Positions 1 through 64,000 of a stretch of DNA of 64,000 bases are shown one piece after another. A program made the translations under genes and the position numbers. The stretch spans positions 6,572,001 to 6,636,000 of the forward strand of contig CP136062.1 in NCBI GenBank assembly GCA_032622095.1, in the 5' to 3' direction. A model generated the notes under the pieces. The model did no database searches and was not told where the DNA came from. It saw nothing but the letters and a program-made list of their open reading frames with translations. The stretch is from Siphonodentalium dalli. Its lineage: Eukaryota > Mollusca > Scaphopoda > Gadilida > Siphonodentaliidae. Numbering within the stretch: position 1 is the stretch's first letter; each line of letters opens with the position of its first letter.

Positions 1-196
1 TTATGTTATGTACATCACGTTGGCGTTGCCGCATGTATGTGCCATTTCCAATGGAGGAACTCTTGTTAAATTCACCTTCTGAGTTGAATATTTCGCAAAA
101 TTTCTTAGTATTCGAGTCGGTGGATAAACAAAATATCATTTTAAAGTGTCTTGTGTGGGAAATTGAACAGTAATATGTCCACTCGTATGATTTGGC
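1..196 (-). CDS. Possible internal exon running off the left edge
   Basis: On the minus strand an open frame of 65 codons starts right after a candidate acceptor (ATTACAG, ending at 197) and continues past the window edge. It begins AKSYEWTYYCSISHTR and later reads EGEFNKSSSIGNGTYMRQRQ. The composition is protein-like: four cysteines, aromatic residues and an N-G-T glycosylation sequon. No family is recognised. The polypyrimidine tract before the acceptor is weak. The splice phase (0) matches the candidate upstream exon at 498-612. An open frame of this length can occur by chance, so this is inference from composition and one splice signal. Confidence 0.33.
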
Positions 197-497
197 CTGT
201 AATATCCGAGCTTCAGCGAATCAACGTGAACATAAACCGTTTAATTTTCAACACTAGACACTTATTCTATATATAATATCATTTAATATCATGCTGTATA
301 CATGTCATTGAACTTCTGCAACACCATTAAACTGATTAAAGCTATCATGGCATTGATTAGTGTGACAATGACTTGCCCAAGCTATATACGAGTGACACTG
401 GCAGACGATTAGAAGGCACGAATACTTAAATATTATTCCCCGTGAAAAATAAAATGAAGTACCGCCTGCCCGCCCCTGTTTTTTTCCCTCATGTTAC

Positions 498-612
498 CCT
501 AAACTCAGGTATTCTTCCTTTTGGCCTTAACAAAATGACAGGCATCTTAGAATAATCTCTCATTTTCAAAACATACCGGTAAGCATTGGGCACTGTCGTG
601 TTGAATTCCATA
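498..612 (-). CDS. Possible exon upstream of the left-edge exon
   Basis: The minus-strand frame reads MEFNTTVPNAYRYVLKMRDY and ends PKGRIPEFR at a candidate donor AGG|GTAACA (GT at 496-497), with an acceptor-like CATAG at its start. It would join the 1-196 segment in phase 0 across a ~300-bp intron. The frame also runs on upstream into the family A repeat, which weakens the case. Both splice sites are below consensus and no domain is recognised. A non-coding explanation is at least as likely. Confidence 0.2.
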
Positions 613-614
613 CT

Positions 615-985
615 ATGCCAACTACCTCGGACAAAATAAGTGTCCATTGGCACTGCAGTGTATTTGCCATTCGGCTGAAGTGTCAGAGTTTGTAACTGCA
701 TTTGAACACCGCGGCCGAACGGCAGGTACACCACGGCCAAACGACAACTAGACCCCGACTGAGCGGCATGTACACTGTGGTCAGATTTCTGGTTTATATT
801 GTTTTTTTTGTTTCAGTTTAAGGAACGACACCGCGGCAACTACACCATGGCCGAACATCAAGTACACCGTGGCCCAACTGTAGTTAGCCGGTGCAGCCGC
901 GGTGTAGTTGCATTTTGGCTGCAGTGGCAATGCTAACTGCACCACGGTTACTACCAGTAGTAAGTGGACACTTGTTTTGGTCAGC
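615..985. repeat. Dispersed repeat family A, copy 1
   Basis: The segment is built from short phrases such as GGCCGAACGGCAAGTACACC and CACCGCGGC that recur in both orientations. The same order of phrases returns at 5634-6622, so this is an interspersed element rather than a simple satellite. No coding capacity is seen. Clean terminal repeats were not found, so the boundaries are approximate. Confidence 0.6.
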
Positions 986-1299
986 AGGGTAGGTGACGTG
1001 TAGTAATATTATTAATAACAAAATTATCTAGAATCTACCGTAGATGAACAAATAGCATTGCGAATCTAAAAGCTCTAAATACGTTAATAGAAGCTACATG
1101 TCATGTACTGTGTGTGTTGAAAATTAAGACTCCTAACTTCGCCAAGTCGTGCACACATCTAGAACAGGCTACATAACTCATTTTGTTTATAGTTTGATGA
1201 TAGCGCGATTGAGCTTCATTTTTAGCTCAACTTTGCTATTGCCATGGCTTTGTCGTCCGTCGTCCATGTGTGCGTGTGTACGTGTGCATGATTTGTCAA
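986..1299. other. No gene seen
   Basis: AT-rich DNA with no recognisable element. It leads into the family B tandem array. Confidence 0.5.
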
Positions 1300-2345
1300 C
1301 AATACAGGCTACAGGTCGTAAATATGGTCGGATCATTATGAAATTTTTCATAGCTGTTGACATCAACATTTAGACCGGAACGATTCATTTTGGGCTCATT
1401 CGGAAAAAAAACATGGCCTCCAGCTGCCATCTTCGATTTCAAAATTCAGTCCATTAGCACGGGCTACAGGTCGTACTGTTCGTTTGATCATCATGAAATT
1501 TGTCGTGGATATTAATATTGACATGTACATGTAGATGGGAGCGAGTAATGTTGTGATCATTCGGCCAAAAAACATGGCCACCAGCAGCCATATTGTATTT
1601 TACTCTTTGTATGGCTAGACCCTTTAGCACAGGCTACAGGTCGTACCTTTAGTCTGATCATTTTAAAATTTGTCACGGCTGTTGAAATTGGAATTTAGAT
1701 GGGAACGAGTCATTTTGGGGTCATTCCACAAAAAACATGGCCGCCAGTGGCCATCTTGGATTTCAAAATTCAATCCATTAGCACGGGCTACAGGTCGTTT
1801 TGTACATCTGATCATCATGAAATTTGTCGTGGGTGTTAATATTGACTTGTAGATGGGAACGAGTAATTTTGGGGTCATTACTCTTTGTATGGCTAAATCC
1901 TTTAGCACGGGCTACAGGTCGTACCTTTAGTCTGATCAACATAAAATTTGTCACGGATGTTGAAATTGGAATGTAGATGGGAACGAGTCATTTTGGGGTC
2001 ATTCGGACAAAAACATGGCCACCAGCGGCCATCTTGGATTACAAAATTCAATCCATTAGCACGGGCTATAGGTCGTACCTTTGGATTTTTCTCTTTGTAC
2101 ATGTATGACTAAATATTTCTTCAAAATCCATGCTAAGGGTTATAGACCGATCTGTTTGTTTGATCTTCATGAATGTTGACATTGACATGTACCGGTAGAT
2201 GGGAACGAGTCATCTTGGGGTCATTCGGAAAACAAATGGCCGGCGATGGCCATTTTAGGATTTACTCTAAAGTAAATTTAAGTTGCATCACTAAATCCTT
2301 TGGCACAGCCTACAGAGCACATCCCTCCATTTACTATCAAGCATT
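1300..2345. repeat. ~150-bp tandem array, family B, copy 1
   Basis: About seven degenerate units, each with the ordered phrases GGGCTACAGGTCGTACC, CTGATCATCATGAAATTTGT, TTGACATGTAGATGGGAACG, TCATTTTGGGGTCATTCGG and GGCCATCTTGGATTTC. Unit length varies from about 120 to 170 bp through partial deletions. The same array occurs at 27157-27960 (same orientation) and 51112-51480 (reverse). Short ORFs across it are by-products of the repetition. Confidence 0.85.
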
Positions 2346-2374
2346 AAATTGTTCCCCTACCTAAGTTGAGCGAC

Positions 2375-2389
2375 AGTGTCATTGACACT
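2375..2389. other. 15-bp palindrome downstream of array B
   Basis: The perfect palindrome AGTGTCATTGACACT, followed by TTCA, lies just after the array. The same palindrome is at 28055-28069, again just downstream of the second same-orientation array. It may mark the end of a larger mobile unit that carries the array. Confidence 0.6.
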
Positions 2390-2489
2390 TTCATTTTTTC
2401 TATTTTAACATGTCTGTATTAATTTTAGGCATACCACGGAAAAGCACAAATAGAATTGATGTTTATTAGTTGTGTGCCAGTATCCTGTC

Positions 2490-2740
2490 TAGGGGTGCCA
2501 TGATTAATCTTGTAATCGATGAACTGTTGATAAAACAGATAATCGATTACCATTTCTGTTTTCGATTAATCTGCGTTATTTATTTCGGACGTTGGAAAAT
2601 GCCAGTTATTGTTGAATACCCTGATTGTACACTTTTACAGACTTTTAATTTACAACCGAGGGGGTTAACAACCTTTGATAATGTATCAGATATTTCGAAA
2701 ACATGAATACTAATATGACCATATAGCTAGCATTATTAAT
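2490..2740 (+). mobile_element. hAT-like MITE, left part only
   Basis: The segment begins TAGGGGTGCCATGATTA and shares ordered phrases with the complete copy at 8110-8631 (GATAATCGATTACCATTTC, GTTATTTATTTC, ATTGAATACC, CAACCTTTGAT). The matching right terminus is not seen nearby, so this copy is truncated or decayed. It is non-autonomous and has no transposase. Confidence 0.6.
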
Positions 2741-3303
2741 GAACCACAGCTAAACCACTGGCATAAGCTATGATATACTAGTACATGTATATGTCTGTTT
2801 TAATCTTATAAAAAATAACTTCATAGATGTGTATTCCCATCAAATAGGATTCACTTAGGCCTTATATCGTGGTATGATTATGATTCATTTCAATCCAGAC
2901 ATGCACAAGAGTTCATCGAAAGAGTGGGTCTTATAGCTAGCAACTCAGAGTATAAATTAGGTCAATCATACATCAGGGCATGTGAAAAATCAGAGTCTAA
3001 ATGCAAACAGACTATGAGCTCACCACCTTCGACTTAAAGCTTCAAACCAAAAAAAAAAAATTAAATGCCGTTCCTTTTGTACAAACTATTATACAATATA
3101 ACTTCCCAACATCAAACTGAAACTAATCAAAAGTCATGACTGTTGGTTCTTGTCCTGAGGGGAGTATTTTACTGAAATGCACATATTGTCAATCCAATTA
3201 AGATGTATACTATACAAAGAAGCTTGTTGAAGAACCAACGCGTTCGATTTCCCGGGAAACAAACTGAAAGTGGGAAATTTATAGGAATTCTACCGGCGGT
3301 GTC
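2741..3303. other. No gene seen
   Basis: AT-rich unique DNA with a short poly-A run near 3049-3060. No repeat family or convincing exon was found. Confidence 0.45.
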
Positions 3304-3400
3304 TAGGGCCCTGCGAATCGGGTGTTTTCATTTCGAATCTCGAATCAAATCAGGCGAACGATTCAAAATCGTATCTTGAATCGAATCATTGTTACGGAAC
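3304..3400 (+). repeat. TTCGAATC-rich terminal segment
   Basis: It starts TAGGGCCCTGCGAATCGGG and contains many GAATC/GATTC words. A similar segment in inverted orientation ends at 6760 (…CAGGTCCCTA). The pair could be the terminal inverted repeats of an old ~3.5-kb hAT-like element that encloses 4006-5183. I could not find a matching 8-bp target duplication, so two unrelated fragments remain possible. Confidence 0.4.
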
Positions 3401-3997
3401 CAATAGAGTTCGATCACACCGCTTCTGAGAATGTCCGAGCACTCTTTCACCTTTCACCCTGCCACTGTCGTTGGAATTGATGGCAGGGAAATTTCCAGGG
3501 CTGTTTTGATACCTGTTACAGGTATGGGCGCCCAAACTTGAGAAGCCTAAATGACCCCAAACTCCTAGTGGACAGTATTGAGTCAACCTGAATTTTCAAG
3601 GCAATTCAACAATATGCGCTGTAAATAAACATCTGCAGTTGCAATACAGCCTTCATTTGCATGTTGAATTTTTAAATCAGAAATATTATGTCATATTTAT
3701 AATATATTCATCTGTATCTGTGTTGGTTCGGTGTAGAAGCCGTATTTTAAAGTTATATTGGGATATCGGTACATCCTCTGCTGGAAACAGGTGCCCCCAA
3801 ATTACATTGTATCTCTGGATTCTTCCCTGAATGATGGGTTAATGATTAAGGATTGTCCGCACATGTGGTGTTGTTTTTAAAGAGCGTTTATATACACAAG
3901 TATAAATACGGCTCAATCGGTGTGCTCACGCAGTTGTATTTCTGCGCACTCCGTACTCAGTTGTCAGCGGTGACATCGACGTAAAATGTATGTTATG
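3401..3997. other. No confident gene
   Basis: Unique sequence. A candidate acceptor near 3522 is followed by a short open stretch (GRPNLRSLNDPKLLVDSIES then stop), too short to call. The motif AAAGAGCGTT occurs at 3879-3888 and recurs elsewhere in the window. Confidence 0.35.
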
Positions 3998-4005
3998 TAT
4001 GGTCA

Positions 4006-5183
4006 CAGAGGCGGAATGGGCCAACAAAACGGCCCGGGAAATTAATATAATACCGGCCCATCTGTTCGGGGGGTGTCCACAGTCCACCTTGGGAACTTCC
4101 AACTGCACCCCCTCCCTTGAATCAGATGCAGACAAAATACATGTTTTTGCATAATTCCATTTGCACCTCTGGCCTAATATCCTATATATTCCTAAACCTT
4201 GGGTCTATATATTCCCGTTATGAGACCATTCAGATATTTTTACCTGAAAAAATTGCATAAATTCTAACATCTAGCGGTCTAACTCCAGACAAATGCATAT
4301 GGCTACGGACAAGAGACCAGGACACATCGGTCTTTTCATGGTTGTTCGGCCTTGGGTGAGAAAATTTTGAAAATTATACAAGAAAATCGCGAATCCTAGC
4401 ATCTAGACTGGCATCAACTGAAGAATTCCTATTTTGTTGTAAATTTCAATTGGGGGAGGGGCGCGTGAGAATTTTTTTGGGATTTACAGCTGGGCGTTAC
4501 CGTTAAAATCTCGAGATTAACGGGGTCTTTACGTGGTGTTATATGATGCTGACAAGTTCATTTAATGACAAAATTACGATTAGCCATTTGATTCGGCTGG
4601 TTAAACAACACATGTGGCGGCCCACGTCTGGAATTTTCCCGGTCTCCCGATCGACCAGTCCGCCTCTGCCCCACCCACCCCCCCCCGAACGTCACATTAT
4701 ACCGTACTCACACGGGGAACCTGCAAACTTCACAATTTAGGTAACTTCTGTCTTTTCTCGCTGGTTTTCCGCTTCTCAGGTGTACCGTGATATATATATA
4801 TATCTATATATTGGCAGTGCACATTATCCGAAGTAAAACATTTTACATGTGGAATAATTTCCAAATCAATATATTCTTGTTTAGTGACAGTTCCAAATAT
4901 GGTTACAATCGGGACAATCTCAGACGCCGTCGTAAAATGGAATTCACTTCATGAATTTATGTGAGAAGAGTGCCATCTTATTGGATACACGGCTGGTTAA
5001 ACAACACATGTGGCGGTCCATGTCAGTCGGCCCAACCACATATACTAGTACCCCCCCCCCCCCCAAACCGTAAAAAAAACATCGGATTCTCGCTTGATAG
5101 AAAATCACGTGTAATTATAATTTTTACGGGCCTCCGGCCCATCATGAAATTTCCCAGTCCGCCGATCAGCCAGTCCGCATCTG
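4006..5183 (+). mobile_element. Non-autonomous hAT-like element with exact 8-bp TSD
   Basis: The ends are inverted repeats: it starts CAGAGGCGGAATGGGCC and its right end, reverse-complemented, starts CAGATGCGGACTGGCTG. It is flanked by the identical 8-mer TATGGTCA at 3998-4005 and 5184-5191. An 8-bp duplication with CAG-type termini is the usual hAT signature. The interior has no transposase. The right-end module (CGGCTGGTTAAACAACACAT to CCAGTCCGCCTCTG) is present twice, ending at 4668 and at 5183, so the right end was duplicated or a second copy inserted close by. A (TA)n tract lies at about 4792-4815 and a poly-C tract near 5050. Confidence 0.8.
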
Positions 5184-5189
5184 TATGGT

Positions 5190-5400
5190 CAACTCAGGAA
5201 GGGAATATTTTGTCGGGTTATTTTGTCCACCCAACATGTCCTTGAAACGGGTACCCGCAAATGACCTTGGGCGATATTTCGGCATCAACGTGAAATTTGT
5301 TTGGTCAACTCGGGGCGTGGAATATTTTTGTCCGGTCAGATTGTCCACCCGACGTGACCTTGACCTTGAAACGGGTACCCGCAAATGATATTTCGGGCAT
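5190..5400. repeat. Two-copy ~110-bp tandem duplication
   Basis: Two adjacent segments share GGTCAACTC, TTTTGTC, TTGTCCACCCGAC and CTTGAAACGGGTACCCGCAA in the same order. Overlapping open frames on both strands are side effects. Confidence 0.65.
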
Positions 5401-5633
5401 CAGTATGCTGTCGGCGTGCATGTACAGGGTTACCTTGAAAAACTAAAATTAATCAATCAACCAAAGCCATAGGACCAGTGGCGGGCTAATATGCTAGTAT
5501 TCATATAAACTGATTTGGATATATGAAGTTCTAAACATACCGTAAGGTAATCAATTGAGTTCCGCATCTAGCGATCACGAACCATGTAAAGAATTTGCAT
5601 AGTGTCGATACAGATTACAGATACATGTACCCC

Positions 5634-6622
5634 GCTCGACAAAACAAGTGTCCATTGGCACCGTTGTGTATTTGCCATTCGGCCGCGGTGTCAGCGTTTG
5701 TAGCTGTGGTTAAAAGGCAAGTACACTTCGGCCGAATGGCAAGTACAGGTACACCATGGCTGAAAGGCAACTACAATGCGGCCAAATTGCATGTACACCG
5801 TGGTTATATTTATGTTTTGTAATTTGTATCATCTTTTTTCAGTTTACAAAGAGATAAGCAATTTTTTTATTTACTCCCATTGACATAACTTTCAAGTTAG
5901 ATTGTGTTCGTGTTATATGAGTTTCGTTTAAACCTAATTTAGCGACGAAAATATTGATCTTGGAAATAAAAGTATTACGATTTCAAACTACGCGCCATGT
6001 TTTTTACCTTCACCGGAGAAGACGCAGGTTGCAGGATGAACCGGAAGTTCAATTGATGCCTGCAATCTCTTCCATCGAACAATCTCACCCCCTATAAAAA
6101 TACTTGACGCTTTATGAATCTTGTTTCTTCTCTTTTTTTCCAAATTGGTTATAGCGGGACTTCCTTTTGCATGTAACATGTTTTGTTCGCAACTCAATAA
6201 TGTTCGTTGTAAACGGCCGTCGATAAAAGACACCCAACATGTGAGATTTCAAGAACGGTAACTCGTAATGGCATAATTCGCCATTTTATGACTCCAGCCA
6301 TAAATTCATTTATATTAAATAATTCAATGTGACTTTTATGATAGCCTGTTAACTGGAACGTTTTCAGTAGACATCGTCGACTCAAATACGTTATTTTAAA
6401 ATATAATATTGATATTAGATCGCAATTGTTACCGGGAATTTATTGAAATTGGCGTACAGTACCCCTTTAATGAACGTACACCGCTGCAATTACACCATGG
6501 CTGAATGGCAAGTACACTGCGGCCCAACTGTAGTTAGCCAGTGGAGACGCAGTGTTGTTGCCTTTCGGCCGCGGTGGCCACGCTAAGCGCACGGTGGTTA
6601 AGTGGATACTAGTTATTTAGAC
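5634..6622. repeat. Dispersed repeat family A, copy 2, with internal insertion
   Basis: The left part (5634-5860) and right part (6470-6622) match the halves of copy 1 at 615-985. Between them lies ~610 bp absent from copy 1. That insert ends GTACAGTACCCCTTTAA and contains CCGGGAATTTATTGAAATTG. TTTA is present at both junctions, but clean terminal repeats are not visible. The insert is probably a separate non-autonomous element. Confidence 0.55.
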
Positions 6623-6654
6623 GCAAAAAACGAGACTACACCAAAGTAAATACC

Positions 6655-6760
6655 GATTCAAAAATATCTGAATCAGTGGGTCGATTCGGTGTCGATCTTG
6701 AATCGGGTGCCCGATATCGACATCGAATCGAATCGATTCTCGTATATTCGCAGGTCCCTA
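6655..6760 (-). repeat. TTCGAATC-rich terminal segment (inverted partner)
   Basis: Read on the minus strand it starts TAGGGACCTGCGAAT and is rich in GATTCGAT words, as the inverted counterpart of 3304-3400. Confidence 0.4.
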
Positions 6761-6775
6761 AGCCATTCAAAGTTT

Positions 6776-7375
6776 CAAAGAACTAGCTCAGACTGTGTAA
6801 AGTTAATAGTAAAGATACGGTACTACTGTACTGCCCTGCATGTAAGTAATCAACCAAGTACATGTAACTGGGATTATTTAATATGCGTTTATGACTGCAG
6901 TCAAACCATAACTCCAAAATAATTAACAGTTCTGTGACTGCATTATATGCAGTTTAAAAAGAACCCTGGTTATATTCATTGAGAAATGTCATGTCAATTT
7001 AAACGAAACTCGATGAACGTCATCATGTACGGTAGCTTTCACTCACCCAAACAAGTACATATTGGTAATATGTCTAAGCATGAAGTATTACCTGTATATA
7101 ACAGAACTGTATTATACAAAGCACAAAAAGAATGTATGGAATATTCACTATATTGATGTACATACAGCTATTCAAACAACCAGCTCAGACTATGTAAAGT
7201 TAATAGTAAACATACTACTGTACTGCCCTACCAGTAAGTAATTGACCAAGTAACTGGGGTTATTTAATGTGAATTTATGACTGCAGTCAAACCATAACTC
7301 CATGATAATTAACAGTTATGTGACTGCATTATATGCAGTATTAAAAGAAACCGTGGTTATATTCATTGACGGCTG
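6776..7375. repeat. Direct duplication of a ~200-bp segment
   Basis: 6776-6985 and 7172-7375 share AGCTCAGACT, TGTAAAGTTAATAGTAAA, ACTACTGTACTGCCCT, TTTATGACTGCAGTCAAACC and TGACTGCATTATATGCAGT in order. They are separated by ~190 bp of AT-rich sequence. No function is seen. Confidence 0.75.
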
Positions 7376-8014
7376 CTGATACAGTTACATACATGTACAG
7401 CTTGTCGCACTTGTACTGGAAGTTACTGTTTCATACCAGTTGATGTTTACATGCGTTTTAACCATGCACTCCTCTCAGTGGGTGTCTTGCATTTGATAGC
7501 CACATTTAAAGTCATTACCAAAAGTCTACCTGGCCCAGTGGGGTGCCAATCCGGTCCAGTGAGTCATTTACTCTGACAGGGCAGTACAGTGGGGCTTTTT
7601 TAACAATACACGGTTTGGACACGGTAAGATATGAGACGCGATACATGATCAGCGATACAATATGAATTTGTGAAACATGATCAACAATACGATTAGTCGA
7701 TACATGTCACTGTACACTAAATATCAGAACCAACATGTACTGGAGATGGAGATGGAGTTCATGTTAAACTAAAATGCAGTTGTATACATGTACATGTAGT
7801 TATCTACATGTACATGTTAGATGAGTCAAATACACATACATGTACATGTAATTAAGGATGTGCCCTATCCATGAATTTTCAAACAATGTCAATTTCTAAA
7901 AGTTAAACAAAATTGTCATGTACCATACCAGTACATGTACATTGTAGGTCACTAGATAGTTTGAAGGGAGGTATTTGCAAAAGAACATTGCATTATCCAT
8001 CATTATCTACATGT
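7376..8014. other. TACATGTA-rich unique DNA
   Basis: Dense in TACATGTACATGTA words, especially 7780-7850. On the minus strand 7531-7574 has both an acceptor-like CCCTGTCAG and a donor-like CAG|GTAGAC around a ~44-nt open stretch. That is too short to call an exon. Confidence 0.4.
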
Positions 8015-8109
8015 AGCGTATTCAGAGGCAGACTGGGCCAAAAAACCGGCCCGGGAAATTAATATAATACCGGCCCATCTGCACCGCCCCCCCCCCCTGG
8101 AATCAGAAT

Positions 8110-8631
8110 TAGGGGTGGCACGATTAATCGTATAAAGCCGATAATCGATTACCATTTCCATAGTCGAATAATCTCTGTTATTTATTTCTGACGACGTGCT
8201 GGGTATTATTGAATACCGTGTTTGTTTTACAGTTTAACAACCTTTGATCATGCATCAGAAAGAGTCTGATAACATGAGCATTCTGATACTTAGATATTAC
8301 TAGTACAGTCTATCACTTATCGTGTGGTGACTGCTAAATGAAACTCACTATTTATTATAACCTTGACAATTTGACATCACCGAGATATGTGCTGGTATTG
8401 AATACGTGTACATAGTGCTCATTAGTCATTACCGGTGGTTTATGGTGGACATTATTAGCATAAAAATTGCATCAGGCAAGTATTTTAATCAACAGATTCA
8501 ACACCCACCCAATAGGCCATATTACGGAATACGGTACATCCACTGTTGATATTAGGTACGATTAATCGATTATAAATCGATTATTGATAACCGATTATCG
8601 ATTATCAAAATAAATAATCATGGCACCTCTA
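8110..8631 (+). mobile_element. Complete hAT-like MITE, 522 bp, exact 8-bp TSD
   Basis: The left end TAGGGGTGGCACGATTA pairs with the reverse-complemented right end TAGAGGTGCCATGATTA. The flanks are the identical 8-mer ATCAGAAT at 8102-8109 and 8632-8639. Subterminal DNA is rich in ATCGATTA words. It splits the phrase GGAATCAGAATCTGTTCAGG of its host element, which is intact elsewhere, so the nesting order is certain. Non-coding; mobilisation would need a hAT transposase in trans. Confidence 0.88.
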
Positions 8632-9072
8632 ATCAGAATCTGTTCAGGGGATGTCCACCTTGGGGAAACTCCAACTGCGCCCTTGAATCAGAATCTGTTC
8701 AGGGGGTGTCCACCTTGGGGAAATTCCAACTGCACCACCCCTCCCCCCTTGAATCAGAATCAGACCAAATACATGTTTTTGCATAATTCCATTTGGAGCC
8801 CCTTGCACCTCAGTGCTCTGGCCTAATATCATATATATTCATAAACCATGGTTCTATATATTGCCTGTATGAGACCATTCAGTTATTTTTACCTGAAAAA
8901 TTGCATAAATTATAACATCTAGCGGTCTAACTCCAGATAAATGCACACGGCTACGGACAAGAGACCAGGACACATCGGGCTGTCCATGGTTTTTCGGCCC
9001 GGGGTGAGAAAAATTTGAAAACTGTAGGGGAAACCCGGGCAAAGCGGATTGCCCGGGCAAAGCCGATCACCT

Positions 9073-10260
9073 TTATTATACCCCCTTTTAAGAAAAAAGG
9101 GGGGTATACTGTTTTGCACCTGTCCGTCTGTGTGTACCGTACATACGTCCGTCCTATGTCTGTTCATGTCATAACTTGAACAGAAGTGCTCGGATATCAA
9201 TGAAATTAGGTTTGGATGTTCACTACTATGAGCACATTAAATGGAGGGTCCCATCGTTTTGTTCGGATTTACCATTCTAGAGTTATTCATCTTTGTTTAT
9301 CTGGAATAGTGGCTTTTTGGTCCGTCTGGTGTCTGTTCATATCGTAACTTCAACAGTTGTGGTGGGATCTCAACCAAATTTGGTGTGGATGTTCACAACT
9401 ACCCTGTATGAGGACATTAAATCGAGGGTTCCGTTGTTAAGTTCGGATTTTCCATTCTAGAGTTATTCATCTTTGTTTTAGTACTAGTATCTTGAAATGT
9501 TGGATTTTTAGTCCGTCTGGTGTCTGTTCATGGCATAACTTGAACAGTCGTGCTGGGATCTCAATGAAATTTTGTATGGATGTTCACTACTACCAGGGCA
9601 TTCAATAGAGTGTTCCATCGTTTTGTTCGGATTTTCCATTCTAGAGTTATTCATCTTTGTTTATCTGGAAATGTTGGCTTTTTGGTCTGTCTGGTGTCTA
9701 TTCATATCGTAATTTCAATAGTTGTGCTGGGATCTCAATGAAATTTGGTATGGATGTTTACAACTATGAGGACATTAAAAAGAGGGTTCCATCGTTTTGT
9801 TCTGATTTTCCATTCTAGAGTTATACATCTTTGTTCATCTGGAAATGATGGCTTATTGGTCCATCTTGTGTCTGTTCATGTCGTAACTTCAACAGGTGTG
9901 CTGGGATCTCAATGGAATTTTGTATGGATGTTCACTGCTATGAGGACATTCAACAGGGGGTTCCATTGTTCTGTTCCGCTTTTCCATTATAGAGTTATTC
10001 ATCTTTGTTTATCTGGAAATGTTGGCTGTTTGGTCCATCCGATGTCTGTTCAGCTCATAACTTGAACAGTAATGTTCGGATCTCATGAAATTTTGTATGG
10101 ATGTTCACCAATATGAGGACATTTACATGTAGTGGCACATTCAAATGTTTTTTGTTTGTTTTTTGTTCCATAGTTATTCATCTTTGTTTATATGAAAATG
10201 CTGATTTCTGGGTTCATATGTCTGAGTATATATAGCCATGATAAGTTATAGATGTGCCCA
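9073..10260. repeat. ~175-bp tandem array inside the composite element
   Basis: Six units share GTTCGGATTTTCCATTCTAG, AGTTATTCATCTTTGTTT, TCCGTCTGGTGTCTGTTCAT and GGGATCTCAATGAAATTTTG. The AGTTATTCAT word sits at 9291, 9471, 9645, 9819, 9993 and 10172, so spacing is 174-180 bp. A foldback (TATACCCCC…GGGGGTATA) stands at 9077-9109 at its left edge. Because 174 is a multiple of three a short open frame runs through two units; I do not regard it as a gene. Confidence 0.85.
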
Positions 10261-10925
10261 CACTAGGCGGTATGCCACGAGTGGGTATGCACCGGACGAC
10301 AGTCCATCTCTTGTTATTTCAATACTATCAAATTATTCCTTATCTATCGGTATTTTAGAATAAGGTCGTTTCGTGTTGGGTTAGTTTTTATATATTTCCA
10401 CAATACATGTGTGGAATAATACAATATGACAATTTGCTAAATTCGATAGGGCACCCGCGTAATGCCCCAGATTGTAAAAAGATGTGCTGTGGGCAAAGCG
10501 GATCATTCATACCATGACTAACTTCCATCACACATGCGTAGATTAAGTGAATTTGGATAAATCTAATAAGATGGTCCGACAAAACTCGTGCCTTGTCGGA
10601 GCATATCCATAATTGAAAACTTTGAACGTTAGAAAAAACGCTATTTTAATTATTTGCAATAAATATGAGGTGTGCGTGAATTTTTTTTGGGATTTACAGC
10701 TGGGAGTTGCCGTAAAAACATCGAGATTAACGGGGTCTTTACGTGGTGTTATATGATGCTGACAAGTTCATTTAATGACAAAATTACTATTAGCCAATTA
10801 GGCTGGTTAAACAACACATGTGGCGGCCCACATCGGTTTCATTTGCGGCCCAACCACATATACCCCCCACGGCCTCGGGCCCATCAGAAATTTTTCTGGT
10901 ATCCCGATCGGCCAGTCCTCCTCTG

Positions 10926-13565
10926 AGCTTGTTATCCCAACTACCCGGTAGGGTCAGTACTCGGTCTACTAAATGATAATTTTTTTTAATTAACTTGTAG
11001 GTTGCCTTCTTAACATGTATACGGTACTTGAGAAGTTGAGAGAACATTGCTGCATTTGCAGGTGTTGGTCTTATGCACATGCCCATCTTCAGAACTTCTA
11101 TTATTTCCCATATTGCGATAAACATGATGCAATACGATACATGTATTATTTGAAATGTACATGTATATCGGTACACTGGATTTACGATGAATCTTTACTG
11201 GCCGACAGTTTAGTAATGTACCGGTAGTACGGTAGATCTGTTATTGATCAATCTGATGAATATCCTAATATGTAATTAGCCTCCTGGCACATTAGTTATT
11301 TTTATAAAATCTTACTGCTACATGTAATGTGCAAATATTGTATTGTTCCGAATTTAGTCAAGCGATAGGATGGCATCGTTCAAATAGTTCAGTGTTTGAG
11401 TGACTGACATTACATGAAAATATAAAGGCAAAATGCATTTAATATATTTTATTCCAATATACGGCACAGTAACATGTCAACTTATGTTATTGTGACTGAC
11501 ATTACACAAACCTTTCAAAGATACATGGCAACTGGATTTCAAATTTAATTTATAGAAGTGAATATATATATGCATTGCTGATTTGTCTTACATACTAGTA
11601 CATGTACATGTTACACTGACTTATTAACTCTCTTGATAAAATTACTATTTCTGCACAAACATAACAAAATATTTGGTGTCACGCTTGTACTGTAACAGTT
11701 TGTTGATCCCAGTGATCTGTTTTCAAACAAAGACAAAACAAATTGTTCAATTGTATCCAATGAACCTTATTTGTTCAAGTTATCAAGGGCGGATCTTGCG
11801 CTTAATATTGCTAACATACAACATGTACATGCATATACATGTATATACACAGCAGTTTACTTAATCTGACTCAAGTACAGTTATTTCAACTGTGGATGAA
11901 TGCATATCCATGCAAGGGCGAAAACAACATCCTGTGATGTGTGGGCGCCCCACGTGGACTCTTTTCGCCATGCAGAGCACAATAATTCTGTTGACATTTT
12001 GTTTCTGGGCGTCAAGGTTTAGGCGCCCAAAGTTTTTCTATTAACATAGATATAGCAATTCTAACTGTGGTGTCAAATTTGTCAGCACAAATGCATGTTT
12101 TGAAGCCATGATTGAATTGAAATATGTATCCAATGCATATGGTCCACCCGGTGGCCCCGGGCCCATTTATTGTACAAATTGAACTAGCTGTAAGCATGTA
12201 CATGTAGCTGCATAATTATATTAGCTGACCAATTACATGTAGTAGTATTTTGAACATGTACATGTACATTTGTACCGGTAATCCGCAGTGTTGACACTGC
12301 CAAATATTTTGAGGACATACTAGTATCACTGGTGTGAAGCTACAGGACATTTAATCTGCATGCACGACTCTCCATATAGCATACCGGGTACCGTATGGCC
12401 ATGTTTATAGAGTACACTTGTGTGATGTACCCAGTCCTGGTGCAGCACTGGGTAGATTTTTTATCGCATTCCCTACCAATTACATGTATTTTCATTGGAA
12501 ATTGATATGCGAATACATTTAAAATCTAGTCTTGATTGACAGCTGTCTTGTTTCAATAGACGTCTGATAACAGCTGCGGGCATCTTGATATAAAATTAAG
12601 CTGAATAAGCTCCACCCCTCGACCGCGGTTTGTTAGGATGACATTAACTAACATGAACACTGACATGCGTGTTGATAGCACATTTTTCGTAAACAATGGA
12701 ACTAAATTGAAAATCAAGATTAACTCTACTTGAAAACGAAATGATTCAAGGCTAAATCATAAAATTTAACCTCATTGAGTAAAAGCACAAGAAATGAGAG
12801 TCTGCGCGCTCCGTATATCAAGATAAATCGACCGAATTGATAGATGCACGATATTGGACAATAAACTGATTGATAACACAATCTACATACATACATGTAC
12901 ATGTAATGATAGGCCTATATACATGTATATATATATATCTGTTGATTCGGTATGGTATTTATCTTTACAACGTAACAAGTCATATTTATAGCTCTGTTAG
13001 TTGTGTTGTATGTGCACCGTTGGAAGGTATTTAATATCCTAAATATGTTAATGTTCTTGGGGTTGATGTTATTTCACAGTGTCTGTATCGTCCATATGAT
13101 CCATTCGATTATTGTCCTCACAGTCTTGAAAAAATGCATATTTCTATTGAGACGTATTTGCTCTTATTGCATAAATTATCAAATAAAAACAAATATACAT
13201 TGGGTCATAACATTAATTATGAGCATTGAGCAGAGCCTGGTTGAAATGCTACGGTGTGGCGATTCATACTCGTCTGCGAGCTACTGTCAGTACTGATGCC
13301 ATATATGCATTGTTCTATTAATGGTTTGTATTTTGATGAGGTAAACTGCTCGTCACCTCCCTTGTAGACAATTTCACACCAGGTTCTATTCATAAACTAA
13401 TTAAAAATTGGCATAAACAACTGTATTAAACAAATGTCTGTGCGAATGACTGGATCATTGACGACTCGGGCAGACATATACTGGGTAATCCTTTTGACAG
13501 CGTGTTCTGGGCCACAAACGATAGATATAACAAAACTTCAAAAAATGATATCTGGTCACACTGAG
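10926..13565. other. AT-rich, TACATGTA-rich DNA without a confident gene
   Basis: No repeat array or transposon end was recognised. A minus-strand open stretch near 11040-11130 contains MGMCIRPTPANAAMFSQLLK, which looks protein-like but lacks good splice sites. Other open stretches have ordinary AT-rich composition. A TTTCACACCAGGTTCT word at ~13372 is also found at the end of the 28.5-kb inverted repeat. Confidence 0.4.
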
Positions 13566-13795
13566 CGTTGATGGGTAGGTTCCTCGACTCGAATCAATTA
13601 TTTGTTAACCCCGAAGTCAAAGAAATAGTAACTTATGACGGTCTGATCAGATTGCGTACCTGCCTTTAATGTTACACATATCTGCTGCACACATAACCAC
13701 ACACAGCAGCATTGGGTGCGTTTTCAACGCTGAGATAACAGCTTTAAACGCCAGTAACCTTACATGTATATTTAGCACCCACTGGTGAGTGTTAT
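13566..13795 (+). repeat. Two adjoining dispersed repeat fragments (families C and D)
   Basis: 13566-13660 (GGTTCCTCGACTCGA, CCCCGAAG, AAAGAA.TAG) recurs inverted at 22010-22110. 13661-13795 (CTGCTGCACACA.AACCACA, TTCAACG.TGA.ATAACA) recurs at about 59360-59490. No coding capacity. Confidence 0.6.
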
Positions 13796-15929
13796 TGACA
13801 ATATATTGTGCATCTTAAAGGCATACATGTAACCTGGTTTTATTGTTTAATAGCATTACTATTGGCAGTTAATAATGTGATTGTGTTTAGTAGATTTTTT
13901 GGAATTTTGTTGGTTGCATGGGAAGACAACTTTGGTTTTCAAATTTTTAAAAACTTGAAAGCTCTGTATCAGTCTATGAGAACAAAATAATTGTTCATAA
14001 CACTTTTAGAACTGTAGGTCTAGTTTGTTTTATTTATATATTAATGAAAAGCTTTTTCGACATTGATTTCAATTGATTACAAATGTAAATAGAAATACTA
14101 AAGGGGCACACCAGGTTTGATATATTTTTCTTGTACTCTACATGAGATAAAAAGTTTATGTGTACCGGTACCTACATGTATACCATAGTATGGTACACTT
14201 AGTGTCAATGTTTGGCCACTGGTCGTTCGTCCTTCCATCTGTACCGGGTACGTCTGTCTGTCCCTCCATAGACACTTTAGGCATAATGCGATAACTCTAA
14301 CATTTTCTATTTGATCGAAACCAAATTTTGTACAGTATATACCGGTATATAGGTTTCACAACCCAATATACAGTTCGAGTTCGAATATGGGTTTGATCCA
14401 AGATTTTTTTTACAAAGTTATGGCCCTTTTTACTTAGAATTCACGCATGCTGCAAAAACTCACACATTTTTTTTATCTGATTGACAACAAATTTGAAATG
14501 TGAGATTGTCAGCCCAAAATACAGATCAAGTTCGAATATGGGTTTGATCCGATTTATTTTAAAGGAGTTATGTTTATCTTGAATTTCCTCGCTCAATTTA
14601 ACAGGCAAAAAATATTAAAACACTTTTATTATAATAACAAAATTATTTAATTAAAAAAAAATGTCATTGACACTAATTTGTTTTAATTGTATATCATTAA
14701 TTAGGTGTGATGTCCTGTTTCGAAAATAGGCAGATTTTATTTCAATAGTTGCATGTAATGCCGTTGTATGAAGGTAAAGATAAACAACCTGCTGGCTGGA
14801 TAAGTATTTATCCTATCTGTCAAATTGATTAATTGCTAAACCATTGTATCTCACAGTGAGAGGTCATTGTGTGAATAGGGACAGTTATGAGATTTAAAAC
14901 GACTCACCCACCCCAAATACTTTAACCCCTTATTAAGACAAATTATATAATATGAGCTTTTGATTTTATGTTTAAGTACTGATATATGTATTACTGTGAT
15001 CATATCTTTGACCAATTATCAGTTATAGCTAATCGCTATCGCCAAGGTATGGGTTAAACATCTGTCGATCGTGATCGGCCTCTCGTTTTATATTTGGTTC
15101 AAATAGGGGCAGAAATATGAGATTTACCCATATTTACCGTATGTGAACTGTTAACCTTGTGGGTTGATTTATGAGCTGGGTTTAGATCCACATAATTGGT
15201 GGGAGGGTTTCTGGGATTGACCCCCCTAACTTCGGTATTCAGTGTAAAATATGTTGTAACTACACCAACAAATGGCCACATTTAGAATATTTCTAACTTT
15301 ATGAATTTGAAGTACCAGTTGTAAAATTATTCAATCATGTGAGATTGAAGCCACATGGACATCCATGTTGGTCGGTTGATAGAGGTTTATCGTTATTTCA
15401 GCTGCTATGCCATATCACAACATCAGTTTTACTGGTTGAATGACCACACTAACTGTTAATTGCCCCAACCCACCAAACGGGCACCCATGTTAGTCAGCTT
15501 TGGTTCGTTAATTAAGCTAGCTTATGTTCATATTATATACAGCATGTCGACGCAATGTATGTATTTTGGGCACGAATACATTTTAGGATAGTTTTGAATC
15601 GCGAAGTATCAAAGTAATCTCATTCGACGCAGAAGACCAGTAATGATGACGTGTTATGTTTGAATATAAAAGTTCAGCAGACCACAGTGTCCCCCGAAAA
15701 CGCTGCTTTGTTAAAGAAATAAAAAAATGTTGAAATGTTCTAAGTCGAAAGGGTTAATAATTCCGTAAGGAAATAATTTTTCCGTCATCTATATACATGT
15801 TGCACATCTCCAATATGTCGGTAACAATACTCTGAAGTTTCAAATATCTACGATCAAAACTGTTGGAGGAGTTGATTACACCATGAAGGTACCCTCATAC
15901 AGAAAATTATAAAAAATGTTGTTCAAAGT
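13796..15929. other. No gene; decayed repeat DNA
   Basis: 14200-14680 has phrases typical of invertebrate interspersed repeats (CGTCTGTCTGTCC, ACCAAATTTTGTACAG, CGAATATGGGTTTGATCC twice, AAGTTATGGCCCTTTTT). The rest is AT-rich unique sequence with no exon I can support. Confidence 0.4.
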
Positions 15930-16560
15930 CGAAAGGCCCATAACTCTGGGAAAAATCATTGGATCAAACTCAAGTTCGAACTTAACCTGTATTTTGATAT
16001 GAACGACACACAAAAATAACAGAATTTCCAATTAAACTGTCCAAACTTGAGTTATCATCCGGAAACCAAAGAAAAAACAAGTAAATTGAATTTTCTAAGT
16101 CGAAAAGCCCATAAGTCTGAGAAAAATAATCGGATCAAACTCAAATTCGAACTTGACCTGTATTTTGATATCAATGACTCACAAAAAAACGGAATTTTCA
16201 ATTGAACAGTCCAAACTTGACTTATCATCCGGAAACCAAAGAAAAAAGAAGAAAATTTAATGTTCTAAGTCGATCCACATAAAAACGGTATTTTGCAATT
16301 AAAGGATCCAAACTTGAGATATCATCCGGAAACCGAAAAAGTGAGAAATTTTCTAAGTTAAAAAAAAGTTGAAATAAAATTTTTAAAAAATCCATAAAAG
16401 AACATCGGATCAAACCCAGAATTGCAGAGCACCTGGATTCTTGGTTGAGACACCTACATACAATCAAATCGGATTATCATTACTGGATTTATAACTCCGG
16501 ACGGACGACTAGACGGATGCACGGACGTACGCACGGACGGACGCGGCTGATTACAATAGT
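15930..16560. repeat. Degenerate tandem repeat with GGACG-rich end
   Basis: About 2.5 units share TCTAAGTCGAAA.GCCCATAA, GGATCAAACTCAA.TTCGAA, TGACCTGTATTTTGATAT, CCAAACTTGA and TTATCATCCGGAAACC. The end (16498-16548) is a run of GGACG/CGGACG words. This layout is common in invertebrate interspersed repeats. Confidence 0.65.
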
Positions 16561-16648
16561 CCTACGAAAATTTCGGGGGACAATAAGCACTATACATATG
16601 TTTGTTGTCGTGGGAGGGGTTGAAGTGAAGCTGGCTAACAAACATCTA

Positions 16649-16861
16649 CAGTAATGCCCAAAGTAATTGACCACTTAACCAGTGCAGAATTATGGGTAAT
16701 TTTTCAGAATTTAGTTGGAAATATGGCTTGTTGCCATTCATCGGAAAGCTCTCGCCCAGAGCTTTCCGATGAATGGCAACAAGCCATATTTCCGACTAAA
16801 TCCTGACAAATTACGCATAATTCTGATGTGGTTAAGTGGTCAATTACTTTGGGAATTACTG
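16649..16861. mobile_element. 213-bp palindromic MITE (Tc1/mariner-like), copy 1
   Basis: Almost the whole element is one inverted repeat: ~104-bp arms fold around a 4-nt loop between CGGAAAGCTCT and AGAGCTTTCCG. The ends are CAGTAATGCCCAAAGTAATT and its inverse, with TA on each side (16647-16648 and 16862-16863), the Tc1/mariner target pattern. A second copy of identical length is at 36000-36212. No coding capacity; a transcript would fold into a long hairpin. Confidence 0.85.
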
Positions 16862-16904
16862 TACATTGTGCTTCTATCACATTAAAACATAACACATCAT
16901 CATA

Positions 16905-17505
16905 ATAGAGTTACCGTTCTTCTGCTGCACTATGCAGATGTTTGATATTGTGGGTGGGTTTTTTTAGTAGTTAGCTGACTAGCTTTCACTTCAAAAACCC
17001 GTCCACTATAGGTTACAATCAACTAAATATTTCCCATAGGCGACAGTGTTAGGGTTAAGCCATCCCCACGATTCATTACCCTACTGAGCCAAACTTTAAA
17101 TATTGTTGCGTGTAGAACTCCACGTCGGACATAAGTTGTCAAAAATAAAATGGTGCCTCACCATACTTATTCCTGGAAATAAATTGGCATTTCCACAACT
17201 ACCCCTTTTTGTGCACAAAATTTCAATATAGAAAAATACCCCCACCCCTACCAAATGTGGCGACCAATGTAGCCGCTTGACGAACAATCCCACACAAATG
17301 ACCGAGGAATTAACATAGCCTATGAATTTCTTTTTTCTTTCACATTAAACAACCGAAGATATTATACACCATTCAGCTGCCGGTATTTTTTTATGCTGAC
17401 TCGAGTTTCCCCACACAAATGCCAAGGGGCATAATTTTAAGTATTTCGTTGCTTATAACCAATAACAAACATCTGCACAGTGCAGCAGAGGAGCAGTAAC
17501 ACTAT
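16905..17505. mobile_element. Inverted-repeat element, ~600 bp
   Basis: The left end AGTTACCGTTCTTCTGCTGC followed by ACTATGCAGATGTTTGATAT is matched in reverse complement by AACAAACATCTGCACAGTGC and AGCAGAGGAGCAGTAAC at 17463-17500. A related half-site sits at 16590-16645, just before the palindromic MITE. The interior is unique. Target duplication is unclear. Confidence 0.5.
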
Positions 17506-18190
17506 TATAATGACGTGTTATGTTTTGATTTTCTTCAGTTACATTAGTAAATCGCCATTTTGTTTTGGTTGCTATACAAAACCAAATGCGATGTTGCAGT
17601 AATTGATTCTTTATATATGTCCCAGCTCGTATATAATATCCTCTCTTTCTCTCCTCTCTCACTCAGCTCTCTCCTATCATTTCTCTCTCCTCAAATGTAT
17701 GTCAATAAGTTGGTATACTCACCACCAAACCACCTCGACATGGTTTTGCGCCGATTTTCACTAAACGTTGAATCTGATCCACGAACGATAAAGAGACAAG
17801 TTATATGCATTCGGGGAAACACAAGGAACCTAAATCAAACTTTTAAAACATTCATGCTTTGTGCCGCTGAAGTAACATTGATAGACGGTGACATATAAAT
17901 AACATTGCATGATATTGTGATATGTCTCACTATTTGTATTTCGTATTTTCAGTGGGCAAATTATTTCATTGAACAAACTTATCCCCAATAAACCAGCCTT
18001 TCCCAATACATGTCGAAGTATAATCCCGTTTACAATGTGCAGATCATTAATAACAAACACCATTGTCAAATATATCCGCATGGTTTAATATTGCGACATT
18101 AATTACAGTCTTATTCAATTCAATCGCACATGTATATATAGTTACTCTAAGCACGCAAGTCGAGTTCAATCATGCCTCTAGCATTGTTTG

Positions 18191-18230
<40 letters not shown>

Positions 18231-18312
18231 CTGCTGTTAAATCTGTTGATCCATGTGCACATTAAAATGACTAATTCCCCGTCTATGATCTGTCTTCTTG
18301 AAAATCTACAAC
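17506..18312. other. No gene; CT-rich and (TA)n tracts
   Basis: A TCTCTC-rich tract lies at about 17640-17695 and a (TA)n microsatellite at 18196-18226. A plus-strand open stretch across 17560-17898 crosses the CT tract and shows no domain. Confidence 0.45.
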
Positions 18313-18548
18313 CCATCAGTGACATATAATCTAGACTAGGGAGTATCATCAGTGGCATATAAACTAGACTAGTGAGTATCATCGGTGACATATAAACTAG
18401 ACTAGGGAGTATCATCAGTGACATATAAACTCGACTGGGGAGTATCATCAGTGACATATAAACTAGACTAGGGAGTACCATCAGTGACATATAAACTAGA
18501 CTAGGGAGTATCATCAGTTACATATAAACTAGACTAGGGAGTATCATC
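18313..18548. repeat. 33-bp satellite, ~7 copies
   Basis: The unit contains CATCAGTGACATATAAACTA then GACTAGGGAGTAT. Copies are nearly identical. The period is a multiple of three, so the minus strand stays open as an 11-residue repeat (MILPSLVYMSL). I treat this as a satellite, not a gene. Confidence 0.9.
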
Positions 18549-19619
18549 TTGTTAACAAAATTCGTTTTATTTAATGTAAGGTGTATATATAGCTGCGGGT
18601 GAAGTGGAGTGAACAGTTTACTTTCCTTCAGATATATAGTTCAAATATAAATATGACCCTAACAGCAACATCGACCGGACAAGACATAACAACCGCTAAC
18701 CCCATTACCAATATAACAATTAAACTCAACATGATTAGTATTGATTACCCTTCAAAACGATAACGTCATGCATCAGTTTACGGCCAATTTGTTAACCACC
18801 GCACACACAAAATGGTTAAAAAACACGGAAAAAATATGAGTTTTATGTACGGTTATAGTTTGTGAATATACATGTGTATAGAATAAAGGGGCTACCAGCA
18901 TCTCGCCAATATATTATATGAAATAAATCGATGGAATATTCAACACCAAACTATGTAGAAAATAGAAGTGTTAATATATGGAAACGAGGATCAGGCAATA
19001 TGAAGTCTTCACCTCTTTGTCTACGGAAGGGTTGGAAATATTGGTTTTAGGAATAAGATAAGATACGAATAAAATAGTGTTAGGGATAGCAGGAGGCAGA
19101 GAGAGAAAAGAGAGTGTGAGAAGGAGACACTATAGCAGACGAGTGGGGGACAGTGTCTTTCCGATGGCACGTCTTGTACTAAACGAGTTATTTTATACAC
19201 AAGTAAAATACTAGGTTTCGTGAAAATTGGAATGGAACACTGAATATATACACAATCAAAGGCCAATGCACCTATAACTTTATGACACTTTTCAATATGT
19301 CATATTGGGGAAAAATAGAGTTGAGAATGCACGACGAGCAGACACCGTGACCTGTATACATTACAAAGAACTCGTGATGGCCATGTTCACTATCCTATAG
19401 TAGTATGATATCGCTATATATGCAAAATGTTATTGTAAAAGTTACAGCAATACGTTTATACATGTCGACTACACATGTGCCATTTTGGTATGTTGTCATA
19501 AATAGAAGGTACACCGATGACACACAAAGCAATTGTTGCTAGCCAACATACTATACGCTGCATACCCCATGACCGGAAGTAAGTGCTCGAAACTTCTGCA
19601 TATGGATAAATCATAAAGT
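18549..19619. other. No confident gene
   Basis: A TATATATAG box-like word at ~18583, CTTTCCTTCAG at ~18621 and an ATG at 18652 that opens 36 codons (MTLTATSTGQDITTANPITN…) give a weak promoter-plus-start look. No continuation exon was found. The rest is AT-rich unique DNA. Confidence 0.3.
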
Positions 19620-20795
19620 ATGATGACGTGCGTAGAAATGATTGAAATCGGTCTTGTTGCATGCATGGGTAAATTATAGTGTATTATGACGTGCGTGGAA
19701 ACTATTGAAATCGGCCTTGTTGCATGCATGGGTAAATTATAGTGTATTATGACGTGCGTAGAAATGATTGAAATCGGCCTTGTTGCATGCATGGGTAAAT
19801 TACAGTGTATTATGACGTGCCTGGAAATGATTGAAATCGGCCTTGTTGCATGCATGGGTAAATCATAGGGTATTATGACGTGCGTGGAAACTATTGAAAT
19901 CGGCCTTGTTGCATGCATGGGTAAATCATAGTGTATTATGACGTGCGTGGAAATGATTGAAATCGGCCTTGTTGCATGCATGGGTAAATCATAGTGTATT
20001 ATGACGTGCGTGGAAATGATTGAAATCGGCCTTGTTGCATGCATGGGTAAATTATAGTGTATTATGACGTTCGTGGAAATGATTGAAATCGGTCTTGTTG
20101 CATGCATGGGTAAATTATAGTGTATTATGACGTTCGTGGATATGATTGAAATAGGTCTTGTTGCATGCATGGGTAAATCATGGGCTATTATGACGTGCGT
20201 AGAAATGATTGAATTCGGCCTTGTTGCATGCATGGGTAAATCATAATGTATTATGACGTGCCTGGAAAATATGGAAATCGGCCTTGTTGCATGCATGGGT
20301 AAATCATGGGGTATTATGACGTTCGTAGAAATGATTGAAATCGGCCTTGTTGCATGCATGGGTAAATTATTGTGTATTATGACGTGCGTGGAAATGATTG
20401 AAATTGGTCTTGTTGCATGCATGGGTAAATCATAGGGTATTATGACGTGCGTGGAAATGATTGAAATCGGTCTTGTTGCATGCATGGGTAAATCATAAAG
20501 TATTATGACGTGCGTGGAAATGATTGAAATCGGCCTTGTTGCATGCATGGGTAAATCATAGGGTATTATGACGTGCGTAGAAATGATTGAAATCGGTCTT
20601 GTTGCATGCATGGGTAAATCATAAAGTATTACGACGTGATTGGAAATGATTGAAATCGGCCTTGTTGCATGCATGGGTAAATCATAAAGTATTATGACGT
20701 GCGTGAAAACTATTGAAATCGGCCTTGTTGCATGCATGGGTAAATCATAAAGTATTATGACGTGCGTGGAAACTATTGAAATCGGTCTTGTTCAA
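19620..20795. repeat. 63-bp satellite, ~19 copies, open across its length on the minus strand
   Basis: The plus-strand unit contains TATTATGACGTGCGTGGAAA, TGATTGAAATCGG, CTTGTTGCATGCATGGGTAA. GCATGCATGG starts at 19659 and 19722, giving a 63-bp period. Each unit carries a TGACGTG word (CRE-like half-site) and a GCATGCATG palindrome. The minus strand encodes a 21-residue repeat (MHATRPISIISTHVIIHYDL-P) through a 413-codon frame that ends in unrelated sequence at 19496. The period alone explains the openness; no signal peptide, promoter or family is seen. Confidence 0.9.
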
Positions 20796-21004
20796 ATTGG
20801 AATACACACACCTTGATAGGATTGCTGTGGCATATTTCAAAATAAACTAATCTATCAACCATTAGATAACTATCCACAATCCTTCTTTAGATTTGTAGAG
20901 TTTATTTGTGTACTAACCTTTCATCCATTTTCTATAAAATATAGTCATCCTATCAGGAAAAACACCCTGAAATGAACGACGTCACAGTCAGTTTAATCCA
21001 AGAC

Positions 21005-21480
21005 TAAGTAATGTGCCTGTAATTTGCAGAAGCGGTCCCCAGAGGGTGAATTAAGTGACGCTATCCGCACAGCGGGCTAGTATCACTAAATTCACCCTCT
21101 GGTGGTCTCATTCTTGTTATGCCTCCTCTTCTCTGGAAAGTTTCTTTATTATCAAAATTCTATAAAATTATCTTCACATAGATGTTATTTCTTTTTTAGT
21201 TTAGTTTCCCTATATCCGCAAATTGGCAGACGACACATTGCATAACGGTAATCGAAGTTCCCAATGGGCGTACATCACAATATTCACCATTTTGGAAACT
21301 TCAATCTGAGTCTATGTCTCCCATGGCAGATGAGTCTCAAGCAGAATTACTCACCAGAGGGTGAATTTGGTTATGCTAGCCCGCTATATATGCGGGATAG
21401 CGTCAGCCCAGGATAGGGTCACTAAATTCACCATCTGCATGGGGACCCCATTCTGCAAATGACAGGCACAATAAACACAG
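21005..21480. mobile_element. Large foldback element, ~475 bp
   Basis: The left arm starts GTGCCTGTAATTTGCAGAAG then CGGTCCCC; the right arm ends GGGGACCCCATTCTGCAAAT then GACAGGCAC, its reverse complement. Inside each arm is a further hairpin with CAGAGGGTGAATT and AATTCACCCTCTG flanking GACGCTATCC / AGCGGGCTAG, and the two hairpins are in opposite orientation. The ~240-bp centre is unique. No ORF and no clear target duplication. Confidence 0.65.
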
Positions 21481-22261
21481 GCGTTGTTTAACCAGGCACA
21501 ATTATTATGACCTCCACATTTAGTAGTCATTTACTTTTGTCGCAGAAAAAAGGTTAAGGCATTTGATTATTGTTGATTCAGTTCCCGAGCACAGGGGTGC
21601 TGAATCGACAAAGAAAACACCAAACAATAGGTTTATAATTGCCATCGAATCGATTATATAAAGGAATGGAGTCTCAATAAGACTAAATAAAAATGTAACT
21701 GCGTTTAATGTAACCTGAACGCCCCTCCAAAAACGTGGCGCCTCCTCACGATTTTACTATTTGTTTTCAAATTTTCCTCTTCTCCCAACTTGACTTTATT
21801 CGTCCAGTTTCTATTAGTTTCAGTTGCTGATTTAAATTAAATCTGAGCCATTAGCCTTATTAACATTCAAAATCATGCTAACAAAACACACCAAACTGGG
21901 GTTAGTGGCCTAAAAAAAACATCCAAAAACGTGATACCTCAAAAATAGGCAACTTTAATTCAAACTAAAACGAAGTATTTTAGACTTATGAGCCATGGGT
22001 ATGGCTGGGATATGTTTATTTATCAATCCGACCAGACGCTCCTAAATTTCTACTTCTTTGGCTTCGGGGGTCAAAAATATTTGAGTCGAGTCGAGGAACC
22101 CACCCATGATGATAAGCCCCCCAGTTGACGGCAAATCAGGAACGATAACTCTATCCGAAGTACACGACCTACATTCTCTGCAGTACTCCTGTTGGTGTTA
22201 GTCTAGACAGTTTGACCTATATTCTCCGCCCACGCGTCGGTTCATTTGTATACCGGTTGGG
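21481..22261. other. No gene; family D repeat at 22010-22110
   Basis: The segment holds the inverted copy of the 13.6-kb family D fragment (GAGTCGAGGAACC, GGCTTCGGGGG). The remainder is unique AT-rich DNA. Confidence 0.45.
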
Positions 22262-22380
22262 CATGTCCAAAAAATTTCAAAAACTTCAAAAATTTCAAAA
22301 AATTCAAAAATTTCAAAAAATTTCAAAAACTTAACAAATTTCACAAATTTCACAAATTTCAAAAAACTTCAAAAATTAAA
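22262..22380 (+). repeat. TTTCAAAAA-type microsatellite
   Basis: An imperfect run of TTTCAAAAA / TTTCACAAA words about 120 bp long. An open frame rich in Phe-Lys-Asn across it is a product of the repeat. Confidence 0.85.
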
Positions 22381-22402
22381 CAAAATTCAGGATTTAGTCA
22401 AA

Positions 22403-22501
22403 AACAGTTTAATGGAATTTTGAAAATAGTTTTAGAACGTACCCCACAAAAACAAGATTTTATTTTATGCCTAACATTTTTGGAAATTCCATTAAACTGT
22501 T
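22403..22501. other. Inverted repeat, 18-bp perfect arms
   Basis: AACAGTTTAATGGAATTT at 22403-22420 is matched in inverse near 22484-22501, with ~63 bp between. The adjacent TTTCAAAAA run and this foldback together may be one MITE. Confidence 0.6.
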
Positions 22502-22595
22502 CCAGGACCCAGCGTCGCCGCGCCAATTTTTTACCTATACAATAGATTGTGCATATTGAAATCACTCATAATTGCATTGACATTTGTATCAACAA

Positions 22596-22622
22596 CAACA
22601 GCCGCCGCCGCCGCCGCCGCGT
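22596..22622 (+). repeat. (GCC)n trinucleotide repeat
   Basis: Roughly seven consecutive GCC units (poly-Ala in one frame), followed by a GC-rich stretch with GCGCGCGC at 22658-22665. Confidence 0.85.
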
Positions 22623-22797
22623 CGGCGTATGCCGCTCTCAACCCCCCTCCCTCTCCGCGCGCGCGCCAATTTTACCAAAGAACAATGTCGGCACATTTAA
22701 CATCTAAAATTAGAAATGAAACGTGTCGGAACACGTTAATATCATGCATTTTGATTGGTTAGCTGGCTCAACATAATAATGGGACTGCTGATATTTT

Positions 22798-22950
22798 ATG
22801 TCTGACGTAGAAGGGAACAAAAATAATAATGGATACACAGCTCAAGAAATTGAACAGTATGGAAGTTGGTGCAGTTACGAAATATTTGATGAAAGTTATG
22901 TCAGGCATATCATTCTGAGAAACGGCTTTCATTACCCACCCCAATTTTGA
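22798..22950 (+). CDS. Small ORF, 50 codons, unknown
   Basis: ATG at 22798-22800 opens a frame that reads MSDVEGNKNNNGYTAQEIEQ, then YGSWCSYEIFDESYVRHIIL, and stops TGA at 22948-22950. An in-frame TGA lies just upstream of the ATG. The amino-acid mix is more protein-like than most open stretches here, in otherwise non-repetitive DNA. It could be a small gene, a single exon or a relic. No family is recognised and no promoter or splice site is convincing. Confidence 0.25.
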   Translation: MSDVEGNKNNNGYTAQEIEQYGSWCSYEIFDESYVRHIILRNGFHYPPQF

Positions 22951-23471
22951 CCAAAATGTTCAATAGTTGGAAATGTCATGACTGACACAAAATTGGCTGT
23001 AAATTTCATACCAAATTTTAGTAGTTTGAGTATAATTTAACCCCCTCCCCACCCAAGATTTATATTTAGCGTGAAATGTTTTAGACCATGCAATAGGTCC
23101 ATGTTGTGTCGGTCAATCAATAGTTCCCACCTTGGATCAAATTTGTGGAGTAAAGTGGCAATTATAGTGGGATTGATAGAAATACCAATTATAAAATTCC
23201 AACCCGGGGGGTGGGGGATGTTCAAATGGAATTTCTCGGACTTGGACGGACATTTTTGTCCGCTTCAATATGGGGGCCGGATAACTATAGTGTAATTTAA
23301 ACTAATTTAGACAAAACGCTCTGAAAAGTTTGGCTATACCATATCTGTATTACGTCACGAAAACATTTGGCGGGAAACTGTGATTCCGTCACGCCAAAAT
23401 TTGTAATTCCGTCACGCTAGGTGTGACGGTTTTCTCAGGTGGTATTAATCATTGAAAGTCGGATATATATA
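22951..23471. other. No gene seen
   Basis: Unique DNA with ATTCCGTCACGC repeated twice near 23380-23420. Open stretches on both strands at 23040-23295 mirror each other and show no domain. Confidence 0.45.
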
Positions 23472-23598
23472 GGTTATCACCACCATGTGTGTTTCTGAGA
23501 TCCGTATTCAAGTCGAGCTGCCTTCTCTGGGCAGTCTATCGACGAGTCCGTAGACAGCCCAGAGAAGGCAGCGAGAAACACACAGGGTGATGATAACC
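23472..23598. mobile_element. Foldback element, 127 bp
   Basis: The outer 25-bp arms (GGTTATCACCACCATGTGTG…; …CACACAGGGTGATGATAACC) enclose an inner hairpin with CTGCCTTCTCTGGGC paired to GCCCAGAGAAGGCAG, one A·A mismatch, then GTCTA/TAGAC and a 12-nt loop. The left side carries ~21 extra bases between arms. Probably a MITE; non-coding. Confidence 0.65.
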
Positions 23599-23741
23599 AA
23601 TTTATCTTACAATTCGTCCCATAAAAATGCAATAAAACTCAATTTAAAACAGGAACTATTTTATTACGCGCAACACACAACGTACACAATATTCTCAGCA
23701 CGCGACGTTGTGATAAGTCAAATTCTGAGAAATTCACGTCA

Positions 23742-24020
23742 CTATTCAAATTCACTTTGGCTGGAATCCGATTCAATGAAGAGGCGACGATATTTTCGTT
23801 TCATATGTTCGACATAATTGTCAATTTTAACAGGATAATTGTATTATTTTATGGTGCAATCTCCTTGGATAGTGATAGTGTTGGCGAGAGGCATTGCCGG
23901 AGATGACTGTCCATTCAGAGTTTTGGTGAATTTTGAACTTTCCGACACTTCGACAATCGAGTTCTGACTTATGTTTATATTATGATGGTAAATATAATGA
24001 GCGTTCTTGTTGGTGAATTC
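23742..24020 (-). pseudogene. Possible terminal exon with one in-frame stop
   Basis: After a good acceptor (CTCTTTATTAGCTCCCTATCAG, shown in part; AG at 24021-24022) the minus strand reads EFTNKNAHYIYHHNINISQN, continues 58 residues to …TIQGDCTIK and stops TAA at 23844-23846. The same frame resumes YNYPVKIDNYVEHMKRKYRR and runs 33 residues to TAG at 23742-23744. Both halves look protein-like. Either the first stop ends a real last exon or the whole is a decayed coding segment. No family is recognised. Chance remains a serious alternative. Confidence 0.3.
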
Positions 24021-24269
24021 CTGATAGGGAGCTAATAAAGAGCGTTTATGCCATTTGTGTGTGATTAGCCAGTAGCATTGTGCTGTTTTCTGTAACACAA
24101 TCAGGCTCTTGCTTATGTAAAATATAGTAGGTCTTTATGATAACATGCTGTTTACGCGATGGTCATGGTATATATGGACGAAACTACTACATGTATATGC
24201 GTTTTAATGTTTTTCTGTTTACGGTGTTTGGAACAAATATTAATATTTTCGACAATTAAGGCCAACCGT

Positions 24270-24605
24270 GCCTTTAAGTTTAAAAAAATATTTAAGTTTA
24301 ACAGTTGGAATCATACTGTAAAAGTATGTTTGGCTTTATCTAGCTTTCATCTGTTAAAACTTGAAATACATGTAGTTTGAGTTCAGGTTTGTTATCATTC
24401 AGCCTTCAGTATTTCAATCAAAAATCTATATATATTGACATAAGGTATTTAAGTTTACAAACATATTTAAGTTTAACAGTTGGAATCATACTGTAAAAGT
24501 ATGTTGGGCTTTATCTAGCTTTCATCTGTTAAAACTTGAAATACATGTAGTTTGAGTTCAGGTTTGTTATCATTCAGTCTTCCGTATTTCAATCAAAAAT
24601 AGTAC
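24270..24605 (+). repeat. Two-copy tandem duplication, 175-bp period
   Basis: Both copies contain AACAGTTGGAATCATACTGT, AAAAGTATGTT, GGCTTTATCTAGCTTTCATC and TGAAATACATGTAGTTTGAG; GTTGGAATCA is at 24304 and 24479. Copies are nearly identical, so the duplication is recent. Confidence 0.85.
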
Positions 24606-24794
24606 AGGAACAATGACAATTGTTATCAGGTGTGATCTCATGAAACCAAATGAAAAATTAACATAGAGATTAGTACTAATAGTAATTACTAACTTAATAG
24701 ACAATGTTTCTGTACTAGTATATTAGGTACTAGTATGTGTCTCTCACTTGGATTTTAGAAAATAGCTTATTATATGAATTAAAAGTGATATTAA

Positions 24795-26090
24795 AACAGT
24801 CACTGTGCATATACATTTTGTAAATATTGTCATAATATCCCATGTTTCTGCCAAATTAAGGGGTTCCCATTGTTCTAATTGGATTAAAACAGTCAATGGG
24901 CATATAAATTCTTCAAATATTGTCATAACATCCCATGCTTCTACCAAATTAAGGTGTCCCCATTGATATAATTGGACTAAAACAGTCACTGAGCATATAA
25001 ATTCTTCAAATATTGTCATAACATCCCATGCTTCTACCAAATTAAGGTGTCCCCATTGATATAATTGGACTAAAACAGTCACTGAGCATATAAATTCTGC
25101 AAATATTGTCATAACATCACATGTTTCTGCCAAATTAAGGGTTCTCCATTGTTCTAATTGGATTAAAACAGTCACTGGGCATATCAATTCTGCAAATATT
25201 GTCATAACATCCCATGTTTTTGCCAAATTAAGGACTCCCCATTGTTCCAATTGGACTAAACAGTCACTGGGCATATAAATTCTGCAAATATTGTCATAAC
25301 ATCACATGTTTCTGCTTAAGTAAGGGGTCCCCATTGTTCTAATTGGATTAAAACAGTCAATGGGCATATATATTCTGCAAATATTGTCATAACATCCCAT
25401 GTTTCTGCCAAATTAAGGGGTCCCCATTGTTCTAATTGGACTAAAACAGTCACTGGCAATATAAATTCTGCAAATATTGTCATAACATCCCATGTTTCTG
25501 CCAAATTAAGGGGTCCCCATACTTCTAATGGGATTAAGACAGTCACTGTGCATATCAGTTCTGCAAATATTGTCATAACACTGATAACACCCCATGTTTC
25601 TGCCAAATTAAGGGGTCCCCATTGATCTAATTGGATTAAAACAGTCACTGGGCATATAAATGTTTGCAAATATTGTCATAATATCCCATGTTTCTGCTAA
25701 ATTAAGGGGTCCCCGTTGTTCTAATTGGATTAAAACAGTCAATGGGCATATAAGTTCTTCAAATATTGTCATAACATCCCATCTTTCTGCCAAATTAAGG
25801 TGTCCCCATTGATCTAATTGGACTAAAACAGTCACTGGGCATATAAATTCGGCAAATATTGTCATATTAACATACCATGTTTCTGCCAAATTAACCCTTT
25901 ACCCAACAGAACGGCCCTGTGCCAATGCATTCTCTTATATATGCGAGTCGACCATAGGTCGCCTCGCATATATAAGAGAATGCATTGGCTTAACACATAT
26001 TAAAAATGATAAAATTGTCAAAGAATGTAGAGAATTAAAGGGTCCCCATTGTTCTAATTGGACTAAAACAGTCACTGGGCATATATACTA
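24795..26090. repeat. 93-bp satellite, ~12 copies, interrupted by a MITE
   Basis: The unit contains CAAATATTGTCATAACATCC, CATGTTTCTGCCAAATTAAG and GGGTCCCCATTGTTCTAATT. GTCATAA words at 24829, 24922 and 25015 give the 93-bp period. The last unit resumes after a 140-bp insertion (25895-26034). Because 93 is a multiple of three the minus strand shows long open frames of a 31-residue repeat; I do not regard them as genes. Confidence 0.9.
25895..26034. mobile_element. TTAA-flanked hairpin MITE inside the 93-bp array
   Basis: The array phrase CCAAATTAAGGGGTCCCC is split at TTAA, and TTAA is present on both sides (25891-25894 and 26035-26038). The element starts CCCTTTACCC, like piggyBac-type ends. 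Its core (25921-25989) is a 69-nt palindrome: 27-bp perfect arms starting GCCAATGCATTCTC, one mismatch, 5 more pairs (CGACC/GGTCG) and a 3-nt loop. The outer terminal repeats are weak, so the superfamily is tentative, but insertion at a duplicated TTAA is directly shown by neighbouring array copies. Confidence 0.8.
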
Positions 26091-26094
26091 GTAT

Positions 26095-27100
26095 TTAGCA
26101 AATATTTTGATAACGACCAATGTTGACACATAATGCATCGCGAGTATTCGCGACTGATATAAATTGGTAAAGTGTAATGACAAATGTTGAACAAAATGCA
26201 TCTCGACTGTACTGTTGCAACAATGCTATCTTCAGGATCTGAATTATCTCTATCTCTAATAATTTATGGACTTCTATAGAAGTACAATACAAAAAATAAA
26301 TACAATACAATAAAATATCTACGTAAGGAGACTATACCGATGTTACAAATAAATGAATTATGCAGTGGTGGGGATCGATATATTGAGAAATAGGGGTTAA
26401 TTCAGATGAACTGATATAAATTATTAGAGCGATAACGACCAATGTTGACACATATTGCATCGCGACTGAGCTATCGCACCAAGGCTATACGAAAGGGGGG
26501 TCGGAATCTGAATTATCTCCATCACTATAGAAAGGAATAGCAATTGATGTACATACATGTACATGTATATAGTAATATATACACATTATTATCACATGAT
26601 AAAATATGTACGTAACAGATAACACGACTATACCGATGAAAAAATTCATAAATTGGGGGGGGGGGCAGGGTGGGCTATATGGGGAAATAGGGGTTCATAC
26701 TGTGAACCGATATAAATTAGTAAAGCGGTAATGACAAATGTTGAACTATAATGCATCTTGACTGTACTGTTGCAACAATGCTATAAAATAGGGGGGGGTC
26801 AGGATCTGAATTATCTCTATCTCTATAGATAGTGCCAGAATAATAATTTATGGACTGCTATAGAAGTACAATACAAATTAGTATCACATGATAAAATATG
26901 TACGTAACAGTAACAGCTAACACGACTATACCGATGAAAAAAATTATAAATTGGGGAGGGGTGGGCTATATAGAACAATAGGGGTTCATACTGTGAATCG
27001 ATATAAGTTAATAAAGCGGTAATGACAAATGTTGAACTGTAGTGCATCTCGACTGTATTGTTTGAACAATGCTATACAATGGGGGGAGTCAGGATCAGCA
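26095..27100. repeat. ~295-bp tandem repeat, ~3.5 copies
   Basis: Units share ATAATGACAAATGTTGAAC, TGCATC.CGACTGTACTGTTG, CAGGATCTGAATTATCTCTA, TATAGAAGTACAATAC and ACTATACCGATG, with poly-G tracts (for example 26656-26665). Copies are diverged by indels. Non-coding. Confidence 0.8.
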
Positions 27101-27156
27101 CCCCCCCCCCCCCCAAAAAAACCACCCCCAAGTTGCCACTTCCCTGATGATACTAC

Positions 27157-27960
27157 GGCTACTGGCCGGAGTTTTCGTCTGATCATCATGAATTTTGTCG
27201 TGGATGTTAATATTGACATGGGAACGAGTCATTTTTGGGTCATTCGGCCATAAAACATGGCCGCCAGAAGCCATCTTGGACTTTACTCTTTGTATGACTA
27301 AATTCTTTGCTACTAAATTTAGATGACATGTAGATGGGAAAGGAGTCATTTTGGGGTCATTCTGCAAAAATTAAAAAAAACAAATCCGTCAGTGGCCATC
27401 TTGGATTTCAAAATTCAATCCATTAGCACGGGCTACATGCCGAACTGTTCGCCTGATCATCATGAAATTTGTATGAATGTTAATATTGGCATGTAGATGG
27501 GGACGAGTCATTTTGGGGTCATTCGGCCATAAAAGTTGGCCATTGGCAGCCATCTTGGATTTTACTCATTACTTTACTCATTGCATGACTACATCCTTTG
27601 GCATGGGCTACAAGTGATAGCTTTGGTCTGATTATTATGGAATTTGTCATGACTTAGCATTGGCATGTAAATCTGAATGAGTCATTTTGTGGTATAAAAC
27701 ATGTCCGCATGCAGTCATCTGACTCATCTTGGATTTCACTCTTTGCAAGAGGAAATTCTTTGGCACACCCTAGAGTCAACTTTCCTCAGCCGATCATTTC
27801 CAAACTTCATATTAATCTTGATATTGATCTACTAACAGTACATGTAGATGGAAGCAATCAAATGTTTTTGAATTTCATTTGCAAACATAGCCGCCAGCAA
27901 CCATCTTGGATTTTACTTTATATTCCGGTATATCTCCATGTTGATATAAATCTAGAATAA
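27157..27960. repeat. ~150-bp tandem array, family B, copy 2
   Basis: Five to six degenerate units of the family seen at 1300-2345, in the same orientation (GTCTGATCATCATGAA, GGGAACGAGTCATTTT, ATGGCCGCCAG, CCATCTTGGA, TTAGCACGGGCTACA). It follows a poly-C tract at 27101-27114. Confidence 0.85.
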
Positions 27961-28054
27961 CTCAGACATTTCAACTTTCCGCATTCCTAATCACTCTGTT
28001 GAATGTAACATATGATATTATTCCCTTTTCAATTTCAAAATTGTATATACCGAT

Positions 28055-28069
28055 AGTGTCATTGACACT
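28055..28069. other. 15-bp palindrome downstream of array B copy 2
   Basis: AGTGTCATTGACACT, the same word in the same relative position as at 2375-2389. Confidence 0.6.
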
Positions 28070-28518
28070 TTCAGCATTTCATTTAATTCAGTTAATTCAC
28101 ATTTTCACCAGCTTACCGTAGACATACATGTAAACCAATTTCATCATTGTTTTCTTCATTAAAGGAAATTGCAAATTCGTTGTTTATTCCATCATTTCAA
28201 CATTTCATTAAAGGGACACTTTATGTGTGGTATGTTCACACATATCGATTCATTCAGACGAACCAATGCATATTTCATGAAATTGACACTTTACATTCAG
28301 AACACTTCCAACTCAAATAATAAAGTGACATTCCATTTCCATCCATTGGAAATTCTAATTCAACTTCAGCCGATATATATATATATATATATATACATGT
28401 ACATAATTTACATGTACATGTACCTACCACTTTATTCATGAGAAAATTTCTGCATTCATGAAAAAATAATTCGTTAAACAATTTAACCTGTATTGTGGTA
28501 GCGTGATTGCAGACATCT
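28070..28518. other. No gene; (TA)n and TACATGTA tract
   Basis: A (TA)n microsatellite at about 28373-28396 is followed by ACATGTACATGTAC words. The rest is AT-rich. Confidence 0.5.
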
Positions 28519-28665
28519 AGGACCTGTGGGCCTGGTTGAATTCACTGCGGTTTGATGGATCACATCCATCCTCAAGCTACATATGCTATATATGGCATTT
28601 TGATCTGACGTGCAGGGGTAGATGAGCTTGAGACTCCACCACAGTTCAATTCACACCAGGTTCTC
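28519..28665. mobile_element. Small inverted-repeat element, ~147 bp
   Basis: The left arm GGCCTGGTTGAATTCACTGC and the inverse of the right arm AACCTGGTGTGAATTGAACT align, with GATGGAT-type words and TCAAGCT in both arms. The end word TTCACACCAGGTTCT also occurs near 13372. Probably a MITE. Confidence 0.5.
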
Positions 28666-29399
28666 AGCTGTTATTTTCGGATGTTTGAACTTTAGTAAAA
28701 TATGTTTGGACTGAACATAATCGGGATAATGTTGTTACCGGTATATACGTGTACATCAAAGCCCCATGCATATATAAATATATAGCAGACTACGCCAAGA
28801 TCAACCAGTTCTTATCATATTTTTTGTCTGAAATTTATAAATAACTTGTAACTCAGGGTTGGTAGTTACGTGTAGGTGGGGGACAGAAGTATTCAGCGAT
28901 TTAATGCTGGGTTTGAATAGTTCACAATGTTCCTTGGCAACATCAGGTACTAGTAACGTGGCTATTGGTGATTGTGCATGTAATATCTCAAATTCTCAAC
29001 CCACGTTCTAACCTGGTATTTTAATATGATGATACGGACATCTCACCGAGTGGTATAGCACAGGTACATGTACATGTAGTACGCAACATCCTATAATTAT
29101 TGCAATATTGAAGTTGATGATAACATTTGTGGTTGCTCCATTACGTGTCACGTGCGATCATATTATATATGGGAGGCCAAATTCATATTCATTAATATTT
29201 ATACTCCGCTCCACTAAATTGAATTACACTTAACTGAACAATTTCATTTACCCTCAAGAAGGTCAACCACGTTCAAAATTATTGAAATACCGTAACCAAA
29301 CTTGTCGGAAGAATATCCATGTCCCTATCACCCTATGAATTACAAAATTGGTATTAGCCGTGACTAATAACGTATATATATATATGGCACATTACTATC
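28666..29399. other. No gene seen
   Basis: Unique AT-rich DNA. Nothing recognised beyond short TA-rich tracts. Confidence 0.45.
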
Positions 29400-29590
29400 A
29401 TTAGCGGGCTGCTAAAGTACTGTATACAGAACTTTAAACAACCGAACTGCTAAAGTAACGTATATAAGTATTTTAGTCGAACTTTAGTCAAACTGCTAAA
29501 GTACCGTATATAGGCATATATACGACACTTTAGCCGAACTGCTAATAAAAGTACCGTACCGTATGCGGCAATTTAGCAGTTTGACTAGAA
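29400..29590 (+). repeat. Degenerate repeat of GAACTGCTAAAGTACCGTAT
   Basis: Four to five imperfect units of roughly 40-50 bp share CTGCTAAAGTA and CGTATATA. It ends with an inverted form (GCAATTTAGCAGTTTGAC). Confidence 0.6.
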
Positions 29591-29879
29591 TTCACATGTC
29601 ACGTGATTATACAGACATAACTGTGTTTGGAGTACGTTATGGTTATCATACATTATCATTATGGATGCCATGCTACATTAGGATTTCCCCCTTGATTTTC
29701 TGTTATTATCAGTATATTACCGCTATGCGAAGCAGTTATGCAGTGCTGTCTTCATAATGCTTACCGATCATTCACTCTGACCGCTGTAAGAGATTCCAAT
29801 TTTATAAGCCGTAATTGTAACCAAGCCTTGCAGTTCAATATATGGCTAACTTTACTGTGCGTTTGGTAAAACTATGGGT
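29591..29879. other. No gene seen
   Basis: Unique DNA. A 64-codon open stretch has no recognisable features. Confidence 0.4.
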
Positions 29880-30125
29880 GGCCATCATGGTAAACACATG
29901 TAAACACCAGTGAAATACTTCACAAAGGTGTTTGGGTTTGAGGTAATAGCCATAGTAATATAAACCACAATTAATTTACAACGGTATTTTGGGTGGTAAA
30001 TGATGGCAAGTAATACGGTAAATTCACCACAATGTTTAATAATCGTGGATGTTTTATCATATATTTACCACCAAAATTATCTATGGTTGTTTACTATGGT
30101 AAAACCATATATGGAAAAGATCTGA
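29880..30125. repeat. GGTAAA/TTTACC-rich foldback segment
   Basis: Many TGGTAAA and TTTACCA words in both orientations. The left edge TTTGGTAAAACTATGG and right edge CTATGGTAAAACCATA suggest a decayed foldback element. The (TA)n tract at ~30287-30306 lies beyond it. Confidence 0.45.
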
Positions 30126-31394
30126 ACAACCAAAACGTATAACACCAACAGGTAAAACTTTGATCAGTTATATACAGTGTGTACTCTTCTAGGCTAAACA
30201 TGTCATATTGTCTGTTAGAGGCTTTATGTAATGCGAATTATGTTTCGTGAAAGGAATAATTGTATTTTCACATGAACATGATATACTATATATATATATA
30301 TATATACATACAAATACAAGTAACGTGTGGAACGATATATGTTGTTGGATATTGGATAGAGGTTATTCCAAACTTAATATGATCTCATATAATTAGTTAG
30401 AATGCTATACTCGGTCAATATGACGACAATGAATATTAATTACCGAGAAATAAATATGAATAATTCGATCAGACATAATGTAATTACCCTACAGCTATAC
30501 GATCACGCGCCAACTTTTAATGGACCACATGCATGCAAAGTTTATGTCTATCTGCAACCTAAAATTATGTTCCAAATAGGCTGCAGGCAAGGTGTTTAGT
30601 CGCGCATGTATTGTATGGTAAACGTTGTACAAGTTATGCGTGAGGGTATATATACATGTGTATGACGAACACACATTTTGTCCACAGAAGATAGATATTA
30701 TAAGTTATTGTGGTGGATTGACTGTAACAATGTGTGAGATTGACGGATTGGAGTTTATGTTCAACTTATATGTTCTGCCGACAGTCCCGATCATTTAAAA
30801 AAAAAAATACTTTTAATTTGGATTATTTATCTTTAAAGCATATAATAGACGCATGCACGTTTTGCCTAAACTTGCTGGTAATTCCAAACTGATTTTCTTA
30901 AAATATGTCGGCATTTCTTTTTTAATATCGTTCATGTGTTTAATGTGTTAGCAACTTTGAGAATCACCATTCATTTGGAAATTATAAGCCAACAGTTCTC
31001 TACATTTATATGAAAACTCATTAAAATTTCATTGTTTTATAAAAAAGAACTTCTTCATAATATATCTTTGTTTGTAATAATTAATCCTTGTTGTCTAGAT
31101 TTAACTTCGGCTTATTTGGCTTTAATATCCTATATTTCCTTTGTCTGTATATTAACCGTCAGAGTATTACATGTATTATAAGTATAGTAGTGTTGAAATT
31201 CGATCAAAGATGTTTGCAAACCATCGGGCGAAGTTTCAGATAGTAGACGTGATCATTGGCGAAAATTAAAAGAGTAACTGGGCGATTGTTCAAGTGTAGC
31301 ATAATTTGTAATATGTGTAGAAATATACAAGATGCTGCAATCGAAATTGTGGGATGGCCGCATGTGCACCTGCATGTGGATAGTAGCACACGGA
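30126..31394. other. No confident gene
   Basis: AT-rich unique DNA. Open stretches at 30402-30599 and 31256-31453 (plus) have no domain, no clear splice sites and ordinary composition. Confidence 0.4.
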
Positions 31395-31610
31395 ACCACG
31401 TATACAGAAACCCGGACCAAGTTTACATGAAACTCAGACCATGTCTACAGTAAATCCGGATCACGCAGGTCTACAGTAAATTGGACGAGGCCTACAGCAA
31501 ACTCGGACCAGGTCTACAAGATACCCGGATCATGTCTACAGTAAAGCGGACAATTTCTACAGTAAATCCGGGCCATGTCTGCAGGAAACCCGGATCGTAT
31601 CCCAGAAGAA
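31395..31610 (+). repeat. ~28-bp tandem repeat
   Basis: About seven imperfect units around GTCTACAGTAAATCCGGACC. Alternate units vary at AAACCCGG / AAACTCGG. Confidence 0.75.
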
Positions 31611-32876
31611 CACAAGAACACAGGATCAAATTGTAATATAAATCCGGTTTCTTGTCGACCATTTGTCTGGGATTGTTGTGTGCTTTCTGGTTATACACGT
31701 TCTTTAAATATTCCACACAAGGACGTCATTCGCCCAATTTGAGCTTGTACATGTCATAAAGTATAGTGTTGTCATATATGCTTCCGTATAAACAAATAAG
31801 TATCACAAACAAACATTTCAGTGTATTTTAGTGGTCTTAAAGATGTATTATGGGTTATGGACATCCAGTTACAACAATAACAAAACATAATTTAACATCA
31901 CTTTTCTCTTTGTTTTACTGAAACAATACTGAAACCAAATACGACATGCCAGTTGGACAAAAATTATAAACACAAAAGAAAGTTCTATTATTATTTAAAA
32001 TTACATAATATCGTGTTATATATAACTAGCTGAAACAGGCTCACTTCGGGAGCCTATATTCAACGTCGGAGGGGACTGCGACCCCTTTGTGCGTTAGGGA
32101 CCACAATGAAACACATCTAAAAAGAGTGTACATCTGGTGCTGAAATAGAACCTTGTGAGCGTATTTGTGTTTGTTATCTATTTAATTATTTGTTTATATA
32201 AATCAAAATTTTGAAAAACTAAAGCCGTTGTAACCTTCGCCAGGATGCCCCGAGTCACCACACCAAATTTGGTTGAAATCGGGCCAGCAGTCTGGGAGAA
32301 CAATCCGGACAGACACACAGACAGACGGATAGACGGACAGACTGAATGATCCTACTGTTTTAGATATAGATGATTTGGCATGATGAGTGTATATACGCGT
32401 TTGGATGAACACCAACTGGATTGAACGAGTCGACTTTCCTAAGATCACCGTGTTCACGTATACTGGATATTCGGTGAATGTTCAAATGTAAAAATTATCA
32501 GTTAACGACAGTGGGCCTCTCCTTTCTGACGTGTCACCAATGATACTGAGCGACATTGAGGAATCGGCAACCTGATGGCAGTATTGAATCCAGTGTTTAC
32601 GTATTACAATGAGGGCACTGTTCACCCAAGTCTTGTCATGACATGAAGTTACATTGCATGTTCTTCACAAGTCATGCGTCCCTCAAAATCGTTGTGTGGC
32701 TTTTTAATAAAGCAGAGTCAATCAAGCATGCAAGCACTCAACGGGTTGACATCACATGTGGTCTCTTTAAAATGACGACGAAAATCCTAACGGATTAAGT
32801 ATTGTAAATGTTTCGTCGGCTATTTAAAGAGACTGGAGTCTCATGTAGCTCAGTTCATAACTCATAATGTATTCAC
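31611..32876. other. Mostly unique DNA with one interspersed-repeat end
   Basis: 32220-32345 has the phrases CACCAAATTTGGTTGAAATC, GGGCCAGCAGTCTGGGAGAA and a run of ACAGAC/GGACAG words, a layout seen in many invertebrate repeats. At 32502-32575 a short plus-strand open stretch after a weak acceptor reads NDSGPLLSDVSPMILSDIEE then S-A-T-stop. It is protein-like but far too short to call. Confidence 0.4.
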
Positions 32877-33077
32877 GCCCTGTAACCGACTTCCGCCAGT
32901 CCGGGGGATAAACTCAGTTCGGATGTAACGCCCTCTAACCGACTTCCGCCAGTCCGGGGGATAAACTCAGTTCGGATGTAACGCCCTCTAACCGACTTCC
33001 GCCAGTCCGGGGGATAAACTCAGTTCGGATGTAACGCCCTGTAACCGACTTCCGGGGGATAAACTCAGTTCGGATGA
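32877..33077 (+). repeat. 53-bp satellite, 4 copies
   Basis: The unit contains GTAACGCCCTCTAACCGACT, TCCGCCAGTCCGGGGGATAA and ACTCAGTTCGGAT. The first three copies are nearly identical; the last lacks about 12 bp. After it the plus frame continues …DENKCQHCNEPPEYNRYIC… to a stop at 33178-33180. That stretch has an interesting CxxC but no other support. Confidence 0.9.
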
Positions 33078-33231
33078 GAACAAGTGTCAACATTGCAATG
33101 AGCCACCTGAATATAACCGTTATATTTGTCATCAACAGTTCCTGCCCCGCGAGGGAGCTTACACTGTCGATCAGGCATAGCTTCGTAGACACAATAGTTA
33201 TTTTCCTTCTAATTAGTATTTATGTTTTCTG

Positions 33232-33384
33232 TTAGTTTAATCATTTTTATGATCATAAAGTCGGCGTGTTTTGTCAAGTTTCCAGTTTGATGAGCACCAT
33301 TAGCTCAACTGTTTGATATTTCTGTAATATAGCATTTAGTGAATGCGTGTGAAAAGAATCCATAGATCTGCAATCGTTAACTTG
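33232..33384 (+). repeat. Direct repeat, left copy
   Basis: It shares TAGCTCAACTGTTTGATATT, TCTGTAATATAGCATTTAGT and GAATGCGTGTGAAAA with 34958-35094, ~1.7 kb away in the same orientation. The two copies bracket a segment that includes the mobile-looking block 33936-34710. Confidence 0.75.
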
Positions 33385-33935
33385 AAAATCATAACGGGGG
33401 GGGGGGCAAAGGGCAGTCAATCAAATCATTTGTTATATTTAGAAGCCAGTGGTGTACATGTAAACAATTAACTGTAACAGTAATGTCGATGGTATGACCA
33501 TTATTGGAGTGGTGGTAACGAAGTAAGGATATATGTCGTAAACGTGGCTATACACTGTCGCGGTAATGTTGTAAAATCCTGAATGGGGTGGGGGGGGGTA
33601 TCTAAGTTGGCAACTTGGTACCAGTTTATATGGTATGGAATATCAATTACTGATCAGATATAGATATGCAACAATAATATATACATGTTATTAAACGCAA
33701 CTATACTGTCACGAAAAGCTTAGGTAAATATACATAACTATACATTGGGGATAAGGGTGGGATGGGTTATGGAAGGGCCGTGGATTAGTATTGATTTCAA
33801 TGTAATTTGCGTTGAATGCGGTGCACATTCAATCAAATGGTCTCTCAAATGTTAATAATAACTATATATAGTTACTTAGGTTTACTCGTTTAATAAAACC
33901 GATGTAGACGAGGGTATCTCATATATGAATGAAAT

Positions 33936-34710
33936 TTAAGTGTGAATTGCGATATTGAATAAATCTAATTCTAAGTTACCTTATGTGAATGCATGCCATA
34001 GTATTATATAGACAATGTAGATTCCGTCATCCCTGTCATTCGAATTATTTCTGTGTATCTATCTTATATACATGTGCACAATATTCAGAAATCAACGAAC
34101 ACACGCAGCCTAACTCCGCGGATCCATCGCAGCAAATTATTTCAAACGATACTTGTTGACGCACGTAATGACGTAGTCGCGCGATTGAATGACGTCATAG
34201 TCAACAGGTGCTTGGCGTGGCAGGGCTGTATACATATGCCTGTGGGGAGGGGGATCACAGGGGGCTTCAGCAAGGATAGATAGCCATGATTGATATAAAT
34301 TATCTTGTCAACAGTACTATTATGCATGCATGGCATGAATGCATGGTACCATGACTGTACTGTCGTGGTAATAGTTATGAAACGGGAGGGGTAGCTAAAA
34401 TTTCTTTATAATCTGATAGGTATCATGACGTTTAGATCATGATTGATATAAAATATTATCGTTTCAACAGTAATATTATGCATGCATGGCATAGCATGGT
34501 ACCATGACTGTACTGTCGTGGTACGAGTTATGAAACAGGAGGGGGTAGCTAAAATGTCCACACCAGTCCTGACTTAAATACAAACAAAGGAATAGTAATT
34601 GATGTCACGATGAGTATAGATACGAAAGTCAGCAAAGAAATGTTTATAATTTGAATATGTCATGTGCCGTGAATATATCATAGAAAGCTTGTTAAAGTAT
34701 ATGAAACGCG
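33936..34710 (+). repeat. Duplicated block S, stand-alone copy
   Basis: This ~775-bp block (TTAAGTGTGAATTGCGATAT … ATGAAACGCG) reappears inside the segmental duplication at 43313-43886 (truncated) and 47193-47986. The junctions are sharp on both sides. It includes the full palindrome TGACGTCA at 34190-34197 and GCATGCATGG words. Target duplications are not apparent. An 89-codon open stretch in the other copies is disrupted here, so coding is unlikely. Confidence 0.85.
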
Positions 34711-34957
34711 GACAGTGGGTAATACTCGGGTGGGGTGTGGTGGCTGTGGATATAGTATCGTTAATTAGATAATCATAGTCAACAGTTTATTATTGGAACA
34801 GGGTAATATATATATAGATATTTGAAATAGGCAATATATAGAGTAATGAAACAATTTTTTATTTGTATATATAAAATAGGTTGTCGTTTGTTGGAGTCCC
34901 CCCCCCCCGTGGTCCAGTCGGTATATTGCTGAGCAAGTTTGTGAGTTGCTTTCCGGG

Positions 34958-35094
34958 GTTTGTTTAACCATGTTTATGCTCATAACGTCGGCGTGTCTGT
35001 TATGAGCAAATTAGCTCAACTGTTTGATATTTCTGTAATATAGCATTTAGTGAATGCGTGTGAAAATAATCCATATATCTGCAATCTTAACTTG
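34958..35094 (+). repeat. Direct repeat, right copy
   Basis: The partner of 33232-33384. It is preceded by a poly-C tract at ~34900-34908. Confidence 0.75.
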
Positions 35095-35999
35095 GGTGGG
35101 TTTTATCGAGCAGCTGCGAAAATGTATGACAACGATAGTACGGAGCAATATTTTTCCACGCTAACAGTCAGTACGGAGTAGAGATAACGTTTATTGGATG
35201 CGACTTTTCAATATATCTGGAAAAAAATACATAACGTCGATAGATTGCGTAGCTATAAAGAGTTCCCCCATATTCGGTATGTCAAATAACACTACAAAAT
35301 GTAATTTGGCAACGCATTAAAGCGTCAATTTATCTGTGTCACTTGTGTACAACTTTGGAGTACAAAGCACAAACGGTGTGCACAGTTGTATACAGTTGTA
35401 TACTACACACATGGACATGTAGGCATGGAATGGGGTTGAGATGTGTCTCACCTCACCAAAACTTTGGCTAATATCTTCAACAGTTATTCATTTCGTGGGA
35501 ATATTAAAACAAAATTGTGTTGAAATTGGCATTTTGATATCACAGCCAGCATATTTAGAGTGAAATTCGTTGTTTTAGACTAAAAGTGCGACGGGGAGCA
35601 CATGACATTTCACATACTTGCATATTAGGTGTAGCTCAAGAGAGTGTACAGTTACACTTTCAGTGTGGACATCTCAAACGGCTGACATATGGGTCATGCT
35701 TTCTATCAATTAACATTTTCTAAAGTAATTGTCTTAATGTTATAGGCCTACGTACTACATGTATACACTGTATGTTCATCCATTATACGATACGAATTAT
35801 TTGCATATAAGCAACAACAGGGGCAACCTGTTGCCAAAACAATAATTTATAAATAGATAAAAGTGAACATGACATGTCTAGCTTCAAGTATTGACATGTC
35901 TAGCTACATTTATTTGTATTGCCTTTTGGCATGCATAATATTTATTCAGAACGGTTATCAAAGACGTACTGGAACACGTTGCACAATTTACAGCAAATA
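35095..35999. other. No confident gene
   Basis: Unique AT-rich DNA. A very short open stretch at 35122-35181 (MYDNDSTEQYFSTLTVSTE-stop) is noted but cannot be supported. Confidence 0.4.
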
Positions 36000-36212
36000 C
36001 AGTAATGCCCAAATTAATTGACCACTTAACCACAGCAGAATTATGGGTAATTTTTCAGGATTTAGTCGGAAATATGGCTTGTTTGCATTCATCGGAAAGC
36101 TCTCGGCTAGACCTTTCCGATGAATGGAAACAAGCCATATTTCCGACTAAATCCTGAAAAATTACCCATAATTCTGCTGTGGTTAAGTGGTCAATTACTT
36201 TAGGCATTACTG
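36000..36212. mobile_element. 213-bp palindromic MITE (Tc1/mariner-like), copy 2
   Basis: Same length and structure as 16649-16861: ends CAGTAATGCCCAAATTAATT / inverse, TA on both sides (35998-35999, 36213-36214), and a long hairpin whose centre is GGAAAGCTCTCGGCTAGACC. A few centre substitutions distinguish the copies. Confidence 0.85.
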
Positions 36213-36575
36213 TAGATATGTTTTCACCAAGTATAGTTAAAACCTCACCACTTATCGTACACTAGCGTTATCAACCTAATCGAGAATACACCTTTGTAAA
36301 ATTGCAACAACCGTATCGTATTTTGTGATAACTGATGCTTAAAACGCGATACTCGTCTATTTTACATCAAAACAGCAGCATTATAAGTACAATCGCTAAA
36401 GGCGTAAAGAAAACTAACACTAAGGCCCTTCTTCGCCATGCAACCTCCCTGATCTGATATTTTCGTCGTAGCGACAAATCTACATGGCGATACTACGATA
36501 ATGGGATGCCTATATATTCAATTCAAGTTTATTCTGATCGTCAAGTTGAGACATTACAGAGATATACGGACATAA
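36213..36575. other. No gene seen
   Basis: Unique DNA. The phrase ATTCAATTCAAGTTTATTCTG near 36518 (shown elsewhere as ATTCAATTCAAGTTTATT) resembles ends of non-LTR retrotransposons but is too short to classify. Confidence 0.35.
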
Positions 36576-37198
36576 TCTCATATATATTTTGAAGACCTCT
36601 GTCTGTATGTCTGTCTGTCTGTTTGTCTGTCATTAATACAAATCTACGATTCTCGACCGATCGGGACGAAACTTGGTACGTGTGTGTAGTTTGAACAGGC
36701 GGTCGTCGTTGTCGTATTGGCGAGCCCGTGCTACGTCCGAGCAGCGCATGCGCAGACGAGATCTCGGAAACGGGTGTAGCTATCGACTTAAAATTTGGTA
36801 TGTGAATGTATCTTGCCCCGAATACGAATTTTATCGGGACGCCGAGCCCGTGCGATGCCAGCTTCGCGCATGCGCAGACGAGAGCTTGGAAACGGGAGGA
36901 GCTATCGACTTGAAATTTGGTATGTGAATGTATCTTGCCCCGGATACGAATTTTATCGGGTCGCCGAGCCCGTGCGATGCCAGCTTCGCGCATGCGCAGA
37001 CGATATCTCGGAAACGGGTGGAACTATCGACTTGAAATTTGGTATGTGAATGTATCTTGCCCCGGATACGAATTTTATCGGGTCGACGAGCCCGTGCGAC
37101 GCCAGCTTCGCGCATGCGAAGACCAGATCTCGGAAACGGGTAGAGCTATCGAAATTTGTTTTTTGAATAGCCCGGACAACGTCGGGCTCATCGGCTAG
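36576..37198 (+). mobile_element. Helitron-like unit 1, 623 bp
   Basis: It starts TCTCATATATATTTTGAAGA after an A and ends with a GC hairpin (GCCCGGACAACGTCGGGC), seven bases, then CTAG, followed by T. TC…hairpin…CTRR between A and T is the Helitron terminus pattern. The interior has a (CTGT)n-like tract, the phrase CGATCGGGACGAAACTTGG, and 122-bp internal tandem repeats (TATCGACTT at 36781, 36903, 37025). It has no Rep/helicase, so it is non-autonomous. Open frames across the internal repeats are by-products. Confidence 0.75.
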
Positions 37199-38180
37199 TC
37201 TCATATATATTTTGAAGACCTCTGTTTGTCTGTCTGTCTGTATGTATGTTTGTTTGTCATTTATACAAATCTACAATTCTCGACCGATCGGGACGAAACT
37301 TGGTACGTGTGTGTAGTTTGACCAGGCGGTGGATATTGTCGTATTGGCGAGCCCGTGCGGCGCCCGCTTCGGGCATGCGCAGACGAGATCTCGGAAACGG
37401 GTGGAGCTATCGACTTGAAATTTGCTATGTGGATGTATCTTGTCCCGGATGCGAATTTTATCGGGTCGCCGAGCCCGTGCGACGCCAGCTTCGCGCATGC
37501 GCAGACGAGATATCGGAAACGGTGGAGCTATCGACTTGAAATTTGGTATGTGAATGTATCTTACCCCGGATACGAATTTTATCGGGTCGCCGAGCCCGTG
37601 CGGCGCCCGCTTCGCTCATGCGCAGACGAGATCTCGGAAACGGGTGGAGTTATCGACTTGAAATCTCATATATATTTTGAAGACCTCTGTCTGTATGTAT
37701 GTTTGTTTGTTTGTTTGTTTGTCTGTCTGTCATTTATACAAATCTACGATTCTCGACCGATCGGGACGAAACTTGGTATGTGTGTGTAGTTTGACCAGGC
37801 GGTGAACGTTGTCGTATTGGCGAGCCCGTGCGGCGCCCGCTTCGCGCATGCGCAGACGAGATCTCGGAAACGGGTGGAGCTATCGACTTGATATTTGGTA
37901 TGTGAATGTATCTTGCCCGGATGCGAATTTTATCGGGACGCCGAGCCCGTGCGACGCCAGCTTCGCGCATGCGCAGACGAGATCTCGGCAACGGGTGGAG
38001 CTATCGACTTGATATTTGGTATGTGAATGTATCTTGCCCCGGGTGCGAATTTTATCGGGACGCCGAGCCCGTGCGACGCCAGCTTCGCGCATGCGCAGAC
38101 CAGATCTCGGAAACGGGTGGAGCTATCGACTTGAAATTTGGTTATTGAATAGCCCGGACAACGTCGGGCTCATCGGCTAG
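37199..38180 (+). mobile_element. Helitron-like unit 2 (contains a nested 5' start)
   Basis: It starts directly after the CTAG of unit 1 with TCTCATATATATTTTGAAGA and ends in the same hairpin and CTAG at 38177-38180. A second identical 5' start lies inside at 37664, with no 3' end before it. The unit is therefore two partial copies fused, the first lacking its 3' terminus. The internal 122-bp repeats are as in unit 1. Confidence 0.72.
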
Positions 38181-38732
38181 TGTACTATATATTTTGGAAC
38201 TTCTGTATGTCCGCCTGTGTGTGACTGTGTGTGTGTTATAGACTCGAAAACTGCTCGACCAATCCGACTAAAATTTGGTATGTAGGCCTACTTTGATATG
38301 GGGAACGACATGGGCAGGTCCAATTCCATGTGCGACCGTGTCCTTGACCTCGCTCATATACGCTAATACAGGCATGTTTCTGGAACTCGAACGATCCGAC
38401 TCGAGTTTGTTATGATTGCCTACTTTGATCCCGGGAACAATATGGGCGGGTCCAATTTCACGTGCGACCGTGTCATTGACCTTGATCATATACGCAGATA
38501 TAGGCATGTTTCTGGGCCTCGACCGATCCGACTCAAATTTGGTTTGTATATAGGCCTACGTTTATCCCGGGGACAATATGGGCGGGTCCAATTTCACGTG
38601 CGACCGTGTCATTTGCCTTGACACCTCGCTCATATACATAGGTATGTTTCTGGACCGATCGGACAATAGTTTTTTTTTCTTTCTCAAAAGAAATCCCTAA
38701 ATAGCCCAGACGAAGTCGGGCACATCAGCTAG
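38181..38732 (+). mobile_element. Helitron-like unit 3, divergent subfamily
   Basis: It follows CTAG with TGTACTATATATTTTGGAAC instead of the TC start and ends GCCCAGACGAAGTCGGGC, seven bases, CTAG at 38729-38732. Internal repeats (~130 bp, three copies) have a different sequence (CGACCGATCCGACTCAAATT, GGGCGGGTCCAATTTCACGT) but the same layout. The altered start suggests a truncated or diverged 5' end. Confidence 0.6.
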
Positions 38733-39255
38733 TCTCATATATATTTTGAAGACCTCTGTCTGTATGTATGTTTGTTTATCTGTCTGTCTGTCATTAATAC
38801 AAATCTACGATTCTTGACCGATCGGGACGAAACTTGGTACGTGAGTGTAGTTTGACCAGGCGGTAGTCGTTGTCGTATTGGAGAGCCCGTGCGGCGCCCG
38901 CTTCGCGCATGCGCAGACGAGATCTCGGAAACGGGTGGAGCTATCGACTTGAAATTTGCTATGTGAATGTATCTTGCCCCGGATGCGAATTTTATCGGGT
39001 CGCCGAGCACGTGCGACACCAGCTTCGCGCATGCGCAGACGAGATCTCGGAAACGGGTGGAGCTATCGACTTGAAATTTGGTATGTGAATGTATCTTGCC
39101 CCGAATACGAATTTTATCGGGTCGCCGAGCCCGTGCGACGCCAGCTTCGCGCATGCGCAGACCAGATCTCGGAAACGGGTAGAGCGATCGACTTGAAATT
39201 TGGTTTTTGAATAGCCCGGATGAATAGCCCGGACAACGTCGGGCTCACCGGCTAG
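38733..39255 (+). mobile_element. Helitron-like unit 4, 523 bp
   Basis: It starts TCTCATATATATTTTGAAGA immediately after the unit 3 CTAG and ends with hairpin and CTAG at 39252-39255, followed by T. The subterminal word GAATAGCCCGGA is duplicated just before the hairpin. Two to three internal 122-bp repeats. Confidence 0.73.
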
Positions 39256-39267
39256 TTTATATATATA

Positions 39268-39376
39268 GTGATAGAGGTGCAGCATGCTATATTTATATTA
39301 TAGTGATAGAGTTGCAGCATGCTATATTTATAAGCCCACGTAGGCCTGGGCCGAAGGCCCAGCCCGTAGTGGGCTC
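39268..39376 (+). repeat. Direct repeat and GC-rich hairpin
   Basis: TATAGTGATAGAG.TGCAGCAT is present twice (39268 and 39300). It is followed by a strong hairpin at about 39332-39374 in which AGCCCAC pairs with GTGGGCT and CTGGGCC with GGCCCAG across a GAA loop. Confidence 0.65.
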
Positions 39377-39610
39377 TGTAAGTAAGGCATACACACACTC
39401 GACGCTGGGAGAGCATTGAATCTGCAATACTGTTAAACGAAAAAATGTGTTTCTAAAAATATCTGACCTTTGACACGCTCTTTGAACTCTTGATCTCGTC
39501 TTTCCGAGTCACATATGCAGCGATTGGATAATCGCATTTATCTAACCCAATCAGAATTAACGTTAGTCCAGTCACGGACGGTTGTTAGATAAATAATAAC
39601 ATTCAAACAG

Positions 39611-39712
39611 TTTCTGAAAATCATGCACCACCTCGGCGTTATTGCTCGCCCATTAGAGGAATTACCACACACGAGATGACCGAAACAAACCTGCATACGC
39701 ATGCTATAGAAG
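39611..39712 (+). CDS. Possible exon with a consensus donor
   Basis: The plus-strand frame reads SENHAPPRRYCSPIRGITTH then EMTETNLHTHAIE and meets GAAG|GTGAGT, a near-perfect donor (GT at 39713-39714). The upstream boundary is set by a weak acceptor (AAACAG at 39605-39610). No partner exon or family is recognised. The minus strand is also open here, so direction is uncertain. Confidence 0.22.
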
Positions 39713-40289
39713 GTGAGTTATGAGTATATAGACTATATGAGCCTTGTTTGTCCGCGAATGTAACACATTCACAGTGATTCAGCAATTCCAGGCCAGGGAC
39801 AGGGCAGATCGACTCATGCACTGATGCAGTGACTGAATCTGACCTGACCTGAGGCTGAGTCGCTTACTCAGTCACTGACTGAGTCTCTCATCACTCATGC
39901 AATAAACTTCGAAATTCAATTCTGAACGAATCAATTATATATTTCAATATATCTGTGAATTATATGTGTTCAATTAAAGGGTTAATTTATAAACAAACTT
40001 ACAAAGTCTTGTAAAGGGTGCCAGTTATCGAAACCAGATTTTTTTTGTAGACCAAGCTGAAGCCGATTCACGATTGAATCGATATTGTACTTTTCCACTG
40101 GTAACCGAGATCGACTGGTAACCGAGGGCGAACCCTCGGCTATCTATAAGTCAACAAAGGATATAGAATAGTAAAATGACTGATAATTATGTCGCTATAA
40201 ATATATTTTTTCACGTGATACGTGCATAAAACGGGTGTGTGTATATCATGATGGAAAAGGAACGTAGCTGTACAGCATATTAAAGATAT

Positions 40290-40870
40290 AATAATATAGA
40301 GTATTTGTATAGCGCCATATCCCGTATGGCTCATGGCGCTGAACAATTCACACAAACGCAGTCACACACATTCACACTATAACATATACGCAATAAATAA
40401 TATGCATGTATTTCAATAATTAAGTCTCCTCAACGTTTTCTGATGTTATTTGTCCGAAATGGGAGATGAATAGGTGAGTTTTTAGGGCCGATTTGAATGT
40501 TTCCAAACAGTCAGACTGTTTCACCTCTTTGGGAAGGTTGTTCCAAATGGTCGGCCCGTAGACCTCGAAAGAACGGCGACCAAAGTACATCAGATCTCGT
40601 TTAGGTACAACCATCGCATTCGCATCCTGTGATCGAAGTGGTCGAGCAGGTACATATTTGACCAACAATGTATCAATATATGGTGGCAAAGCATTATCAA
40701 TATCCGACTTTCTATAACACAAAGTAGCATGTTTGTACACAATTCGTTCAAATATGGGAAGCCAATGTAATTTATACAACAGTGGGGTAACATGATCAAA
40801 TTTGCCTGCACGGCACACAATTTTTGCAGCAATATTAACAATTTTTTGAAGTTTGTGAAGTTGATAATCT
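40290..40870 (-). mobile_element. 5'-truncated non-LTR retrotransposon (CR1/L2-like), present only in unit 1
   Basis: Units 2 and 3 have the uninterrupted site AAAGATATGGGGGTGG; unit 1 has 581 extra bases between AAAGATAT and GGGGGTGG. On the minus strand the insert ends with a 3' UTR reading GGCGCTATACAAATACTCTA then TATTATTAT, like CR1/L2-group tails. It encodes the end of a reverse transcriptase ORF. No clear target duplication is visible, which is common for CR1-type insertions. Confidence 0.85.
40420..40869 (-). pseudogene. Reverse transcriptase C-terminal fragment (non-LTR)
   Basis: About 149 codons are open from the truncation point to the stop at 40420. They show the usual order of the RT C-terminal region: LQKIVNIAAKIV, then DHVTPLLYKLHWLPIFERIV, then an R-P-L-R-S motif, VPKRDLMYFGRRSFEVYGPT, IWNNLPKEVK and FKSALKTHLF. 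The catalytic FADD-type motif lies upstream and is absent because of 5' truncation, so the copy cannot be active. The frame has no stops or frameshifts, which fits a recent insertion. In a complete element this region belongs to the RT of ORF2; clade CR1/L2 is inferred. Confidence 0.85.
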
Positions 40871-41117
40871 GGGGGTGGTTTAAGGTTCTGTTGCCCAATT
40901 TGTACAGATACAGGTTTCCCCGTCCATCATGATATAAGATTTGTGAGGCATGATCCAGGAGCGGTTTACAGAAATTTGGAAAAGATTTGGAACGTACATA
41001 CCAAAGTAAAGTTGAATAGCCAAAATAGATAATTTTGAACTTTAACAAAGAGCTCCCACATTTTGGAAATATAGAATTGACACCGGAAGCGTCATCAGTT
41101 GCTAGCGCTTGATTCAT
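40871..41117 (-). CDS. Repeated ORF, unit 1 copy, unknown
   Basis: The minus strand opens MNQALATDDASGVNSIFPKC and continues …FKIIYFGYSTLLWYVRSKSF. The same frame is present in units 2 (44688-44978) and 3 (48895-49185). In unit 1 it runs into the retrotransposon insertion. No family is recognised, and conservation among units is explained by recent duplication. Confidence 0.2.
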
Positions 41118-41545
41118 GACTTCCTAAACGGTTGCCATGTTTATCCTTTTCGGCACTTAACTAGCAAGAAGGTATATGTACTAACCAAGCTATGCCCCGG
41201 CTAAAATTACCGACAAGATCATGCTCACCGGGAGTTTAACATTTTTGGGCCCAACCCATTCCCGTGTAGTTTTAGTAATTATTATGTGTTATTATAGAAA
41301 CTACCTTTATAGGTAAAAAATCAGTAAGATATCATAGAAACATCATATCTATAATCAGTATAACATTTGTGACTAAATCATAGAACACATCTATATTTAG
41401 TATACCATTTGTGACTCAAAGTCAATGTCCGCCATGAAGTAATATTTGTAGATGTTGTACATAACATGTATTTGCAAATCTTTGTACATCTTCCTAATGA
41501 ATCTACGACACCTTCTGCATAGCTAATGTTCTCATCTACACATGT

Positions 41546-41890
41546 CTAACTATGTATAGTTTGTACAACTTGTTCAAACTCTGTAATTTGATAAGTAAAT
41601 TCAGAGAGAAGTTCGTTAAGGGATCCAAATTCTTCTTCAACCTCTGATTGTGAAATATCATCAGTAAATTCCATGTTACAGTCATTATGCTTAGGATATA
41701 TTCTTGACCAGGTGTCAATTATATCTTGTTGTAGGTTAAATAGTTGGTCCACTATTATACTGTTGGATTGACTAGAAACATATTTGATGTTGTTGTATTT
41801 AAGATTTGTGTAATTTAATATATGGGTTTTATATGCTACTTGCATATAAAGTTGAGGTTTGAAGATTTTAAAGTTACTGGATCTAAACAT
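41546..41890 (-). pseudogene. Repeated 170-codon ORF, unit 1 copy with premature stop
   Basis: Identical in layout to the ORFs in units 2 and 3, but codon 115 (AAG in the others) is TAG, cutting it to 114 residues. See 45258-45770 for the description. Confidence 0.4.
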
Positions 41891-43312
41891 TTTTATAAGT
41901 ATATATGCAATAGGTTGTCGTTTACAATTATATATTAATAGGTAGTCGTTAATTCAATTTATATTAATATATGAAGACGGGTACATGCAGTGAGCAATAA
42001 GGTATTGGTATGTTAAAACATAGGTTATATGTCTGGGTGTAGTATATTTAGAAGCTATTATGAGCTTAGCTTGAAAGAACAAGTAATTATTCACTGAACA
42101 GTAGTGAGACTCGTCAGTTCAGCTTGCGTACCTCGTATAAACAATGTAAACCGAGTTCACATACAATTTTACCAGTCAGGTTGAAACTACAAAAACAATA
42201 TGCATAAGAAGGCGTCAAAACAAGTTATGACAGTTACTTATTGATGTTTACAGCATCAAAAGTCTCGAAATTCTAATACCGCGGCCAGTTTCAAAGCTTT
42301 GCAAAGATCAAAGCATCATTTAGCATGGAGCAAGTAATAAAGAGCGTTCCGTGGTCACGCTACCATATTTGGGGGGAATAATGAGCGTTGATATTCTTCT
42401 ATATTATGTTACCTTGGGAGTTATTATAAGTGTAAAATAGCGTGCATATTAGGTCAAAATAATTAGGTTAAACACAAATATATGTCCATCAGACAGTTGA
42501 TTGTCTGCCACAAACAATTAAAAGTAAAAGCTATTTAATTACCGTTCATTGAGTTATGGGCATAGGTCACTATGCTATTTCTACGGTATCAGATTAGACA
42601 GACATAATCAAGAAAATTTGGGGAAAGTTCATTAGTAAATAATTAATTATGATCTCACACATCATTTTGTAGTAGTAAGCGAAATATTTCTATAGTCTGA
42701 TGAGTACCATGCATTATGTTTTAGATGTAGATATGGACTGCAATAGCTCTGAATTTTCGATGGATGCGCCGCGCCGGCAGGGTTTGTTGACACTCGCACC
42801 TCGTATAAACAATGTAAACTGATTTCACATACAATTTTACCAGTCAGGTTGAAACTATATAAACAATATGCATAAGAAGGCGTAAAAACAAGTTATGACA
42901 GTTAATTATTGATGTTTACAGCATCAAAAGTCTCGAAATTCTAATACCGCGGCCAGTTTCAAAGCTTTGCAAAGATCAAAGCATCACTTAGCATGGAGCA
43001 AGCAATAAAGAGCGTTCCGTGGTCACGCTACCATATTTGGGGAGAATAATGAGCGTTGATATTCTTCCATATTATGTTACCTTGGGATTTATTATAAGTG
43101 TAAAAATAGCGCACATATTAGGTTAAAATAATTAGGTTAAACACAAATACATGTCTATCAGACATTTGATTGTCCGCCACAAACAATTAAAAGTAAAAGT
43201 TATTTAATTACCGTTATTTGAGTCTTGGGCATAGGTCTCTATGCTATTTCTACGGTATCAGATTTGACTGACACACTCAAGAAAAATTTGGGGAAAGTTA
43301 TTAAGTAAATCA

Positions 43313-43886
43313 TTAAGTGTGAATTGCGATATTGAATAAATCTAATTCTAAGTTACCTTATGTGAATGCATGCCATAGTATTATATAGACAATGTAGATT
43401 CCGTCATCCCTGTCATTCGAATTATTTCTGTGTATCTATCTTATATACATGTGCACAATATTCAGAAATCAACGAACACACGCAGCCCAACTCCGCGGAT
43501 CCATGGCAGCAAATGATTTCAAACGATAAGTGTTGATGCACGTAATGACGTAGTTAAACGTAAAGCAAGTCGCGCGATTGAATGACGTCATAGTCAACAG
43601 GTGCTTGGCGTGGCAGGGCTGTATACATATGCCTGTGGGGAGCGGGATCATAGGGGGCTTCAGCAAGGATAGATATCCATGATTGATATAAATTATCTGG
43701 TCAACAGTACTATTATGCATGCATGGCATTAAATGCATGGTACCATGACTGTACTGTCGTGGTAATAGTTATGAAACGGGAGGGGTAGCTAAAATTTCTT
43801 TATAATCTGATAGGTATCATGACGTTTAGATCATGATTGATATAAAATATTATCGTTTCAACAGTAATATTATGCATGCATGGCAT
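43313..43886 (+). repeat. Block S inside unit 1 (truncated)
   Basis: Matches 33936-34520 and then jumps from TGCATGCATGGCAT to unit sequence, so ~220 bp of the right end is missing relative to unit 2. A 12-bp insert near 43553 (GTTAAACGTAAAGC region) is shared with unit 2 but absent from the 34-kb copy. Confidence 0.8.
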
Positions 43887-44687
43887 TAATATATAATTTA
43901 TATATACGCTTTAGATGTAGATATGGACTGCAATAGCTCTGAATTTCCGATGGATGCGCCGGCAAGGTTTGTTGACACTAGCAGACGTTTTTGGTTCTGC
44001 TATGTGACGTCACATGTGTGACGAGTAAAAAGAGCGTTTCTTTTTACAAGGAATTATCTTGTTCTTAAATGCGGTCTGTGTATAATATGTTATAATAATG
44101 AAAATTACTAGATTGATAGCCCTATAAAACAATAATTGAATTGTTATGATAAACCAGCCTTATACTGGTATAGTTAAAGTTCCATATTTATAGTTTAGAA
44201 TCACACAGACATTTCATACATTTCCATATATCACGTGTAAAAGCCAAATTCGGCTGCTGAAGGAATATAACGACGTGAATCCCAGCAAAATAAACAGATA
44301 ATGTAAATGAAAAGAGTCAGTCCTTGAAATAAGGGTTTTAAAATAACTGAATATAATAAGACATTATGAAATAAGTTGTTAAACGTCAGAACACGAAAGC
44401 CGTCCGCAGTAGGTAGCCCTAGCGACGATAAGTATATGTTTTATGGTTTATGACAAATGGCAAAGGTGATGTCAAGGCCTAGTAATCTACAAACTGGGTG
44501 GACTGCACCACACCGACCCCACGGACTAGCAGGAAAAAACTAGTATGGAAGATCGACTGGTAACCGAGGGCGAACCCTCGGCTATCTATAAGTCAACAAA
44601 GGATATAGAATAGTAAAATGACTGATAATTCTGTCGCTATAAATATATTTTTTCACGTGATACGTGCATAAAACGGGTGTGTGTATA

Positions 44688-44978
44688 TCATGATGGAAAA
44701 GGAACGTAGCTGTAAAGCATATTAAAGATATGGGGGTGGTTTACGGTTCTGTTGCCCAATTTGTACAGATACAGGTTTCCCCGTCCATCATGATATAAGA
44801 TTTGTGAGGCATGATCCAGGAGCGGTTTACAGAAATTTGGAAAAGATTTGGAACGTACATACCAAAGTAAAGTTGAATAGCCAAAATAGATAATTTTGAA
44901 CTTTAACAAAGAGCTCCCACATTTTGGAAATATAGAATTGACACCGGAAGCGTCATCAGTTGCTAGCGCTTGATTCAT
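44688..44978 (-). CDS. Repeated ORF, unit 2 copy, unknown
   Basis: A 96-codon frame beginning MNQALATDDASGVNSIFPKC. It ends in sequence that in unit 1 is displaced by the retrotransposon. No domain is seen; it may be a chance ORF inside the duplicated block. Confidence 0.2.
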   Translation of the reverse strand: MNQALATDDASGVNSIFPKCGSSLLKFKIIYFGYSTLLWYVRSKSFPNFCKPLLDHASQILYHDGRGNLYLYKLGNRTVNHPHIFNMLYSYVPFPS

Positions 44979-45257
44979 GACTTCCTAAACGGTTGCCATG
45001 TTTATCCTTTTCGGCACTTAACTAGCAAGAAGGTATATGTACTAACCAAGCTATGCCCCGGCCGTAGCCGTCGCATCCGGCTAAAATTACCGACAAGATC
45101 ATGCTCACCGGGAGTTTAACATTTTTGGGCCCAACCCATTCCCGTGTAGTTTTAGTAATTATTATGTGTTATTATAGAAACTACCTTTATAGGTAAAAAA
45201 TCAGTAAGATATCATAGAAACATCATATCTATAATCAGTATAACATTTGTGACTAAA

Positions 45258-45770
45258 TCATAGAACACATCTATATTTAGTATACCATTTGTGACTCAAA
45301 GTCAATGTCCGCCATGAAGTAATATTTGTAGATGTTGTACATAACATGTATTTGCAAATCTTTGTACATCTTCCTAATGAATCTACGACACCTTCTGCAT
45401 AGCTAATGTTCTCATCTACACATGTCTTACTATGTATAGTTTGTACAACTTGTTCAAACTCTGTAATTTGATAAGTAAATTCAGAGAGAAGTTCGTTAAG
45501 GGATCCAAATTCTTCTTCAACCTCTGATTGTGAAATATCATCAGTAAATTGCATGTTACAGTCATTATGCTTAGGATATATTCTTGACCAGGTGTCAATT
45601 ATATCTTGTTGTAGGTTAAATAGTTGGTCCACTATTATACTGTTGGATTGACTAGAAACATATTTGATGTTGTTGTATTTAAGATGTGTGTAATTTAATA
45701 TATGGGTTTTATATGCTACTTGCATATAAAGTTGAGGTTTGAAGATTTTAAAGTTACTGGATCTAAACAT
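45258..45770 (-). CDS. 170-codon ORF in the duplicated unit, unknown
   Basis: It begins MFRSSNFKIFKPQLYMQVAY just after a TATACTTATAAAA stretch, and contains an acidic stretch (DDISQSEVEEEFGSLNELLS) and …TCVDENISYAEGVVDSLGRC. Composition is protein-like (Ser, Glu, Gln, Asn). Near residue 130 the +2 frame takes over as the more coding-like one (RRFIRKMYKDLQIHVMYNIY…), which suggests an old frameshift or a splice. Unit 3 differs by a few residues (H to N at 'NYT.LKY', Q to E); unit 1 has a stop. Unknown family. It could be a relic of a gene caught in the amplification. Confidence 0.35.
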   Translation of the reverse strand: MFRSSNFKIFKPQLYMQVAYKTHILNYTHLKYNNIKYVSSQSNSIIVDQLFNLQQDIIDTWSRIYPKHNDCNMQFTDDISQSEVEEEFGSLNELLSEFTYQITEFEQVVQTIHSKTCVDENISYAEGVVDSLGRCTKICKYMLCTTSTNITSWRTLTLSHKWYTKYRCVL

Positions 45771-47192
45771 TTTTATAAGTATATATGCAATAGGTTGTCG
45801 TTTACAATTATATATTAATAGGTAGTCGTTAATTCAATTTATATTAATATATGAAGATGGGTGCATGCAGTGAGCAATAAGGTATTGGTATGTTAAAACA
45901 TAGGTTATATGTCTGGGTGTAGTATATTTAGAAGCTATTATGAGCTTAGCTTGAAAGAACAAGTAATTATTCACTGAACAGTAGTGAGACTCGTCAGTTC
46001 AGCTTGCGTACCTCGTATAAACAATGTAAACCGAGTTCAGATACAATTTTACCAGTCAGGTTGAAACTACATAAACAATATTCATAAGAAGGCGTCAAAA
46101 CAAGTTATGACAGTTACTTATTGATGTTTACAGCATCAAAAGTCTCGAAATTCTAATACCGCGGCCAGTTTCAAAGCTTTGCAAAGATCAAAGCATCATT
46201 TAGCATGGAGCAAGTAATAAAGAGCGTTCCGTGGTCACGCTACCATATTTGGGGGGAATAATGAGCGTTGATATTCTTCTATATTATGTTACCTTGGGAG
46301 TTATTATAAGTGTAAAATAGCGTGCATATTAGGTCAAAATAATTAGGTTAAACACAAATATATGTCCATCAGACAGTTGATTGTCTGCCACAAACAATTA
46401 AAAGTAAAAGCTATTTAATTACCGTTCATTGAGTTATGGGCATAGGTCACTATGCTATTTCTACGGTATCAGATTAGACAGACACAATCAAGAAAATTTG
46501 GGGAAAGTTCATTAGTAAATAATTAATTATGATCTCACACATCATTTTGTAGTTGTAAGCGGAATATTTCTATAGTCTGATGAGTACCATGCATTATGTT
46601 TTAGATGTAGATATGGACTGCAATAGCTCTGAATTTTCGATGGATGCGCCGCGCCGGCAGGGTTTGTTGACACTCGCACCTCGTATAAACAATGTAAACT
46701 GATTTCACATACAATTTTACCAGTCAGGTTGAAACTATATAAACAATATTCATAAGAAGGCGTAAAAACAAGTTATGACAGTTAATTATTGATGTTTACA
46801 GCATCAAAAGTCTCGTAATTCTAATACCGCGGCCAGTTTCAAAGCTTTGCAAAGATCAAAGCATCACTTAGCATGGAGCAAGCAATAAAGAGCGTTCCGT
46901 GGTCACGCTACCATATTTGGGGAGAATAATGAGCGTTGATATTCTTCCATATTATGTTACCTTGGGAGTTATTATAAGTGTAAAAATAGCGCACATATTA
47001 GGTTAAAATAATTAGTTTAAACACAAATACATGTCTATCAGACATTTGATTGTCCGCCACAAACAATTAAAAGTAAAAGTTATTTAATTACCGTTATTTG
47101 AGTCTTGGGCATAGGTCTCTATGCTATTTCTACGGTATCAGATTTGACTGACACACTCAAGAAAAATTTGGGGAAAGTTATTAAGTAAATCA

Positions 47193-47986
47193 TTAAGTGT
47201 GAATTGCGATATTGAATAAATCTAATTCTAAGTTACCTTATGTGAATGCATGCCATAGTATTATATAGACAATGTAGATTCCGTCATCCCTGTCATTCGA
47301 ATTATTTCTGTGTATCTATCTTATATACATGTGCACAATATTCAGAAATCAACGAACACACGCAGCCCAACTCCGCGGATCCATGGCAGCAAATGATTTC
47401 AAACGATACTTGTTGATGCACGTAATGACGTAGTTAAACGTAAAGCAAGTCGCGCGATTGAATGACGTCATAGTCAACAGGTGCTTGGCGTGGCAGGGCT
47501 GTATACATATGCCTGTGGGGAGGGGGATCATAGGGGGCTTCAGCAAGGATAGATATCCATGATTGATATAAATTATCTGGTCAACAGTACTATTATGCAT
47601 GCATGGCATTAAATGCATGGTACCATGACTGTACTGTCGTGGTAATAGTTATGAAACGGGAGGGGTAGCTAAAATTTCTTTATAATCTGATAGGTATCAT
47701 GACGTTTAGATCATGATTGATATAAAATATTATCGTTTCAACAGTAATATTATGCATGCATGGCATAGCATGGTACAATGACTGTACCGTCGTGGTACGA
47801 GTTATGAAACAGGAGGGGGTAGCTAAAATGTCCACACCAGTCCTGACTCAAATACCAAACCAAGGAATAGTAATTGATGTCATGATTAGTATAGACACGA
47901 AAGTCAGCAAAGAAATGTTTAAAATTTGAACATGTCATGTGCCGTGAATATATCATAGAAAGCTTGTTAAAGGTATATGAAACGCG
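47193..47986 (+). repeat. Block S inside unit 2 (near complete)
   Basis: Matches 33936-34710 through the common end ATGAAACGCG and then switches to unit sequence (TATCAGATTAGACAG). Confidence 0.85.
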
Positions 47987-48894
47987 TATCAGATTAGACA
48001 GACACAATCAAGAAAAATTTGGGGAAAGTTATTAAGTAAATCATTAATTATGATCTCACACATCATCCCGTAGTTGCAAGCAGAATATGTCTGTAGTCTG
48101 ATGAGTACCATTACGCTTTAGATGTAGATATGGACTGCAATAGCTCTGAATTTCCGATGGATGCGCCGGCAAGGTTTGTTGACACTAGCAGGCGTTTTTG
48201 GTTCTGCTATGTGACGTCACATGTGTGACGAGTAAAAAGAGCGTTTCTTTTTACAAGGAATTATCTTGTTCTTAAATGCGGTCTGTGTATAATATGTTAT
48301 AATAATGAAAATTACTAGATTGATAGCCCTATAACACAATAATTGAATTGTTATGATAAACCAGCCTTATACTGGTATAGTTAAAGTTCCATATTTATAG
48401 TTTAGAATCACACAGACATTTCATACATTTCCATATATCACGTGTAAAAGCCAAATTCGGCTGCTGAAGGAATATAACGACGTGAATCCCAGCAAAATAA
48501 ACAGATAATGTAAATGAAAAGAGTCAGTCCTTGAAATAAGGGTTTTAAAATAACTGAATATAATAAGACATTATGAAATAAGTTGTTAAACGTCAGAACA
48601 CGAACGCCGTCCGCAGTAGTTAGCCCTAGCGACGATAAGTATATGTTTTATGGTTTATGACAAATGGCAAAGGTGATGTCAAGGCCTAGTAATCTACAAA
48701 CTGGGTGGACTGCACCACACCGACCCCACGGACTAGCAGGAAAAAACTAGTATGGAAGATCGACTGGTAACCGAGGGCGAACCCTCGGCTATCTATAAGT
48801 CAACAAAGGATATAGAATAGTAAAATGACTGATAATTCTGTCGCTATAAATATATTTTTTCACGTGATACGTGCATAAAACGGGTGTGTGTATA

Positions 48895-49185
48895 TCATGA
48901 TGGAAAAGGAACGTAGCTGTAAAGCATATTAAAGATATGGGGGTGGTTTAAGGTTCTGTTGCCCAATTTGTACAGATACAGGTTTCCCCGTCCATCATGA
49001 TATAAGATTTGTGAGGAATGATCCAGGAGCGGTTTACAGAAATTTGGAAAAGATTTGGAACGTACATACCAAAGTAAAGTTGAATAGCCAAAATAGATAA
49101 TTTTGAACTTTAACAAAGAGCTCCCACATTTTGGAAATATAGAATTGACACCGGAAGCGTCATCAGTTGCTAGCGCTTGATTCAT
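48895..49185 (-). CDS. Repeated ORF, unit 3 copy, unknown
   Basis: Same 96-codon frame as 44688-44978, with one substitution (…LLDHSSQILYH instead of HASQ) and one near the end (V to L). Confidence 0.2.
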   Translation of the reverse strand: MNQALATDDASGVNSIFPKCGSSLLKFKIIYFGYSTLLWYVRSKSFPNFCKPLLDHSSQILYHDGRGNLYLYKLGNRTLNHPHIFNMLYSYVPFPS

Positions 49186-49464
49186 GACTTCCTAAACGGT
49201 TGCCATGTTTATCCTTTTCGGCACTTAACTAGCAAGAAGGTATATGTACTAATCAAGCTATGCCCCGGCCGTAGCCGTCGCATCCGGCTAAAATTACCGA
49301 CAAGATCATGCTCACCGGGAGTTTAACATTTTTGGGCCCAACCCATTCCCGTGTAGTTTTAGTAATTTTTATGTGTTATTATAGATACTACCTTTATAGG
49401 TAAAAAATCAGTAATATATCATAGAAACATCATATCTATAATCAGTATAACATTTGTGACTAAA

Positions 49465-49977
49465 TCATAGAACACATCTATATTTAGTATACCATTTGTG
49501 ACTCAAAGTCAATGTCCGCCATGAAGTAATATTTGTAGATGTTGTACATAACATGTATTTGCAAATCTTTGTACATCTTCCTAATGAATCTACGACACCT
49601 TCTGCATAGCTAATGTTCTCATCTACACATGTCTTACTATGTATAGTTTGTACAACTTGTTCAAACTCTGTAATTTGATAAGTAAATTCAGAGAGAAGTT
49701 CGTTAAGGGATCCAAATTCTTCTTCAACCTCTGATTGTGAAATATCATCAGTAAATTCCATGTTACAGTCATTATGCTTAGGATATATTCTTGACCAGGT
49801 GTCAATTATATCTTGTTGTAGGTTAAATAGTTGGTCCACTATTATACTGTTGGATTGACTAGAAACATATTTGATGTTGTTGTATTTAAGATTTGTGTAA
49901 TTTAATATATGGGTTTTATATGCTACTTGCATATAAAGTTGAGGTTTGAAGATTTTAAAGTTACTGGATCTAAACAT
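49465..49977 (-). CDS. 170-codon ORF, unit 3 copy, unknown
   Basis: Intact counterpart of 45258-45770, beginning MFRSSNFKIFKPQLYMQVAY. Confidence 0.35.
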   Translation of the reverse strand: MFRSSNFKIFKPQLYMQVAYKTHILNYTNLKYNNIKYVSSQSNSIIVDQLFNLQQDIIDTWSRIYPKHNDCNMEFTDDISQSEVEEEFGSLNELLSEFTYQITEFEQVVQTIHSKTCVDENISYAEGVVDSLGRCTKICKYMLCTTSTNITSWRTLTLSHKWYTKYRCVL

Positions 49978-50919
49978 TTTTAAAAGTATATATGCAATAG
50001 GTTGTCGTTTACAATTATATATTAATAGGTAGTCGTTAATTCAATGTATATTAATATATGAAGACGGGTGCATGCAGTGAGCAATAAGGTATTGGTATGT
50101 TAAAACATAGGTTATATGTCTGGGTGTAGTATATTTAGAAGCTATTATGAGCTTAGCTTGAAAGAACAAGTAATTATTCACTGAACAGTAGTGAGACTCG
50201 TCAGTTCAGCTTGCGTACCTCGTATAAACAATGTAAACCGAGTTCACATACAATTTTACCAGTCAGGTTGAAACTACATAAACAATATTCATAAGAAGGC
50301 GTCAAAACAAGTTATGACAGTTACGTATTGATGTTTACAGCATCAAAAGTCTCGAAATTCTAATACCGCGGCCAGTTTCAAAGCTTTGCAAAGATCAAAG
50401 CATCATTTAGCATGGAGCAAGTAATAAAGAGCGTTCCGTGGTCACGCTACCATATGTGGGGGGAATAATGAGCGTTGATATTCTTCTATATTATGTTACC
50501 TTGGGAGTTATTATAAGTGTAAAATAGCGTGCATATTAGGTCAAAATAATTAGGTTAAACACAAATATATGTCCATCAGACAGTTGATTGTCTGCCACAA
50601 ACAATTAAAAGTAAAAGCTATTTAATTACCGTTCATTGAGTTATGGGCATAGGTCACTATGCTATTTCTACGGTATCAGATTAGACAGACACAATCAAGA
50701 AAATTTGGGGAAAGTTCATTAGTAAATAATTAATTATGATCTCACACATCATTTTGTAGTTGTAAGCGGAATATTTCTATAGTCTGATGAGTACCATGCA
50801 TTATGTTTTAGATGTAGATATGGACTGCAATAGCTCTGAATTTTCGTATATAGGTTACTGCCCACATAAATAATATGTATACATAGTTATAGTATACTCA
50901 CTCTAAATACATTGGATGT

Positions 50920-51030
50920 TTAATCCTCACTTCGAGCCAAGAGAGTACTCATAACTTGCACAGCGCCAGCACTTGACATATTGAATAACGCTGTTGCCCT
51001 GTCGTCTCCTGTCGTTTCGAGTGTCACTCT
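50920..51030 (-). CDS. Probable exon, possibly cadherin-like
   Basis: A strong acceptor, CCTTTTCTCTTCTCAG (AG at 51031-51032), is followed on the minus strand by an open frame RVTLETTGDDRATALFNMSS then AGAVQVMSTLLARSED and a TAA at 50920-50922. An alternative reading ends the exon earlier at the donor-like CGAA|GTGAGG (GT at 50929-50930). The spacing F-x-M-x-x-x-G-x-V-x-V…L-x-R recalls the end of a cadherin repeat, a resemblance judged from memory only. It lies just outside the segmental array, whose insertion may have separated it from downstream exons. Upstream exons were not found. Confidence 0.45.
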   Translation of the reverse strand, partial: RVTLETTGDDRATALFNMSSAGAVQVMSTLLARSED

Positions 51031-51111
51031 CTGAGAAGAGAAAAGGAAATTATCTGTCAGTAAGTTCACATTAACAAAATAGTTTGTTTCTCAGGGATTA
51101 TTTTTAAATGT

Positions 51112-51480
51112 AGCCATGACAAGTTTCATAATGATCCGACCAAAGGTACAATTTGTAGCCCGTGCCAAAATATTTAGTCATGCAAAGAGTTAAATCCAAG
51201 ATGGATGCCATGTTTTATGGCTGAATGACCACAAAATCACTCGTTCTCATCTACATGTCAGTAGTATCATTCACGACATATTTCATGGTGATAAGACAAA
51301 CACTCCGGCCTGTTATCCTTACTAATGGATTGAATTTTTAAATCCAAGACATGGCTGGTGGCTATGTATTTTTTGCCAATTAAATCGTTCCCATCTACAT
51401 GTCAATCTCAACAGCCATGACAAATTTCATAATGATCCGGCCAAAGGTACGATTTGTAGCCCGTGCCAAAAGACCCCCAC
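51112..51480 (-). repeat. Family B array, reverse copy
   Basis: Two to three units of the array seen at 1300-2345, read on the minus strand (for example ATGATCCGGCCAAAGGTACG is the reverse of its CTGATCAT region; TTGTAGCCCGTGCC; ATCCAAGATGG). No AGTGTCATTGACACT palindrome was found beside it. Confidence 0.75.
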
Positions 51481-52279
51481 TAATTGAAATTTAGTTAGAA
51501 ATGCAACCAAGTTGTTTACAACATTCCAGTATGGCTATCTCTAATTTTCACCTCTCAAGATTTCTGTGTTGAATGAGTCACCATGATTCACTCCCTAAAC
51601 AATTGCCACGATGTTGGGTGTTTTTATTATTGCTCACTATTTATGTGCTGTATGTAAACACACAACTCATGCACAGTGTGTTTTGGAGATAATAATGCAT
51701 TCATAATTTGATAATTATTCTACATCAGTCCTTCCTATGAGGAAATAACAGCGAGAGCACTTATTTGCTCTGGCAATTCAAAAGACCGGTGTAATTGCAC
51801 CCGTAATATAATTGTAACATGGGTTTTTCTCAAACAAAATGCCAATGTGGGATAGATAGACATATCGCCAGTTACACTTTCACATGCCCATACATTATCT
51901 GAGATGGGAAAGGTTCTAAATATATCATCAAATAGTTCAATATTGATTCAACGGTTACAGTGACCATCAACATTTTGACAAGCTGGACGAGTGAAAAATT
52001 GCGAGTGCACACGGTGCGAGAGCAATCGCTCCCGTCTCATGTGAAGGACTGCTACATGTATATTATATATACTTGTGTTATGTAAACAAATTTTATGTTG
52101 TGCAACAAACATTGCAAGTACGTAAATAGTACATGTACAATGTATGTGATAACTTACAAGCAAACCACTCAACACCGAGTAGGCCCCCACAAATTGATTG
52201 TTGTTAGAAATGGCACCAAGTTGTTTACAACATACATTGCTAATCTCCACCTCTAAAGATACCTACTAGAAACAAGCCG
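51481..52279. other. No gene; ~80-bp direct repeat pair
   Basis: 51490-51570 and 52195-52265 share GTTAGAAATG, ACCAAGTTGTTTACAACAT and CACCTCT.AAGAT in the same order. The DNA between is unique. Confidence 0.5.
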
Positions 52280-55200
52280 ACCCCGACGCATCAACCCCAG
52301 GGGCTGCCATCCCAATGGGGTAAACATGGGGTTTGAACCATTTTTGATAACAGTCGATTTCGACCGATTTGATGGCATGGGTCGGTGGCTTGCCCCAAAT
52401 ACCCCCATATGAACAACCGATCCTCCCACCCATCACCACGAGGAGTGGGTGGCCCGTCCCAAATACCCACTAGAAAAACCCCACCCCACCCATCACTCCG
52501 GTGGGGGGTATCACCCCCAGGGAGTGAAAATGCCGTATGTATTTGACGGCATGGGTGGGTGGCCCGCCCCAAATACCACCTAGAAACACCCCGACTCCCA
52601 CCTATCACATCGGTGGTGCCACTCCGTAGGGGTGAACATGGGGTATGGACAATTTTCGAGAATGGTAATGATTTCGATCGATTTGACGGCATGGGTGGGT
52701 GGCCCGCCACAAATACCCCCTAGAAATACCCCGAACCCGCCATCACCCCTGGGTGTTGCCACACCGAATGGGTGAAAATGTGGTATGAACTGTATTCGAG
52801 AATGGTAAGAAATTCCACCGATTGGACGTCATGGGTGGGTGGGCCGCCACAAATACCCCCTAAAACACGCGACCCCACCCATCACCCGGGGGCGCCACCC
52901 GAGGTGGTCAAAATAGGGTATTGACCATTTTCGAGACGATAAGGATTTTGACGGCATGGGTGGGTGATCAGCCTAATATACCCTAGAAACTCCAGGACAT
53001 CACCCGCCCCTACCCCCCCCCGATGTGCCACCCCAGGGGGTTGAAAATGTGGTAAGGACCATTTTCGAAAACGGCAAGTATTTATACCAAGTTGACGGCA
53101 TGTGTGGGTGGCCCGCCCCAAATTCCCCTATAAACACCCGACCCCCACCATCACCCCGCGGGTGCCACCCCAATGAGGTAAAAATGGGGTATGGACCATT
53201 TTCGAGACCGGTAAGGATTTCGACCGATTTGACGGCAGGGGTGGGTGATACGTCCAAAATACCCTATAAACTCCCGAAACACACACCCATCATCCACGGG
53301 TTGCCACCTCGAGGGGGTGAGAATTGGCTATGAACCATTTTCGAGAACGGAAAGGATTTCGACCGATTTGACGGCATGAGTGGTTGGCCCGCCCCAAATA
53401 CCCCTAGAAACACCCCGATCCCTACTCATCACCTCGGGGTGACAACCCTTGGAGTAGGAAATGGGGTACGGACCATTTGCAAGAACGGTGTGGATTTCGA
53501 CCGATATCACGGCTTGCATGGGTGTGTGGCCCGCCACAAATACCGCTAGGCACACCATACCCCCACCATCACTCGGTGGCGGGGGTGCCACTTCGATGGG
53601 TGAAAATGTGGGTAGCTCGCCCCAAATACCACGGATTGGACGACACGGATACCATCTAGAAACACCCAGAACCACCCATAACCCGACCGATCACACCGGG
53701 GGTGTCACTCCGTAGGGGTGAACATGGGGTATGAACAACTTTCGAGAAAGATTAGGATTTCGACCGATTTGATGGCATGAGTGGGTGGCCCGCCCCAAAT
53801 ACCACCTAGGAATACACCGAACCGAATGGGGTTTGGACCATTTTCGAGAACGGTGAGAACTTCCACCCATTTGACGGCATTGGCGAGTGGCCCACCCCAA
53901 GTACCCCCTAGAAACACACTGACCCCATCAATCACCTCCATGGGGTGCAACCCGAAGGGTGAACATATGGTATGGACAATTTTCTAGAAAGTACGAATTT
54001 TGACCGATTTGACGTCGTGGGTGGGTGGCCCACCCAAATACCCCCTATAAACACCCGACCCCCACCCATCACCCCGGGGATGCCACCCCGACGAGGTGAA
54101 AATGGGGTATGGACCATTTTCGAGAACGGTGAGGATTTCGACCAATTTGACGGCATGGGTGGGTGATTCGCCTAATATACCCTAGAAACTCCCGGACCCC
54201 CACCCATCACCCCCGGGGTGCCACCCGAGGGGTTTGAAAATGTGGTAAGGACCATTTTCGAAAACGGTAAAGTTTTCGACCGATTTGACGGCATGGGTGG
54301 TTGATCCGCCCAAATTACCATAGAAACTCCCGGATCCCCCACCATCACCCCCGGTGTGCCACCCCGAGGGGGTAAAAACGGGGTATGGACCATTTTTAGA
54401 ACGGTAAGGATTTCGACCGATTTGATGGCATGGGTGGATGGCCAGCCCCAAAAACCTCATAGAAACACCAGGACCCCACCTATCACAACGGGGTTCCACC
54501 ACGAGGGGTGACAATGGGGTAAGAACATTTTTCGAGAACGGTAAGAATTTCGACCGATTTAACGGCATGGGTAGGTGGCCGGCCCTAAATACCACTGGAA
54601 ACACCCCGAACCCTACCCATCACCCTCGGGGGTGCCACCAATTGCAAGTGGGGTGGGGGTGGGGTATGGAGCATTTTCGAGAACCATAAGGATTTCGTGG
54701 GTGGGCCGCCCTAAATACCATCTAGAAACACCCCGACCCCACCGCCACCCCTGAGGGTGCCACCCGAGGATATTAAAATGGGGTATATACCATTTTCGAG
54801 AACGGTCAGGATTTCGACCGATTTGACGGTATGGGTTGGTGGCCCGCTCAAAATACCGCTAAAGACACCCGACCACACCAATCACCCCCGGGGTGCTACC
54901 CCTACGGTGTAAACATGGGGTATGGACAATTAAGAGAAAGATAAGGATTTCGACCGATTTGACGGCATGGTTGAGTGGCCCGTCCCGAATACCACATGAA
55001 AACATCCGACTGCCACCCATTACTTCCGGTAATGGCACAGCGAGTGAGTGAAAACGGGGAATGAACCATTTTCGAGAACGGTCACGATTTCGACCGATTT
55101 TCGGCATGGGTGGGTGGCCCGCCTCAAATACCACACAGAAACACCCGATTCCCCACCCTTAACCCCGATGGTGCCACCCCGAAGGGGCGAAAATGGGGGA

Positions 55201-55375
55201 TTGATCATTTTCGAGAATGGTAAGGATTTCCACAGATTTGACGCTAATGGTGGATGGCCCGCCCCAAATACCCCTAGTAACACCCCGACCCCCAACAATT
55301 TTTATCGGGGGGGGGGCGTGGTGAACATGGGGTATGGACCATTTTCGAGAAGGGTAAAAATTTCGACCGATTTTG
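52280..55375. repeat. ~138-bp GC-rich satellite, ~22 copies
   Basis: The unit has the phrases GACGGCATGGGTGGGTGGCC, CGCCCCAAATACCCCCTAGA, AACACCCCGACCCCCACCCA, TCACCCC, GGGTGCCACCCCGAGGGGTG, AAAATGGGGTATGGACCATT, TTCGAGAACGGTAAGGATTT and CGACCGATTT. Spacing of CGACCGATTT is typically 136-140 bp. Copies are divergent (many single-base changes and small indels), so it is an old array. The many short open frames on both strands have no coding support. Confidence 0.92.
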
Positions 55376-56625
55376 GATGCTTTTGGTTTGGCGGAAAGTC
55401 AATTTCTTGCCACATGACTTGGAATCGGCGGCGACATATCGTCGTCTACTTATTCTCCGTTTTCTTCAACCCCCTATCACGACCGCATCCCTGTCAATGT
55501 CGTGTTTCATTTCAGCTCGAATATTCCTAATGCATCCCTTATATTGATAGCATAGCACCAGTCAGGTTAACGCGCCTCATTTTGTATGGATGCCGAGCCT
55601 GAAACGGTCTGGAACGACCTAGAATGGAATTTCGTCTACTTTTCTCCCTATCTTTCAAAGTTTCAACCCCTCCCAACGCATGTCAGATGATTCCCCCTGT
55701 TCGCCATACCTACATAAAATACTTCTTTGACAAATGGAACCGACGGAAATGAAGTATATGGTGCTAAACATATTAAAATGTCAACTAGGGGTGTTTTTTA
55801 TTACTGAGTTATAACATGTAAATTGCCTTTTTACGAGACAGAAATCCCGTTGCGAGCTCTCTTGGGATCCCATGACAAATATCCTGTCTGTGCTACTAAG
55901 CGTGTCAATTAGCTTAACTGATTTAAAGGGAAAAAAATCATTTTGGATGTTTTTGGTTTGCCGGAAAATCAATTTCTTGCCACGCGACGACATATCGTCG
56001 TCTACTTATTCTCCGTTTTTTTTCACCCCTCTCTCACGGCTGCATCCCTGTCAATTTTGTGCTTGATTTCAGCTCGAATATTTCATATGCATCCCTTATA
56101 TTGATAGCATAGCACCAGTCAGGTTAACGCGCCTCATTTTTTATGGATACCGAGCCTGGAATGGTCTGGAACGACAAGAATGGAATTTCGTCCCCATCTT
56201 TCAACCCTCCCCAACGCACATCAGATGATTCGCCCCGTTCGTCATAACTACTGAAAATACTCCTTTGACAAATGAAACCGACAAAAATGAAGTATATGGT
56301 GCTAAGCATATTAAAATGGCGACTAGGGGTGTTTTTTATTATTGAGTTATAACATGTAAATTGCCTTTTTAAGAGACATAAATCCCGTTGTGAGCTCTCT
56401 TGGGATCCCATGACAAATATCGTGTCTGTGCTACCATGCGTATCAATTAACTTAACTGTTTTAAAGAAGTAAAAAATCATTTTGGATGTTTTTGGTTTGC
56501 CGGAAAATCAAATTCTTGCCACACATGCAGCTTGGAATCAGCGACGACATAACGTCGTCTACTTATTCTCCGTTTTCTTCAACCCCTCTCACGGCCGCAT
56601 CCCTGTCGATTTTGTGTTCCACTCG
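55376..56625. repeat. ~555-bp tandem repeat, 2.3 copies
   Basis: TTTTGGATG.TTTTGGTTTG, GGAAA.TCAA.TTCTTGCCAC and TCGTCGTCTACTTATTCTCC occur at ~55372, ~55940 and ~56482. TATTGATAGCATAGCACCAG and TCAGGTTAACGCGCCTCATT occur twice. Open minus-strand stretches in the two full copies differ mostly by amino-acid-changing substitutions, so there is no sign of coding constraint. Confidence 0.85.
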
Positions 56626-57735
56626 AGTAGACCTTAACGCGACAATGGAACCTATATATGATAAGATATACATATATTGTATCGTATGGTTGTTTCAAGA
56701 CTTATCAGATACCAATGTTACGATTGTATTTCACCCCAAACGACCACGCATACATGATCACAATGCCTTCTCATCTTCTCATGGGCCTGCGTGTCCATAT
56801 AAACACATATGCCCTCCCCCGAACACACGCTAAGAGAAAGATCGTACATGCCTGTCCGAACGATATTTTCAAACAGAAATTGTCAAAATGCGAAATATAT
56901 AATCCGTTTTGGTGACATCTGAGATAATGACAAGTTGCACGTTTAATTTTGGGAGATTTCTCACAGGTCGCCCTCAAATGCAAGGGAATCGGCAATCATA
57001 AAACAGATTGTAAAAGCGATGTTCCATGCACAGTAATTCACTGACTCGTTCGTGCAAAAAAATACCTTGCTACTTTAATTTAAATGTTGAGAATAAGCAT
57101 ACCTTATAATTTGAGACAACAAGTACATAACCAATCCGATAGTCAGGATAGTTTTCACGCACTATAATATACATTCAATTTCCGTTCATTGCATCACGCA
57201 CATGTAACACATATACATGTACAGACAATGATTTTTTGTTCAATGGTTGACTACGTGAAGACACGATGGAATTATGAACGCTATTTAATCATGTTAACTT
57301 ACGTATGGCGAAAAGTTCGATTTGAAAAGGCTAAGATTTTAACCACTTATGGACTTCCATTCCTTCAAACTCCAGTCGCCGTTTCGAGTGTGGGGAAAAA
57401 CGATTAGTGAAGAATGATTATATGAGATGCCTTGGCTCGGAGTTTATTCCGAGACTAATAATGTAGGGCAAACTTTGACTTTGGCTTCGTGGATTTCCAA
57501 ACGTTTCTGTAAACAACAGCCATGTGCACGAAAAAGAGTGTTCCGCGTTTGTGTTATCCTCACATGGCAGAACTAAAGAGCGTATATATTTTTCATTGCT
57601 GCGTGGAAAAAATGCCTGTCACCACGACGAGAGTTATTTCATGTTGGTCAATATTTATAACTCATACTTACAAGCATGACTGAAATAATCATCCGGAAAT
57701 GTGGGGAAATGAGAGCCATGCAATTGTATATTTAA
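56626..57735. other. Mostly unique DNA
   Basis: AT-rich. It contains the candidate small ORF listed at 57228-57407 and the AAAGAGCGT word at 57575. Nothing else recognised. Confidence 0.4.
57228..57407 (+). CDS. Small ORF, 59 codons, unknown
   Basis: The frame reads MIFCSMVDYVKTRWNYERYL then IMLTYVWRKVRFEKAKILTT and ends …SSVGKND at TAG 57405-57407. The mix of aromatic and basic residues is protein-like, but there is no family, promoter or splice support. Chance is likely. Confidence 0.18.
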   Translation: MIFCSMVDYVKTRWNYERYLIMLTYVWRKVRFEKAKILTTYGLPFLQTPVAVSSVGKND

Positions 57736-58262
57736 TCGATATTTAAGCAGATATCTGCCATTCCCAGGATATATATAGGTGGTCAACCAAGGGTCAACTG
57801 GTCCGGGTTTTCGGCAAGGCGAGTAGGAATGGTGATTATGTGGGCATATAGCGACAGCTTGTGCCACTAAATACTCAAACTATACGACATTTCCTTCAAA
57901 ATTGGTCGATTTCTTATTTGCCATCCCCCCAGGATATCTGTAGGTGGTCAACTGAGGGTCAACTGGTCCGGGTTTTCGACAAGGCGGGTAGGAATTGTGA
58001 TTATGTGGGCATATAGCGACAGCTTGTGCTACTAAATACTCAAACTATACGAAATTTCCTTCAAAATTGGTCGATTTCTTATTTGCCATCCCCCAGGATA
58101 TATGTAGGTGGTCAACCGAGGGTCAACTGGTCCGGGTTTTCGGCAAGGCGGATAGGAATGGTGATTATGTGGGCATATAGCGACAGCTTGTGCCACTAAA
58201 TAATCAAAATATACGAAATTTCCTTCAACATTGGTCGATTTCATATTTGCCATCCCCCAGGA
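57736..58262. repeat. ~165-bp tandem repeat, ~3.2 copies
   Basis: Units share GGTCAACTGGTCCGGGTTTT (57792, 57957, 58121), GGCATATAGCGACAGCTTGT, GAAATTTCCTTCAAAATTGG and TTATTTGCCATCCCCCAGGA. Copies are close to identical. Confidence 0.88.
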
Positions 58263-58299
58263 TATCAGGAAGGCGTTATAGTGTGGTAGTTGGAGAGTT

Positions 58300-58440
58300 G
58301 AACCCGAATAAATTGGATACAAGCTGATTTTTGTGTTATTCGACGCGGAAAAACACCAGGAACAACATATCCAAAATCCGCAAAAATCCTCTCATGGAAA
58401 AATTCAGGATCCAAGATGGCGTCCATAATGTATGTTGTTA
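58300..58440 (+). repeat. Inverted repeat pair, left copy
   Basis: Shares AATTG.ATACAAGCTGATTTT, ATTCGACGCGGAAAA, CAGGAACAACATATCCAAAA, TCCGCAAA.ATCC and CCAAGATGGCGTCCA with 60290-60450 in the opposite orientation, ~1.9 kb apart. Read on the opposite strand both copies keep one frame open (RIFADFGYVVP…FPRR.T.KSAC.QFI). Confidence 0.75.
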
Positions 58441-58978
58441 TCGCAAAATACTGAATTTCTGCGGTAGGTGCTCCAATTAATGCCAAATTCGTAATAAATT
58501 GAAATATATACAAACAATGCTTTGTCGTAAACCATATCTGTAGAATATATTTCCCAACATGGCCGCCACAATTGACAAAATCGAATGAAATTTGCATGTT
58601 GTGCAAAATTGAAGATACATGTATAGTCCTATACGAGTGAACAAACTCTCGAATTATGCAAGGAAGAATGATTGCAGAGTATAAGAGAAACTTTTGATTA
58701 GAGATGTACGAATTATCTCTAATGTATCTCACGAGAGAGCAAGCGAAACCAGGGTCTTATGAAACGGTTAAATCTTGACTTTTGTACTCCCAGAAACAGA
58801 AACATAACGCAGTTTTTTTTCTGTACTGCTTATCTTGAATCGTGTCGTATAAGTGTAATTAAACAGCTAAATGGGATTTAGTAGATATATGTTGACTATG
58901 AGACCTTTTTCTAGAAGCAGAAACATGTGTACTCCGAGCAGTCTCACGAATGTGACCGATCATAATTTATTGTGTTAT

Positions 58979-59097
58979 CTACAGCATGAAACCTTTAAAA
59001 ATTAACTGATATAAAACGGTATGAAAGATATTCATATAGTACTGGGTAAAATGCGTATATTCTATTGTCCGTGTCTCAAAATAGTAGTCATAGTTGC
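58979..59097 (-). CDS. Possible terminal exon
   Basis: After an acceptor GTTTTATCACTTGATCTCAG (AG at 59098-59099) the minus strand reads NYDYYFETRTIEYTHFTQYY then MNIFHTVLYQLIFKGFML and stops TAG at 58979-58981. The composition is AT-driven (Tyr, Phe, Ile), so chance is quite possible. No family is recognised. Confidence 0.22.
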
Positions 59098-60289
59098 CTG
59101 AGATCAAGTGATAAAACACGAATATTTCGCTTTTATCACAAGAATGCATGGTGGTATACCATGAACTAAATTTATTAAAACACGCAGGAGTACCATAGAT
59201 TGTCGTCAATAAATTCTATACTTGACAAAATTGCCCACATACTCTGTGACAAAGACTGTGTTTATACCTGGAAATTATATTTGGTTGAATTCACCAAGGC
59301 CACATCTACGCGAAACTTAGTATGTTTTCTTCAACCGCATCACCACGTTTACTCCTTCTCCTAAATGTTACAGATAGCTGCTGCACACAGAACCACAATT
59401 AATACTATTGCGTGAATGTTCAACGTTGAAATAACATCTTAAACGGTGATCACTCGATATTTAGCATGATTATGTGGGTGGTATTGGCAAGATATTTTCA
59501 AACAAAAATATAATGAAAACTAAGAGTGTGCATTGTGTAGCTGCATATTCCAGTTGTAAATTTGTGATTGAAGTAAATTGAACAAAAATGTCTACTAAGA
59601 ACACGGTTTGTTAGCAGCATGAACATTAGTCTTACATACAATGTGTGTTGTATCGTCTCTTTGATATGGTGAGACGCGGTGCTAATCTATTGAATCTATG
59701 AGTGTTTATTTACAGTATAATAAACATTATATGTATGTATTGATTAATATCACCGGGAGTGTTGACAATTCCGGAAATATAACTAACATTTAGACCGCTT
59801 GAGTGTGCACTTAAAGTTTGGCGTTATATTCAATAATTAATCATCATGCCGAATGAAACTATCATGAACTGTGAGGCGAAACATTAGTTCGTATGTTGCA
59901 CGTCCGATATTATTATTTTTGGCCCGACAATTGGATGTTGGATAAGCAGAACACCCAAACTTTAAAGACGCAAATCATTGGGGTTTGACTTGCGGTGCAG
60001 TGGCCGATAAATCCTTCAGATGGATCTGTTTAATGATGTGTGTACCTTTAAAGATATTCAACAGCCGACTTGTATATTATCAATAAATATTTTCACTCCT
60101 ATGTGGTTTCCCAATATGTTGCTTTCTGTGTTGTATTGCTTGCAGTTGTGACCATTGTGACAGCCATTTCATGGCCACGATTGTATGATTTTCTGTGTGT
60201 GTCACTCTATTCGCTCCCGTACTAAAATTTAACACAAACTGGTATAACGGCATAATTCCGATGCCACAATATATCGTATAATGACTTGT
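59098..60289. other. No confident gene; family C repeat at ~59360-59490
   Basis: Contains the second copy of the family C fragment (GCTGCTGCACACAGAACCAC). A 43-codon plus-strand ORF at 60020-60151 (MDLFNDVCTFKDIQQPTCIL…) follows a CCTTCAG; it is too weak to list separately. Confidence 0.4.
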
Positions 60290-60450
60290 TTCGAGAACTG
60301 ATGTAGTATAGACAACCATGTTGGACGCCATCTTGGAAAACAAAGTTTCCACACAGCGGATATTTGCGGATTTTGGATATGTTGTTCCTGAGGCTTTTCC
60401 GCGTCGAATGACACCAAAATCAGCTTGTATGCAATTTATTCCGGATTGAC
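60290..60450 (-). repeat. Inverted repeat pair, right copy
   Basis: The partner of 58300-58440, in reverse orientation. Confidence 0.75.
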
Positions 60451-60541
60451 CCCCAAATTCTGCTTCAACGACCACACTATTAGGAGTCATCATTGTAAGG
60501 GCGTATTGTGATGATATGATATGTTTTCTTTTCTTTAAAAT

Positions 60542-60597
60542 ACCATCGGATGGATAATAGCGCATATCGGTAAAATCGCTATTTGCCATCCGATGGT
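60542..60597. other. Hairpin with 21-nt arms
   Basis: ACCATCGGATGGATAATAGC-G pairs with the inverse of CGCTATTTGCCATCCGATGG-T (two mismatches), with a loop of about 14 nt. ACCATCGGATGG-type ends are themselves near-palindromic. Confidence 0.65.
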
Positions 60598-60879
60598 GAA
60601 TAGACACTTCCTACTTAAGCACAAACTTGACAACTTCGAGTTATGTTTTCCAGAATGCCTGGATTTGAACACATATATTGGAACCCCTCTGTGTGGAGCT
60701 AACTGTCTTATAAATGATATTTTCATGTGGATAAGAGTATTCATAAGGTTGATAGAGGACAATCATGATTAAATTTGAGTGTAGGAAAAAAAATAACTCA
60801 TTTTTTTCGGCCCCGACACACCCACCCACGCCTTGTATCCAGAAACACGCCAGCAGACACCCGCGACTATATACTATAC

Positions 60880-61050
60880 CAGGGTTGGGGTAAACGTAAT
60901 CAGTAACCTTAATCAAAGTAATCGATTACACAATTTGGAGTAATCGCCTGTAATCAGTAATGACATTTTTTTATTACAATAAATCGTAGTCGATTACTTT
61001 CAAATGTATATGAATCATGATTACATTTTGATTACTTTTTGATTACTTTT
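60880..61050 (+). mobile_element. hAT-like element end (GTAATCGATTAC type)
   Basis: CAGGGTTGGGGTAAACGTAA followed by dense TAATCGATTAC / TGTAATCAGTAAT words matches the ends of widespread animal hAT-derived elements. The other terminus (…CCAACCCTG) was not found, so this is a fragment. Confidence 0.5.
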
Positions 61051-61945
61051 TATAAAACATCCATATGGATGGCTAGTGGATACACATATTCTCACACTGT
61101 AGTACTGTGGAGTGTGCACATATACAAACAAGATATCAGAAACTTAGTACAAATTTTTCATGTGGTACACTGTGTACATTCTGGCAGTGGACACAGATAA
61201 CAACACACAATTGCTGAAATGTTGAATACATCATTATGATACAGACAATGAAATATTCTAATATGAATAAAATAGGCTGGCCAACTGCAATTAGGATTAA
61301 ATATTATTGTGACGGCTGCAGACAATGGCCGAAGAGTCATACTGTTACAATAGTGCTAATTAACTGAACAAAGCAGGTGTGATGTACATCGGTAGAACCA
61401 ATTCGCTGGTTTGTCATTCACTGCACTCAAAGAGTTAAGCCTCATTTAATCCTCATCAGGATATCAATGAATGATCATCAAATAAACTTTAGTGTTATTT
61501 TCATTGTGTTGGGATATGAATATAACATAACATGCAAATCATTTATAATTGTTTCTAATGATAGTTTCATAATTATTATGCGCTTAGTTTCAATACATGC
61601 AAGAAAATTAAAAAATATCTTAAAAATATATTTGCATAAATAAATACACATCAAACATAATATATTCCCAATAAGTTGGTGCACACCTCACCAATACATG
61701 TAAATGTACAAACTGTATGTTTATTGCTTGCTTCTTTCTATTGTTTCAGTCGTTTCTTGTTTCCATGTTATGTAGTGATGTTTTTTATTCAATATATCGA
61801 ATTATACATACAAAAAGGAAATTTAATGGTCCATGAGACACTTTGAAATGCATTGTAACTGAGATGAATGATTTTTTGGAATCCCGGGAATATCATAGAT
61901 GGTGTGTTTTTCCCAATATCGGACATGTGAACCTGGTCACTGGTA
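61051..61945. other. No gene seen
   Basis: AT-rich unique DNA with no repeat or exon I can support. Confidence 0.45.
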
Positions 61946-64000
61946 TCGTAACTATTTCACCCATCCTTGTTTAAAAGGGTTACATAAGTCACCTCTACCT
62001 AAGTCATGTCGAGATGCAGGAGGGTCCAGATATGTCCCAATATCCATATTATATGCTAGAATCCAAAGATATAGGAACATACCCATTTTGTATGATGGCC
62101 CCTTAAATGTTTGAAACCCAAATTGGAGCCCGTGCAGTGAAAATCAAAGCCAACTATACCCGAGTCATGTCCATATGCAGGAGGGTCCAGATTTGTCACA
62201 AAATCCACATTATATGCTAGAATCCGAAAGATATATGAAAATACCCATATTATATGATGGGTCCTTAAAATGGTCAATCCCAAATTCGATCTAGTGCAGT
62301 GTAACAAAGTTACATTTGGAAGTCGTTTCAAAACTCCGACGTGTTTTTTGACACAAAGATAACAATGCTTATAAGAGAATAAATCCAACTGGAACAATGG
62401 AAATAGTTCACCCATCCTTATTTAAAACGGGTTACAAAGTTACATTTGACAGTCGTTGAAAAAATGCGACGTGTTTTTGTCACAAAGTGACCAATGCTTA
62501 TCAGAGAATAAATCCAACTAGAAAAATGAAAACATTTCACCCATCCTTGTTTAAAAAGGGTTACATATGTCAACTATACCTGAGTCATGTCGAGATGCAC
62601 ATACCCATTTTCTTTGATGGACCTTTCAAAATATGAACCCCAAATTTGAGCCTGTGCAGTGAAAACCTAAGTCAACTATAACTGAGTCATGTCCAGATGC
62701 ACCAGGGTCCAGATATTTCAAATACCTATATTATATGCCAGAATCCAAAGATATAGGCACATACACATTTTCTTTGTTGACCCCTTAAAATTGTGAACCT
62801 CAAAATTGAGCCCGTGCAGTTTAAACCTAAGTCAACTATACCTGAGTCATGTCCATATGCAGGAGGGTCCAGATATGTCCCAACATCCATATTATGTGCC
62901 AGAATCCAAAGATATAGGAACATATCCATTTTGTATGATGGCACCGTAAATGTTTGAATTTCAAATTGGAGCCCGTGCAGTGAAAATCAAGTAAACTATT
63001 CCTGAGTCATGTCCATATTCAGGGGGTCCGGATTTGTCACGAAATCCATATTATATGCTAGAATACAAAGATATAGGAAGATACCCATATTCTCTGATGG
63101 GCCCTTAAAATGATCAACCCCAAATTTGAGCTCGTGCAGTGTAAACCTAAGACAACTATACCTCAGCCATGTCCATATGCAGGGGTCCGGATAAGTCCCA
63201 ATAACCATATTATATGCCCAGAATCCAAAGATATAGGCACATACCCATTTTCTATGATGGGCCCTTTAAACGGTGAACACCAACATTGAGCCCGTTCAGT
63301 TTAAACCTAAGTCAACTATACCTGAGTCATGTCCATATGCAGGAAGGTCCAGATATGTCCAAACATACATATGATATGCCATAATCCAAAGCTATAGGAA
63401 CATACCCATGTTCTACGGCGGGCCCTTAAATGTTTGGACCCCAAATTGGAGGCCCGTGTAGTCAAAACCTATGCCAACTATACCAGATGCAGGATGGTCC
63501 AGATATAACCCCATATCCATACTATATACCCAGAATCCAAAGATATATGCACATACCCATTTTCTATCATGAGCCCTTAAATATTTGAACCCCAATTTGG
63601 AGCCCGTGCAGTGAAAACCTAAGTCAACTATACCCGCGTCGTATCCAGATGCAGGATGGCCCAGATATGTCCCAATATCTATATTATATGCCCAGAATCC
63701 AAATATATGGGCACATACCAATTTTATTTGATGGACCTTTAAATATATGAACCACAAATTGGAGCCTGTGCAGTGAAAACCTAAGTCAACTATATCTGAA
63801 TAATTTCGAGATGCATGAGGGTCCAGTTATTCCCAATACCAATATTATATGCCTATAATCCAAAGATATAGGCACATACCCATTTTCTAAGTTGGGCACT
63901 TAAAATGGTGAACCCCAAAATTGAGCCCGTGCAGTTTAAACTTAAGTCAACTATACCTGAGTCATGTCCAGATGCAGACGGGTCCAGATATGCACCACCA
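61946..64000. repeat. ~160-bp satellite continuing past the right edge
   Basis: Roughly 11-12 units share GAGTCATGTCCATATGCAGG, GGGTCCAGATATGTCCCAAT, TCCATATTATATGCCAGAAT, CCAAAGATATAGG.ACATACC, CATTTTCTATGATGGGCCCT, GAACCCCAAATTGAGCCCGT and GCAGT..AAACCTAAGTCAAC. GAGTCATGTCC-type words at 62684, 62843, 63003 and 63323 give the period. At ~62290-62570 two copies of a different ~130-bp unit (AAGTTACATTTG, CGACGTGTTTTT, AGAGAATAAATCCAACT) are interposed, so it is a composite array. Confidence 0.9.

Follow-up and report, generated by a model that had tools for sequence, protein, structure and literature searches.

Tandem Helitrons serve as evidence for rolling-circle multimers, and tandem or adjacent copies are already known from bat, maize, silkworm and plants. 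In Myotis and Bombyx, tandem Helitrons have been ascribed to a bypassed termination signal (as cited in the excerpted texts of PMC4067079 and PMC4778049), and the same excerpts report distantly related Helitrons directly adjacent to each other in bat and maize. For a pair of adjacent maize Helitrons joined head to tail, consecutive insertions have been argued, with two options for the target: a GT behind the resident CTAG, or an AT that the host A forms with the resident's first T (PMC2267711, in excerpt). Arrays of truncated Helitrons occur at plant centromeres (Xiong et al. 2016, as cited in the excerpts of PMC12628747, PMC5148889 and PMC5876387). A canonical Helitron has a hairpin 10-15 bp ahead of its 3' end (PMC13286980, in excerpt), and a TT target is given for DINE-1/Helentrons, which are relatives of HINE (PMC4067079, in excerpt). 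A report of head-to-tail Helitron joints at the scale described below was not found in the open-licence literature, which omits most subscription journals; scale and exactness are what is new here.

The window analysed here is a stretch of 64 kb (C2:6572001-6636000) of a 2.227-Gb assembly in 9 contigs. Positions 36576-39255 of the window consist of five small Helitron-type units (U1-U5), which lie head to tail in a single orientation with a host A on the left and a host T on the right. Four units belong to family A and one to a second family (B). The sequence-only reading had two subfamilies alternating along this array; the two families and their different monomers stand, but the order is A, A, A, B, A, and strict alternation does not hold. 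The features are as follows.

36575..36576, no strand: left border of the array, host A / T of U1
36576..37198, plus strand: U1, family A, 623 bp; 26-nt 5' end, TCTG-type microsatellite, m1 and three 122-bp monomers, hairpin and CTAG; preceded by A
37169..37188, plus strand: 3' hairpin of U1; 6-bp stem AGCCCG/CGGGCT with 8-nt loop, 6 nt ahead of the CTAG at 37195-37198
37199..37663, plus strand: U2, family A, 465 bp, without a 3' end; its final ...CTTGAAA abuts U3, at what is a GAAA^TTTGG site in intact relatives
37664..38180, plus strand: U3, family A, 517 bp, complete; its 7-site haplotype is that of U2
38151..38170, plus strand: 3' hairpin of U3, identical in sequence to that of U1; CTAG at 38177-38180
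38181..38732, plus strand: U4, second family (B), 552 bp; start TGTACTATATATTTTGG, three 132-bp monomers, hairpin and CTAG
38704..38721, plus strand: 3' hairpin of U4, with a bulged stem; CTAG at 38729-38732
38733..39255, plus strand: U5, family A, 523 bp, complete; 13-bp duplication ahead of the hairpin; followed by host T
39226..39245, plus strand: 3' hairpin of U5, from the sequence scan, the best fold being a longer structure around it; CTAG at 39252-39255
39255..39256, no strand: right border of the array, G of the U5 CTAG / host T

CTAG abuts the T of the next unit exactly at 37198/37199 and 38732/38733, where the next unit starts TCTCATATATAT, and at 38180/38181, where it starts TGTACTATATAT. 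The inner joints therefore read CTAG/TCTC twice, CTAG/TGTA once and GAAA/TCTC once, the outer borders being A/TCTC and CTAG/T. At least three junctions of this kind, two of them with a canonical start, had been claimed from the sequence alone, as had one unit that lacks its 3' end and contains a nested 5' start. Both claims were borne out, the latter by U2, which runs from GAAA into U3. The hairpin that had been placed ahead of CTAG is likewise present, in four of the five units, and folds only moderately better than shuffled sequence (z-scores -1.9 to -2.8; 9, 7, 1 and 7 of 200 shuffles fold equally well). In U1, U2, U3 and U5 an identical 26-nt 5' end is followed by a TCTG/TGTT microsatellite, a 22-nt stretch, a 130-bp first monomer and monomers of 121-122 bp that are 90-98% alike by alignment. 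U4 follows the same plan, but its 132-bp monomers are only 41-47% alike to the A monomers by alignment. The 26-nt A 5' end was found four times in the window without mismatch and not at all in 100 shuffles; the hairpin motif, at up to 3 mismatches, was also found four times and never in shuffles, and the CTAG-end motif four times against a shuffle mean of 0.03. All of these matches lie in the array, and blastn at E 1e-3 detected no other array copy elsewhere in the 64-kb window. The head-to-tail Helitron chain in the window is thereby confirmed as real.

Several other features of the window were recorded. The palindrome YGCGCAYGCGCR, which we take to be an NRF-1-like motif, occurs at nine places in 36865-39159, on either strand, always within A monomers, and is absent from the rest of the window. 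The observed/expected CpG ratio is 1.50 in the array and 0.84 outside it. At 35998-36214 lies a fold-back with two 106-nt arms, 96% complementary and 5 nt apart, whose ends look TA-flanked and MITE-like. The sequence GGCGGGCTAATATGCTAG at 5480-5497, matched with 2 mismatches and with T as the next base, may be a decayed 3' end from another Helitron family. An open frame of 431 aa with short peptide repeats (MHATRPISI...) spans 19496-20791 and is minisatellite-like. One frame (INDYLLIYNCKRQ...) occurs three times in 41546-50040, at 41546, 45258 and 49465, in copies about 4 kb apart. The open frame at 40420-40926, which had no Pfam match, presumably resembles the C-terminal part of a non-LTR reverse transcriptase. 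Pfam searches of eight window frames gave nothing above the curated cut-off, and the window had no Rfam match at gathering scores. The A 5' end was absent from viral and prokaryote collections, and viral contigs also lacked the A 3' end.

Genome-wide, the A 5' end was found 21,304 times at up to 3 mismatches, its exact 19-mer (the head) 16,978 times, both with reversed controls of 0, and the exact A 3' 18-mer 17,881 times. GGCTAG directly precedes 6,787 of the exact heads (40%; reversed control 0), although GGCTAG by itself is no proof of an A-family end. Uniform targeting of AT sites would lead to about one such joint. Because the genome-wide counts include satellites and segmental duplicates, joint counts are not numbers of events. 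The genome contains thousands of exact CTAG/TC joints. Two regions of contig C1 have a regular layout: at 188.850-188.869 Mb (188850288-188868830, minus strand), 17 joints of a family C end with an A head, among those listed, stand 1.06-1.20 kb apart and form a regular satellite from Helitron ends, and at C1:31736873-31757832, 24 A joints among those listed show recurring spacings that suggest duplicated long arrays.

The joints were read individually in a sample of twenty 10-kb stretches surrounding the first perfect heads found on C1 and 11 shorter stretches picked for clustered heads. In stretches L009-L028, a Helitron-like start follows immediately on 24 of the 34 A 3' ends (duplicates in L023 and L011 counted in). 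The 31 stretches and the window together have 69 A 3' ends, a tally that retains L023 (a duplicate of L021), the second L011 repeat and one family D end in L026 labelled A at 3 mismatches. Directly behind these ends lies an A head in 33 cases, another Helitron-like head in 21 (12 of which start TCTATTATA) and host DNA in 15, with T as the first host base in 15 of 15. The 33 A-end/A-head joints include four without the G of CTAG, which read GGCTA/TCTC (two in L012, one each in L016 and L043), and one with the head shifted by an indel; no G-less GGCTA end with host DNA next to it was found among the 69. The base preceding A heads (n=72) is A in 39, G in 32 and T in one, so that nearly all heads have A or a Helitron end ahead of them. 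Behind the 65 CTAG-ended A ends, the next 130 nt contained no A head out of register, two flagged cases being exact joints with an indel in the head. A shifted landing was seen in L051, where an A head lies 11 nt behind the CTAG of another family, and U3, inside U2 in the window, may be another. U4 is about 81-86% identical, over separate pieces, to its nearest relative in the sample.

Isolated copies between A and T with the same ends had been proposed as the check on the element borders, and it was supplied by empty sites, one for a single copy and one for a two-unit array. When host flanks were joined and compared with the sample, the site of the single copy in L020 matched at 60 of 63 bases, gapless across the joint. 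The site of the two-unit array in L039 matched L017 at 138 of 157 bases with no gap at the joint, and that of the four-unit array in L017 matched L020 at 130 of 140 with small gaps near the AT-rich joint; 25 outer flanks were tried, and the remaining matches were less clear or unusable. Since the single copy and the two-unit array sit precisely between A and T, the elements are Helitrons. A single copy and chains elsewhere in the genome thus use the same borders and the same kind of site, and insertion at A^T without target duplication is documented there by L020 and L039. In the window, four of five units begin with TC (U4 begins with TG) and four of five end with CTAG (U2 has no 3' end). U1, U3 and U5 have a 6-bp stem with an 8-nt loop 10 nt from the end by scan, and U4 has a bulged stem by fold. 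Terminal inverted repeats are absent, as in none of the five units do the first 75 nt share an inverted 7-mer with the last 75 nt. Membership in the Helentron/HINE group was rejected, as 11-13 bp subterminal inverted repeats were not found (by exact 7-mers) and the target is A^T, not TT. By the features examined, the evidence supports canonical Helitrons, and we favour non-autonomous ones.

Missed termination predicts that neighbours are initially identical. We aligned 70 A units over about 145 nt, excluding L042-1246 and L049+566, which lack the anchor, and the L021-L023 pairs. The 28 exactly joined A-A pairs had the same median distance, 0.062, as 2,343 between-locus pairs. Their mean was slightly lower (0.057 compared to 0.066, P 0.039), and distances of 0.02 or less were found in 4 of 28 neighbour pairs compared to 42 of 2,343 pairs between loci. 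Equal distances would also arise among old copies of a single burst, so seven subfamily sites with two common alleles were examined. The haplotype, concordance and length sets exclude L023 and the second L011 repeat. Concordance at the seven sites was 0.592 for neighbours and 0.533 between loci (P 0.20), from which the proportion of shared templates is put at 14% (bootstrap range -14 to 48%). The haplotype differed in 20 of 28 neighbour pairs, one of them compared at two sites only, and was equal in eight, compared to 304 of 2,145 (14%) between loci (P 0.036). Unit length agreed within 10 nt in only 1 of 24 neighbour pairs, and monomer number was equal in 5 of 24 compared to 425 of 1,610. Of the variants carried by just two units, 3 of 26 were common to neighbours, where about 1.3% was expected. 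Together, the haplotype, length, monomer and distance comparisons indicate that a minority of joints may share a template and that most do not. Most sampled neighbouring units are not copies of one template, and up to 48% of joints are compatible with a shared one.

The window shows the same picture. Its four A units have a mean distance of 0.072, compared to 0.065 for four random copies (P 0.70), and are thus as unlike as random copies. Three haplotypes are present among them; the one found in both U2 and U3 is common in the sample, at 14 of 67. In a star-phylogeny test of U1, U2, U3 and U5 over 402 sites, five two-two sites were observed against an expectation of about 1 to 2 (P 0.002 to 0.04).

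These comparisons bear most directly on a rolling-circle concatemer, the model given for bat and plant arrays, in which the 3' terminator is bypassed, one circle is copied repeatedly and the multimer is inserted once. Exact CTAG/TC joints like those of Helraiser circles (PMC4778049, in excerpt) agree with it, as do the single A and single T around the entire array, the four nearly identical neighbour pairs, and the eight pairs of equal haplotype out of 28 set against 14%. So does the shared haplotype of U2 and U3, which have two 5' ends but a single 3' end between them, like the Xiong et al. arrays summarised in the excerpt of PMC12628747. Against these points stand the foreign family, U4, in the middle of the array, neighbours that mostly differ in haplotype and nearly all in length, and the excess of two-two sites. 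We consider this model unlikely, and as the sole cause of the window array it is rejected on neighbour distances, haplotypes and the star-phylogeny test. The sequence-only reading had expected such tandems from rolling-circle replication with missed termination; as a general cause this finds no support in neighbours that mostly differ in haplotype and nearly all in length, and the exact joining of different families also speaks against it. Rolling-circle or local duplication is still compatible with a minority of joints (the four pairs at 0.02 or less, the eight of equal haplotype and possibly U2-U3), but not as the main builder.

A smaller number of joining events would be needed if ready-made pairs were mobilised together, the inner terminator being skipped, so that few events gave rise to many joints. 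The weak correlation between left and right units across arrays (r 0.18, P 0.047) points in this direction, and the four G-less joints could be skipped terminators. However, A units that stand before a family C unit form no clade (mean distance 0.076 within the group and 0.073 to those before A or host DNA) and haplotype combinations are varied, so that this explanation also appears improbable. An ordinary satellite expanded by unequal crossing-over has a precedent in regular C/A repeats such as those at C1:188.850-188.869 Mb, but single copies with the same borders exist, one with an empty site, and sampled neighbours are mostly unlike; we regard it as very unlikely for the window array, and for family A as a whole it is refuted by the single insertions. 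Tandem repeats are prone to misassembly, but an assembly artefact is scarcely credible where the same exact joints occur thousands of times in a 9-contig assembly, and in the sample with varied neighbours.

Serial independent insertion explains the chain better than missed termination, with a minority of joints possibly being multimers. We give a probability of roughly 0.6 to the reading that the array is a chain of independently transposed Helitrons, each inserted exactly at the ends of resident Helitrons. An incoming single-stranded Helitron, or a circle, would be joined exactly at the terminus of a resident. The simplest landing site would be host A^TC at the 5' border of the resident, which is a canonical AT target and also the place where the transposase would nick the resident when mobilising it. 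Since this A^TC border is re-created at every insertion, the chain can keep growing upstream. At the point where U2 breaks off, intact relatives have GAAATTTGG, and U3 may therefore have inserted into the A^T of that sequence, inside U2 at GAAA^TTTGG. Such an insertion would have left the remainder of U2 immediately downstream of U3, a direct repeat open to loss, and the U2 tail would later have been lost, probably by collapse of the two adjacent direct repeats. The base typical of last monomers is absent from the last monomer of U2, so the missing part may extend beyond the tail. Alternatively, U2-U3 may be a truncated rolling-circle dimer. More tentatively, and at somewhat less than even odds, serial insertion may reflect a Helitron system that homes to the exact termini of residents of its own and other families, with A^TC as a self-renewing site, self-extending chains, and chains that seed satellites.

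The evidence on which resident end receives the newcomer is divided. The divergence and end-order comparison of families A, C and D excludes L023 and the second L011 repeat. Genome-wide, A precedes C in 2,167 cases and the reverse order, C before A, was counted 485 times, as raw counts by exact patterns of unequal strictness and with an amplified satellite among the C/A joints; in the sample, the numbers are 14 of 62 and 0 of 7. Family C is more diverged than A (nearest-neighbour distance 0.146, n 14, one outlier of 0.424, compared to 0.034), which places the younger family upstream, in line with newcomers landing upstream. A-A pairs show no polarity, as the upstream unit is closer to the consensus in 13, the downstream unit in 13, and two are tied. 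Three of ten D ends lead into A, and U4 lies upstream of U5, both against a strict rule of younger units upstream.

A mobilising partner was sought among Rep-domain proteins. The genome has at least 151 matches to Helitron_like_N (150 of 457 candidates scored), with some frames of more than 1,600 aa, and an A-type head lies 3.8 kb upstream of one match, in the same orientation. This Rep-helicase element is an unproven candidate for the mobilising partner. The generic start was found on neither strand of 10 Rep loci of 3.5 kb, and a search of their plus strand for the 3' end gave one CGGCTAG, in L038, as the sole match. The candidate partner has a frame end in L050 (C1:13739900-13741300) that we take to be helicase-like, and a minisatellite of CTTCGGTGAT(C/T)GGTCGCC units lies behind this frame; no Helitron end was recognised there by eye.

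The one-template prediction for neighbours fails at most sampled joints, and exact end-to-end joints are thousands-fold above uniform AT targeting. Should integration directed to ends prove general, a head-to-tail joint would not in itself be proof of rolling-circle bypass, and a direct route would lead from dispersed transposons to satellite-like arrays. As far as the excerpted sources describe them, known systems share parts of this picture. The maize pair (PMC2267711) resembles the window array in its exact CTAG/TC joint, in a G/T boundary that replaces A/T and in the joining of different elements, but is one pair of gene-carrying elements, whereas here there are thousands of joints between short elements and a population-level test. 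Helraiser circles (PMC4778049) also join CTAG directly to TC and use an AT target; those are circular intermediates in cell culture, and here the joints form a genomic chain. Myotis and Bombyx likewise have arrays or perfect head-to-tail neighbours, whereas most sampled neighbours here are unlike. HINE/Cg_HINE of oyster (PMC7492417) has a similar 4-nt microsatellite near the 5' end, satellite-like central repeats and a 3' palindrome; in contrast to HINE, no subterminal inverted repeat was found here, the ends are 5' TC and CTAG, and the target is A^T. The plant arrays are like U2-U3 in having several 5' ends and one 3' end, but in the window only U2 of the five units lacks a 3' end, and the array combines two families.
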